This document shows positions 1-46,425 of a stretch of DNA of 46,425 bases, piece by piece (within the stretch, counting starts at the first letter, position 1; each line of letters starts with the position of its first letter). Below the pieces are notes generated by a model. That model saw only the letters and a program-made list of their open reading frames with translations, was not told the origin of the DNA and searched no databases. The DNA lies in assembly GCA_905067555.1 (NCBI GenBank), contig CAJHIS010000005.1:1-46425 (forward strand), given 5' to 3'. Origin of the DNA: Candidatus Argoarchaeum ethanivorans. GTDB taxonomy: Archaea; Halobacteriota; Methanosarcinia; Methanosarcinales; EX4572-44. Both the position numbers and the translations under genes were made by a program.

Positions 1-51
1 CTTGATGCACTCATGATCCTGCAAGCGGCAGCAGGGGCGATAGAAATATAA
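1..51 (+). CDS. C-terminal tail of a dockerin-like protein (5' end outside window)
   Basis: The open frame enters from the left edge and ends at TAA 49-51, giving LDALMILQAAAGAIEI. This is the second helix and tail of a dockerin-type calcium-binding repeat of the form DxxGDGxVTSLDALMILQ. The same DNA motif recurs at about 979-1000. Dockerins anchor extracellular proteins to cohesins; such tails are common on surface proteins of ANME-1-type archaea (recalled, not searched). Only 16 residues are visible, so the main domain is unknown. Confidence 0.55.
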   Translation, partial: LDALMILQAAAGAIEI

Positions 52-74
52 ATAGTACAGACACAATTAGAGTG

Positions 75-299
75 ATGGATATGCAAACCACAATCCAGAA
101 ACCAGACGGAATACTTATCCCAACAAGCATATTGAAGGAGGCAGGAATTGACGGGACTCCACAAATACACATCATAGGGCATACCGTAATATTGCAATCC
201 ATAAGCAACACCAGACGATTTGCAGGGCGCTTGCAAAAATCCCCGCTATCGGTGAAACAACTCGATGAAGCTTATGATATGCACCTGCTGGAAGATTGA
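75..299 (+). CDS. VapB-like antitoxin
   Basis: A 74-residue protein starting at ATG 75 (GTG 72 and ATG 81 are alternatives in the same frame). The N-terminal half (KPDGILIPTSILKEAG) reads as the short beta-hairpin DNA-binding fold of AbrB/SpoVT-type antitoxins. The C-terminal half (RRFAGRLQKSPLSVKQLDEAY) is the kind of extended toxin-wrapping segment seen in VapB proteins. The gene ends 9 bp before the PIN-domain toxin, so the pair is very probably a two-gene operon in which the antitoxin neutralises the toxin and represses the promoter. Family assignment rests mainly on context and size. Confidence 0.6.
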   Translation: MDMQTTIQKPDGILIPTSILKEAGIDGTPQIHIIGHTVILQSISNTRRFAGRLQKSPLSVKQLDEAYDMHLLED

Positions 300-308
300 T
301 AAACTCTT

Positions 309-812
309 ATGAAACTTGATAATTTTAATCTATCTGATAGTATATTTATTGATGCAAATATTTTCATCTATGTATCTCAGAGTGAACCGGTTTATGGGCG
401 TGCATGCATCGATTTTCTTGAACGGGTAGAGTATATGGAAATTAAGGCAATTACGACACCTGCTGTACTTAATGAAGTCTCGTATAAATTGTTAATCGCA
501 AAAGCCGGGAAATTATTAGATACTGATCGATTTTGGAAGATACACGAGAAACTCAAAGATCAAAAGTTTATCAGAGCTTGTTATGGGATTATTGAGGAAT
601 TTAGAGATTATATCGATACACTCTGTGGACTAAGAGTTGAAGATGTGCGTGTCGATGATTTCAATAGGTCGGTGGATTTGGGATCTAAATTCGGGCTGAT
701 AACCACTGATTCATATCACGCAGCAGTCATGGAACGATTGGGGATCAAGCACATCGCAACGAATGATTCGGATTTTGAACGGGTCGATTTTGTAGAGATA
801 TGGCATCCATGA
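309..812 (+). CDS. PIN-domain ribonuclease toxin, VapC family
   Basis: A 167-residue PIN domain. The acidic site is visible: D15 in IFIDANIF, E56 in AVLNEVSY, an aspartate near 134 in GLITTDSYHAA, and the terminal TNDSDF motif near 152-157. VapC toxins are Mg-dependent RNases that cut tRNA or rRNA when released from the antitoxin. The protein is somewhat longer than a typical 130-residue VapC because of an insertion between residues 65 and 110. The 75-299 antitoxin gene lies directly upstream. The pair sits between two dockerin remnants, suggesting it inserted into, or was left by rearrangement within, a surface-protein gene. Confidence 0.85.
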   Translation: MKLDNFNLSDSIFIDANIFIYVSQSEPVYGRACIDFLERVEYMEIKAITTPAVLNEVSYKLLIAKAGKLLDTDRFWKIHEKLKDQKFIRACYGIIEEFRDYIDTLCGLRVEDVRVDDFNRSVDLGSKFGLITTDSYHAAVMERLGIKHIATNDSDFERVDFVEIWHP

Positions 813-837
813 TGTTTGGTGTAACTATATGTAACAT

Positions 838-1024
838 TGACGACGCCCGTCACCGGATCCATGGGCGGCGAAAACATCGAGCACATCCCGGCGCCGCAAT
901 CGCGCTCGAAATCGCGGTTGGCAGCCGCTCGTTCGACGATCTTGCTGATGCCAGTGGCGAGGGGAAGGTTACGTCCCTCGATGCACTCATGATCCTTCAG
1001 ACAGAGGGAATTGCGACAGAGTGA
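838..1024 (+). pseudogene. dockerin-module remnant with a frame break
   Basis: The region is more GC-rich than its surroundings. From about 893 to the TGA at 1022-1024 one frame reads AAIALEIAVGS, then DASGEGKVTSLDALMILQ, a dockerin repeat. Upstream (838-892) a different frame reads TTPVTGSMGGENIEHIPAP, a plausible linker to such a domain, so the coding sequence changes frame near 893. There is no ribosome binding site or credible start. I read it as the 3' scar of a surface protein, partly matching the dockerin tail at 1-51. Confidence 0.6.
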
Positions 1025-1114
1025 TGAATGAACGTCAACGGTAGCTGTAACTACGGCATGGCAAAGAAACAAGCCTCTGCTTGTCTGCGTTTATAATCAC
1101 AACGAGAGTCGCTG

Positions 1115-1489
1115 CTACTCTGCTATATATTCGTCACCGTCATCGGTTGAAGGCGTGTGCTCTTCAAGCATCAGGTTTCCATAGACGACACGCTCTATTA
1201 CCTGTGCTACATATTTTCGCTGTTGATATTTTTGGATGTCTTCACTCATGTGAAGCTCGGCATCAATTTGTACTCGAAGCAGTGCGAGTCGGTAGGTGTC
1301 TTCATCTGATATTTCCTTATGGTATATCTGCTCTATCAGATACGGCAGATGAAAAGGGTGTTCTACGGCTTCTGCTAATATCTGGTATTCTGCCTGTATT
1401 GTTTCATGTTCTATATTGTGTTTTCCAAGCAGTAATTGGAGGGTATTTTTATGGTAGCTTTTTCCGTTTAAGTTGATGTGATGTGGCAT
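1115..1489 (-). CDS. conserved-looking hypothetical protein downstream of cobY
   Basis: A 124-residue hydrophilic, mainly helical protein without signal peptide, membrane segment or recognisable catalytic motif. Its ATG (1487-1489) touches the cobY stop codon (1490-1492), so it is almost certainly co-transcribed as the last gene of the cobZ-cobS-cobY run. The acidic tail (TPSTDDGDEY) is probably disordered. I do not recognise the family. The tight coupling makes a real gene likely, but a cobalamin role is only inferred from position. Confidence 0.6.
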   Translation of the reverse strand: MPHHINLNGKSYHKNTLQLLLGKHNIEHETIQAEYQILAEAVEHPFHLPYLIEQIYHKEISDEDTYRLALLRVQIDAELHMSEDIQKYQQRKYVAQVIERVVYGNLMLEEHTPSTDDGDEYIAE

Positions 1490-2104
1490 TTATTGTACTC
1501 CTTTTTGATTAAGTATTTCTTTACAGATGTAGTAATCTTCAATAGTATTAACATTTAATATCATATTTGTTTCATCTAACAGGTAGTTGTAGTCTTCTTG
1601 TTCACTATCAATTTTATCTACATTTAAAATATTAATACCAACCGGCACGATCAGTTCACAATCTTTGTGAAATACCGTATCCGGGCGCTGTCCGAATTTT
1701 TTGCATATATCAATAGGCAGGTGCACTGATAATGCATCTGTTCCTTTTTCTTTATAGATGTGAATTATTCGTTCAATCAATGTTGGTGTAATCAGAGGCA
1801 GGTCTGACATGATTACAAGCAGTGCCCCCTTAACTCCACTTTTTTTAACCGCATTGACCATATCCGGTACATAACCTTCGCCTGGTGTTTTTATCACCGG
1901 TATTTCAGGGTAATATTTTGCGAGCCAATTTGTTGTCCCTGGGGTATTTGAAGATGTGATAATAAAAAATTGGTTTATGAGACTTGTTTTTTTGAGTACA
2001 TCAATTGAGTAAGTGATCAGGGGCTTGCCAAGCAACCTCAACAATGGTTTTTCACCTTTATTTAAACGGGTACCTCTGCCTCCAGCCATTATAAAAGCGT
2101 CCAT
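1490..2104 (-). CDS. cobY: adenosylcobinamide-phosphate guanylyltransferase CobY
   Basis: A 204-residue nucleotidyltransferase that transfers GMP from GTP to adenosylcobinamide phosphate, the step before nucleotide-loop attachment in archaeal B12 synthesis (the archaeal replacement of bacterial CobU). The N-terminus shows the nucleotide-binding signature MAGGRGTRLNKGEKPLL at residues 7-23, followed by a Rossmann-like alternation and an MSDLPLI metal-site region near residue 100. Its first bases overlap the cobS stop by 16 bp. Length fits the MobA-like archaeal CobY family. Cobalamin is needed by the methyl-H4MPT:CoM methyltransferase in this kind of organism. Confidence 0.9.
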   Translation of the reverse strand: MDAFIMAGGRGTRLNKGEKPLLRLLGKPLITYSIDVLKKTSLINQFFIITSSNTPGTTNWLAKYYPEIPVIKTPGEGYVPDMVNAVKKSGVKGALLVIMSDLPLITPTLIERIIHIYKEKGTDALSVHLPIDICKKFGQRPDTVFHKDCELIVPVGINILNVDKIDSEQEDYNYLLDETNMILNVNTIEDYYICKEILNQKGVQ

Positions 2105-2847
2105 GACATAACTCCACCTAATGTAAATAATGCTGCAATGCGTGCCACTTCATTCGTAGCTCCAATTACGTCACCATTGACACCACCAAAGTGTTTGTTT
2201 GCAACAGATCTAACTGCAATGGCTGCGATTGTGGAGACTATTATAGCGACTATACCATATATAGAATACAGCATGGTACAGATTGCAAGTGTGATTGCAA
2301 GGCTTATCAGGTATTTAATAGAAGTGGTGCCGTCAATATTCATTGAACCAATCCCTCCATGTATTTTTTTCGCTTTGAAAGACGTGGTCAGCATGCCGTG
2401 TTTTGCACATACTTCCCCTACAATCATGGCAGGCAGGATATGATTCGTTTGGGAGACAGTAAAAATAGCCGCATAAGTTCCAACCAGTGCAAGTGTCACA
2501 AAAAAAACACCCCCCGCTCCGGTTGCGACATCCTTCATCACTTCAATCTTTCGTCTGGAATCACCCTGTACTATTATTCCATCACCGACATCAGCAAGTC
2601 CATCGAGATGATTAATACCTGTCAGGTAATACAATACCGCAAGCGTGATAAATGCAGTGACCGCTGGTTTAAAATATAACGATGTCGCATATCCGATGCC
2701 GCCAGCAATAACACCTATTACTGCCCCGCCTACAGTGAAAAGATAGATGTGTCGCATAAGAGCGTCAATTCCATCCACGGAGTTACCAACACGTATGGTC
2801 GAGAGAAACCCAAAACAGGATCGAAGAGCCAGAAAGAAATCCTTCAT
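2089..2847 (-). CDS. cobS: cobalamin 5'-phosphate synthase CobS
   Basis: A 252-residue polytopic membrane protein that joins adenosylcobinamide-GDP with alpha-ribazole (phosphate). The diagnostic acidic motif is present: NHLDGLADVGDGI at about residues 79-91, matching the DxxxDGLxDxxDG site of CobS that binds Mg and the nucleotide. About six hydrophobic segments follow, with GGVNGDVIGATNE near the C-terminus. It overlaps cobY by 16 bp and cobZ by 4 bp, so translation is coupled. Length is typical for the family. Confidence 0.93.
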   Translation of the reverse strand: MKDFFLALRSCFGFLSTIRVGNSVDGIDALMRHIYLFTVGGAVIGVIAGGIGYATSLYFKPAVTAFITLAVLYYLTGINHLDGLADVGDGIIVQGDSRRKIEVMKDVATGAGGVFFVTLALVGTYAAIFTVSQTNHILPAMIVGEVCAKHGMLTTSFKAKKIHGGIGSMNIDGTTSIKYLISLAITLAICTMLYSIYGIVAIIVSTIAAIAVRSVANKHFGGVNGDVIGATNEVARIAALFTLGGVMSWTLL

Positions 2848-3368
2848 ACCGTAATTCCGCGAGTATACATGTTCGATGATGCTCCGCCAATCAAACCTGC
2901 AATCGCATCATCCATAAAAGGACCAAGAGTTCCGATAATTCCTGGCTTCCTCTTATCAAAACGAACATACTCAAAACTGCCTTTGTGTCCCGCAATATAC
3001 ATAGCAATGGTCATCCCGAGAACTTCATCAACAATCAGGTATGTAAGATCCTGTTCGTAGGACAGGGAAGGCATGTCAGGAAGCTCTCCCTTAATCCCTG
3101 CATCCTCCAACAGCAGGGCAGCATATAATAATAGGCAGAGATTCGGATCGGAAAAAGCAAGAGCAATTTCCCCTTTAAATATTTTTTCTGCTTTTTCTCG
3201 TGTCGCAATTCCCGGATGCGGTACATACAATTCCATTGCTGTAGATACGAGTACTTCTTCACTCAAGCCACGACTTGCGAGGATATCTCTAATGTTGTTA
3301 GTTGCTTTCTGAATTACTCTACTTGGCTCATCCCTTTTCTTGCCTGAAGGGTTGTCAGATAATTTCAT
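2844..3368 (-). CDS. cobZ: alpha-ribazole phosphatase CobZ (PgpA-like fold)
   Basis: A 174-residue protein of the archaeal CobZ type, related to phosphatidylglycerophosphatase A, which removes the 5' phosphate in the last steps of cobalamin assembly. The PgpA-like features are the DEVLGMTIAMY segment near residues 112-122, the RFDKRKPGIIGTLG stretch and the C-terminal DDAIAGLIGG. The gene directly precedes cobS with a 4-bp overlap, the arrangement I recall for the characterised Methanosarcina gene. A role as a true PgpA in lipid synthesis is the main alternative, but the operon favours CobZ. Confidence 0.85.
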   Translation of the reverse strand: MKLSDNPSGKKRDEPSRVIQKATNNIRDILASRGLSEEVLVSTAMELYVPHPGIATREKAEKIFKGEIALAFSDPNLCLLLYAALLLEDAGIKGELPDMPSLSYEQDLTYLIVDEVLGMTIAMYIAGHKGSFEYVRFDKRKPGIIGTLGPFMDDAIAGLIGGASSNMYTRGITV

Positions 3369-3376
3369 TACTTTTT

Positions 3377-3619
3377 TCAGTTTGAAGTTACTGATGCGTC
3401 CACGGTTTCAAGCCTGAACATTACTCCAAGCTCAGCAAGTGTCATCTGCACCCGATCCCCGAATCTGAGAATTTCAGTTACATCTACACTGCTGTCCCAT
3501 TCATACACATAGTCATAAGCACCCTGTATAGGCTTAAAGCCCATTGACATCAACCGCCGCGTAATTTCAGATGGCCTACCGCCTTCGCTGCTGAACCACA
3601 CCATAAGATAACTTTTCAT
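3377..3619 (-). CDS. small conserved archaeal protein, first gene of the cob operon
   Basis: An 80-residue soluble protein beginning MKSYLMVWFSSEGGRPSE. The ATG at 3619 is preferred over the in-frame ATG at 3637 because a GGTGAT ribosome binding site, complementary to the archaeal 16S 3' end, lies 6-12 bases upstream of it. The sequence (VWFSSEGGRPSEITRRLMSMG, then YDYVYEWD) looks like a small alpha/beta ferredoxin-like fold. I recall similar short proteins in methanogens but know no function. It ends 8 bp before cobZ, so it belongs to the same transcript. Confidence 0.7.
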   Translation of the reverse strand: MKSYLMVWFSSEGGRPSEITRRLMSMGFKPIQGAYDYVYEWDSSVDVTEILRFGDRVQMTLAELGVMFRLETVDASVTSN

Positions 3620-3675
3620 AACTAAATCACCGATCATTGTTCAAACGCAATTTTACTAACCACTTGGCACTGCTA

Positions 3676-3684
3676 TTATATATT
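3676..3684 (-). promoter_or_regulatory. TATA box of the cob operon
   Basis: On the minus strand the sequence reads TAATATATAA. It is centred about 60 bases before the 3619 start, which predicts transcription start near 3654 and a leader of about 35 nt. No other TATA-like box lies in the 108-bp gap between hemA and the 80-residue gene. Confidence 0.45.
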
Positions 3685-3745
3685 AGTAATGGCTCACAAC
3701 CAGAATTTTCGTAGTATCTCAGTGGTAATTGCTGGTGATTATCTT

Positions 3746-5005
3746 TCATCGCTTCTGTTCTCTCGAACCATCAAGCTTGAAAAGCTCTGTTACTATCTCA
3801 AGAAGACGTTCATCGTCATGCTCTGCTGCACGCCGCAGGACTTTTGTTGGCTCTGCAAGTATCTGGTTTGAAAAAGAATGTGTCATGTTGTAGAGGACTT
3901 TCTCCTCAATTTCTCCCATAGTGTGATAAGCACTTAATTTGTTGACAGCAGCTCTGCATTCATCTCTTCTTATTTCCTCTACCTTGCTATATAGTGCAGA
4001 AATCAGTTTATCAGCTTTTTGACGCTTGTATTGCATTTTTAGCAGTCTTAGTTCTTCTTCAATAATCTTTTCAGCTTTTTTTGCCTCTTCTTTTCGCTGT
4101 TGCAGATTTCGATTGCTTATGCTTTTCAAATCATCAATATTGTGCAGCACCACATTTTCAATGCTTGCAACCCCTGGATCAATATTTCTTGGATTTCCAA
4201 TGTCAATCAGTACGATCTTTCTGTCACGCCTGCTCATTACTTTTAGCATCATCTCCCTTGTCAGCACGCTGTGTGGCGCAGAAGTGGCAGAGATAATCGC
4301 ATCGCAGTGATCTGTATAATCAACAAGTTTATCATAGGGCACAGCCACGCCGCCAAGTTCTTCTGCTAATTTTTTTGCTCTCTCAAAGGTTCTGTTTGCA
4401 ACATACTCCACATTCAGATGTTTTCCTGCAAGTGATTTTGCTACGAGAGTGCCCATTTCACCTGCCCCGATGACCATAATATTTTTACCAGTGAGATCTC
4501 CAAACACATCTTCTGCAAGCTCCACGGCAGCAGAACCAATAGATACAGAGCCTTTATTGATGTTTGTCTCCTTCCGGACTCGCTTGCCCACCTGTATAGC
4601 CTTACTGAAAGCAGTATCAAGCATCCGCCCGGTAGCACCCGTTTTTTTGGCAAAGCTGTATAGTTCTTTGACCTGTCCAAGTATCTGGTCTTCTCCTATG
4701 ATCATGGATTCAAGACCAGAAGATACACGTAAGAGATGCAATAGCGATTCATCGTGATCAAGGAAATCCATGATTCGAGAAGATACGTTCATCTGCTTTG
4801 CAAAATTAAGAAGCACCTTGCTACCTTTTAGAGACACGACATAAATTTCAACACGGTTACATGTCTTGACTACCGCACACTCTTCTACCAGTTGATGAGC
4901 CATTAAATGCTCGAGTAGGTCATCAAGACCGCCATGCCATGCACTCTCCATGTCCTTGATGCAAACTTTTTTGTGAGAGATAATCATACTTGAAACTTCA
5001 GTCAT
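3746..5005 (-). CDS. hemA: glutamyl-tRNA reductase
   Basis: A 419-residue enzyme reducing Glu-tRNA to glutamate-1-semialdehyde with NADPH, the committed step of C5-pathway tetrapyrrole synthesis feeding haem, siroheme, F430 and cobalamin. The catalytic cysteine C49 lies in VKTCNRVEIYV. The region GLESMIIGEDQILGQV (near 95-110) is characteristic, as is the Rossmann motif VIGAGEMGTLVAKSL near residues 176-190. A C-terminal helical dimerisation domain follows (LKMQYKRQKADKL onward). The length is usual for archaeal HemA. Neighbouring cobalamin genes on the same strand fit the pathway. A strong hairpin lies upstream at 5072-5099. Confidence 0.97.
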   Translation of the reverse strand: MTEVSSMIISHKKVCIKDMESAWHGGLDDLLEHLMAHQLVEECAVVKTCNRVEIYVVSLKGSKVLLNFAKQMNVSSRIMDFLDHDESLLHLLRVSSGLESMIIGEDQILGQVKELYSFAKKTGATGRMLDTAFSKAIQVGKRVRKETNINKGSVSIGSAAVELAEDVFGDLTGKNIMVIGAGEMGTLVAKSLAGKHLNVEYVANRTFERAKKLAEELGGVAVPYDKLVDYTDHCDAIISATSAPHSVLTREMMLKVMSRRDRKIVLIDIGNPRNIDPGVASIENVVLHNIDDLKSISNRNLQQRKEEAKKAEKIIEEELRLLKMQYKRQKADKLISALYSKVEEIRRDECRAAVNKLSAYHTMGEIEEKVLYNMTHSFSNQILAEPTKVLRRAAEHDDERLLEIVTELFKLDGSREQKR

Positions 5006-5071
5006 AATCTCAGAGCTTCGATGGATTGATTTTCATCCTAAACACTCAACTATTATTCGTGTTAACTAACA

Positions 5072-5099
5072 GTACAGGAAAGTTTGTACTTTCCTGTAC
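5072..5099. repeat. 12-bp-stem hairpin between divergent hemA and trm56
   Basis: A perfect inverted repeat: arms GTACAGGAAAGT and ACTTTCCTGTAC with a TTGT spacer. The right arm plus its 3' flank (ACTTTCCTGTACATTTAAAA) recurs at 27242-27262 and 41923-41944 inside the longer dispersed repeat. It lies in the 5' region of both genes, so an operator for a dimeric regulator and a mobile-repeat remnant are both possible. Confidence 0.65.
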
Positions 5100-5286
5100 A
5101 TTTAAAAACGTATCTATTTTTTATGACAACATCTTCAATATATATTATTCCATAAGTATAATTTGGAATTTTTATAGCATAAACCACAGAGGGATATCTT
5201 GGTGATAAAAGTGCATACCTGTGAAGGGAAAGTTATAAAAAAACAGATACGGTTTAGTGCACAGACAACGAAAAGGAAAAGAAAGC

Positions 5287-5832
5287 ATGAATATCACAAT
5301 CCTTCGAATCGGGCACAGGCAATGGCGCGATGCACGGGTAACCACACACGTAGGACTTACAGCAAGAGCTCTTGGAGCAGATAGCATGCTTCTTGCCGGA
5401 AGCGATAAACATGTGAAAGAGAGCATCGAAAAAGTAACAGAATGCTGGGGTGGAAACTTCACTGTACATAACAATATTGATTGGAAAAAAAGAGTAGTAC
5501 AGTGGAAGAAGGACGGTGGAAAAATTATACACCTGACCATGTACGGCGTTAGCATACAAGAGGCACTGCCCCAGATACACACAGATGATAAACTGTTGAT
5601 AATAGTTGGTGCAGAAAAGGTGCCATCAGAACTGTACCAGATTGCAGACTTGAATGTTGCAGTTGGCAACCAGCCGCATTCAGAAATAGCAGCCCTTGCA
5701 ATATTTCTTGATAGACTTAATATAAAACAAGGAATAGATTCATTCACACGCAACTATCCAGGTGGTAAATGCAAGATAATACCACAGGCACATGGGAAAA
5801 AGGTAATAAAAGATGAGATTAAATATGCTTAA
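5287..5832 (+). CDS. tRNA (cytidine(56)-2'-O)-methyltransferase aTrm56
   Basis: A 181-residue archaeal SPOUT-family methyltransferase that 2'-O-methylates C56 in the T-loop of tRNAs using SAM. The start is ATG 5287, giving MNITILRIGHRQWRDARVTTHV, the conserved beginning of the family; the frame opens further upstream but without homology. The deep-knot region is near LLIIVGAEKVPSELY and VAVGNQPHSEIAALAIFLDRL. It is followed by a hairpin-repeat pair and DUF166 on the same strand. Confidence 0.92.
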   Translation: MNITILRIGHRQWRDARVTTHVGLTARALGADSMLLAGSDKHVKESIEKVTECWGGNFTVHNNIDWKKRVVQWKKDGGKIIHLTMYGVSIQEALPQIHTDDKLLIIVGAEKVPSELYQIADLNVAVGNQPHSEIAALAIFLDRLNIKQGIDSFTRNYPGGKCKIIPQAHGKKVIKDEIKYA

Positions 5833-5836
5833 CGCA

Positions 5837-5902
5837 CTGCACAACTTCGTTGTGCAGAAAATAACAGGTAGCTTTCAATTCTCGATCGCGCTAGCAATCG
5901 AG
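5837..5902. repeat. pair of dispersed hairpin palindromes
   Basis: First hairpin 5837-5857: arms CTGCACAAC / GTTGTGCAG with TTC loop. Second hairpin 5881-5902: arms CTCGAT / ATCGAG, extended by imperfect pairing around a CGCGCTAGCA centre. The spacer begins AAAATAACAGGTA, identical to the spacer in the 11596-11706 cluster read on the other strand. The pair fills the gap between aTrm56 and DUF166. Confidence 0.85.
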
Positions 5903-5919
5903 AAAGGAAACACATACGA

Positions 5920-6579
5920 ATGCTTACAGTAAGTGTCATACAGCGTGGAAAATATGGAGGGCGATTAATCAAAACTCTTGGCACCATAACCCCATTTACA
6001 ATCAAAACCGCAGAGGTGCCGGAAATATTTCCTGATTTTATCGAAGATGCCAGCCAGATAGTAGACGAACTTGAAAAACATGACATCTTTAACTGCGACC
6101 TATTAATTACTTATTCTCTTCACCCGGATATAACCTCAGCAATCGTTGACCTTGCCGCCAGGAGTGGGGTAAAAGCTATTATTATACCAGCGGCAGCTTT
6201 TAGATGTGATGTGACGCACGATCGTAGAATTGCAAAAAAATACAACGTTGATCTTCGAATTGAAGATGTGTGCTGCAGTATTGAGCCTGGTGAAAGTGAT
6301 GTAATAAACGAGTTTACAGCATACATTGGAAAGCCAGAGCTTGACATTACAACAGAGAATGGATTGATTAAAAATGTTAAAGTGCTCCGTTGTGCACCCT
6401 GTGGAAGCACACTTTACGGGGCAGAGGAAATTATAGGGCTAAAAGAGAAGGAAGCACCATCTGCAATAGGCTTAGCTATACAGCATTATCCCTGCAGGGC
6501 AGTGCGAGGCACAAAGGATGGCATACACACATCAGCAAGAATTCATAAAGAAGCAGTGGAAAAAGCACTTGATTGCTAG
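5920..6579 (+). CDS. DUF166 family protein
   Basis: A 219-residue soluble protein of the archaeal DUF166 family (sometimes mis-annotated as thymidylate synthase). It opens with MLTVSVIQRGKYGGRLIKTL. Conserved cysteines appear in the DVCCSIEP, VLRCAPCGSTLYGAEE and HYPCRAVRG segments, suggesting metal or Fe-S binding. The reaction is unknown. The last three residues (LDC) and stop codon lie inside a hairpin palindrome (6568-6589), so the original C-terminus may have been altered when the repeat arrived. Confidence 0.8.
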   Translation: MLTVSVIQRGKYGGRLIKTLGTITPFTIKTAEVPEIFPDFIEDASQIVDELEKHDIFNCDLLITYSLHPDITSAIVDLAARSGVKAIIIPAAAFRCDVTHDRRIAKKYNVDLRIEDVCCSIEPGESDVINEFTAYIGKPELDITTENGLIKNVKVLRCAPCGSTLYGAEEIIGLKEKEAPSAIGLAIQHYPCRAVRGTKDGIHTSARIHKEAVEKALDC

Positions 6580-6618
6580 CGCAATCAAGAATTATTCCTG
6601 CACAACGAAGTTGTGCAG
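6568..6618. repeat. pair of hairpin palindromes at the 3' end of DUF166
   Basis: Hairpin 6568-6589: arms CTTGATTGC / GCAATCAAG around TAGC, which contains the DUF166 TAG stop. Hairpin 6598-6618: CTGCACAAC / GTTGTGCAG with GAA loop, inverted relative to the copy at 5837. The sequence AACACATACGA follows both this pair (6619 on) and the 5837-5902 pair (5909 on), suggesting a shared element end. Confidence 0.85.
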
Positions 6619-6700
6619 AACACATACGATAGAACAAGACATACGATATCTTTAAATCATACTTAATCAATTGGTCTACATCAATAATTCATTTTACTAT

Positions 6701-6709
6701 TTTATATAT
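6701..6709 (+). promoter_or_regulatory. TATA box for lonB
   Basis: TTTATATAT lies 20-28 bases before ATG 6729. Archaeal transcription starts about 25 bases after the box, so the mRNA probably begins at or very near the start codon (leaderless). No ribosome binding site is seen. Confidence 0.5.
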
Positions 6710-6728
6710 CCTGTTGTCTGTGATAATT

Positions 6729-8627
6729 ATGGAAGATAATACGAAAGAAGACATTTCCGAAGAAATGGAATTTACATCCACGAGTGATATTGAGGTTCCA
6801 GAGAAACTCATAGACCATGTAATTGGTCAGGAACATGCGGTTGAGGTTGTTAAAAAGGCTGCAACCCAGAGGCGGCATGTGATGATGCTTGGAACACCAG
6901 GCACTGGTAAATCAATGCTTGCAAAGGCACTGGCAGAACTTTTGCCAAAGGAAGAACTGCAGGATGTATTAGTTTATCACAACACTGAAGACTCTAATAA
7001 TCCAAAGACCAGGGTAGTCCCTGGGGGCAAAGGCAAGGAAATCGTAGAGGCTCATCGAATTGAAGCACGAAAACGTGGTCAGGCTCGAAACATGTTTGTA
7101 ATGCTTTTAGTCTTTGGAATCATAGGTTATTCCTTTTATACCGGAATGCTGCTCTGGGGTATTATTGCAGCAGTGCTCATAGCTATGATGATGCGCCAGT
7201 TCATGCCCAAGGAAGAGGCAATGATACCAAAGCTCCTTGTATCCAATGCAGATAAAGAGATTGCACCATATATCGATGCAACCGGGACACATGCAGGTGC
7301 ACTGCTTGGTGACGTACGCCACGATCCTTTCCAGTCAGGGGGACTTGAAACTCCGAGCCACGACAGGGTAGAAGCCGGTGCAATACACAAAGCACACCGT
7401 GGAGTGCTGTTCATTGATGAGATCAATACCTTGCGGATTGAATCCCAGCAAAATCTTCTTACTGCTCTTCAGGAGAAGGAGTTTGCAATCACAGGGCAAT
7501 CAGAGAGAAGTTCAGGTGCCATGGTCAAAACAGACCCGGTACCATGTGATTTTATTATGGTATCAGCAGGCAATCTGGACGCGCTGCGAGGCATGCACCC
7601 GGCTCTTCGCTCACGAATCAAAGGATACGGCTATGAAGTGTATATGAACGATATCATGCCGGATACTGCTGAAAATCGAAAAAGACTCGTGCGATTCGTG
7701 GCACAGGAAGTCGTGCAAGATGGCAAGATACCACATTTCTCAGGCGACGCTGTGGAAGAGATTATACGTGAAGCAAGTCGCAGAGCAGGTAGAAAAGGAC
7801 ACCTCACATTAAAACTTCGTGATCTTGGTGGACTTATTCGTGTAGCAGGAGATATAGCTCGCAGTGAAGATGCAGAACTTACAACCGCTGAACACGTGTT
7901 AAAAGCAAAACACATTGCGCGCTCGGTAGAGCAGCAGTTAGCCCACAAATACCTTGAGCGTCGGAAGGACTATCAGATGTTTGAAAGCTCTGGCGTGTCT
8001 ATTGGAAGGGTTAATGGGCTTGCAGTGATGGGAGAAGATTCAGGTATCGTGCTTCCAATCATGGCAGAAGTTACTCCTACAATGTCTAAATCGGAAGGTC
8101 ACCTGATTGCAACCGGGAGACTCAAAGTAATCGCACGGGAAGCTGTTCAAAACGTATCAGCATTCATAAAAAAAATAACAGGACGTGACATCACAAACAT
8201 GGACATACACGTGCAGTTCGTTGGAACTTATGAAGGAGTCGAAGGTGATTCGGCAAGCATATCCATAGCTACTGCCATTATTTCAGCAGTAGAGGGAATA
8301 CCGGTAGACCAAAGCATAGCCATGACAGGCTCGCTATCAGTGCGTGGAGACGTGTTACCAGTTGGTGGTGTTACATACAAGATAGAGGCAGCAGCAGAAG
8401 CAGGACTTAAAAAAGTCATCATCCCGAGAATGAATCTTGGAGATGTTCTGATCGAAAGGGAATACAGGAATAAAATCAAGATCATCCCGGTCTCAACCAT
8501 TGATGAAGTACTTGAGAACAGTCTTGTAGGTACAAAAAAGCGAGGATTCCTTGACACCCTGAAAAAACTTGCTGCAAAGACAATCAGTGTGGAGATGCCA
8601 TGTACACCCACACCACAAAAGGTGTAA
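6729..8627 (+). CDS. lonB: archaeal membrane-anchored Lon protease LonB
   Basis: A 632-residue ATP-dependent membrane protease. Start ATG 6729 is chosen over TTG 6714 because of the TATA spacing. Walker A GTPGTGKS is at about residues 55-62. Two hydrophobic segments at about 121-158 (VMLLVFGIIGYSFY and LLWGIIAAVLIAMMM) are inserted in the AAA domain, the LonB hallmark. Walker B is in GVLFIDEINTL. The C-terminal protease has the Ser-Lys dyad: serine in EGDSASIS (about 508) and lysine in TYKIEAAAEAG (about 551). It degrades unfolded and regulatory proteins at the membrane. It ends 3 bp before tldD, so the genes are probably co-transcribed. Confidence 0.97.
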   Translation: MEDNTKEDISEEMEFTSTSDIEVPEKLIDHVIGQEHAVEVVKKAATQRRHVMMLGTPGTGKSMLAKALAELLPKEELQDVLVYHNTEDSNNPKTRVVPGGKGKEIVEAHRIEARKRGQARNMFVMLLVFGIIGYSFYTGMLLWGIIAAVLIAMMMRQFMPKEEAMIPKLLVSNADKEIAPYIDATGTHAGALLGDVRHDPFQSGGLETPSHDRVEAGAIHKAHRGVLFIDEINTLRIESQQNLLTALQEKEFAITGQSERSSGAMVKTDPVPCDFIMVSAGNLDALRGMHPALRSRIKGYGYEVYMNDIMPDTAENRKRLVRFVAQEVVQDGKIPHFSGDAVEEIIREASRRAGRKGHLTLKLRDLGGLIRVAGDIARSEDAELTTAEHVLKAKHIARSVEQQLAHKYLERRKDYQMFESSGVSIGRVNGLAVMGEDSGIVLPIMAEVTPTMSKSEGHLIATGRLKVIAREAVQNVSAFIKKITGRDITNMDIHVQFVGTYEGVEGDSASISIATAIISAVEGIPVDQSIAMTGSLSVRGDVLPVGGVTYKIEAAAEAGLKKVIIPRMNLGDVLIEREYRNKIKIIPVSTIDEVLENSLVGTKKRGFLDTLKKLAAKTISVEMPCTPTPQKV

Positions 8628-8630
8628 AAA

Positions 8631-9965
8631 ATGAAACCGGATTTCTATGACATTAGAACTGTTGAGGTAACGGCATCTTCAATAGTCCTTGATAACAATG
8701 AGATTAAAGAGACCACAAACAACTTTATTACAGGCGCAAGCATCCGTGCATTAATAAACGGAAGCTGGGGGATTGCAACTACTGAAAACATTGAGCACAC
8801 AGAGAGGGCATTATCAACTGCAACTGAAATTGCTTTATCAACCAACCGGAAAACACCAAGAGAAAAGGTTGAATTGGCGATAGTCAACCAACCGGAAATA
8901 AAAAACCTTCCTGCAGTCAAGGAAGATTTCAAAGACATTGATCTTGAAGAGAAACTCGAGCTGGTAAAAGAGGTAGCAAAAGCAGCACAGAAACCAGGTA
9001 TTACAAGCGTGAGTACCTCCTATATGGAATCAGAAGTTACTGTAGAATACATAAATTCGGAAGGGATTAAGGCAAGCTATACGCTGCCGCGAATCGGATT
9101 TACCGTTGCAGCCGTTGCAAAACAGAATGGCAATTACCAGATAGCACGGGATAATCGCTTTGCAATATCCGGTTTTGAACTATTTGCCAAACACGATGCC
9201 TGCGAGATTGCATCAAAGACCGCAGATATCGCAATCGATCTCATTCATGCAAAAAGTGTAAAAGGCGGAGTTATGCCAGTAATACTTGATACTGAACTTG
9301 CAGGCGTGTTTATCCACGAAGCAGTGGGACATGCAGCAGAAGCTGACCACGTGCTTGAAGGAAACTCGGTACTTGAAGACAAGCTTCATACACAGATCGC
9401 ATCGCCGCTTGTTACAGTATGTGACGACTCATCCATGCATGAATATGGCTACTATCCGTTCGATGACGAAGGTTCACAGTCAGGCAAAACTGTTTTGATA
9501 GAAAACGGCGTGCTCAAAAACTACCTTCACAACAGGGAGAGTGCTTCAAAATTCGGAGGAACGCCGCACAATGCCAGAGCACAGGGGTATTCAATGCCAG
9601 TCATCCGCATGAGTAATACGTACCTCGAAAACGGCAGTACCACCTTTGAAGAAATGAAAGATGAGATAAAAAATGGCGTATATCTTATCGGCTCACGCGG
9701 GGGACAGGTAAATCCCGGAGATGGCATCTTTCAGTTCAGTGCCGAGCGAGGATATATGATTGAAAATGGTGAACTGACAACACTTCTAAAAGATGTGTCT
9801 CTTTCAGGAAGCATCCTTGAGATACTCAAAAATGTTGCTGCCGTTGGATGCGATCTCAAGATGCGGTCAGGGCAGTGCGGCAAAGCAGGACAGCTTGTTC
9901 CGGTATCAGACGGCTCACCACACGTACTTGTAACAAACACACTCGTTGGAGGAACCGGATGCTAA
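8631..9965 (+). CDS. tldD: TldD metalloprotease subunit
   Basis: A 444-residue member of the TldD/PmbA (U62) family. TldD forms a heterodimer with TldE/PmbA and degrades unfolded peptides. The zinc site HEAVGHAAEADH starts near residue 229. The conserved SRGGQVNPGDGIFQFS and C-terminal KMRSGQCGKAGQLVPVSDG segments are present. The gene starts 3 bp after lonB. Its last codons (VGGTGC, stop TAA 9963-9965) overlap the first copy of a duplicated pmbA start region. Confidence 0.95.
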   Translation: MKPDFYDIRTVEVTASSIVLDNNEIKETTNNFITGASIRALINGSWGIATTENIEHTERALSTATEIALSTNRKTPREKVELAIVNQPEIKNLPAVKEDFKDIDLEEKLELVKEVAKAAQKPGITSVSTSYMESEVTVEYINSEGIKASYTLPRIGFTVAAVAKQNGNYQIARDNRFAISGFELFAKHDACEIASKTADIAIDLIHAKSVKGGVMPVILDTELAGVFIHEAVGHAAEADHVLEGNSVLEDKLHTQIASPLVTVCDDSSMHEYGYYPFDDEGSQSGKTVLIENGVLKNYLHNRESASKFGGTPHNARAQGYSMPVIRMSNTYLENGSTTFEEMKDEIKNGVYLIGSRGGQVNPGDGIFQFSAERGYMIENGELTTLLKDVSLSGSILEILKNVAAVGCDLKMRSGQCGKAGQLVPVSDGSPHVLVTNTLVGGTGC

Positions 9966-10099
9966 ATATAGAAGAAACACTGCACAACTTCGTTGTGCAG
10001 AACTACACACTCCGTGTGCAGAAACAATTCTCGATTGTGATAGCAATCGAGTGCAGAAACAACGTTGGAGGCACTGGATGCTAAATATAGAAAAAGCAC
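9944..10099 (+). repeat. duplicated tldD/pmbA junction flanking hairpins
   Basis: Positions 9944-9980 and 10063-10099 are direct repeats, 37 bp with 4 mismatches. Each copy encodes the VGGTGC ending of tldD in one frame and the MLNIE start of pmbA in another. Between them lie three hairpin palindromes. The first copy could start a 41-residue open frame (9959-10084) ending again in VGGTGC. The simplest reading is duplication of the original overlapping stop/start junction when the hairpin cluster was inserted. Confidence 0.85.
9980..10051. repeat. cluster of three hairpin palindromes
   Basis: 9980-10000: CTGCACAAC / GTTGTGCAG, TTC loop. 10003-10021: CTACACAC / GTGTGCAG, TCC loop, one A-C mismatch. 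10030-10051: CTCGATTG / CAATCGAG around TGATAG. Spacers are AGAA- and AGAAACAATT-like, as in the other clusters. Confidence 0.85.
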
Positions 10100-11391
10100 T
10101 CAAGCTCACTGAAGAAGCAGGAGCCAGCGAGGTGGAAGTATATTATCTATCAGCACGTAGCACCACAATCGACATGAAAAAAGATACCATTGAAGTAGCA
10201 AAAGAGAGCAGTACAGAAGGAATCGGAGTGCGGGCAATCGTCAATGGTGCGATTGGATATGCAAGCACCAACAACCCTGGAAAAATTGCTGATGCAGCGA
10301 AGTTATCGGTAAAGAGTGCAAAAATACGCCCAGCAAACACACGATGGAAATCACTCCCATCGCACACACACTGTCCGGCAGTAAAAGGATTGTATGATAA
10401 AAACATTGAAGAGATCACTGTTGAAACCTGCATCGAGCATGCCCTTGAAATAATACGTGGTGCAACAAGCATACCTGATACTGCTCCAACATCAGGAGGA
10501 TTTACCTGTGCAGTAGCAAGCCAACAAATACTTAACAGCAATAATGTCAACGTCTCTGAGCACACTACTGCTACAAGTGGTTACATCGAAACCATAAGCA
10601 AAAAAGGTGAGCAAAGCTCTACAGCTTACGATTTTGATATTTCAAGACATATTAACAAAATAAACTTTTATGAGATTGGAAAACAGGCAGCTAGGCTATC
10701 GAAACAATCGCTTCACCCGGTAACAATCAAGCCTTCAACACAAACAATTCTTTTGCAGCCAATAGCAATATCAGACCTGATAGAACACACATTGATACCA
10801 TCCTTTAGTGCAGAAAACGTTCAGAAAAAACGCTCGAGCCTTGAAGGCAAACTACACACCAGAATAGCAAGTGAACACCTCACAATCATCGACGATGGCT
10901 TGCTTCAAGGAGGACTTAACAGTTCCACCGCGGATGATGAAGGCAGTCCTTCAAAGACAACAAAGATTATCCAGAACGGCACACTTCACAGTTACCTGTA
11001 TGATAAATATACAGCAGACCAGGAAGACGTCAACAGCACTGCCAATGCCATACGACACAGCTACAATCACACACCAGCAATCTCTACTCGAAACTTCATC
11101 ATAGAACACCCGGCATCAGATATTATCACAGAGACAAAAACAGGTGTAATCATAAACAACTTAATCGGTGCCCACACAGCAAACCCGATCACCGGTGATT
11201 TTTCAGTAGAAGCCAGAAACGCGTTTACCATCAATAAAGGAAGCGTGGATAAGCCAATAAAATCACTGATGATAGCAGGCAACATCTTTGAGCTTCTTAA
11301 AAATATCAGCGGTGCAGATGACGACATCAGAAACCTTGGAAATATCATCACACCAACCATCCGCGTGGATAACGTGAGAGTAATCGGGTAA
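10078..11391 (+). CDS. pmbA: TldE/PmbA protein, partner of TldD
   Basis: A 437-residue TldD/PmbA-family protein lacking the HExxxH zinc motif, as expected of the TldE partner that completes the peptidase heterodimer. ATG 10078 (MLNIEKALKLTEEAGASEVEV) is chosen because homology begins there; the frame is open upstream only through repeat sequence. C-terminal features such as VIINNLIGAHTANPITGDFSVE are typical. It was probably originally translationally coupled to tldD; the hairpin cluster now separates them by 112 bp. Confidence 0.93.
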   Translation: MLNIEKALKLTEEAGASEVEVYYLSARSTTIDMKKDTIEVAKESSTEGIGVRAIVNGAIGYASTNNPGKIADAAKLSVKSAKIRPANTRWKSLPSHTHCPAVKGLYDKNIEEITVETCIEHALEIIRGATSIPDTAPTSGGFTCAVASQQILNSNNVNVSEHTTATSGYIETISKKGEQSSTAYDFDISRHINKINFYEIGKQAARLSKQSLHPVTIKPSTQTILLQPIAISDLIEHTLIPSFSAENVQKKRSSLEGKLHTRIASEHLTIIDDGLLQGGLNSSTADDEGSPSKTTKIIQNGTLHSYLYDKYTADQEDVNSTANAIRHSYNHTPAISTRNFIIEHPASDIITETKTGVIINNLIGAHTANPITGDFSVEARNAFTINKGSVDKPIKSLMIAGNIFELLKNISGADDDIRNLGNIITPTIRVDNVRVIG

Positions 11392-11446
11392 GATTATTGG
11401 GGACGTAAAAATGTCATATAATGAGATGGTTAAAACAATATTCATT

Positions 11447-11490
11447 TATGCAAGCCATTGTGTTTGTAAAATATGATACCATTAAAACGT
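11447..11490 (+). repeat. fragment of the long dispersed repeat (A part)
   Basis: The stretch TATGCAAGCCATTG, then TGTTTGTAAAATATGATACC, resembles the A part of the repeat at 41901-41930 and, on the opposite strand, 27103-27145. TAAAATATGATAC is shared specifically with the 27-kb copy. Confidence 0.55.
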
Positions 11491-11514
11491 ATGTCAATTT
11501 AGATTTTTGAATAA

Positions 11515-11555
11515 GACCGAATAGCAAAGTGACGGCACGAAACATGCCCCGCTGT
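11515..11555 (+). repeat. 41-bp core shared with 45063-45104
   Basis: Both copies read GACCG(A/G)ATAG(C/T)AAAG, a short variable part, CGGCA(C/T)GAAACATGCCCCG, (C/T)TG. The hairpin is GGCACG/CATGCC with an AAA loop (11534-11548), perfect in the 45-kb copy. In the 45-kb copy the core is part of a candidate structured RNA. Confidence 0.6.
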
Positions 11556-11595
11556 ACAATCAAAAGTTACAATCAGGATTCGTTATTTTCTGCAT

Positions 11596-11706
11596 TCGAT
11601 TGCTTCGCAATCGAGAATTGTTTCTGCACAACGAGAAGTTGTGCAGTGCTTGCGCAATTGGGAATCAAAAGTTACCTGTTATTTTCTGCACAACGAAGTT
11701 GTGCAG
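11596..11706. repeat. cluster of three hairpin palindromes
   Basis: 11596-11614: TCGATTGC / GCAATCGA, TTC loop. 11624-11646: CTGCACAAC / GTTGTGCAG with GAGAA loop. 11686-11706: the same arms with GAA loop. On the minus strand the spacer after the last hairpin is AAAATAACAGGTAAC, matching the 5837-5902 pair. Confidence 0.85.
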
Positions 11707-11718
11707 TTGCGTGTAAGG

Positions 11719-11803
11719 TGCGAGGGACGAGATTCGAACTCGCGAACACCTATGTGAACAGGCCCTCAACCTGTCGCCTTTGACCTGGCTGGGCAACCCT
11801 CGC
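11719..11803 (-). tRNA. tRNA-Leu(GAG)
   Basis: An 85-nt class II tRNA. Acceptor stem GCGAGGG/CCCTCGC with discriminator A at 11719. Anticodon stem ACAGG/CCTGT around loop TTGAGGG gives anticodon GAG. A long variable arm (around TCACATAGGTG) and a T-arm with GAGTTCGAATCTC are present. CCA is not encoded. It follows rpoD on the same strand after 14 bp and may share its transcript. Confidence 0.95.
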
Positions 11804-11817
11804 ACAAAAATGTGTAA

Positions 11818-12606
11818 TTATTGCAGTGTTTGAAGGATTTGCTTAAGAGTGGATGCCTTCTCTTGCAGTACATTTGAAGCTTCTATTATTAGTTCTTTCG
11901 CTGTGTATGACCCATCAGACTCAAAGTTAAGTATTACTACACTTTCGTCCTGATCCACGGTTATGGCATCAATATCGCATGCATCTTCGCAGAGTTTGCA
12001 AAGTGTACATTCGAAGGGATCAGTGACTACAGCAGTAGTGCATTGCAATTCTATAATGTTTTGTGGGCATGCTTCTACACACATACCACAAGCGTCACAG
12101 TTTGTGATGGTAATTTTTGATAGGTTCTTATACCCACATGCCACGCCTGCTTGCCATTTTGCGTGGATTTTTCCAAGACCAAGTCTTGCTATAGCTTCTA
12201 AAAAGAGCTTCTGATCTTCTTTTAATTCTATTATTGGAATCTTTGGATCCGCTGGATATATGTTTGGATCAGATGATATAATATCACCTGAATAAACCAT
12301 TTTTGGCCCCTCTACACTGAGAGTCAAAGAGAGCTGGCACATGGTACAACCCTCCCCATTACATGAACACTCCTCCGGGAGATTATAGCTTTTTAGGTCA
12401 GTTTTTATAGGTATTAGTCCAAGTCGCAGGGCAATTTGTTCATCAAATAATACTGATGTATTGTCATAGATGTTCACATCGTCTATTACAAGAGTTGGAA
12501 CCTCTGACAACATCACTCTTCGCAGACTGTTTACAAATGCATTGGTTGTATCTTTTATTATTATTTTTGCTTTGCTATCAGAAAGTTCAATGGCATCTAT
12601 TTCCAT
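11818..12606 (-). CDS. rpoD: DNA-directed RNA polymerase subunit D (Rpo3) with two Fe-S sites
   Basis: A 262-residue archaeal Rpo3, the alpha-like assembly platform of RNA polymerase. The start is ATG 12606 (MEIDAIELSDSKAKIIIKD), 4 bp after the rps11 stop; earlier ATGs lie within rps11. The alpha-like motif NSLRRVMLSEVPT is near residue 25. A ferredoxin-like insertion at about 168-212 carries two complete four-cysteine sets, CDACGMCVEACP and CTLCKLCEDACD, so two [4Fe-4S] clusters are predicted, as known in Methanosarcina. Confidence 0.96.
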   Translation of the reverse strand: MEIDAIELSDSKAKIIIKDTTNAFVNSLRRVMLSEVPTLVIDDVNIYDNTSVLFDEQIALRLGLIPIKTDLKSYNLPEECSCNGEGCTMCQLSLTLSVEGPKMVYSGDIISSDPNIYPADPKIPIIELKEDQKLFLEAIARLGLGKIHAKWQAGVACGYKNLSKITITNCDACGMCVEACPQNIIELQCTTAVVTDPFECTLCKLCEDACDIDAITVDQDESVVILNFESDGSYTAKELIIEASNVLQEKASTLKQILQTLQ

Positions 12607-12610
12607 TTTT

Positions 12611-12991
12611 TTATACCCTTCTGCCGCGTTTTGAACGAGTGCCATCATGTGGTATGGGTGTAACGTCTTCAATGCGGCCTATGTGCATGCCTGCCCGTGC
12701 AAAGGCTCTGATAGCTGCCTGCGCACCAGGTCCCGGATTTTTTTGTTTGTTTCCTCCCGGGGCTCTCACTTTTACGTGAATGCCGATAATCCCTCTATCT
12801 TTAAGCTTTTCTGATATTTGTGTTGCCATTTTCATGGCAGTGTATGGTGAACTTTCATCACGTGCAGCTTTCGTGACCATTCCGCCGGATATCTTTGCTA
12901 TTGTTTCTGCGCCTGAAATATCTGTTACTGTTATCAGTGTATTATTGAATGATGCATAAATATGAGCTATTCCCCATTTTTCTTCTGCCAT
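12611..12991 (-). CDS. rps11: 30S ribosomal protein S11 (uS11)
   Basis: A 126-residue platform protein of the small subunit, beginning [23 protein letters not shown] and ending with the conserved [18 protein letters not shown]. Full length for archaea. It lies between rps4 (7 bp upstream) and rpoD (4 bp downstream) in the standard archaeal S13-S4-S11-RpoD order. Confidence 0.98.
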
Positions 12992-12998
12992 TGTATGT

Positions 12999-13577
12999 TC
13001 ACTCCTCCTGTGTTGTATCTGTAGTTTCGAGGGCTACAGTCTGGATGACTTTTTCCGGGCGCTCTGGATGATCCTCACTGTTGAGAGGTGATGATGTATA
13101 ATAACTGATGTGCATTTCTTCATCTTTTGTTAACATGTAACCTGGTACAGTGATTTTGCAGCCATTAACTGCCACATGCCCATGTACTACGAATTGACGT
13201 GCCTGCCTTTTTGTACGCGTAATTCCCTGTTTGTGCGCCTGGGTCTGTAACCTTCGCTCCAGTATCGATGGTACCTCAAGGGCTAACACATCATCCAGAC
13301 TACCCTCTTCGCTTAGTATACCGTACTTTTTTAGTCTTGTTAGTATGTCGTTTGTCTCTCTTTTGATGTGAGTACTGACTTCACCTTTTGCTGTTTCAGC
13401 CAGGAGCCTCATAGCAGCCTGCCTATATTTTTTAAGGATGGTATGTGCTTTCCACACTTCTTTTTTGTTCCGAAGACCGTAGGTCTTGATAAAATCTACC
13501 TCGCCTGCTATCCTCTCTTTTTGCCATGGATGTTTTGGCGTTTCATAACTTTTACGATTTTTACCTGGATATCCCAT
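12999..13577 (-). CDS. rps4: 30S ribosomal protein S4 (uS4)
   Basis: A 192-residue primary 16S rRNA-binding protein. The S4 RNA-binding domain is visible as [41 protein letters not shown] (about residues 103-145, given in part here). The tail is acidic and variable. It starts 6 bp after rps13. In bacteria S4 is a translational repressor of its own operon; whether that holds here is not known. Confidence 0.97.
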
Positions 13578-13583
13578 ATATAC

Positions 13584-14060
13584 TCACCCTACTCTTCGCC
13601 TGCTCACTCCGACCGTTGCACCGCGCCTTCCTGTGGATTTTGTTCGTTGCCCCCGTGCTTTAAGTCCTTTTTCATGACGACTTCCTTTATAGGAATGTGT
13701 CTTTTTCATCGTGTTAATGTCTTCTCGTAACACAAGTGCAATATCACCACCATAGATGTGTCGATCTTCGCCAGTTAGAAAGTCCTTTCTCCTGTTCAGC
13801 ATCCATGCCGGAAGAACTGTTTCGATTTTTGCAACAGCATCCTTGAGACGGTTGATCTCTTCTTCACCCAGGTGCCCCATCTTCTTTTTATGATCTATCT
13901 TTGCAGATGTAGCAAGGATTCGAGCAGTTCGGTGATTCACTCCTTTTAAACCGGTGAGTGAATATACTACCGGCGATCTACCTTCAGTGTCTGTTTCAGC
14001 TATTCTAACGATGTGCTGAATATCTTCGTCTGTTTCAGTGTTATCAGGATTATTAGCCAA
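13584..14060 (-). CDS. rps13: 30S ribosomal protein S13 (uS13)
   Basis: A 158-residue head protein of the small subunit and first gene of the operon. The motif VVYSLTGLKGVNHRTARI (helix-turn region) is near residues 31-48. The basic C-terminus HEKGLKARGQRTKSTGRRGATVG is typical. The length includes an N-terminal acidic extension (NPDNTETDEDI). The upstream leader of about 125 nt contains two hairpins. Confidence 0.97.
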   Translation of the reverse strand: MANNPDNTETDEDIQHIVRIAETDTEGRSPVVYSLTGLKGVNHRTARILATSAKIDHKKKMGHLGEEEINRLKDAVAKIETVLPAWMLNRRKDFLTGEDRHIYGGDIALVLREDINTMKKTHSYKGSRHEKGLKARGQRTKSTGRRGATVGVSRRRVG

Positions 14061-14097
14061 TGCTTACATTGCCTCCATGGTTGTAAGATTTTAGCCC

Positions 14098-14133
14098 CGC
14101 ACAAAGTGCGAAGCATTCCAATTAACAGGAATG
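14098..14133 (-). promoter_or_regulatory. two hairpins in the rps13 leader
   Basis: 14098-14110: CGCAC / GTGCG with AAA loop. 14114-14133: CATTCC / GGAATG with an 8-base loop. With transcription predicted to start near 14185, both would be in the 5' leader of the ribosomal operon, 40-75 bases before the rps13 start. An autoregulatory binding site is possible but unproven. Confidence 0.35.
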
Positions 14134-14208
14134 TATCATCTCTTACAGGATTCATAGTACATAAGTCTTGGCGTGCAGGCTGCTGTCACATTATGCTCGA
14201 CTGCACAA

Positions 14209-14217
14209 CTTTATAAG
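14209..14217 (-). promoter_or_regulatory. TATA box of the ribosomal protein/RpoD operon
   Basis: The minus strand reads CCCCTTATAAAG, a strong archaeal TATA box with an upstream purine-poor BRE context. It predicts transcription start near 14185 and a leader of about 125 nt. The half-hairpin GTTGTGCAG of the dispersed palindrome lies immediately downstream (14201-14209 region). Confidence 0.5.
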
Positions 14218-14628
14218 GGGTAAATCGTTAATGTAACAGATATGGAAAGGAGACTGTAAATTCATGACGTTGTTGCCTTCGTTTAACGGAAAAGAAAGAC
14301 GAACTGGGAAAGACATCACCACAAATTGGGATTATCTTATAACAGCTGTTCATTGGTGTTCGGTTAAGAAGTTTTGGTGATTTATTGCTCACGTTTTTGA
14401 CGACTTGAAGGCTCTGGCAAATCCTGATGCACATTAAAATCACAACCAGTCATGGATGGAACCCAATCTCAACTTTGCCCAATAGTTTATTGTGTTCCCC
14501 TGATTTATCATGATTCGTCTCTTATCCGAACACCTATGAACGGCTGTTAAACGGCTCGCTACGCTCGACACAAATTTTTTCTTACTCAAAAGAGGGAGGG
14601 TGTGTTCCATTGACGAGAAGACCGAATA
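14218..14628. other. gene-free stretch at the edge of the accessory island
   Basis: I see no supported gene. Short open frames on the minus strand lack start signals and family resemblance, and the plus strand has many stops. The stretch separates the ribosomal operon from the RHH/ATPase module and may be degraded DNA from an older integration. Confidence 0.5.
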
Positions 14629-14663
14629 CTTATATACATTTGCAGACATTTGGCGTCAAATGT
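14629..14663 (+). promoter_or_regulatory. promoter with inverted-repeat operator for the RHH/ATPase module
   Basis: TATA box CTTATATAC at 14629-14637 predicts transcription start near 14659. A perfect 7-bp inverted repeat ACATTTG / CAAATGT (4-base spacer, 14646-14663) spans that point, 8 bases before the RHH gene ATG. This is the position expected of an autorepressor operator. Confidence 0.6.
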
Positions 14664-14670
14664 GATTAAC

Positions 14671-14811
14671 ATGCCTTCAAAGAATGTAACCCTCAGCGTT
14701 GATGAAGACTTGTACACCAAGTACCGGGAATTCTGCAAAAAGAAAGGCTGGCTTACTTCAAGACAGTTTGAGATAATGATGGAAGAACAGATAGAGGGGG
14801 AAAAGAAATGA
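14671..14811 (+). CDS. 46-residue ribbon-helix-helix-like regulator
   Basis: A small protein not captured by length-filtered gene finding. It opens MPSKNVTLSVDEDLYTKYR, a beta strand followed by a helix as in CopG/Arc-type RHH proteins (KNVTLSVDEDLY as the DNA-contacting strand), then KKKGWLTSRQFEIMMEEQIE as the second helix. Its TGA (14809-14811) overlaps the next ATG (14808-14810). The inverted repeat at 14646-14663 is its likely operator. Confidence is good that it is a gene because of the coupling and promoter. Confidence 0.7.
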   Translation: MPSKNVTLSVDEDLYTKYREFCKKKGWLTSRQFEIMMEEQIEGEKK

Positions 14812-15011
14812 CTGAAAATGAAGGCCATAATATTTCAATAGTTGATACAATTCTAAATAAAATGATTTCAAACCTCAGAAAAAGAGAAGAGTTCGATGAA
14901 GAAACAATTTCAAACTTCCAAACACTATTTGAAAATGGTGATTTAACAAAGGCAAAAAAAATAATCGATACATTAAAAGATGCCAGAGGGGAAGACCTTG
15001 AAACTAATTGA
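14808..15011 (+). CDS. small helical protein coupled to the ATPase
   Basis: A 67-residue, highly charged, all-helical protein (ILNKMISNLRKREEF, then TISNFQTLFENGDLTKAKKII). No membrane segment or catalytic motif. It overlaps the RHH gene by 4 bp and the ATPase by 32 bp, so it is translated as part of one operon. Small helical middle genes preceding SMC-like ATPases occur in ABC three-component conflict systems (family knowledge); a direct match cannot be claimed from sequence reading alone. Confidence 0.65.
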   Translation: MTENEGHNISIVDTILNKMISNLRKREEFDEETISNFQTLFENGDLTKAKKIIDTLKDARGEDLETN

Positions 15012-17463
15012 GCTTGAAATCGAGAATGTACGTGGTATAACCCATATTCAATTATCACCTAACAGTAAAAATTTTGTAATATGGGGTCCAAACGGTTCAG
15101 GTAAAAGTGCTATTGTCGATGCAATCGACTTTCTTTTAACTGGTCGAATTTCTCGCTTAATGGGCGAGGGCACAAGGAGTATCACACTAAATGAGTGTGG
15201 CCCACATATAGACCATGAGCCAAAAGAGGCTGTTGTACGTGCTGTTATTAAAGTTCCGGGGATAACGGAGCCTATTGAAATAAAACGGAGCATGGATCAG
15301 CCTAATAAGTTAGAATATGAAAATAAGATGAAATCTCATCTTGAACCTATTACTTCCCTTGCTCATAGAGGAGAACATGTTTTAACAAGACGTGATATTT
15401 TAAAATATATTACATCAGATGGAAGCACTCGTGCCCGTGAAATTCAGGCCTTATTGAATATCACTGACATAGATAAAATAAGAAAAGCATTCGTAAAAGT
15501 AGAAAATGACTTAAAGAAAGAAAAACTAGCTAAAGAACAGGCAATAAATACTTCCAAAGGTGCTGTAAATGCAACAATTCAAGAGAGTACATTTCAAGAA
15601 AGAGTCGTTTTAGAGGCTATTAATAAGGCTCGTAAAAACTTAGGGGGTAAAGAGATTTCTTCAATTTCCTCTAAAAATTTAAAGAGTGATCTTTCATCTC
15701 CCCTTACAATATCAAAAGATAAAGCTGTTGATATCACATTATTTGAACGAGACATACAGAATCTAAAGAAAATATTAGAAGAAAAAAGTCAAAATGATAT
15801 TCAGAAGAACGATAAACAACTAAGAGAAATAATAACATCAATCCATTCAAAGCCAGAATTATTAAATGCTTTCAATCGCAATCAATTGATAGAACTTGGA
15901 ATCTCAATGATTGATGGTACAGGAAACTGTCCATTATGCGATACAACTTGGGCCGTAGGTAAATTACAAGAACACCTTGAAAAGAAACTATCAGATATAG
16001 AAACCATTTCACAATATAAAGAAACAATTCTAAAATTATCTAAATCTATTTCAGAACGAGTGAACACGACTGATGGAAGTTTAAGTAATGTTATTGATGT
16101 ATTAGGGAAGATTGGGGAAGATTATTGGATTAAACAACTTGCCTTATGGTCTGGCAATTTAAATAAATTATCAACGGCATTAAATAACGCCTTTGATGGC
16201 TATCCTTTGTCCGTTTTCACTATGAGTGAAGTAAAAAAATTGCTTGTACCGGATGAAATTACCGATAAATTAGATTCTTTTGTTGAAATCGTAAAGAAAA
16301 AAGCACCTTCGGTAACGCCAGAACAAACTGCTTGGGATTTGTTAACACGGCTTGAAGAAAATTTAAAGGCTCTTGAAAAAGCAGATACAGAATTTATAAT
16401 TTCAAATACCGCATATAAAAAGGCAGCTATCTTATTGCACGAGTTTGAAAATGCAAGGGATACCGTGCTAGGACGTCTTTATGATGAAGTCAAAGAACGT
16501 TTTGTAAACCTCTATAAGGAATTGCATGGAACGGATGAAATGAATTTTTCTGCGACTATTGCACCCGATGGGGCTGCCCTAAATTTTGAGGTTAATTTTT
16601 ATGACAGGGGAAATTTTCCTCCGCACGCTCTCCATAGTGAAGGACATCAAGATAGTATGGGATTATATCTCTATCTAGCATTATCTGAGCGATTGGCAAA
16701 AGGGCTAATTGATCTAATCATACTTGATGATGTTGTGATGTCCGTTGATTCAAGTCATCGAAGAAGTATTTGTCGTATACTCGCTTCTTCTTTTCCCGAT
16801 AGGCAATTCTTGATAACAACTCATGATAAGACCTGGGCTAATCAAATGAGAAGTGAAGGAGTCATTGATAGGAATGGATTGATTGAGTTTTACAATTGGA
16901 ATGTAGATACCGGGCCACAGGTCAATTATCAAGCAGATATGTGGACTAAAATTGAAGAAGATTTGGAGAAAAATGATGTGCCCTCTGCTGCGGCTCGATT
17001 GCGGAGAGGATTGGAAGAATATTTTGGATTAGTATGTGATTCATTACATATTCCAGTTCGATATAAGTTAAATGGGCAACTTGATCTTGGAGATTTTATA
17101 TCTCCATTGATGGACAGATATCGAGATATTATTAAAAAAGGAAGGAACTCCGCAAGTTCGTGGGGTAATATAGAAGTAAAAGAAAAATTTGATGAACTTG
17201 ATAGTATTAGAAAGGAGATATATACTCGAACTCATGCTGAACAATGGGGAATTAATCCAAATGTACATTATAATAACTGGATATTTTTCTCGGAGAATGA
17301 TTTTCGACCGATTAAGGAAGCTTTCCAAGATTTTTGCAATCTTTTCGTATGTGGTAGTTGTGGTGGTACTTTTAAACTTACCACTGTTGGTATGAAAACC
17401 GCTGGTGTAGCATGCAACTGTGGCAGCATCAATTGGAATCTAATTCCCAAAAGCAGAGGATGA
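14980..17463 (+). CDS. SMC/RecF-like ATPase with central CPLC motif and C-terminal zinc ribbon
   Basis: An 827-residue ABC-type ATPase. Walker A GPNGSGKS is at 36-43. A central coiled-coil-like region carries NCPLCDTTW (about 315-323), resembling a Rad50-type zinc hook. The signature region SEGHQDSMGLYLYLALSERL is near 550, with Walker B LIILDDVVMSVD near 575 (DD in place of the usual DE). The switch region is LITTHDKTW. A C-terminal helical domain (about 640-800) ends in a four-cysteine ribbon, CGSCGG and CNCGS. Such proteins couple nucleic-acid sensing to effectors in Lamassu- and ABC-3C-type defence; exact family unresolved. The alternative start TTG 14998 is possible. Its stop overlaps the ATG of a fourth gene. 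Confidence 0.8.
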   Translation: MPEGKTLKLIELEIENVRGITHIQLSPNSKNFVIWGPNGSGKSAIVDAIDFLLTGRISRLMGEGTRSITLNECGPHIDHEPKEAVVRAVIKVPGITEPIEIKRSMDQPNKLEYENKMKSHLEPITSLAHRGEHVLTRRDILKYITSDGSTRAREIQALLNITDIDKIRKAFVKVENDLKKEKLAKEQAINTSKGAVNATIQESTFQERVVLEAINKARKNLGGKEISSISSKNLKSDLSSPLTISKDKAVDITLFERDIQNLKKILEEKSQNDIQKNDKQLREIITSIHSKPELLNAFNRNQLIELGISMIDGTGNCPLCDTTWAVGKLQEHLEKKLSDIETISQYKETILKLSKSISERVNTTDGSLSNVIDVLGKIGEDYWIKQLALWSGNLNKLSTALNNAFDGYPLSVFTMSEVKKLLVPDEITDKLDSFVEIVKKKAPSVTPEQTAWDLLTRLEENLKALEKADTEFIISNTAYKKAAILLHEFENARDTVLGRLYDEVKERFVNLYKELHGTDEMNFSATIAPDGAALNFEVNFYDRGNFPPHALHSEGHQDSMGLYLYLALSERLAKGLIDLIILDDVVMSVDSSHRRSICRILASSFPDRQFLITTHDKTWANQMRSEGVIDRNGLIEFYNWNVDTGPQVNYQADMWTKIEEDLEKNDVPSAAARLRRGLEEYFGLVCDSLHIPVRYKLNGQLDLGDFISPLMDRYRDIIKKGRNSASSWGNIEVKEKFDELDSIRKEIYTRTHAEQWGINPNVHYNNWIFFSENDFRPIKEAFQDFCNLFVCGSCGGTFKLTTVGMKTAGVACNCGSINWNLIPKSRG

Positions 17464-17599
17464 ATATGAAAAATGAAGATTCTTTATCACATTATAGCGA
17501 TGAATTAGCCCGTTCTCATAAAAATTCAATTGATGAGATATATCGGAAAAAAAGGTCAATATTTTACATCACCATCTATTGCCAAGTTTATGTCTCATC
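17460..17599 (+). pseudogene. fourth gene of the ATPase module, truncated by an IS630-type insertion
   Basis: ATG 17460 overlaps the ATPase TGA, so this was the next gene of the operon. The frame reads MNMKNEDSLSHYSDELARSH, then about 26 more residues, before running into the terminal repeat of the IS element at 17600. The rest of the gene is not found on the other side of the element. It would be the natural position for the module's effector. The family cannot be told from about 46 residues. Confidence 0.6.
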
Positions 17600-18686
17600 T
17601 ATAGTCAAACACCTAACATTTAGGACTTTTGAATGTGTGGCGCAAATTTATTAATCCATGATTTAGCGTAACTTAATTTCTTTGAACATTCAAAGAACAC
17701 CTTTGATATTACACGCTTCAATACATTCAAGTTTTTTATGAACGTTTTTGAAATCTCCCTCTTTGCATCTTTCCGGATATATTCAATTGGATTGAGATCC
17801 GGAGAATATGTAGGAAGGTACACAAATACAATATCCGGATTCTCCGCACATTCCTGTACTATTTTTGCCTTGTGAGAACTAAAGTTATCCAGTATTGTGA
17901 TAATCCTTCCTTTTGGATTTGCCTTTCGAATCCGTTTTAAGAAACATCGGATATCCTCCTTTTTTGAACGCTTACGAAAACCAATAACTGATCGTCCATT
18001 TATTGGATAAAAACCAAAGGTATTTGCCCTAAGTTTACTGGTATTTTTATAGATGACAGGTTTTCCAAATGACCATAGCTTTTGAGTATTGGATGTTGTT
18101 TGTGGGGATGATTCGTCAAAAAATCCTATTATGTCTTTATCAGTTACCTCTGGCAATCTTTTTTTAAAATATACTCTGCATCTTTTGGTTTTCGATAATC
18201 GAATGAATATGGCTTAGCAATAGTTCATTCCAAATCTACTCAATATTATACGAATCTGTTTTGCACTATATTCTACACCAAATTTCTTGGAAATTAACAG
18301 TTGTACATCTTTCGTTGTCCAATTGCCACCATCTTCAAGAATCTTTTTTAATTTCTCCTTCTGAGAAGCTGTTAGTTTTGATGGTCGGCCACCAGCAAAT
18401 TTTGGTATGATGCCATCATATCCCTCTTCATTCCATCGTTCTTGCCAAATATAACCTGTGTTCTTGCTGACACCAACAAAATCCGAAGCCACTTCAACAC
18501 TTTTATCATTGTATCTATGCTTGATAAAATATAGCCTCTTCAACACCGTTGTATCCTTCTCAAGATGTTTGATGCGTTTGGACAAATCTTGAACCGTCAG
18601 ATGTCTCTTTATTTGAATTTGTTCTGTTTTTACCATGGTCCGGTGTATGGCATCTATAAGTCTTAAATGTTTGGTTCGTGACTATA
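17600..18686 (-). mobile_element. IS630-type insertion sequence (about 1.09 kb)
   Basis: The termini are imperfect inverted repeats. The left end reads TATAGTCA, AACACCTAACATTTAGGACTT; the right end, on the minus strand, reads TATAGTCA, CGAACCAAACATTTAAGACTT. Both abut TA, the target duplicated by IS630/Tc1 elements. The right flank is the interior of a second IS (TTTAAACAG site), but the left flank is the truncated gene of the ATPase module, so the two flanks do not match and an adjacent deletion must have followed insertion. Confidence 0.85.
17620..18636 (-). pseudogene. IS630-type transposase, disrupted
   Basis: Two frames: an N-terminal helix-turn-helix part (18636-18214, 140 residues) and a DDE catalytic part (18156-17620, 178 residues). 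The DDE residues are in FFDESS, ILDNFSSH and SPDLNPIEY. Between them the protein continues in a third frame as AKPYSFDYRKPKDAEYILKK. One extra T in TATTGCTAAG breaks the frame near 18216. A run of seven A residues near 18160 would return it by a -1 shift. The A run could be programmed slippage; the T insertion looks like decay, so the element is probably not autonomous. Confidence 0.8.
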
Positions 18687-18849
18687 AACAGAAGAATCGA
18701 TGACATCGAGGTTGTCAGGAAAGAGGTACTGGCATGGCAGGAATTCAGAAACAACAAAAATGCGAAAGTCAATTGGCAATTCACTGCCGAGGACGCTCGG
18801 ATAAAATTATCTCGCCTTTATCTGACACTTGAAAGTTGACGTGACACTA
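18687..18849 (+). mobile_element. 3' fragment of the second IS630-type element
   Basis: This stretch matches 19903-20066 with scattered substitutions and encodes the same C-terminus (DDIEVV, then LAWQEFRNN, ending RLYLTLES). It ends in the same terminal repeat. Its 5' part is missing; the upstream neighbour is the other IS element inserted at an internal TA. Confidence 0.9.
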
Positions 18850-18862
18850 GTGTCACGTCAAC
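18835..18862. repeat. 28-bp perfect palindrome at the junction of two IS copies
   Basis: Formed where the right terminal repeat of the fragment (GTTGACGTGACACTA) meets the left terminal repeat of the complete copy (TAGTGTCACGTCAAC), sharing one TA. It means the complete element inserted exactly next to the end of the older copy. Confidence 0.9.
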
Positions 18863-20066
18863 CCTGTAATGTCGCAAAGAATATAACACGTGTCCTTCAT
18901 ATTCAATCTGAGATGATTGAATATGAAAAAAATACATCGTGACACTTGCCAAAGAGGAGCGCGAAACTCTTGACGCACTCACTTCCAAAGGTAAACATCA
19001 ATCACAGAAAATCCTCAACGCTCTGATTCTACTCGGGTGCGATGAGGGTGAGTATCAGATGAAACGTTCGACCAACGAAGTAATGGCATCCGCCCTGAAC
19101 ATAAGTATGAGAAAGATTGACCGCGTGAAGAGGCGATTTGTTGAGGAAGGTATTGAAATTGCCCTTAACGGTAGAAAAGGAAGCCGCGTCTATGCTAAAA
19201 AAGCCGACGGCGATTTTGAAGCCCATTTGGTTGCATTGAGTTGCAGTGATCCGCCTGTTGGCTTTGCGAGATGGTCTCTGAGGTTATTAGCCAACAAGGT
19301 TGTTGAGCTTGATTATATCGACAGCGTTTCCCATGAAACGATACGCTGCATCCTAAAAAAAACGAAATCAAGCCCTGGCAACGAAAAGGGTGGGTAATTC
19401 CACCGGAGCAAAACGGCAACTTTGTCGCGAATATGGAAATAGTGTTGGATGTTTACAAGCGTCCGTTTGATCCACGATATCCTGTCGTGTGCATGGACGA
19501 ATCACCTAAGCAGCTGATTACAGAGACCAGAACTCCTATTCCTGCAACGCCGAGGCATCCGAACATGCATGATTATGAATACAGGCGTTGCGGTATGTGC
19601 AATATTTTTCTCGCCGGTGAGCCATTAGCAGGAACGCGCATGGTGAAAATCACCGAAAGGAAAACCAAGCGAGACTGGGCTTGTTTTCTGGAAGAGATTG
19701 CAGATCAGTATAAAAGAGCTGAGAAGATAACGCTGGTGATGGACAATCTGAATACACACGACCCAGGGTCGCTTTATGAAACGTTTCGGCCGGATAAGGC
19801 AAAAGTGATATTGGGTAGACTCGAGTTTGTATACACCCCAAAGCATGGGAGCTGGTTGAATATGGCCGAGATTGAGTTGAACGTGCTCATAGGACAGTGT
19901 TTAAACAGAAGAATCGATGACATCGAGGTTGTCTGGAAAGAGGTGCTGGCATGGCAGGAATTCAGAAACAACAGAAATGCAAAAGTGAATTGGCAATTCA
20001 CTGCAGAGGATGCCCGGATAAAATTATCTCGCCTTTATCTGACACTTGAAAGTTGACGTGACACTA
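18848..20066 (+). mobile_element. complete IS630-type insertion sequence (about 1.22 kb)
   Basis: Bounded by 15-bp terminal inverted repeats TAGTGTCACGTCAAC (left) and GTTGACGTGACACTA (right), each starting or ending with TA. It carries a two-frame transposase. A second, truncated copy lies directly to its left. No passenger gene is present. Confidence 0.9.
18939..20056 (+). CDS. IS630-type transposase made by -1 frameshift
   Basis: The first frame (18939-19397) holds the helix-turn-helix region (TNEVMASALNISMRKIDRVKRRF). The second holds the DDE domain, with D in VVCMDESPK, D in TLVMDNLNTH and E in SWLNMAEIEL. They join at CCTAAAAAAAACG near 19352-19364, where a -1 slip on eight A residues continues as KNEIKPWQRKGWVIPPEQNG. 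This heptamer-type site is consistent with programmed frameshifting. GTG 18939 is the first start in frame. An ATG at 18923 followed by seven A residues would give the usual MKKYIV start only after losing one A, so the 5' end may be mutated. Confidence 0.82.
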
Positions 20067-20135
20067 GTGCCATTGACAAGAAAAACTGTTTTTTTATAGA
20101 AAATTTGAAGTTGTTTGTTATTTATTGTGTGTTCT

Positions 20136-20771
20136 ATGAAGGTTGAATTAATTCACACATCATCCTATAGTGCCAATGCCTATCTGCTTTCCGATTCCAA
20201 GGTATTAATCGATGCTGGTATTGCTGCTTCCGGTGCACTTCCGGAAGCCTTGAAATTATCTTTGAAGAATCTGGAATTGGTGGTGTTGACACATGCACAT
20301 TATGACCATACAAGCTCGCTTGTAGACATTATAGAATGCAGCGGTTCCAAGGTTGCAATACATAGAGACGATGCAGCACTCCTGTGTGATGATCACGCTT
20401 CTGCTGCTGTAATGTTCGATGCAGCAGCACCAGAGGTTGACGTTGATATGCTGCTTTTTGACCGTGAAGTCCTGCCTCTTGCAGAAGGTGGTGGGCTTGA
20501 AGTGATTCACACTCCAGGGCATACTCCAGGAAGTATCTGTCTGTACCACCGGCATTCAAAGAGTCTTTTTTGTGGAGACACTGTGTTTGCTGGCGGTGGG
20601 GTTGGTCGTGTAGATCTATATGGGGGCAGTGCGGAAGCGCTTGTACATTCGATTGAGCGGCTAATGGAACTGGATGTTGATGTAATGTATCCAGGTCATG
20701 GCGAGCATTTTAGTGGAAACATTTGCAGGAGTCTGGAATTATCATTATCTCTTGCGAAATCCATGTTATAA
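20136..20771 (+). CDS. metallo-beta-lactamase-fold hydrolase (glyoxalase II-like)
   Basis: A 211-residue MBL-fold enzyme. The dinuclear metal motif THAHYDHTSS is near residue 54, with HTPGHTPGSICLYH near 125 and GDTVFAGGGVGRVDLYGGS near 146. The C-terminal MYPGHGEHF supplies the last metal ligand. Length and order fit hydroxyacylglutathione-hydrolase-like proteins, but the thiol used in archaea differs and the substrate is unknown. ATG 20136 (MKVELIHTSSYSANAYLL) is chosen as the family start. It lies 70 bp after the IS element. Confidence 0.85.
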   Translation: MKVELIHTSSYSANAYLLSDSKVLIDAGIAASGALPEALKLSLKNLELVVLTHAHYDHTSSLVDIIECSGSKVAIHRDDAALLCDDHASAAVMFDAAAPEVDVDMLLFDREVLPLAEGGGLEVIHTPGHTPGSICLYHRHSKSLFCGDTVFAGGGVGRVDLYGGSAEALVHSIERLMELDVDVMYPGHGEHFSGNICRSLELSLSLAKSML

Positions 20772-20894
20772 ATCGATGAGTTCTGCCAGTACAAACAATG
20801 AAAATGAAGTAGATCCAAGTTTTCTTAAGTATGGCAACGTTTATATTTTCCTACACAGAAAGATAAATATTGTACTATAAGGGTGTGATACGTG

Positions 20895-21572
20895 ATGGAA
20901 ATAAAATGGTATGGACATTCATGTTTTGAAATAAGTGAAACCAAAAAAACGATCATTGATCCCTTCCTGAGTGGCAATCCTATGGCAGCCACGATAGACG
21001 TGTTACCAGATATAATAGCAGTAACCCATGGACATGCAGACCACATTGGAGATACAGTAGACATAGCAAGCAAACATAACTGCAGTGTTGTAGCTATACA
21101 CGAAATTGCAAAATACCTTGCACAAAGTGGAATACAGTGCGAGGGTATGAATAAAGGAGGAAGCATCACCATTAAAGGTGTGCGCTTTACAATGACAGAA
21201 GCAATACATTCTGCAGGTATAGATGATTCAGCATTTGGCTTTGATGGCGGATGTCCTGCTGGTTTTATCATAGATGATGCCGGAACCAGAATATATCATG
21301 CAGGCGACACAGCGCTCTTTGGAGACATGCGTCTTATTGGAGAGCTGTACCGGCCACATGTTGCACTTCTTCCTATTGGAGATCGTTACACCATGGGTAT
21401 TCGTGAAGCAGCCATCGCCACAAGCTGGATACGACCGGATATTGTAATACCAATGCACTATAACACGTTTCCAGTAATCGAGCAGTCACCAGATGAATTT
21501 GCAGAACTTGTAACCAGCCTGTGTGACAGTAAAGTAATTATACTGGAGCCAGGAGAGACATTTGAATATTGA
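20895..21572 (+). CDS. UPF0173-type metal-dependent hydrolase
   Basis: A 225-residue MBL-fold protein of the UPF0173/YtkL-like family. It starts MEIKWYGHSCFEI, with DPFLSGNP near residue 21, the metal motif THGHADHIGDT near 46, and the terminal IPMHYNTFPVI. A GTGAT ribosome-binding-like sequence precedes ATG 20895. The family hydrolyses unknown, possibly phosphoester or lactone, substrates. Although it follows another MBL gene on the same strand, the two are only distantly similar. Confidence 0.9.
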   Translation: MEIKWYGHSCFEISETKKTIIDPFLSGNPMAATIDVLPDIIAVTHGHADHIGDTVDIASKHNCSVVAIHEIAKYLAQSGIQCEGMNKGGSITIKGVRFTMTEAIHSAGIDDSAFGFDGGCPAGFIIDDAGTRIYHAGDTALFGDMRLIGELYRPHVALLPIGDRYTMGIREAAIATSWIRPDIVIPMHYNTFPVIEQSPDEFAELVTSLCDSKVIILEPGETFEY

Positions 21573-21593
21573 TTGCCTTTTGAAAACACAAAC

Positions 21594-21603
21594 TATATAT
21601 ATA
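21594..21603 (+). promoter_or_regulatory. TATA box for the DUF2551 gene
   Basis: TATATATATA lies 31 bases before ATG 21635, predicting transcription start near 21624. AGAGG at 21624-21628 could serve as a weak ribosome binding site. Confidence 0.45.
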
Positions 21604-21634
21604 ATGGGAAATCTATGATATTCAGAGGAACGTG

Positions 21635-21949
21635 ATGCAGTCATTCAGGCAAAGAATCAAAAAGCGATTGGAACGTTATATTGAACTCGATGTTGATGGA
21701 ATCCGCAGCCAGGTATTAAAGATTCTGATAAGTCTTAAAACATTCACCGTAGATAAGCTTCATAAAACTCTTTCCACAAAGTTCAAGTTGTCATATACAG
21801 CAGTTGCATCCATGGTTGGATACATCAATTCAAGGCTTGGAATCTTGAAAGCACATAAATTCTCTTATAAAACACGAACAGTATACTCTTTAAAAGAAGA
21901 ATATGTAGATATAGTACAGGGTGCACTCTCTAAACCAGTTCATCTATGA
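21635..21949 (+). CDS. DUF2551 protein
   Basis: A 104-residue archaeal protein ([19 protein letters not shown], then [22 protein letters not shown]). The arrangement of helices with [22 protein letters not shown] resembles a winged-helix fold, matching what I recall as DUF2551 in methanogens. The in-frame GTG 21632 adds one residue. It overlaps the next gene by 4 bp. A regulatory role is plausible but untested. Confidence 0.75.
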
Positions 21950-22347
21950 CTTTTGTAAAAGATGCTCATCGTACCGCGACCACCATCATGGTACGTTCTA
22001 CATCAAGTAATCGTATAAGCCGTTCTCGTGATCCTTACTATGAACTTATGCGGCGGTTATTCCAGGAAGAAGCAACTGCCATGCGTGCCAACAAATTTCT
22101 TCTCATGGTAGAGGAACGTCAAAAAGCAGGCGATCCGATTAAAATATCTGAGTGGGAAGATATGATTAAGCAATTTAATATTAACCGCTCTTCTTTTTAT
22201 TCAATGCGCAACAAATTATTAGGTGCTGGTCTAATCAGCAGTAAGAATAAAGAATATCGACTCTCTGAATTATTCAGCCTTGACCTTGTAGATATGGCAC
22301 GCTGGTGGTGGACAGCAGTAATTGGCAGCGATCCTGAAAAACTATAA
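21946..22347 (+). CDS. winged-helix-like hypothetical protein
   Basis: A 133-residue basic protein coupled by a 4-bp overlap to DUF2551. The central part ([37 protein letters not shown], given here as one helix-turn-helix-wing pattern spanning residues 65-102) looks like a DNA-binding winged helix. The C-terminus has a tryptophan-rich stretch [10 protein letters not shown] recall similar proteins next to DUF2551 in methanogens but no function. It converges on the HD gene with a 6-bp overlap. Confidence 0.65.
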
Positions 22348-22872
22348 TGGTTTCCTGGAGAGAGCAGACAATTCATTGTGAAGAGATATAATTCGCTCAA
22401 TTACCTGTTTATCAACCGATCGTTGTTTCAGATTTTGTATGCACTGGTCAATGGTTTGAACTTGTGTGCCTTTTACAAGATTGTCCGCATGTGCAACAAT
22501 TTTCTCTTCAATCGTTTTTGGAGTGTAGTCTTCTGGTGGTAGCCCAAGTTTAATTGCTTCAGTTTTGTCGATGCCAGCACCGATATGTCGTTTAATAATA
22601 TTAACCACGTCTTCTGTGAACCCAAGCTCACGTCCGATTTTTGCACCTGTTACTGCGTGGCTGATTCCATGCGATTTTGAGCGGCCAATATCGTGCACCA
22701 GCGAAGCAATGATAACAAGCTCGATGTTGACAGGGACAGTAAAGCTGATCTGCTTGGCAATGTTTTCTGCTACCTCTGCAACTGTTTTGCAGTGATTTAT
22801 CACACCTTCCGGGGTTCCAACCTGCTCTAGAAAAAAAAGTGCCTGCTCACGCGATTGTGGTATCGGGGTCAT
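22342..22872 (-). CDS. HD-domain phosphohydrolase (TIGR00295-like)
   Basis: A 176-residue HDIG protein. The metal ligands are visible: H27 in [10 protein letters not shown] in [14 protein letters not shown] near residue 60, and the HADNLVKGT aspartate/histidine near 126. This matches the archaeal TIGR00295 family, whose substrate is not established (likely a nucleotide or phosphoester). The start overlaps the tfe stop by 26 bp. Confidence 0.85.
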
Positions 22873-23374
22873 TGTTTACATCTTTTGGGTTTAGCTTCAA
22901 AATCCGCTTTTTTATTACTTTTATTACTTCTTCATTATCGTGGTGCATTAATTTTTCACCGCATTTCGGACAAACAAAATCCAGTTCTGCAGCATCACCA
23001 AAAAAGCATCTTCCACATTCGTTTTTACATGTGTAGAACATGTTTTCTTCTTCAAACAATAAACGTTTTTCAAGATTTGCGAGTAGCTTTTTTCGCTCAT
23101 CTTCAAGGAGACTATCAAGAGGACTTAAATCCACCCTCCACAAATATGTTAGCCATCCGCTATTGGTATCACGTTCTCGCCGGTACGATGCAAGACGATT
23201 CTCATATAAAAAAAACAACGTTCTTCTTACCGCATTCAGCATCACTTCAGTTACCGTTGATATCTCTTCATCGGTTACTTCTCCTTCAGGCATATTTCTT
23301 ATTACCTTCATGCCTTCTTCTCCAACGAGACTATGAAAATAGCCACACACGACTGTATCGTCCAAATCAATCAA
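22847..23374 (-). CDS. tfe: transcription factor E (TFE alpha)
   Basis: A 175-residue homologue of TFIIE-alpha that stabilises promoter opening with TBP, TFB and RNA polymerase. It has an N-terminal winged helix (VTEVMLNAVRRTLFFLYENRLASYRRE) and a C-terminal zinc ribbon with CKNECGRC and CPKCGEKL at about 119-145. It lies between the HD hydrolase and ATP-grasp genes with short overlaps at both ends (26 bp and 4 bp). Confidence 0.93.
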   Translation of the reverse strand: MIDLDDTVVCGYFHSLVGEEGMKVIRNMPEGEVTDEEISTVTEVMLNAVRRTLFFLYENRLASYRRERDTNSGWLTYLWRVDLSPLDSLLEDERKKLLANLEKRLLFEEENMFYTCKNECGRCFFGDAAELDFVCPKCGEKLMHHDNEEVIKVIKKRILKLNPKDVNNDPDTTIA

Positions 23375-24501
23375 AATAAATCACCATTACTCGTTTCATT
23401 CGTTATATTTCTTAGTTTTGTCAGTGTTTCAGCACGTGTTGTACCTGCTGCAAAAAACGTAACTATAGGTTTATCTTTTAGTATTAATGTGTTGTGCCAT
23501 GGCACATCAGAAGCTGTTTCTTTTTTATAGCAATCAAAAAGCAAATCAGACATTCTCTGATCAATCCATACATCATTTTTTGCAAACAGTATTGCTCTCC
23601 CTGCAAAACACTTTGCAGAAACCGGTTGTGGAAGCTCCCCGGAAAAGGCAGCCACGTGCATCGAGAATACATTGAGTTTATAAGCATGCTCCACTGTTTC
23701 AAGAGTGCCCTGGAAACGTGGATTAATCTCCAGTAAAAACAGTCCTTTATCGCTTAACAAAAAATCAACACCATTTGAACCCACAAGCATCAGATCGCAC
23801 ACAACGTTTTCGGCAAGCTCCTTCATCACATCCACGTGCTTATAATTAGAAGGAGTAATACTGCCAGAGTATGCATATGGAATATTAGTAAGCCATGGAA
23901 AACCGGATATCTCTTCACTTGTTCCAATACTGCAAGCTTCCCCACAAGCTGCAATCAACGACACACTTGCAGTAACACCTTCAATATATTCCTGTACAAT
24001 AAAATCATTAAAAGACCACTTGATTTCTTCGAGTTGCTCAGAATTCAGCACAAGCAGATTCTTTACCCCGCCAGCACCAGAGCGCGGTTTCACCATTACC
24101 GGATACTTCAGTGTCGAAGGTACCACATCCTCTAAAAGAAAAGTAGAAGGATGCTTTACTCCAATCTCTGTAAGATATTCTGAAAGCCAGAACTTGTCAG
24201 ACACCTTTTCAACAAGCTTTTTATCATTATTTAACACCGAAAGTTCAGTACCAAAATTTGACTGCTCGAAACCAGGGCCGCAAACCAGAGCATCATAATC
24301 AAATCTTTTCATTGATTCACCAATATCAGATTCGCGAGTATCATTATCAACCTGGGAATCTTCAAATACCACCACTTCATCTGCTATCTCAAAAAGGTCA
24401 CGGTCTCCAAAATGCTCAATCGAAAAAACATTGAAACCAGCCTTCTTTGCAGATGCACAGATATGACGAGTATTATAACCAACAACAAGTACAGTCTTCA
24501 T
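23371..24501 (-). CDS. ATP-grasp carboligase-like protein (COG2232-type)
   Basis: A 376-residue ATP-grasp enzyme. The N-terminal pre-ATP-grasp domain starts MKTVLVVGYNTRHICASAKKAG. The ATP-binding core has YPVMVKPRSGAGGVKN near residue 133 and FIVQEYIEGVTASVS near 168. The metal site is LLEINPRFQGTLE near 257. It resembles COG2232, predicted ligases related to biotin carboxylase found beside archaeal core genes. The product is unknown. It overlaps tfe and nif3 by 4 bp each. Confidence 0.82.
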   Translation of the reverse strand: MKTVLVVGYNTRHICASAKKAGFNVFSIEHFGDRDLFEIADEVVVFEDSQVDNDTRESDIGESMKRFDYDALVCGPGFEQSNFGTELSVLNNDKKLVEKVSDKFWLSEYLTEIGVKHPSTFLLEDVVPSTLKYPVMVKPRSGAGGVKNLLVLNSEQLEEIKWSFNDFIVQEYIEGVTASVSLIAACGEACSIGTSEEISGFPWLTNIPYAYSGSITPSNYKHVDVMKELAENVVCDLMLVGSNGVDFLLSDKGLFLLEINPRFQGTLETVEHAYKLNVFSMHVAAFSGELPQPVSAKCFAGRAILFAKNDVWIDQRMSDLLFDCYKKETASDVPWHNTLILKDKPIVTFFAAGTTRAETLTKLRNITNETSNGDLF

Positions 24502-25235
24502 TTTAACAGAACACTTACGCCCGGATCGTGCTCAATAAACACTGACTCGACCGGCAGCATCTCGCACAAACGTTTCATTGCAGGATTTTCAGTAGCATAA
24601 TGGGTGGCATCGATCAGTGATAATCCCACGGCATCAGCATAACGGATGGCACTGTGGCGAAGCTCTCCTGAAACCAGTACATCTGCATCGTTTTCGACAG
24701 CCATATCAATATACTTCTGGCTAAAGCCACTGCCACTAACAACCATCACACGCTTTACATCGCCGTTACCAATCCATTGGACATGCGTATTTAGCGTTTT
24801 AGCTACAAAAGCAGAAAACTCTTTAATATCCATCGTTTCAACAAAGCCAACGCGTCCAATGCCGCATGCATCTACCATGGACAGACCCAGCAGTTCTGCA
24901 AGAATGTCATTGACACCGCCCGGTGCTGCATCAAAATTGGTATGCATAACGTACAAGGATATTTCATTTGCAAGGGCAATCTTAAGCGTATTAGACAACA
25001 CTTTTGAAACTTTGAATATCGAATCAAAGATCAATGTATGGTGAGTGATCAGTAAGTCACAATCAAGCCTTGCAGCCTCCTCAAAAACAAAATTAGTAGG
25101 ATCCAGTGAAACAGCAGCCTTGTTTACATCACCACCGGTGTCAATAACAAGCCCAATACGCTCTTTATCAAAATCCTCGCAATAATTAAGAGGTGCAATA
25201 TCTTCCAGTACTTCAACAAACTTAGAAAGCTTCAT
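24498..25235 (-). CDS. NIF3-like dinuclear metal protein
   Basis: A 245-residue NIF3/DUF34 protein. Metal ligands appear in LLITHHTLIFDS near residue 64, MHTNFDAAPGGVND near 97 and the C-terminal EHDPGVSV. These proteins form hexameric toroids with a dinuclear centre; a GTP cyclohydrolase I-type or metal-trafficking role has been suggested for some members. First gene of a four-gene overlapping run with the ATP-grasp, tfe and HD genes. Confidence 0.9.
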   Translation of the reverse strand: MKLSKFVEVLEDIAPLNYCEDFDKERIGLVIDTGGDVNKAAVSLDPTNFVFEEAARLDCDLLITHHTLIFDSIFKVSKVLSNTLKIALANEISLYVMHTNFDAAPGGVNDILAELLGLSMVDACGIGRVGFVETMDIKEFSAFVAKTLNTHVQWIGNGDVKRVMVVSGSGFSQKYIDMAVENDADVLVSGELRHSAIRYADAVGLSLIDATHYATENPAMKRLCEMLPVESVFIEHDPGVSVLLK

Positions 25236-25310
25236 AATAGAAGTTTATGAGAGAGCTTACAGATAATAATCTTATCGTACCTGTACAGCTATATAAAAAT
25301 AGAGTGGGGC

Positions 25311-25781
25311 TTATTCTATTGAGATCTTTCGCCCTTTATATTTTGGTATCACTATTTTTAGCATCCCGTTTTCAAAATCTGTCTTGATACTACTAATTTC
25401 TTTTGGAAGTGCTATCCCAACGCATGTTTCGAGCTTGCCGAATTCAATGTCATCATTTATCTTCTTGCCGAATTCAAGATTATCAGGAATAACGCGCTCT
25501 CCATAAATAGTGAATCCGCCACCAAGTGCATATATTTCTATGGTATCTCTCTTGATGCCTGCCATATCACAGTATACATAATAATTTTCATCATCCTCGG
25601 ACGCACTTACTGCAAGAGCCGGTGTCTTGTATGGTTCAAGCCCAATTTTTGGTGCCACTCCACCAAAAAATTTCACACCTTCGTGTATAAAATCCTCAAC
25701 ATATTTTGGCGGTTTTGGTGCATGCTCAATCGTTTTTTCAATCGTTTTTTCAACCTGTTTTTTTCCAATACTTATATCCAT
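25311..25781 (-). CDS. small heat-shock protein, Hsp20 family
   Basis: A 156-residue alpha-crystallin-domain chaperone. The sheet region runs from ENYYVYCDMAGIKRDTIEI through FTIYGERVI to CVGIALPKEISSIKTDFENG, followed by MLKIVIPK. The C-terminal ISIE supplies the IxI-type anchor. An N-terminal arm of about 50 residues precedes it. A GGTGA ribosome binding site lies just before the start. It prevents aggregation of unfolded proteins. Confidence 0.93.
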   Translation of the reverse strand: MDISIGKKQVEKTIEKTIEHAPKPPKYVEDFIHEGVKFFGGVAPKIGLEPYKTPALAVSASEDDENYYVYCDMAGIKRDTIEIYALGGGFTIYGERVIPDNLEFGKKINDDIEFGKLETCVGIALPKEISSIKTDFENGMLKIVIPKYKGRKISIE

Positions 25782-25866
25782 AACTTTTCACCAGTATGTT
25801 AAATTAGCAAAGAACCTATTTAACCTTTTCATAGGGTTGCGCGGTTGAAATTCTTCATCAGTCCGG

Positions 25867-27021
25867 CTATTCCGGAAGAGAATGTGTTTTTCGCAGGCTC
25901 TCTATAATTGGGGGGAGTTTTTCAAGCAAATATTCCACATCCTCGTGTGTGTTGTCCCTGCCAAGTGTTATGCGCAGTGATCCTCGCGCTCCCTCTGGTT
26001 TCAAGCCAGTAGCAAGCAATACATGAGATGGTTCGAGAGACCCTGAAGAACAGGCTGAACCAGTTGAGACTGCAATACCACAGCAGTCAAGTTCTAAGAG
26101 CAGTAAATCCCCATCGATATCGTTGAAGCACACATGAATATTATTTGGCAGTCGCTTGGTTGGATGTCCATTAAGGTAACATCCCTCTATTTTCAAAATC
26201 CCATTTATTATCTTATCTTGTAAATTTTTAAGATGTGCTGCATCGCTTTTCATGTTTTGGTGTGCAAGTTCACAGGCTTTTGCAAAACCAACGATCGCAG
26301 GGATGTTCTCTGTACCTGAACGAAGAGTGCGTTCATGTCCACCGCCATCTACAAGCGACTCTATGTCTGTCCCACCTCGAACATATAATGCACCAACCCC
26401 TTTTGGACCATATATCTTGTGTGCTGAGATGGAAAGCAAATCCACGCACAGGTCATCCACGTTTACAGGTATCTTACCTGCCGATTGTACTGCATCGGTA
26501 TGGAAATATATACCTCTATCCTTTGCAATCCTGCCAATCTCATTTACAGGTTCAATGGTACCGATTTCATTGTTGGCATGCATAATAGTGATTAAAACCG
26601 TATCCTCCCTGATTGCAGACCTCACATCATCAGGATTTACCATGCCATATTTATCTACTGGAATGTATGTTACTTCAAACCCGAGCTTTTCAAGGTGCTC
26701 GCATGTATAAAGCACAGCATGGTGCTCAATTGCACTTGTGATTATGTGTCTTCCATGGTTTCTGTGCCCGTAGGCAGTGCCTTTTATGGCAAGATTATCT
26801 GATTCAGTGCCTCCACCTGTAAAGATAATCTCTTCTGGTTTCGCACCAATAAACTCTGCCACTGCTGTTCTTGAACTTTCAAGAGCTTGTTTTGCTTCTC
26901 TGCCAAAGCTGTGAAGGCTTGAAGCATTGCCAAATTTTTCAGTAAAATACGGAAGCATTGCTTCTACGACCAGCGGGTCAACAGGGGTTGTTGCACCACA
27001 GTCCATGTAAATTTGCTTCAT
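25867..27021 (-). CDS. nifS: cysteine desulfurase (NifS/IscS family)
   Basis: A 384-residue PLP enzyme that takes sulfur from cysteine for Fe-S clusters and thio-modifications. The PLP lysine is in SISAHKIYGPKG (about residue 200) and the persulfide cysteine in STGSACSSGSLEPSH (about 323), a group I-type loop. HTDAVQSAGKIPV and TGGGTESDNLAIKG bind the cofactor. No iscU-like scaffold is adjacent. A repeat-rich region of about 295 bp lies upstream. Confidence 0.96.
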   Translation of the reverse strand: MKQIYMDCGATTPVDPLVVEAMLPYFTEKFGNASSLHSFGREAKQALESSRTAVAEFIGAKPEEIIFTGGGTESDNLAIKGTAYGHRNHGRHIITSAIEHHAVLYTCEHLEKLGFEVTYIPVDKYGMVNPDDVRSAIREDTVLITIMHANNEIGTIEPVNEIGRIAKDRGIYFHTDAVQSAGKIPVNVDDLCVDLLSISAHKIYGPKGVGALYVRGGTDIESLVDGGGHERTLRSGTENIPAIVGFAKACELAHQNMKSDAAHLKNLQDKIINGILKIEGCYLNGHPTKRLPNNIHVCFNDIDGDLLLLELDCCGIAVSTGSACSSGSLEPSHVLLATGLKPEGARGSLRITLGRDNTHEDVEYLLEKLPPIIESLRKTHSLPE

Positions 27022-27316
27022 AATAAAGACATTAACTTGGTATTTTGATTTAAAAGCATATCTATCATTTCAAATAATTTCTTTCTATACCTTATGCAAA
27101 GCACCATGTTGTATCATATTTTATAAACGCAAGGGCTTGCATGTTTCAACTCGACCATTAATGTTCTTATATACCCACGCTTAAAAAACTGCACAACTTC
27201 GTTGTGCAGAAAATAACCAGCAAGAGAATGTTCTGCGTTTATACTTTCCTATACGTTAAAAAAAATCTCGCTCCGTGGCTTGTCCCAACCGCAAGCTCTG
27301 CTGCGTGGTATAGTAA
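27022..27316. other. repeat-rich region upstream of nifS
   Basis: No gene. It holds the minus-strand nifS leader and a mosaic of the long dispersed repeat split by a hairpin palindrome. The minus-strand string GCGTTTATAAAATATG inside the repeat resembles a TATA box but is about 100 bases before the nifS start. Confidence 0.6.
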
Positions 27317-27325
27317 TCAAATAAT
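27103..27325 (-). repeat. long dispersed repeat, copy 1 (inverted relative to 41.8 kb)
   Basis: The A part (27103-27182, minus strand) contains ACATTAATGGTCGAGTTGAA and then ACATGCAAGCCCTTGCG. The B part (27259-27325) contains GTGGCTTGTCCCAACC and then AAGCTCTGCTG. Both match 41800-41945 in the opposite orientation; over the 54-bp B part I count 7 mismatches. A hairpin palindrome (27189-27209) and a TACTTTCCTATACGTTAAAA segment lie between A and B here but not in copy 2. The B part runs into the last codons of the downstream-strand gene at 27317. Confidence 0.75.
27189..27209. repeat. hairpin palindrome
   Basis: CTGCACAAC / GTTGTGCAG with TTC loop, followed by AAAATAACCAGC, the usual spacer. 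It interrupts the long dispersed repeat. Confidence 0.9.
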
Positions 27326-28237
27326 TCTTGGTGATTCTGTTTCGTATTTTCCCCAGATTTTACCGATTTCCCAATTATCTGCGTAACCTGTTGTTTCCAA
27401 AAAGAAATATTTTTTACCATCATAATTGTAATATGTTCCAGAGCAACTATCACACCAGACGCCAACTGCTGCGTGGTCAGAATAAATTAGTATAATTGTA
27501 TCATAATCAAGAGCTTCTAAAATTGATGCCATTAAAAAAGAAGTATCTTCACAATCCCCTCTTTGGTCTATTATGGTTTCTATCGGATATTTAGGCCATT
27601 CTAGTTGGCTAATATAATCAATATCATATTCATAAACCATTGATTCAACAAAGTTTATCGCTATTCGAGCTTTGTTTGTATCTCCTGTACTTATTGAAGC
27701 ATCAGCTACATCTTGTGCTATGGTCTGGATTGTTGGATCATCGGGAGTTACAAATTTTGCCCAGTCATCACAACAAGAACTTCTTGGTTGAGATTTATAG
27801 TGCCAATATTTATCTTCTGCAATTCCAAATTGTGTTGAATGGGGTAAGCCCCTATGTGTCCAATAAACAGTTATTTTGTATGTTTGTCCTCCACCGGCAG
27901 GATGCTTATCTTCGTTATCATCAATTCCATCCCCATCTGTATCCCTTTCATTATCATTAGTTCCTAATCGAATCTCTTGTTCATACGTTAAACCATCCCC
28001 ATCTTCATCTTTCAATTTTTGACTGATTTCTTGTTGTTCTAACGATTTCTCTTTTTGTTGCTGTGTTTGTTCAAATTGTTTATCGATAGAAGCTTGCTTA
28101 TTTTTTGCTGATTGAATATTTGATTGGTGTTCGGCTAAATCTTGTTGAAAATCTTGATTATATGAATAAATATAGTATCCAAAAACTGCAAAGACAAATA
28201 ATAATATTATCACAATAAATATATGGAATTTATTCAT
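27317..28237 (-). CDS. membrane-anchored transglutaminase-like protein with calcium-binding repeats
   Basis: A 306-residue protein from ATG 28237 (MNKFHIFIVIILLFVFAVFG), chosen because it begins with the signal anchor. Residues 30-70 form a glutamine/lysine-rich coiled coil. Two acidic DxDxDG loops follow (KDEDGDGLTYEQE, RDTDGDGIDDNED), like thrombospondin type 3 or EF-hand repeats. A C-terminal transglutaminase/protease-like core has C in QRGDCEDTS and H in YSDHAAVG. It is probably extracytoplasmic. It overlaps the upstream gene by 8 bp. Its final codons lie in dispersed-repeat DNA, so the C-terminus may be altered. Confidence 0.75.
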   Translation of the reverse strand: MNKFHIFIVIILLFVFAVFGYYIYSYNQDFQQDLAEHQSNIQSAKNKQASIDKQFEQTQQQKEKSLEQQEISQKLKDEDGDGLTYEQEIRLGTNDNERDTDGDGIDDNEDKHPAGGGQTYKITVYWTHRGLPHSTQFGIAEDKYWHYKSQPRSSCCDDWAKFVTPDDPTIQTIAQDVADASISTGDTNKARIAINFVESMVYEYDIDYISQLEWPKYPIETIIDQRGDCEDTSFLMASILEALDYDTIILIYSDHAAVGVWCDSCSGTYYNYDGKKYFFLETTGYADNWEIGKIWGKYETESPRII

Positions 28238-28865
28238 TTTCATCAGAAATATATGGAATGTGTAATTTAAAAGGCATTTTAAAGCCAAGTATCCAATTTA
28301 CTTCCATTTGTCTTGGCTCCATTTTAGTTCTCATAACCTCTCTTGTTTTTTCGACATCTCTATATTTAGTAACGGTACGGTATTTTGTTAGAGTTCTATA
28401 TTTAGTAACTGGTCTTTCTTTTTGGATCTCTTGATGAACAATTTGATTTTTATATCTGGTTACTGCAACTAAGCAAGTGCACTGAATACAATTCCCAGTC
28501 CAAGAACTATAATCCGTACATGTGCAATCAGAACCACAAATAGGATAATATTGTCCAGACGGGGCATTATACACAATTGTTTCGTAATCAGTGTAAGGAA
28601 CACTTTGCTCTAAAGGAACATTATCTGTGTAATATTCTACATCTTGATAAGGTTCTTGTACTTGATATGATTCTTGCATTTCATAAGGTTCTTTTTCAGT
28701 ATATGTTTCAGTATCAGTATAAGAAACTTCAACTTCATAGTGATGTGTCTTTGTTGGAACAATTACCATAAAAGCTATCAATAAGAATATACCTAAACCA
28801 ATAAAAAAATACAGATTACTTCGATTTTTATGTTCAGATTCTTTCTTATCTTTTTTACGAGACAT
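28230..28865 (-). CDS. membrane-anchored protein with tyrosine/glutamate-rich repeats
   Basis: A 211-residue protein. After a charged N-terminus, one membrane anchor (LYFFIGLGIFLLIAFMVIV, about 18-36) leads to an outside region of degenerate YxxxEPYxxxExY repeats (about 45-95). A cysteine cluster follows (CGSDCTCTDYSS, then NCIQCTCL, about 111-132), then VTKYRT repeats around 150-168. The four-fold tyrosine periodicity suggests an extended beta structure. I know similar hypothetical proteins in methanogens but no function. It is coupled to the transglutaminase-like gene, suggesting a shared surface role. Confidence 0.65.
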   Translation of the reverse strand: MSRKKDKKESEHKNRSNLYFFIGLGIFLLIAFMVIVPTKTHHYEVEVSYTDTETYTEKEPYEMQESYQVQEPYQDVEYYTDNVPLEQSVPYTDYETIVYNAPSGQYYPICGSDCTCTDYSSWTGNCIQCTCLVAVTRYKNQIVHQEIQKERPVTKYRTLTKYRTVTKYRDVEKTREVMRTKMEPRQMEVNWILGFKMPFKLHIPYISDENE

Positions 28866-28928
28866 TACTTAAAACTTATTAATTATGGTATATAATATTT
28901 TCTGTTTATAAGTAAGTAGAGAGATCCA

Positions 28929-28971
28929 TCAAATTAGAAACCGGAACTTTTAAAGCTAATTTGACAGCCTC
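28929..28971 (+). repeat. 43-bp repeat upstream of ccmC, copy 1
   Basis: Contains a perfect 9-bp inverted repeat TCAAATTAG / CTAATTTGA. A second copy with about six changes is at 42266-42308, also about 100 bp upstream of a plus-strand gene. Confidence 0.7.
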
Positions 28972-29031
28972 TTCAACATCTATCGTTAAAATGCAAAGGA
29001 TTTTATGGAATATAAACCATGACTTTCGCAA

Positions 29032-29769
29032 ATGACCGTCTCACTTAAAAAATTTCTCATGTTTTTGTCACTGGTTTTAGTCATGTACGCCAATATCATG
29101 GTGTTTACTATTGCACCTGTTCCGGTCAATCCTGGTGAACGCGGGGAGTTTATGACCGACCAGCAGTGGCATGACTATCAAAGCAGTTTTAAAATTTTTT
29201 ATTTTCATTTGCCAATAGCAATGACCGCATATATCGCCTTTGCTATTATGTTTTTATCGAGTGTCATGTATCTTAGAACCAGCGGTCGTGCCGTCCATGA
29301 TTTGCAGAAGCAATTCAAGGCACAATTGTGGGACTTTAGAGCATATTCTGCTGCCGAGGTTGGTGTGTTATTTGCAGCACTCACACTGATAAGCGGATCC
29401 ATCTGGGCAAGAAGTGCATGGGGAGTTTACTGGTTATGGGATGTCAGGCTCACCACATCACTTGTAGTATTTCTTGTGTACCTCTCTTATCTTGTGTTGC
29501 GACAGGCAATTGAAGAGCCGGAGAAAAGAGCCAGGTTATCAGCAGTGTTTGGAGTTGTTGGGTTTATGGGTGTGCCATTAAGTTTTCTTTCAATTAGACT
29601 CTGGAGAGCACACCATCCGCTGGTAATAGGCGGTGGCGGCATACATGGCACAGACGTTATATTTCCCTTATTGTTAAACATTGCAGCGTATGTTACGTTA
29701 GCAGTAACCTTGATATTGATACGTATAGATAACGAAAAACTTAAAGATCGCGCAGAGCAAATCTTGTAG
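29032..29769 (+). CDS. ccmC: cytochrome c biogenesis protein CcmC (haem handling)
   Basis: A 245-residue integral membrane protein with six membrane segments. The haem-binding WWD-type motif is SAWGVYWLWDVRLT (about 123-136), and the flanking haem-ligand histidines are H59 in FYFHLPIA and one near 194 in WRAHHPLVI. In system I, CcmC loads haem onto CcmE on the outer membrane face. No ccmE, ccmB or ccmF is adjacent, so this gene is separated from its partners. The gene implies that the organism makes c-type cytochromes. Confidence 0.92.
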   Translation: MTVSLKKFLMFLSLVLVMYANIMVFTIAPVPVNPGERGEFMTDQQWHDYQSSFKIFYFHLPIAMTAYIAFAIMFLSSVMYLRTSGRAVHDLQKQFKAQLWDFRAYSAAEVGVLFAALTLISGSIWARSAWGVYWLWDVRLTTSLVVFLVYLSYLVLRQAIEEPEKRARLSAVFGVVGFMGVPLSFLSIRLWRAHHPLVIGGGGIHGTDVIFPLLLNIAAYVTLAVTLILIRIDNEKLKDRAEQIL

Positions 29770-29837
29770 AGCGAGGGACTGGCAATCTATGACCCAAACA
29801 TAAACACCAACTTTATCTCTGTTGAAAGTACTACTGC

Positions 29838-30761
29838 ATGGACACAACAACTGAAGGGATTGCAAACGTGGCAGTGCATAGCTATAACAGTGTGAAGGAA
29901 AAGATTATTGAACGCTATCTTTTTGTATGCGCATTAATATCCATCTTCGTTACAATCAGTATTGTGCTGGTACTACTTTCTGAAACAGTTTCCTTTTTTA
30001 GAGACGTAAGTATCATCGAATTTCTAACCGGGACAAGGTGGGCGCCAACTTATACACCATCTCATTTTGGGGTGCTGCCACTCATTAATGGTACATTACT
30101 TATAGCGATAGGATCAAGCATTATTGCCCTTCCGGTGGGACTTACGAGTGCTATATATCTAAGTGAGTATGCAAATGAACGCACACGCGGAATCGTTAAA
30201 CCAGTAATAGAACTGCTTGCTGGCATACCTACTGTAGTTTACGGATGCTTTGCAGTCCTGTTTGTAACCCCCATCATCAGAAAACTGATACCAGAAACAG
30301 AGATCTTTAACGCCGCAAGTGCCTGCATCGTGGTTGGGATAATGATACTTCCGATGGTATCAAGCCTGAGCGAAGATGCAATCAGAAGTGTGCCACACAC
30401 ACTCAGGGAAGGTGCTTATGCTCTTGGCGCTACCAAATATGAAGTAACAACAAGAGTTGTTCTGCCATCCGCTCTTTCCGGAATTCTTGCATCGTTTATC
30501 CTCGCAATTTCAAGAGCTATAGGAGAAACTATGGCAGTAACACTTGCAGCAGGTGCCACACCAAACATAACACTCAACATCTTTGAAAGCATACAAACAA
30601 TGACTGCTTACATTGTGCAGGTAAGTCTTGGAGATACTCCTGCCGGCAGTATAGCATACAAATCCATATTTGCAATAGGTATGGTACTGTTTCTCATGAC
30701 ATTTGGGATGAACCTTGTTAGTCAGTGGATAAGATCACGCTATCGGGAGGTATACGAGTAA
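29838..30761 (+). CDS. pstC: phosphate ABC transporter permease PstC
   Basis: A 307-residue permease with six membrane segments. The EAA coupling loop is [22 protein letters not shown] (near residue 190), contacting Pst[15 protein letters not shown] is the conserved segment of PstC/PstA proteins. It opens the pstC-pstA-pstB-phoU run. The phosphate-binding protein PstS is not encoded in this window, which is unusual since pstS normally leads the operon. Confidence 0.95.
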
Positions 30762-31618
30762 TGAACCTGCAAGAGAAACGTCGAAGAAAAGACCAGCTTT
30801 TTGCAGTCATCTGCCTTGCTTCCACCATCACAGGCATCGTACTGCTTGCTTTACTGTTATGTGATATATTTGTAAAAGGATTTTCATGGTTAAGCTGGGA
30901 TTTTATTTGCAGTTACCCGTCCCGCTTTCCGGAAAGGGCAGGCATAAAATCAGCATTCTGGGGTTCAATCTGGCTCATATTGCTAACCGCGGCTCTCGCA
31001 CTGCCTATAGGGGTAAGTGCAGCAATATACCTTGAGGAATACGCACCAAGATCACGTCTCACAAAGATTATTGAAATTAATATCTTCAACCTGGCTGGCG
31101 TCCCGAGTGTCGTTTATGGTATCCTTGGTCTTGCCATTTTTGTTCGGGGACTCTCGCTTGGAAAAAGTCTGATAGCAGGTGCTCTCACACTCTCGCTATT
31201 GGTGCTCCCTATAATTATTATTTCCACAAAAGAAGCTCTTTCTGCAGTACCAAGCTCACTCCGGGAAGCATCCTACGGGCTTGGAGCGAGCAGGTGGCAG
31301 ACCATCAGGTACCAGGTACTGCCTTCAGCAATGCCATGGATACTTACAGGCAGCATCCTTGCACTTTCAAGAGCCATCGGGGAAACCGCACCATTGATAA
31401 TGATAGGAGCCCTCACGTTTGTAGCATTCACCCCGCAAACACCTCTTGATCCTTTCACAGCCATGCCAATACAGATATTTAACTGGATCAGCAGGCCCCA
31501 ACCGGAATTTGCAAATATTGCATCGGCAGCAATCATCGTGCTTCTTTTGGTTCTGCTGACAATGAATGCAGCAGCAATCATCCTTCGAAGGAAATGCCAG
31601 AAAAAACTGCAAGGGTAA
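30761..31618 (+). CDS. pstA: phosphate ABC transporter permease PstA
   Basis: A 285-residue permease starting at ATG 30761 ([16 protein letters not shown]), which overlaps the pstC stop by one base; an earlier in-frame start at 30725 lies within pstC. The EAA loop is [22 protein letters not shown], and [14 protein letters not shown] follows. It pairs with PstC to form the phosphate channel. Confidence 0.95.
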
Positions 31619-31671
31619 TAAAAACAAATCATAACCTATAGATATAAACAGAGCAAAAGAGGAGCATACGT

Positions 31672-32436
31672 ATGAACCATGAAGAAATCGAAATATCAGT
31701 TAAAAACTTTAACCTGTGGTATGCAGACAATCAAGCTTTAAAAAACATCAATCTGGATATACCAAGGAGAAAGATTACAGCACTCATAGGACCTTCAGGC
31801 TGCGGAAAAACCAGCTTCATACGCTGTCTTAACCGAATGAATGACCTGATACCAACGGTACGAACAGAGGGCGAAATGCTCTTAAACAACGAAAATATCA
31901 ACCACAAGGGTGTGGATGTGGTGAGTCTTCGAAAAAAGGTTGGCATGGTATTTCAGAAACCAAACCCTTTTCCATCATCGGTATTTGAAAACGTTGCATA
32001 CGGCCCACGAATACATGGTGAAAAAAATAAGCAGCAGCTTGCACAAATCGTTGAAGAAAGCTTAAAAAATGCAGCTTTGTGGGATGAAGTCAGGGATCGA
32101 ATCGATCGCTCGGCATTGAGCTTGAGCGGGGGACAGCAGCAGCGATTGTGCATCGCGAGAACCCTTGCAGTGCAGCCAGACATTATACTCCTTGATGAAC
32201 CATGCAGTGCACTTGATCCAATCTCAACAAGCAAGATCGAAGACCTCATGGTAAAACTTAAAGAACACTACACTATAATTATAGTCACCCATAACATGCA
32301 GCAGGCAGCAAGGGTATCAGACTACACAGCCTTCTTTCTTCATGGAAAGATAATAGAATTCGATGAGACAAAGAAACTCTTTAAAAAACCGAAAGAGAAA
32401 AGTACGGAAGACTACATAACAGGAAGGTTTGGATGA
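31672..32436 (+). CDS. pstB: phosphate ABC transporter ATPase PstB
   Basis: A 254-residue ATPase. Walker [10 protein letters not shown] (about 38-46), signature [14 protein letters not shown], Walker [14 protein letters not shown], switch histidine in [13 protein letters not shown]. It powers phosphate import through PstCA. Its 3' end is duplicated: the last 22 bp recur at 32484-32512, before the hairpin cluster. Confidence 0.97.
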
Positions 32437-32512
32437 CACCTCGACTACCAGACACAAGAATGAACACGAGCCAAGTTGTGAACGTTTGGATAAAACATGA
32501 CACCTCGACTAC
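32427..32512 (+). repeat. duplicated pstB 3' end
   Basis: GTTTGGATGACACC with TCGACTAC (32427-32448) recurs at 32484-32512, with a six-base insertion after GTTTGGAT. The first copy contains the pstB stop codon. The second leads directly into the first hairpin, CTCGACTAC / GTAGTCGAG. It parallels the duplicated tldD/pmbA junction. Confidence 0.75.
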
Positions 32513-32610
32513 GAAGTAGTCGAGAGTTAATTCCACACACTGAGTGTGTGGTTCTGCGCAACGAAGTTGTGCAGTCGAGAAATAGTTTCTGCAAAGTGTA
32601 AGCTTTGCAG
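32504..32610. repeat. cluster of four hairpin palindromes before phoU
   Basis: 32504-32524: CTCGACTAC / GTAGTCGAG, GAA loop. 32533-32551: CCACACAC / GTGTGTGG, TGA loop. 32554-32574: CTGCGCAAC / GTTGTGCAG, GAA loop, one G-T wobble. 32589-32610: CTGCAAAG / CTTTGCAG, 6-base loop. Arm sequences differ while pairing is kept. Confidence 0.85.
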
Positions 32611-32626
32611 GTTGGGATGTAACATA

Positions 32627-33280
32627 ATGACACGCAATAAATACCACCAGCAACTGCAAAAACTTAAAGCAGATACGATCAGGATGGGCAATATGGCAGG
32701 AGATAATATCAAAAAAGCAATTGCATCACTGAAACATCAGAATCTTGATGAAGCTAACGAGGTGATCAACTCAGACGATGAGATTGACAACCTCTATGCA
32801 ACGATTGAAGATACGTGCTTTGCCCTCCTTGCATTGCAGCAGCCGATGGCAAAGGACCTCCGCCTGATAGGATCGACCATTAAAATCATTATCGACCTTG
32901 AGCGCATAGGAGATCTTGCTCTTGAAATAGCATGGATAACCAAGTCCACCATCAAACAACCACACATAAAACCACTGGTAGATTTGCCAAGAATGGCTGA
33001 GATATGTAGCGAAATGCTCACCTCTACCATGCAGGCATTCGAGAGTTGCGATAGTGAACTTGCAAAACAAACTGCAAAAAGAGATGATGAAATTGATGCC
33101 CTCTTTGATCAGGTACGCCGGGAACTCATCACTTATATGATAGAAGACCCAACAAAGATAAAAAACGCATCACACCTGACCTTTGCAGCACGCTACCTCG
33201 AACGCAGTGGCGATCACGTTACCAATGTCTGTGAGAGCGTCGTGTACATGGCAACAGGTGAGCGAGTCGATCTTAATTGA
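32627..33280 (+). CDS. phoU: phosphate regulator PhoU
   Basis: A 217-residue three-helix-bundle repeat protein. ATG 32627 (MTRNKYHQQLQKLKADTIRMG) is chosen because the frame upstream is repeat DNA. The acidic metal-binding motifs are DDEIDNLYATIED (near 45) and KRDDEIDALFDQVRRE (near 150), with DLRLIGSTIKIIIDLERIGDLA between. PhoU restrains PstSCAB uptake when phosphate is ample. The hairpin cluster separates it from pstB by 190 bp. Confidence 0.95.
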   Translation: MTRNKYHQQLQKLKADTIRMGNMAGDNIKKAIASLKHQNLDEANEVINSDDEIDNLYATIEDTCFALLALQQPMAKDLRLIGSTIKIIIDLERIGDLALEIAWITKSTIKQPHIKPLVDLPRMAEICSEMLTSTMQAFESCDSELAKQTAKRDDEIDALFDQVRRELITYMIEDPTKIKNASHLTFAARYLERSGDHVTNVCESVVYMATGERVDLN

Positions 33281-33313
33281 TAAACCTGGTTGAAGCCTTA
33301 AAACCCAAAAGCC

Positions 33314-33319
33314 TTATAT
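33314..33319 (+). promoter_or_regulatory. TATA box for mch
   Basis: GCCTTATATG lies about 35 bases before ATG 33353, predicting transcription start near 33343 and a leader of about 10 nt. Confidence 0.5.
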
Positions 33320-33352
33320 GTTGATTTTGTTATTTACCTTCTGGCGATTACA

Positions 33353-34303
33353 ATGTTGAGCGTAAATGAAAGAGCATTAGAAATTACTGAAGTAATGACA
33401 GACTGGGCAGAAGAACTCAAAGTAGAAGAGATAAAGCTTAAAAATAAGGCAACAGTCATTGATTGTGGTGTCAATGTCACTGGAAGTTATGAAGCTGGTT
33501 TGATGTTTACTGATGTGTGTATGGGTGGTCTTGGCACAAGCAATATCAGTGTTCATAAACTTGGAGATGTTGCACTATCTTTTATTGATGTCACGACAGA
33601 TCACCCGTCCATTTCGTGTCTTGCCTCGCAGATGGCTGGCTGGCAGATCAATGTGGATAAGTATGTTGCGATGGGTTCAGGCCCAGCACGTGCATTATCA
33701 TTAAAGCCAAAGAAAATTTATAAACGCATTGGTTACAATGACAAATTTGACGGTGCTGTCATTGCTCTTGAATCAAATGAGCTTCCTGATGAAAAGGTGA
33801 TGGGATTTATTGCCAAGGAATGTGGAATTGATGTTGAAAATATTGTGGCACTGGTAGCTCCAACTGCTTCGATTGTAGGTTCTGTGCAAGTCTCTGGCAG
33901 GGTGGTGGAAGCTGGCGTCCATAAGTTGAATGAACTTGGATATGATACTAATAAGATTATCTGTGGGGCAGGAGTAGCACCAATTGCACCAGTTTTGAGT
34001 GATAATACGAAAGCAATGGGCTCAACCAATGATGGTGTAATATATTATGGTTCTGTCAACCTGACTCTAAAAGGTTTTGACGAAAGTATGTTCAAAAAGG
34101 TTACTTCCAGTGCATCAGAGAGTTATGGTAGGCCACTCTACGAAATATTTAAAGAAGCAGATTATGATTTCTATAAGATTGATGTGGACATCTTTGCCCC
34201 TGCGGAAATGACAGTAAACGACCTTGAAACAGGAAAAACATACCATACAGGTTACCTAAATGACGAGGTAATACTGAAATCTTACGAAATCAAAAATCTA
34301 TAA
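33353..34303 (+). CDS. mch: methenyl-tetrahydromethanopterin cyclohydrolase
   Basis: A 316-residue cytosolic enzyme that interconverts methenyl-H4MPT and formyl-H4MPT, a core step of methanogenesis and of reverse methane oxidation. Family segments visible include [43 protein letters not shown] (near 114) and [17 protein letters not shown]. Length matches archaeal Mch. It stands alone with its own promoter between phoU and restriction debris. This is the best single marker of C1 lineage in the window. Confidence 0.97.
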
Positions 34304-34400
34304 GTCTCAACCGCCAAACCATTGGAATAAATCAGGGGCATTCCAATCAACATTTGCTTATCTACTAAACTGTATCTGCTTTGCCAGATCCTTGATTTGA

Positions 34401-34538
34401 AACTCAACCGCTAACTGTATACAAACCCGCACCCCCAAAAAACTGCGTGATACGCTGTTGCCGAAGCTTATTGGTGGTGAAGTTGGGGCACAATTAGAGC
34501 AACAAGAGGCTGGTGTATGGACAAAAGAGATATTGTAA
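34401..34538 (+). pseudogene. C-terminal remnant of HsdS (type I restriction specificity subunit)
   Basis: The frame ending at TAA 34536-34538 reads LRDTLLPKLIGGEVG, the well-known C-terminal signature LRDTLLPKLISGE of HsdS proteins. Only about 45 residues remain and no start is seen; the upstream part to mch has no HsdS-like coding. The rhuM start (34517) overlaps its end, the arrangement seen in complete type I loci. Confidence 0.7.
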
Positions 34539-35539
34539 AACAACAATCAGATTTCATCCTCTACACCTCAAATGAAGGAGACGTGAATGTAGAAGTATTT
34601 CTGAAGGATGAAACCGTCTGGCTCACCCAGAAAGCAATCGGCAAACTGTTTGGAAAATCGAAAGCAACGATCAGCGAGCATCTTAAGAAAATATATGCAG
34701 AAGGAGAGTTGCAGATAGATTCAACTGTTCGGAATTTCCGAACAGTTCAAACAGAAGGCTTGAGGCAAGTAGTGCGAGATTTGGAGTTCTACAACCTCGA
34801 CGCCATCATTTCGGTAGGCTACCGCGTCAACTCATATCAGGCTACGCAGTTCCGCATCTGGGCGACAAAAACCCTGAAAAAATATATCATCAAAGGCTTC
34901 GTCCTGGATGATGAACGGATCAAGCAGGGCAACCAGGTTTTCGGCAGGGATTATTTCGAGGAACTCCTTGAGCGAATCAGGGAAATCCGTGCAAGTGAGC
35001 GGCGGTTTTATCAGAAGATCACTGACATCTACGCGCTTGCTGTCGATTATGACAAAAACGCGCCAGTAACAAAAGATTTTTTCGCAACGGTTCAGAATAA
35101 ACTCCACTGGGCAATCACCGGAAAAACCGCTGCGGAAATAATCTATGACTCTGCGGATGCAAAAAAGATGTATATGGGTTTAACAAACTGGAAGCGGGCA
35201 CCGGACGGGAAAATAATAAAGTCCGATATTTCCATTGCAAAGAATTACTTAAACGAGGCCCACATAAAGGAACTGAATCAAATCATCTCTGCCTATCTTG
35301 ATCTGGCGGAAAACCGGGCACAACGGCAGATTTTAATGAAAATGGAAGACTGGATTCAGTTTCTCCATAATTTTTTGGAATTATCCAGCTACCCGATATT
35401 ACAGGATAAAGGCAAAGTCAGCGCATTGAAAGCAAAGCTAAAAGCTGAGCAGGAATACGAAGAATATCGGGTTATACAGGATATAAATTACATTTCAGAT
35501 TTTGACAACGAGATAAAACACATCAAGGGAAAAATATGA
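34517..35539 (+). CDS. RhuM-family (virulence RhuM/COG3943) protein
   Basis: A 340-residue intact RhuM family protein. The N-terminal DNA-binding region has VEVFLKDETVWLTQKAIGKLFGKSK, then AGELQIDSTVRNFRTVQTEG. DLEFYNLDAIISVGYRVNSYQATQFRIWAT is the conserved core, and the C-terminal half is helical. RhuM genes are often embedded between hsdS and hsdR of type I restriction systems, as here. Biochemical function is unknown; a Fic/toxin-regulator association has been suggested for relatives. Confidence 0.88.
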   Translation: MDKRDIVKQQSDFILYTSNEGDVNVEVFLKDETVWLTQKAIGKLFGKSKATISEHLKKIYAEGELQIDSTVRNFRTVQTEGLRQVVRDLEFYNLDAIISVGYRVNSYQATQFRIWATKTLKKYIIKGFVLDDERIKQGNQVFGRDYFEELLERIREIRASERRFYQKITDIYALAVDYDKNAPVTKDFFATVQNKLHWAITGKTAAEIIYDSADAKKMYMGLTNWKRAPDGKIIKSDISIAKNYLNEAHIKELNQIISAYLDLAENRAQRQILMKMEDWIQFLHNFLELSSYPILQDKGKVSALKAKLKAEQEYEEYRVIQDINYISDFDNEIKHIKGKI

Positions 35540-35723
35540 CTGACAAAAAATTACCCGACAATCAAATTACCGTTTACCAAACATAGGATGGAAAAAGCAA
35601 TATTGAGGTGCTGTATGCCAATGAGAGACTCTGGATTGCAAGAAATATCAGGTAAAACAGGTCGCACAGGACATTGTAACACACTTTAAGCAGCGCCATG
35701 AAGTGTTCGAGAGAATGGAATGA
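35536..35723 (+). pseudogene. decayed second rhuM-like start and HsdR fragment
   Basis: ATG 35536 overlaps the rhuM stop. The frame MTDKKLPDNQITVYQT, stop, DGKSNIEVLYANERLWI resembles the beginning of another rhuM gene (YQTEDGK...ERLWL) broken by TAG. A second frame, 35652-35723, reads QVAQDIVTHFKQRHEVFERME, which resembles the HsdR segment after the helicase core. It is debris of a type I restriction locus. Confidence 0.6.
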
Positions 35724-35732
35724 TCGTGGCAC

Positions 35733-36422
35733 TCACATCGCTTGCTGCATACGTCCTCCATCCTCGATCCCGGCTTCAGCAGCCGCGGTGTCCTTGCGTT
35801 TCTTGCTTGCAGCCAGATTCATGAGTGGTTTTACTTTGTTGGATGCCATTACGATAGCCTTCAATGCCTCTGATGCTTTTTCGAGCACCTTTTCGTATAA
35901 ATCCACCCCATAGGAATCAATGCCAACGATAAGTGGTCCAAAATCCTTTACCTCGAATTCCCACACAGCTTCAGCCATGCCAAGATTTTGCCAGTGAACA
36001 TTAATTACTCTTGATATTCCTTCTGCTGCGAGAACAGCACAGCCACCAGTGTATGCAAGGTATACGCACCTTCCTCTAAATAATGGTGCAATTCCTTTCA
36101 TTCCACCCTTCCCGATTATGGCACGAATGCCAGTATTCTCTACCAGTGCGGGCGTCATCTGTGTCATTCTTTCACTGGTTGTTGGTCCGGCTGACACCAC
36201 CTGCCAGCCGCTTTCAGTCTTTTTTAAGAGCGGACCGCAGTGATAGATCATAGCACCAGTGAGATCAAAAGGCAGCTTCCTGTGATGTGAAAGTGTATCC
36301 AGGATGTGCCTGTGTGCTTCATCCCGCGCGGTAAACACTTTTCCTGTGAGATATAAAATATCTCCTGCTTTTAATTTCAGAATTGCCTCTTTTGTAAGTG
36401 GTGTGGTTAATCGGTGTTCCAT
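35733..36422 (-). CDS. fumB: class I fumarate hydratase, beta subunit
   Basis: A 229-residue subunit of the [4Fe-4S] two-subunit fumarase (C-terminal domain of class I enzymes), interconverting fumarate and malate. Landmarks: LKAGDILYLTGKVFTARDEAHRH (near 16), YHCGPLLKK (near 60), SAGPTTSERM, IIGKGGM and FRGRCVYLAYTGGCAVLAA (near 115). It is 3.5 kb from its alpha partner at 39932, with accessory genes between. Malate dehydrogenase at 40750 completes the pathway step. Confidence 0.94.
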   Translation of the reverse strand: MEHRLTTPLTKEAILKLKAGDILYLTGKVFTARDEAHRHILDTLSHHRKLPFDLTGAMIYHCGPLLKKTESGWQVVSAGPTTSERMTQMTPALVENTGIRAIIGKGGMKGIAPLFRGRCVYLAYTGGCAVLAAEGISRVINVHWQNLGMAEAVWEFEVKDFGPLIVGIDSYGVDLYEKVLEKASEALKAIVMASNKVKPLMNLAASKKRKDTAAAEAGIEDGGRMQQAM

Positions 36423-36434
36423 TTCAATATCCCT

Positions 36435-36743
36435 TTATTTCCTGCACTCGATTGCTTTGCAATCGAGAGTTATTTCCGCACCCAGACGTTTTGCCATTGA
36501 TGCGATCTTTTCAATCTTCTGAGGCGGGATATGTGTAAGCTCAACACCGACTACAACCTCAATATCCCACTCATTCTCATGCTTTGCCCCGAGTCCTGCC
36601 TCGATCACATACTCGATATTTGAGAAATTGACATGATCTCTGATCCTAATTACCGTATAGCCTTTAACAAGCGCACGTCTAAAGTGTTCACTCGGTATAA
36701 GCTCACCATCACTAAGTAACGTGTGTGTATGAAGGTCAATCAC
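36435..36743 (-). pseudogene. PHP-domain phosphoesterase, truncated by a hairpin palindrome
   Basis: A 102-residue remnant of a PHP-superfamily (histidinol phosphatase-like) protein: MIDLHTHTLLSDGELIPSE with the HTH metal motif, RDHVNFSN, and GVELTHIPPQKIEKIASMAKRLGAEI. Homologues of about 220 residues continue past GAEI with the remaining metal ligands; here the frame instead reads through hairpin DNA (TLDCKAIECRK) and stops. The second half is absent, so it should be inactive. The tail and stop come from the palindrome at 36447-36467. Confidence 0.75.
36447..36467. repeat. hairpin palindrome at the truncated PHP gene
   Basis: CTCGATTGC / GCAATCGAG with TTT loop, flanked by TGCA and AGTTATTTCCGCA, the usual element context. 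Confidence 0.9.
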
Positions 36744-36822
36744 AGATCTCGCCTTTCTTCATCCTTTTCTTCCACACTTAACCAATACAGATCATACACC
36801 ATCACCACCAAATTTTTTGTTT

Positions 36823-37062
36823 TCATCTTTTCCTCCCGAACAACCGTTCTTCATTTCTCTTCTGCATCTCTCTCATCCACTTCGGCTGCTTGCTTTGACC
36901 CCAGTCACTACTGGCAACAAAGGAAAAAACAAACAACGCGACAAAAATCGTTGCCAACCAAACTCCAATAAACATCGCCAGTACTAACCAGATGAAGAAC
37001 CCAACAAACAACATACCTGTTAGTCCCTTCGCTACATCGCCTGCCGTCCACACAACTTTCAT
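36823..37062 (-). CDS. small two-helix membrane protein
   Basis: A 79-residue protein with two adjacent membrane segments (LTGMLFVGFFIWLVLAMF and WLATIFVALFVFSFVA, about 14-52) and a basic cytoplasmic tail (KQPKWMREMQKRNEERLFGRKR, last 22 residues, listed in part). An excellent AGGAGGTGA ribosome binding site precedes the ATG by 7 bases, so it is certainly translated. Function unknown. It follows the HhH gene by about 96 bp on the same strand. Confidence 0.75.
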   Translation of the reverse strand: MKVVWTAGDVAKGLTGMLFVGFFIWLVLAMFIGVWLATIFVALFVFSFVASSDWGQSKQPKWMREMQKRNEERLFGRKR

Positions 37063-37158
37063 TTTCGTTCACCTCCTTTTATTTTTTTTACTCTCCTATC
37101 GCATTTAAGCCCCTGCTGCTCAACCCCAAATGAATTGTGAGGCATATAGGGGATTAAT

Positions 37159-38154
37159 TTATTGTTTTCCTTCATACGAACAAACATCGTGAAAAATACA
37201 TTTCTTTTCATCCACCCCATGGAGGCATCCATTAGCAGTGCATACAAATCCCATCTCCCACAGTGCCACATCAATCTGTCTCGCAGTGAGATTATAATCT
37301 TTGCCAAATTTTCTGATCGCTTCCACCAGATCATTTTCATAAAAAGGAAAGTCCATTCTTTCGGCCACTCTAACGACATGTACGTCCACAAAAATTAATT
37401 CAAAGTCATCGAGATCTATGTCGCCAGATAGATTCTTCACCTGAAGAAACATCCTTGCTTTTGTGCTTATCCCCCGTATCTGCTCCAGAAGTGATCTGAT
37501 AATTATTGTTCTCCTGGTTTTATTCTCAGTCAATGCGTTTATCTTTGAAAAAAGCTCGTTGAAACTCGATATCTCAGCATTATTCAGTAGACATAAAGTA
37601 TCATAATAGAAAAACACTCTTGGCTCTTTCCTATTCGGGAGTTTAAATTCGTTAATCAGTTTTTTCCACTCATTCACAGGACATTCATTTCTATATTCAC
37701 ATTTCTCGAATGCTTCCTGTCTGCACCATTCACCTTCATGATAGAACTTCTCTGATCTGTAACGTTTTTTTATCTCTTTAATTATCTCTTTATTCGATTC
37801 ATATTTATTGAATTTTATACCCAAAATAGATTTAATTACCTCCTCTTTTCGCTTAGAATAAGGACACCCCTGAGGGAAATCCTTTTCCAAAGTGATCAAT
37901 TCCTTCTCCCCGGAAGTGCACATCTCTGCCATCTTCCTAAGCATAGGACCCATAGATCTACCAAAGGACTGTGAAAACGAAAGATACCATAGAGCAAGGT
38001 CAGAATCCGCGGTATAATCTTGGATAGCAGTAAAAGATCTCTTAAATACGTTATCCCCGTTCTCTTCATTATTAATCCAATTAGGGTCTCCACCACCTTT
38101 TGAATACTCTCTGATAATATCGGCGATCTTCTCTTCCCTGTCTTTAATATTCAT
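37159..38154 (-). CDS. divergent endonuclease III-like HhH-GPD protein
   Basis: A 331-residue protein. A C-terminal part resembles the HhH-GPD glycosylase fold. IRGISTKARMF (near 225) aligns with the LPGVGRKTA hairpin, putting K at the catalytic lysine position. FVDVHVVRVAERM (near 255) aligns with VDTHVxRVxxR, giving the catalytic aspartate. The C-terminus has four cysteines (CTANGC, then KKCIFHDVC, about 306-328), reminiscent of the Fe-S loop of endonuclease III but with different spacing. The N-terminal 200 residues, with further cysteines (CRQEAFEKCEYRNECP), are unfamiliar. Base excision or another DNA-processing role is inferred. Confidence 0.55.
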   Translation of the reverse strand: MNIKDREEKIADIIREYSKGGGDPNWINNEENGDNVFKRSFTAIQDYTADSDLALWYLSFSQSFGRSMGPMLRKMAEMCTSGEKELITLEKDFPQGCPYSKRKEEVIKSILGIKFNKYESNKEIIKEIKKRYRSEKFYHEGEWCRQEAFEKCEYRNECPVNEWKKLINEFKLPNRKEPRVFFYYDTLCLLNNAEISSFNELFSKINALTENKTRRTIIIRSLLEQIRGISTKARMFLQVKNLSGDIDLDDFELIFVDVHVVRVAERMDFPFYENDLVEAIRKFGKDYNLTARQIDVALWEMGFVCTANGCLHGVDEKKCIFHDVCSYEGKQ

Positions 38155-38172
38155 ATTTCTATATACACCTTC

Positions 38173-38863
38173 TCACGAATACTTCCAATTATAATACTCC
38201 TCACGACTCTTAATTGTCGATGGATCAACATTACCATTACCATATATTAAATATATGAAAAGTACGTCATCTTCCAGATATTCACGGGATTGCCATCTTC
38301 CGAATGTTGAACTTTCTTCAGGGAAAGCGTAACAAAGTCCAATGGCGGTATCCAGTACCCACGCTGTTTTATACTTATCTGTAGTTTCGTTGTAGTCAAG
38401 AACAACATGAAGGTGATTTTTGCACATAATAACATCGCCTCTATAATACTGAGGTTGTGATAAAAACTCTATATATTCATCCTGATTTCGATATTCGCGA
38501 TCGGTCATGATCGTTGATAGATCAACATGGTCTATTTTGATTGGATAGTACTCCTCTCTAAAATCTCGGTCATTCGCATTTCGGTCTTTCCAATGTCTGT
38601 CATTATAAAGATAATATGCCCACTCATCTTTATCGCTTTTGAGTATACCCTTGAATATACATGCTGTCTTATACTTGTCAGTACTTCCTATCGTAATCAA
38701 GAATAACTAACTCAGAGACACCTTCTTGTTTATCTGTAATAATATCGCCTTTACAATATTTTGGTGGAGGGGTCGCTGCTTTTTCTCCAATACATCCCGC
38801 GAATATCACCGCTGCTACAATCGCTACTATGGCTATTAAGCCCACTATGGTATTCTTTTGCAC
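38173..38863 (-). pseudogene. lipoprotein gene broken by one extra base
   Basis: The first frame (38863-38678) encodes a lipoprotein signal: MQKNTIVGLIAIVAIVAAVIF then AGC as lipobox. The second frame (to 38173) continues the mature protein. At the break, VILDYDR runs into STDKYKTACIF only if one base of AGGAAGTACT is removed. That matches the internal repeat HVVLDYNETTDKYKTAWVL later in the protein, residue for residue. The protein has two such repeats (YCKGDIITDK and YYRGDVIMCK) and an EYYNWKYS-type end. Function unknown. A sequencing error is possible. Confidence 0.7.
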
Positions 38864-39389
38864 TTATTTTTCACCTTTTTAAAATTTATATCGGCTTCAT
38901 ATATTAAAGTCATTATACCCCGTACTTACAGGTACAGGGCTCGTTAGCGTTTTTCTTCTTATAAATATTTTGGTTTCTCCTTGTAATTCTTACGTCCCAA
39001 TATATTTCCCAACAGCTTCCAGATCCATGACCAACAGATCTATGGTAGCATCCCAGAGCCCACGAATGATCGGTGCACCATTCTTTTAAATGAGGAAAGT
39101 GCTGCTCTCGGTATCCTGCTCGTTTTTCCCTTGATCTTCTTTGCGATGAAACTTGCAGAATACTTTACAGTTACAAAATATTCTGGTAAATATTTATACA
39201 GATCTTATAAATCTGCCTGTGTAAGAACCAAAAACAATGTGTTGATTGTGCTGCACCTCAGAAAACTCACAAACAATGATTTACCTGGACTGCATCATCT
39301 TATAGGAATTTTTAAGACACGGATTAACGATAGCCTCAACCCAAACAATCCAGCTCAAATGAATCACCGGGGCATCGTAGTAAAACATC
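38864..39389. other. gene-poor stretch upstream of HicBA's 3' side
   Basis: No gene I can support. The plus-strand frame 39060-39442 contains LLNEESAALGILLVFPLIFF then AMKLAEYF, like a membrane-protein piece, but it has no ribosome binding site and runs antisense into hicA, so it may be a gene fragment. GTACTTACAGGTAC at 38920-38936 is a short inverted repeat. Confidence 0.5.
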
Positions 39390-39614
39390 CTACCGTTGTA
39401 ACAACTCAACAAATTCATCAACGGTTAAACCAGCAAATTTGATAAGCTTTCTGAGTGTGCCCCTATCAAGTTCTTTATGTCTTGGAACAGAAAGTGTAAC
39501 TACAGAGCTATGTTTTACCATTATGGTATGACCTGTTTGCCTTGCCACGAACCATCCAGCTTTATTAAAAGCCTTAACCGCTTCTATGCCAGATATTCTT
39601 GGTAGTTTTGCCAT
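39390..39614 (-). CDS. hicA: HicA-type mRNA interferase toxin
   Basis: A 74-residue dsRBD-like toxin. ISGIEAVKAFNKAGWFVARQTGHTIMVKH contains the characteristic GW...R..GSH region with the catalytic histidine in GHTIM. VPRHKELDRGTLRKLIKFAGLT is the standard ending. Its ATG overlaps the hicB stop region (39614), so the antitoxin gene comes first here. Confidence 0.9.
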   Translation of the reverse strand: MAKLPRISGIEAVKAFNKAGWFVARQTGHTIMVKHSSVVTLSVPRHKELDRGTLRKLIKFAGLTVDEFVELLQR

Positions 39615-39817
39615 CAGACAGCTACTTCCATTAACTTCTCTTCTCCTTTTATTTCAATCTTTTCATTCAAGACAGCTAAACAGCCTTGAATTGCATCCTT
39701 TATATTTTCCAGCGCCTCTTCGAAATTCTTCCCCTGTGATACACAGCCAGGTATGGATGGGCATTCGACGACGTACCAACCATCTTTTCCTTTACTGATT
39801 ACTACTTTATATTTCAT
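39614..39817 (-). CDS. hicB: HicB-type antitoxin
   Basis: A 67-residue protein with the degraded RNase H-like HicB fold: YKVVISKGKDGWYVVECPSIPGCVSQGKNFEEALENIKDAI (residues 3-43, listed in part elsewhere as the PSIPGC motif). It lacks a C-terminal RHH/HTH extension, so it belongs to the short HicB class, and promoter binding would need another factor. It pairs with hicA directly downstream. Confidence 0.9.
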   Translation of the reverse strand: MKYKVVISKGKDGWYVVECPSIPGCVSQGKNFEEALENIKDAIQGCLAVLNEKIEIKGEEKLMEVAV

Positions 39818-39910
39818 TTTTCAGCCACCACTAAAAGTATATTTTCGATATTTAAAAAGCTTTCCACAAAAATCTTTTTACTGAAAAAAATTAAGGGTTA
39901 CTGGTTATCT

Positions 39911-39931
39911 CTGCACAATGAAATTATGCTG
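39911..39931. repeat. degenerate hairpin palindrome at the fumA 3' end
   Basis: CTGCACAAT / ATTATGCTG with GAA loop: the same element as elsewhere with an A-T for G-C change on both sides of the stem top and one C-to-T and one A mismatch. It ends one base before the fumA stop codon region. Confidence 0.6.
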
Positions 39932-40759
39932 TTAAACAAACTTCTTATGTGCGCGTCGATTTGCCCAGCATTGAATATTTACTGCAACAGGAAGTGATGC
40001 TGTGTGGCAGTGCGCTATATTCACATGCACTGCCAGGGCAGTGGTATCGCCGCCAAGTCCCATCGCCCCGATTCCAAGTGTGTTCACAGCGTCACAGAGT
40101 TCCTGCTCAAAATCATTCATTTCATCAAGCGGTCTCAGTGCTGCTTTCTTGGAAAGACGAGCTGCGAGATCAAAGGAACCTCCAATTCCAACACCAACAA
40201 TTATTGGTGGACACGGCATACCACCTGCAGCAAACACAGTTTCAAGGACGAATCTTTTAATCTCTTCATTTTGCGACGGCTTGAGCATAGCAAGACGGCT
40301 CATGTTTTCTGAACCAGCACCCTTGGGATACACGAAAACTTCAAAATCACTACCTTCTGTTAGATTAAACGTAATATCAGGCAGTCCATCCCCGGTGTTG
40401 TCCAGTGAATTCTCTCTTGTTAAAGGATGTACTACATTTGGTCTGAGTGGTAGTGTTCCCGTTACATAGCGAAGTGCTTCACAGATGGCATCGTTTATAT
40501 TAAAATCAATAACAATATTTTTGCCAATTGTAACATTAAATATGAAAATCCCAGTGTCCTGACAGAGAGGATACTTTTTTTCTCTTGCAATTTCTATGTT
40601 CTTCAGTATTGCAGAAAGTTGTGACTTTGCTACTGTGTTTGACTCCTTCTGCCATGCATCCTCCAGTGCAATTACCGTGTCCACTGGCAGAATTGTCTCA
40701 GACCGGATGATTAACTCTATTATATTTTTTACAAAAAAGTCGCGGGAAATTATAGACAT
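39932..40759 (-). CDS. fumA: class I fumarate hydratase, alpha subunit
   Basis: A 275-residue subunit carrying the [4Fe-4S] cluster. Candidate cysteine ligands are in KKYPLCQDTGIF (near 64), GGMPCPPIIVG (near 182) and NIQCWANRR (near 266). KGAGSENMSRLAMLKPSQ and IGIGGSFDLAARL-type segments are typical (here GVGIGGSFDLAARLSKKA). Its start overlaps the mdh stop by 10 bp, so fumA and mdh form one transcript. The beta subunit is at 35733. Confidence 0.95.
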   Translation of the reverse strand: MSIISRDFFVKNIIELIIRSETILPVDTVIALEDAWQKESNTVAKSQLSAILKNIEIAREKKYPLCQDTGIFIFNVTIGKNIVIDFNINDAICEALRYVTGTLPLRPNVVHPLTRENSLDNTGDGLPDITFNLTEGSDFEVFVYPKGAGSENMSRLAMLKPSQNEEIKRFVLETVFAAGGMPCPPIIVGVGIGGSFDLAARLSKKAALRPLDEMNDFEQELCDAVNTLGIGAMGLGGDTTALAVHVNIAHCHTASLPVAVNIQCWANRRAHKKFV

Positions 40760-41679
40760 AAATTTAGTTTTTTTACACCGTCTCGCACGGAATCAGCAGA
40801 CTGCGCAAGGGCTGCTTTTGTTTCATTTCTTAGTTCAAGCTCTATTACTTCAAGTATGCCTTTTCTCCCAAGTTTCACAGGAACGCCAAGATACACATCA
40901 TTCTGACCATATTCGCCAGTAAGATATGCACATGCAGGAAGGATTCTCCTGGTATCACGTACAACGGATTCCACCATCCTGACAATAGAAGCTGCTGGCG
41001 CATAAAAAGCACTGCCTGTTTTTAACAGGTTCACAATCTCAGCACCGCCGTTCACTGTTCGGGAAACGATACACTCTATAGCATTCCTTGACAAGAGTTG
41101 TGTAATCGGAATACCTGAAACCGTTGTATATTCCGGCAGCGGTACCATTGTATCGCCATGACCTCCGAGAACCATCGCATGAACATCACGCACCGAACAA
41201 CTGAGTTCTGCTGCAACAAAATAAGAAAAACGAGCAGAATCGAGCACACCACTCATCCCAAACACCCGTTGATGCTCAAAGCCAGTGTACTTCAACGCTG
41301 CATAAGTCATAATGTCAAGCGGGTTTGTAACAATCAGCAGCACTGCTCCAGATGCATGTTCAACAACATGCAAACACACGTCCTTCATAATGTTAGAGTT
41401 AATACCAATTAAATCCTCGCGAGTCATATCAGGTTTTCTGGCAACCCCGGCAGTAACCACGACTACATCAGAGCCTTCGATATCACTGTAATCATTTGAA
41501 CCAAGCACATCCACATCAAAATCACACAACGATGCGGATTCGAGCATGTCCAGTGCCTTGCCCTGCGGCAAGCCCTCGACAACGTCAATCATTGCAATAT
41601 CGCCAAGCTCAAATTCAGCCAAACGCTGCACAGCAGTAGCACCGACCATCCCAGCACCAATAACAGAAATCTTAACCAT
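40750..41679 (-). CDS. mdh: malate dehydrogenase
   Basis: A 309-residue LDH-like MDH. Rossmann motif VIGAGMVGATAVQRLAE (residues 6-22) and D32 in AMIDVVEGLPQG, which favours NAD. ARKPDMTREDL gives the active-site loop arginines, with substrate R in VTNPLDIMT context. The catalytic histidine is in VLGGHGDTMVPL. The mobile-loop sequence with arginine fits malate rather than lactate. With fumarase it links oxaloacetate, malate and fumarate in the partial citrate cycle of methanogens. Confidence 0.95.
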   Translation of the reverse strand: MVKISVIGAGMVGATAVQRLAEFELGDIAMIDVVEGLPQGKALDMLESASLCDFDVDVLGSNDYSDIEGSDVVVVTAGVARKPDMTREDLIGINSNIMKDVCLHVVEHASGAVLLIVTNPLDIMTYAALKYTGFEHQRVFGMSGVLDSARFSYFVAAELSCSVRDVHAMVLGGHGDTMVPLPEYTTVSGIPITQLLSRNAIECIVSRTVNGGAEIVNLLKTGSAFYAPAASIVRMVESVVRDTRRILPACAYLTGEYGQNDVYLGVPVKLGRKGILEVIELELRNETKAALAQSADSVRDGVKKLNLCL

Positions 41680-41799
41680 TTAACAAACCTCTGGAAGTTG
41701 TAAAAACGTAAAATGTTTGCAAGGGAGCCGGCATCAGACTCGCGCCCACGAACTGATTGTCATTTCATCTTATAACTTAAAAAAGTTATCATTTTATTT

Positions 41800-41945
41800 G
41801 ATTTAATTATTATACCTCACAGCAGAGCTCACGGTTGGGACAAGCCACAAAGCGAGCTTTTTTTAAGCGCAGATATATGAACATTGATGGTCGAGTTGAA
41901 ACATACAAGCCATTGCGTTTATACTTTCCTGTACATTAAAAAAAG
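41800..41945 (+). repeat. long dispersed repeat, copy 2
   Basis: In this uninterrupted copy the B part (GCAGAGCTCACGGTTGGGAC onward) is followed directly by the A part (AACATTGATGGTCGAGTTGA onward) and by TTTATACTTTCCTGTACATT. The same modules occur inverted at 27103-27325, split by a hairpin palindrome, and in pieces at 11447-11490 and 5072-5110. Confidence 0.75.
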
Positions 41946-42265
41946 AAAGTCGAGAACTCTACTCAAAGATTGACAAATCTACAAACTCCTTCGAAAACTC
42001 GGCATCTAATTCAACCAGAATAACAGTAAGCTTGGAAGAAGACGAACACAGCTTCAGCCATTAACATTTTTGATTGAATCAGACTAATAATTACAAAAAA
42101 CCAGATAAAAATTCCAGATCTGTCTGAGGGAACTTTCAGTAAACAGTTTGCCCGATCTTTAAAAATTATCATAGGCACAGATTTACACAAAATCTGTGTT
42201 AATCAGCGTTAATCTGTGTCTTAAAAATTTAACGCTAAAGAAGCCTCAATAGAACAAAAAAGCTG

Positions 42266-42308
42266 TCAAATTAGAAACCTGAACTCTTAAAGCCAATTTT
42301 GTAGCCTC
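42266..42308 (+). repeat. 43-bp repeat upstream of the zinc-ribbon gene, copy 2
   Basis: Matches 28929-28971 with about six changes; the inverted repeat is less perfect here (TCAAATTAG / CCAATTTTG). It lies about 70 bp before the gene, mirroring the ccmC copy. Confidence 0.7.
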
Positions 42309-42377
42309 GTATAAAAATGAATAAAAAATTTTAAATATCAACAAAAGTAATGTGAATTTATGTACCAAAAGGAGAAT

Positions 42378-42986
42378 ATGATGTATTGCCCAAACTGTGG
42401 AAAGGAAATAGAAAAAGGCAGCAAGTTCTGCAAGTATTGTGGAGCAAAGATTGGGGGAGGTGAGATTAATGTTAAGGAAAAAGAAATACAGCAAGCCAGA
42501 GAGACTGTGCCTTCCTATGATGCTCCTAAGATGATACCTCTGGATATGTTAAAAGAGGGGGAGAAGATAGTTTTTGAAGCGCATCCACACAAGGTATACA
42601 CACTTTTAGGATCGTGGATTTTTGGAGTTATTCTTGTCATAGTAGGAGTAGCTGTTTTATCTGATTCTGTTCTTGCAGGTATAATCATAGAAATAATCGC
42701 TTTTTTAGTATTCTTCATTCCTTATCTTAAATGGCGATGCACAATTTACGGATTGACTACAGGTCGAGTCATAAGACTTAGGGGCATAATAGGCAAAAAT
42801 TTTTATGAAAGTCCTCTGGAGAGAATTCAAGACTTTAGGTTGAATATGTGTGTCCTACAAAGAATGTTTGGTTGTGGAGATGTAATGATAACCACCGCTG
42901 GCACAGCTGCGATTGAGTGTGTTTGGAGAAACATCAGGAATCCACGTGAAGCACAAAAGACTTTGAGAAATCTCTTAGGGAAGTGA
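42378..42986 (+). CDS. zinc-ribbon, PH-domain (DUF304-type) membrane protein
   Basis: A 202-residue protein starting at ATG 42378 after AAAGGAGAAT. An N-terminal zinc ribbon (CPNCGKEIEKGSKFCKYCG, residues 4-22) precedes a linker, then two membrane segments (LLGSWIFGVILVIVGVAVL and LAGIIIEIIAFLVFFIP). A bacterial-type PH domain follows (CTIYGLTTGRVIRLRGIIGKN, then IQDFRLNMCVLQRMFGCGDV). The PH part matches YdbS/DUF304 proteins, which sit at the membrane. Function unknown. A 43-bp repeat lies upstream. Confidence 0.8.
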   Translation: MMYCPNCGKEIEKGSKFCKYCGAKIGGGEINVKEKEIQQARETVPSYDAPKMIPLDMLKEGEKIVFEAHPHKVYTLLGSWIFGVILVIVGVAVLSDSVLAGIIIEIIAFLVFFIPYLKWRCTIYGLTTGRVIRLRGIIGKNFYESPLERIQDFRLNMCVLQRMFGCGDVMITTAGTAAIECVWRNIRNPREAQKTLRNLLGK

Positions 42987-43127
42987 AACGAGAAATCAAG
43001 TGAGTGGTGGTTGGGTTTGCTATGAAAGTAGGACACTAACACAGCCATACTTATTTAATTGCTGCACAATAAAGCGATTTGTGGAAACCGGTTGGGGGAG
43101 TTATTCAAAAAATATACTTATGGTGCA

Positions 43128-44027
43128 TTAATTAACATCGATCCATAGATGAAGTGAAAGATATGGCTCTGGCCCAATCTCCCCATCTTTATACAATAAG
43201 AATTCTAACTTTTGGTCTTCACCTTTTTTCTCTGCTTTAAATAGAAAAGGTTTTTCGTATGATTCATTATGCATAAGACCAATGTTTCGTTCACAAATAG
43301 CTGTCCCATCAAGTTCAGCTTCCAACTGGTACGTAACATTTGTATACTCATGGTTTACAATGCCTATAATCACTTCACCTTTTTCTCCAACTGTTAGCTG
43401 TGTGGGATAATTTTCTGCCATCCCTCCTGTGCCAAGAATATAAAATTCTGTAAACTTTTCCCCCTGTTTTGGCACTACTACCACGTAAACAATGAGGGAG
43501 ATTGAAAAGATGATTGAAATAATCAAAACAATGGTTAATATTCGGTTTATTTTCGTACTATTAACCTTAAACGAATTTTTCACACTTTTGAAGAAAGATC
43601 CAAAGTCGACGCCAAACCTGCGTTCTTTTTCCAGAATGATGCTTCTTCTTGCGTACGCACCGGTAGAAAGTAAAATCGTGAATATTGACAGCACAAGGAG
43701 TGGAGGTGATAGCAGTGGCACAACTGCAATACTTGATCCAATGCTTAGTGACAATCTTTCTATTCCATCCAGATCATCTTTTCCCGGGAACAGTACAGCA
43801 ATTAATGAATATCCAGATAGAAAGAACATTAAAGGAAAGCTAAAGAAAATCCTTACTGGTGTTTCACTCAGGCGCGGGATCAGAACAAATGGTATACATA
43901 AAAGTGCAAATAGAATTACAACTTCAAGGTCCTTTGGGAAGTTTTTAATCATCATGTGTAATCTTTTCGATCTGCCATCTTTTAGTGGTAGTGGTAGCAG
44001 TTTCACCTTTTCAGGTATTGCCGACAT
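43128..44027 (-). CDS. DUF1616 membrane protein
   Basis: A 299-residue protein from ATG 44027. The N-terminal half has four membrane segments (LEVVILFALLCIPFVLIP; FSFPLMFFLSGYSLIAVLF; PLLSPPLLVLSIFTILLS; ILTIVLIISIIFSISLIVYVV), and GKDDLDGIERLSLSIGSSIA is the family signature. The C-terminal half is an extracytoplasmic beta domain (FTEFYILGTGGMAENYP, then VGEKGEVIIGIVNHE). DUF1616 proteins usually show a longer membrane stretch after SIA, so residues may be missing near 107. Role unknown, probably at the cell surface. Confidence 0.78.
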   Translation of the reverse strand: MSAIPEKVKLLPLPLKDGRSKRLHMMIKNFPKDLEVVILFALLCIPFVLIPRLSETPVRIFFSFPLMFFLSGYSLIAVLFPGKDDLDGIERLSLSIGSSIAVVPLLSPPLLVLSIFTILLSTGAYARRSIILEKERRFGVDFGSFFKSVKNSFKVNSTKINRILTIVLIISIIFSISLIVYVVVVPKQGEKFTEFYILGTGGMAENYPTQLTVGEKGEVIIGIVNHEYTNVTYQLEAELDGTAICERNIGLMHNESYEKPFLFKAEKKGEDQKLEFLLYKDGEIGPEPYLSLHLWIDVN

Positions 44028-44224
44028 CAACTACTATCAAACGGAAAGGAGCTTGTCATTCCAGTTTCCCTTGTGGGAATTGGTGACATTTAGATAGTTG
44101 ACAGTCATCAGAGCCCAAAGAACTTTCTCTCGTGGGTTAACAGAAACAATGTGATATTATTATTTAAAAAGGTTTTGGAGGTGAAAGGAATTCCATTTTG
44201 CTCTCGTGGATGGGCCCCTCACGT

Positions 44225-44788
44225 TTACAGCTCTTCACATATTTTTATAAAATTCATTAATAGCTTCTTTCCCTTTTCACTCTGTGTAACCTCCGGATGC
44301 CACTGCACACCAAAAATCGGTTTTGTTGGGTGCCTCATTGCTTCAATTTCACATCGTAAAGAGCGGGCAAGATGCACAAAACCCTCTGGCAGTGTTGTTA
44401 CTTCATCAGCATGTGATGCCCATACAATCGTCTTTGGACCAATTCCTTTTAATATTTCATCTTCTTTAATAATCTCCACTTCAACAGCTGCATACCCACC
44501 AACAAGCCCGGTTTTGATCTGTCCACCATAAGCTTTCGCTATAAGCTGATGCCCAAGACATATACCAAGTATTGGCAGGTCAACATTGAACACATATTCC
44601 ATGCAGCTTCCGGTTCTCTCCATCGAGGGGCCACCACTCAGCATCAATCCATCTGGTTGTTTTTCACGTATTTCTTTAACACCAAGAGTATTTGAAACTA
44701 ATTCCACATCCACTCCAAGTTCCCGCACAGCACGATTGATAAGATGACAAAACTGGCCATGGTTATTAACTACGAGAATTTTAGACAT
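44225..44788 (-). CDS. guaAA: GMP synthase glutaminase subunit (GuaAA)
   Basis: A 187-residue class I glutamine amidotransferase, the separate glutaminase of archaeal two-subunit GMP synthase. It supplies ammonia for XMP to GMP conversion. The triad is C in [12 protein letters not shown] (about 78), H in [10 protein letters not shown] and the following E (about 163-165). A GGTGAT ribosome binding site lies 8 bases before ATG. The PPase/synthetase subunit is not in this window. Confidence 0.95.
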
Positions 44789-44920
44789 TGATAATCACCG
44801 ACTGTACAATTATTCCATTGAAGCTCCCCCTTTATATGCTTCAATTCCACCACTGTCTTCGCTTCAGTCATATCTGTCCCTCTTATTACAAGGACAAAAT
44901 TCCTTAATAAACGTTTGCAT

Positions 44921-44928
44921 TATAAATA
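44921..44928 (+). promoter_or_regulatory. TATA box in front of the candidate RNA
   Basis: GCATTATAAATAAG is a near-ideal archaeal TATA box. It predicts transcription start near 44950, exactly where the CCGAT/ATCGG stem begins. Confidence 0.5.
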
Positions 44929-44949
44929 AGAGTTCAGCTAAGTGAAGCT

Positions 44950-45190
44950 CCGATCTACTGGCCATTGCCAGAGACAGATATAGAACATAGCACCTATCGG
45001 ATGAACCAGTAACTATTCCCAGCTTCAGAACAGTGAACTTTTACCTAAAATGGTCTGCATCAGACCGGATAGTAAAGGGCGGCATGAAACATGCCCCGTT
45101 GCCTGCAGCGGAGTGTACCGTCACAACTTGACTGCGAAATGGCAGGTTAATGCTCTCATGAGTGGTGCGGATCAAAAAAATTGAATCTTT
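44950..45190 (+). ncRNA. candidate structured non-coding RNA
   Basis: A gene-free stretch richer in GC than its surroundings, with nested stems: CCGAT / ATCGG (44950-45000) enclosing CTGGC-CATT-GCCAG (44958-44971); GGTCTG-CAT-CAGACC (45052-45066); GGCATG-AAA-CATGCC (45081-45095); and CCTGC / GCAGG (45102-45146). It follows a strong TATA box and ends before an A-run and TCTTTTGT that could end transcription. Its core (45063-45104) recurs at 11515-11555. I could not match it to RNase P RNA, SRP RNA or box C/D RNA by eye. Confidence 0.35.
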
Positions 45191-45206
45191 TGTAGGCATG
45201 AATAAC

Positions 45207-46214
45207 TTATTCTGAAATTACGTATTTATTAAATAATTCACCTCTTGTCACTCGTGCTTGCCTACTATTTGTGCCCGTATACATATAAGAATAGTATTTG
45301 CTGAAATCATTTTCATCTTTGTCAGCATTTTTATTTGCAAGAATACTATTTTCAAATTGTATAAGTTTTTGTTTAAAGATCTTTTCATTTATTTCACTTT
45401 CTAATTTATACAATTCGATTATGAGCGTAAACAAATTTGATTTTCTATACCAAATTGTATCTGGTTCTAATTGTAATGATTTAATTTTGTCAATTGTTGA
45501 AATTAACTTACTTTTTACAGTATTAGAATTTTCATAAGAATCATTATTATTGATTATATAAGATTCTATTTGAGAATCTCGATTGAAATAGCCTTCATTT
45601 TCAATAGTTGACATTAATAATAAGATAAAATAAAGGTCAGCCATTCTTGATATTTCGGAATCACTAAATGTTGGTAAACCACTTAAATTAATTGATGTCA
45701 AAATTTCTTTTGCTGTTGTAATAAACTCGCCATCATAGATCGCGTTTTCTATTTCAACTTGGTGAAGACTATATTGTGTCAAGTTGATTCTTCTAAATAT
45801 TTCAATAGTAGTTTCAGGAGTGACATCTCCCAACGCTCTAAAAACTACTTCGTAATTTAAAAAATCTCGTTTTTCATTTTCTGTTAGATTTTTGTATTTT
45901 TTTACTTCTTTTCCAAACTCTTTGGAGTCTTCAGGTTCATCAATATATAGGATTATTGTACGTAATCTTTGTTGACCATCGACAACAACTTCTTGGTTCT
46001 GAATTGTTACCACATCAATTCCCTTTTGAGCTATATAAATTTCGGGGAACGGATAGCCATTTACTATTGTATCTATAAACTTTTCTTTATGCGCTCTATT
46101 CCAAACAAATTTTCTTTGGAACTCTGGTTGAGGAATCAAAGTTTTGGCTTTAATTCTCTGATATATTTCTGATATCTTCTTTACACTTACACTTGCTTGT
46201 ATCTGTTTCGCCAT
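45207..46214 (-). CDS. DUF262 (GmrSD N-terminal / ParB-like) protein
   Basis: A 335-residue protein from ATG 46214. The DUF262 core shows PQPEFQRKFVWNRAHKEKFIDTI (near 31), VDGQQRLRTIILYID (near 76), with the DGQQR motif of the ParB/Srx-like nucleotide-binding fold, and EIFRRINLTQYSLHQVEIENA (near 135). It lacks the C-terminal DUF1524 HNH nuclease found in GmrSD restriction proteins, so any nuclease would have to come from a partner. DUF262 proteins are common in defence islands. The upstream partial gene is 26 bp away and probably its partner. Confidence 0.85.
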   Translation of the reverse strand: MAKQIQASVSVKKISEIYQRIKAKTLIPQPEFQRKFVWNRAHKEKFIDTIVNGYPFPEIYIAQKGIDVVTIQNQEVVVDGQQRLRTIILYIDEPEDSKEFGKEVKKYKNLTENEKRDFLNYEVVFRALGDVTPETTIEIFRRINLTQYSLHQVEIENAIYDGEFITTAKEILTSINLSGLPTFSDSEISRMADLYFILLLMSTIENEGYFNRDSQIESYIINNNDSYENSNTVKSKLISTIDKIKSLQLEPDTIWYRKSNLFTLIIELYKLESEINEKIFKQKLIQFENSILANKNADKDENDFSKYYSYMYTGTNSRQARVTRGELFNKYVISE

Positions 46215-46240
46215 AATCAATCCTCACTTGTAGTTTCATT

Positions 46241-46425
46241 TTACTTTGGTATTAAGTTTTGGTAATAGTCTTCCATATTTTTTAAATAATATTTTTCTAA
46301 GTAATTATAGTTTTTATATAACGCACCAGCTACTTTATAATTTCCAACCTCAGATTTATTATGAGATATAGAATTAAAAAAATTAAACCATTCTTTTTTT
46401 AGTAAATTAACCTTAAAAGAAGCAG
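46241..46425 (-). CDS. C-terminal part of an unidentified protein upstream of DUF262
   Basis: An open frame enters from the right edge and ends at TAA 46241-46243, giving 61 residues ending YYLKNMEDYYQNLIPK. It is rich in lysine, asparagine and tyrosine, and helical. It shares the very AT-rich composition of the DUF262 gene. It could be the other component of a two-gene DUF262 system. Identity cannot be judged from the part visible. Confidence 0.6.
   Translation of the reverse strand, partial: ASFKVNLLKKEWFNFFNSISHNKSEVGNYKVAGALYKNYNYLEKYYLKNMEDYYQNLIPK

Follow-up and report, generated by a model that had tools for sequence, protein, structure and literature searches.

The boundary between tldD and pmbA in an ethane-oxidising archaeon raises the question of how a cluster of hairpins could enter an operon without destroying either of the genes that it separates. 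We analysed a stretch of 46,425 nt (the window) from a GoM-Arc1 ethane oxidiser (Argoarchaeum/Ethanoperedens) whose genome, G000, is 57% complete, and compared it with its nearest named relatives, Ca. Ethanoperedens thermophilum (G001), GoM-Arc1-GOS (G002) and Ca. Argoarchaeum ethanivorans (G003), which are GoM-Arc1 ethane oxidisers of the same genus, and with two genomes of the same family (G004 and G005). All genomes compared are MAGs; G000, G001 and G002 are incomplete, and G004 is 94% complete. Full-length comparison and scanning covered G003 (1.94 Mb) and 484 kb of G000.

An earlier note on this DNA had described a 37-bp segment with the tldD stop and the pmbA start that is present twice, with 4 mismatches, on either side of three hairpins. 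The duplication stands, but its length is 38 nt (34/38 identical, start-to-start spacing of 119 nt), and folding places three hairpins between the copies (Table 1), separated by GTGCAGAA-type linkers. TldD ends in VGGTGC and PmbA begins with MLNIE, as had been reported, with a Shine-Dalgarno-like GGAGG 5´ of both ATGs. Both proteins are complete and matched TldD/PmbA models, with scores under NCBI's strict cut-offs. The 81-nt insert gave a folding MFE z-score of -3.2, and equal stability was reached in 1/200 shuffles; no Rfam model matched the window at gathering thresholds. A chance origin of the repeat was rejected, since same-locus repeats at hairpin sites far outnumber both between-locus repeats of the flanks and repeats at random places in the genome. 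An assembly artefact is unlikely, given related structures in independent MAGs.

Table 1. Features of the tldD/pmbA junction and further hairpin copies in the window
Feature	Start	End	Strand	Basis or remark
tldD, intact, 444 aa; stop TAA 9963-9965 lies in duplication copy 1	8631	9965	+	ORF, NCBIfam TldD
Target duplication copy 1: tldD 3´ end, GGAGG 9948-9952, redundant pmbA ATG 9959	9944	9981	+	single-copy counterpart in G001, G004 and G005
Mini-ORF, 41 aa, copy-1 start to copy-2 stop, MLNIEETLHNFVVQNYTLRVQKQFSIVIAIECRNNVGGTGC then stop	9959	10084	+	arrangement seen at 12/14 junction loci, this one included
Hairpin 1, A type, CTGCACAAC-TTC-GTTGTGCAG	9980	10000	+	commonest stem of G003
Inserted hairpin element, 81 nt: A hairpin, short CACAC hairpin, B hairpin, GTGCAGAAACAA linkers	9982	10062	+	
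Hairpin 2, short, CACAC/GTGTG	10003	10021	+	
Hairpin 3, B type, CTCGATTG...CAATCGAG	10030	10051	+	covarying stem family
Target duplication copy 2: GGAGG 10067-10071, functional pmbA start 10078, redundant tldD stop 10082-10084	10063	10100	+	
pmbA/tldE-like gene, intact, 437 aa	10078	11391	+	
Hairpin family copy	5839	5912	+	without counterpart at the matching place of G003
Hairpin family copy	6565	6627	-	
Hairpin cluster, 3´ of pmbA	11587	11704	-	
Single A hairpin of the family	27191	27211	+	
Hairpin cluster	32520	32572	-	
B hairpin of the family	36439	36486	-	

Alignment of the junction with relatives that lack the hairpins, the check proposed in the earlier note, gave a single copy in G001, G004 and G005, and no relative was seen to carry both copies without a hairpin. 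The note's reading of the locus as the product of an insertion with a long target duplication, or of a template switch, is supported by these single-copy sites and by the recurrence of long duplications described below. The junction is also duplicated in G002 and G003 (~38 nt, small indels permitted), there around another insert, a B-type hairpin of ~34-40 nt in the opposite orientation. This site was either hit twice independently or received one ancestral insertion whose content was later replaced, and tldD distances are ambiguous on the order of events. Turnover of content in a fixed site has a precedent at G000 C1:39213-39400 (39255) and G003 C40:97816-97950, where a shared pair of ~32-nt duplications flanks 130 nt of hairpins in one of the two species but 66 nt of different sequence in its counterpart. 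Since the presence and absence of inserts is not tree-like among the four species, some inserts must also have been lost when their repeats recombined, or genes must have been exchanged.

The inserted hairpins belong to a dispersed family. By BLAST against its own genome the 81-nt insert matches 56 places in G000, and among 60 relatives searched the hairpin part was confined to the four genomes of the genus; the family was not detected in the 94%-complete G004. G003 holds 541 perfect hairpins with a stem of at least 8, among which a few stem sequences dominate (TGCACAAC, TYGAYTRC, TGCAAAGC, CTGCATAC). The B stem covaries, with a Watson-Crick pair in 200/222, 214/222 and 211/222 copies at its three variable positions and both pair types at each. 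Complete three-hairpin units start with CTGCAC and end with GTGCAG, and 16 of the 20 dated single-hairpin inserts lie outside ORFs. A recurring intergenic stretch resembling TATCGAATTTCAATAGCAAGAGA...GTTTATACTTTCCTATACGTT often adjoins hairpin clusters (window 27200-27260; L003, L006, L036, L051, L062). We also noted a second hairpin family, CCGYATCGC...GCGATRCGG, likewise inside long target duplications (G003 C4:31814, G003 C13:101440, G001 C17). The open-licence literature yielded nothing matching this hairpin family or long duplications of hairpin repeats.

The tldD/pmbA event exemplifies a process found across the genus. Flanking direct repeats were found at 29/204 hairpin clusters in G003 and 12/64 in G000, compared with 6/713 random places, and the same events came up in an unbiased search for direct duplications with a gap. 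In 23 single-hairpin events, the duplication has a median of 34 nt (range 23-58) and the insert one of 39 nt (34-50), while the net gain, with a median of 73 nt, falls mostly at 65-77 nt; perfect duplication copies with sharp ends measure 29, 30, 32 and 36 nt. Between G000 and G003, polymorphic hairpin inserts face empty sites in the other genome, and their duplications measure 20, 20, 35, 38 and 39 nt; further empty sites were present in G002 at fpoD/H (25-nt overlap), C8:43352 and C6:19182 (~60-nt overlap). Single-copy sites in relatives establish insertion with target duplication, confirmed in this way at several loci, and many other loci show the same structure. Similarity likewise identifies the single-hairpin inserts as copied fragments of larger dispersed hairpin arrays: for 18/20, another stretch of the genome resembles at least 90% of their length, in some cases with 36-38 nt identical. 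On the target side, AC or ACC adjoins the hairpin at 11/20 sites, against a background of 8.5%.

About 85% of hairpin clusters have no flanking repeat, indicating that the repeats decay or that many clusters insert otherwise. Polymorphic inserts without a clear duplication, which run counter to the rule of long duplications, occur at C5:5821 in G000 and at C5:29751 and C7:10562 in G003; the first two correspond to positions 5821-5912 of the window, with 68 nt gained in G000, and 29751, with 150 nt gained in G003. At G000 C7:35329-35439, three copies of a 35-nt target alternate with two hairpins, the inserted unit apparently having been amplified. Two patterns were set aside. A constant total of insert and duplication (r=-0.72) was mostly an artefact of the period limit of 60-80 (r=-0.31 without it), and hairpin-free gapped duplications with periods of 66, 69, 72 and 75, mostly multiples of three, are probably coding repeats.

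We defined a junction locus as a duplication that covers both the stop codon of an upstream gene and the start codon of its downstream neighbour, the two genes sharing a strand and each ORF having at least 90 codons. A systematic search yielded at least 14, among them fpoD/fpoH-like genes, uL1/uL10, topoisomerase VI B/A, a frhB-like/formate-dehydrogenase-like pair and tldD/pmbA; at C12:4574, position is the sole basis for naming the gene 3´ of fpoH fpoI. At 12/14 loci the copy-1 start is in frame with the copy-2 stop and the path between them is open, where 1/3 is expected for frame alone (binomial p=8.2e-5, or 2.1e-4 with tldD/pmbA excluded). The idea of coupling grew out of the first few loci, and the count then took in every locus. 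The frame is not kept at C40:97816/G000 C1:39213 and at G000 C7:35329, and it splits 2/2 among the weaker candidates that were excluded (C40:73942, G000 C8:4425, G000 C1:45898 and G003 C4 minus strand 187587). In G001 the C8 junction holds a different hairpin, and here the frame is likewise kept (MNKTLYSVSYCDAGIIPPSFEVE then stop, read off the sequence).

Archaeal termination-reinitiation is documented (PMC6728339, PMC10666635); it requires genes that overlap or lie very close together and frequently links subunits of complexes. The duplicated stop-start rebuilds this geometry twice. Retention of the frame at 12/14 loci suggests selection for termination-reinitiation coupling, and selection would thereby preserve coupling across the junction inserts. 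The statement that the element entered the operon without destroying either gene agrees with what we found at tldD/pmbA, where both genes are intact and the coupling frame is also kept.

Taken together, the tldD/pmbA feature is best explained (rough probability 0.62) as the scar of an insertion in which a hairpin fragment from a genus-restricted dispersed family probably entered the junction, duplicating ~38 nt of the target, with selection for frame. That the target is duplicated and not deleted argues for a nick on each strand, the two set tens of nt from one another, with subsequent fill-in: the nicks would lie about 20-60 nt apart, a hairpin fragment would be joined in, and filling of the long single-stranded gaps would produce the duplication. 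At gene junctions, selection would retain only inserts whose duplication contains a stop, a ribosome-binding site and a start, and whose length leaves stop 2 in the frame of start 1. After finishing the upstream gene, a ribosome could then reinitiate, translate the short linker ORF as far as stop 2, terminate there and reinitiate once more on the downstream gene.

The chief alternative is template switching in which the return point always lies behind the point of departure. At a stalled fork, the growing strand could jump to a distant hairpin array, copy ~35-45 nt and return 25-40 nt behind, with no integrase involved. Such template switching fits the inserts as copied array fragments, some of which break off within the loop of the following hairpin, and the variability of insert boundaries and duplication lengths; the AC/ACC beside the hairpin could be microhomology, and the iterated target-hairpin units at G000 C7:35329 are also of this kind. 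It should yield deletions as well, however, whereas nearly all dated events duplicate the target, and insert and net sizes are rather narrow for a free process, so we regard it as possible but unlikely. Ectopic spacer integration, in which Cas1-Cas2 would insert hairpin fragments like spacers off-array and duplicate a repeat-length stretch, draws on a likeness in size, with inserts of ~34-46 nt, duplications of ~25-40 nt and a net gain, mostly 63-77 nt, that overlaps the repeat-plus-spacer periods of the genome's own CRISPR arrays (66-68 and 72-79). Three CRISPR arrays lie in G003, at C5 (L234:679-2500), C6 (L133:529-1300) and C30 (L235:15777-16400), with repeats of 37, 30 and 37 nt and spacers mostly of 35-38 nt. 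All three repeats end in AC, and AC/ACC is also favoured on the target side of the hairpin; G001, G003 and G004 encode cas1, and off-target Cas1-Cas2 integration has been observed in vitro at sites like the leader-repeat junction (PMC6895254). Against this, duplication length ranges over 23-58 nt where exactly 30 or 37 would be expected, the inserts are hairpin-specific and sit outside any array, array spacers lack hairpins (the module is in 0/43), and no cas1 was detected in G000 and G002, both incomplete genomes. We consider this route improbable. A broader version, in which a Cas1-Cas2-like or otherwise undescribed integrase would insert spacer-sized hairpin fragments genome-wide with repeat-length duplications, the units settling in essential overlapping operons as tiny translated linkers, is a speculative reading with somewhat better odds.

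Mobilisation of the REP or IS200/IS605 type, by Y1 (HUH) transposases acting on hairpins, would accord with Y1 transposase genes in 6/6 genomes searched and with a short hairpin that has a conserved dinucleotide at its foot. The family resembles REP/BIME elements in its short, high-copy, mainly extragenic hairpins, palindromes of 20-40 nt, mosaic clusters and occurrence in genomes with Y1 genes, but its copies share no conserved GTAG/CGTC tag of the kind that marks REPs, the conserved foot being, by inspection, AC/ACC before CTGCA. Members of IS200/IS605 produce no larger target duplications (PMC2817692), whereas long duplications with empty sites are found here, and IS200/605-type transposition appears very improbable as the source. 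Hairpin clusters occur ~160-340 nt upstream of intact IS200-like Y1 genes (G001 C57; G003 C40:107193, C4:163122 and C10:16156). The hairpins are unlikely to be ends of local IS200-like elements, since the surrounding sequence is not shared among Y1 loci, and their position by Y1 genes appears incidental. SINE-like, target-primed reverse transcription of a small structured RNA would explain variable duplications with one end fixed at the hairpin and the far end variable, as well as the strong stem covariation, and one reverse transcriptase is encoded in G003. None was found in the other five genomes (G004 94% complete, G000-G002 incomplete), there is no sign of an RNA gene or a 3´ tail, and the chances of this route are slimmer still.

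Usual target duplications of miniature inverted-repeat elements (MITEs) run from a few to ~10 nt; those here, at 20-58 nt, are far longer and variable, and the modular content of the inserts varies. Terminal inverted repeats with a short, fixed-length duplication are not what we found, the 6-nt ends CTGCAC/GTGCAG occurring only in full three-hairpin units, and no parent transposon was found for the hairpin inserts. The likeness is to the small size, non-coding nature and direct-repeat flanks of prokaryotic MITEs, in which direct repeats flank young copies (PMC10969869). Rickettsia palindromic elements are small, translatable palindromic inserts tolerated by essential genes (PMC3733652). Those elements extend a protein, whereas the hairpin inserts here lie between two genes, where they give rise to a linker ORF. 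In fungal mitochondria, double-hairpin elements are two-hairpin mobile units in mosaics; they are not known to have a long target duplication, and the type of genome differs.

Small dispersed palindromes are common in prokaryotes, and their mode of movement is mostly unknown. Before-and-after sites in close relatives, together with an unusually long duplication, narrow the possible mechanisms. The duplication explains the entry of non-coding repeats into overlapping essential operons, including those for a respiratory complex, ribosomal proteins and topoisomerase VI, and the retained frame predicts selection on archaeal termination-reinitiation coupling at these junctions. Junction inserts that survive mostly leave both genes whole and their translation probably linked, essential operons included.
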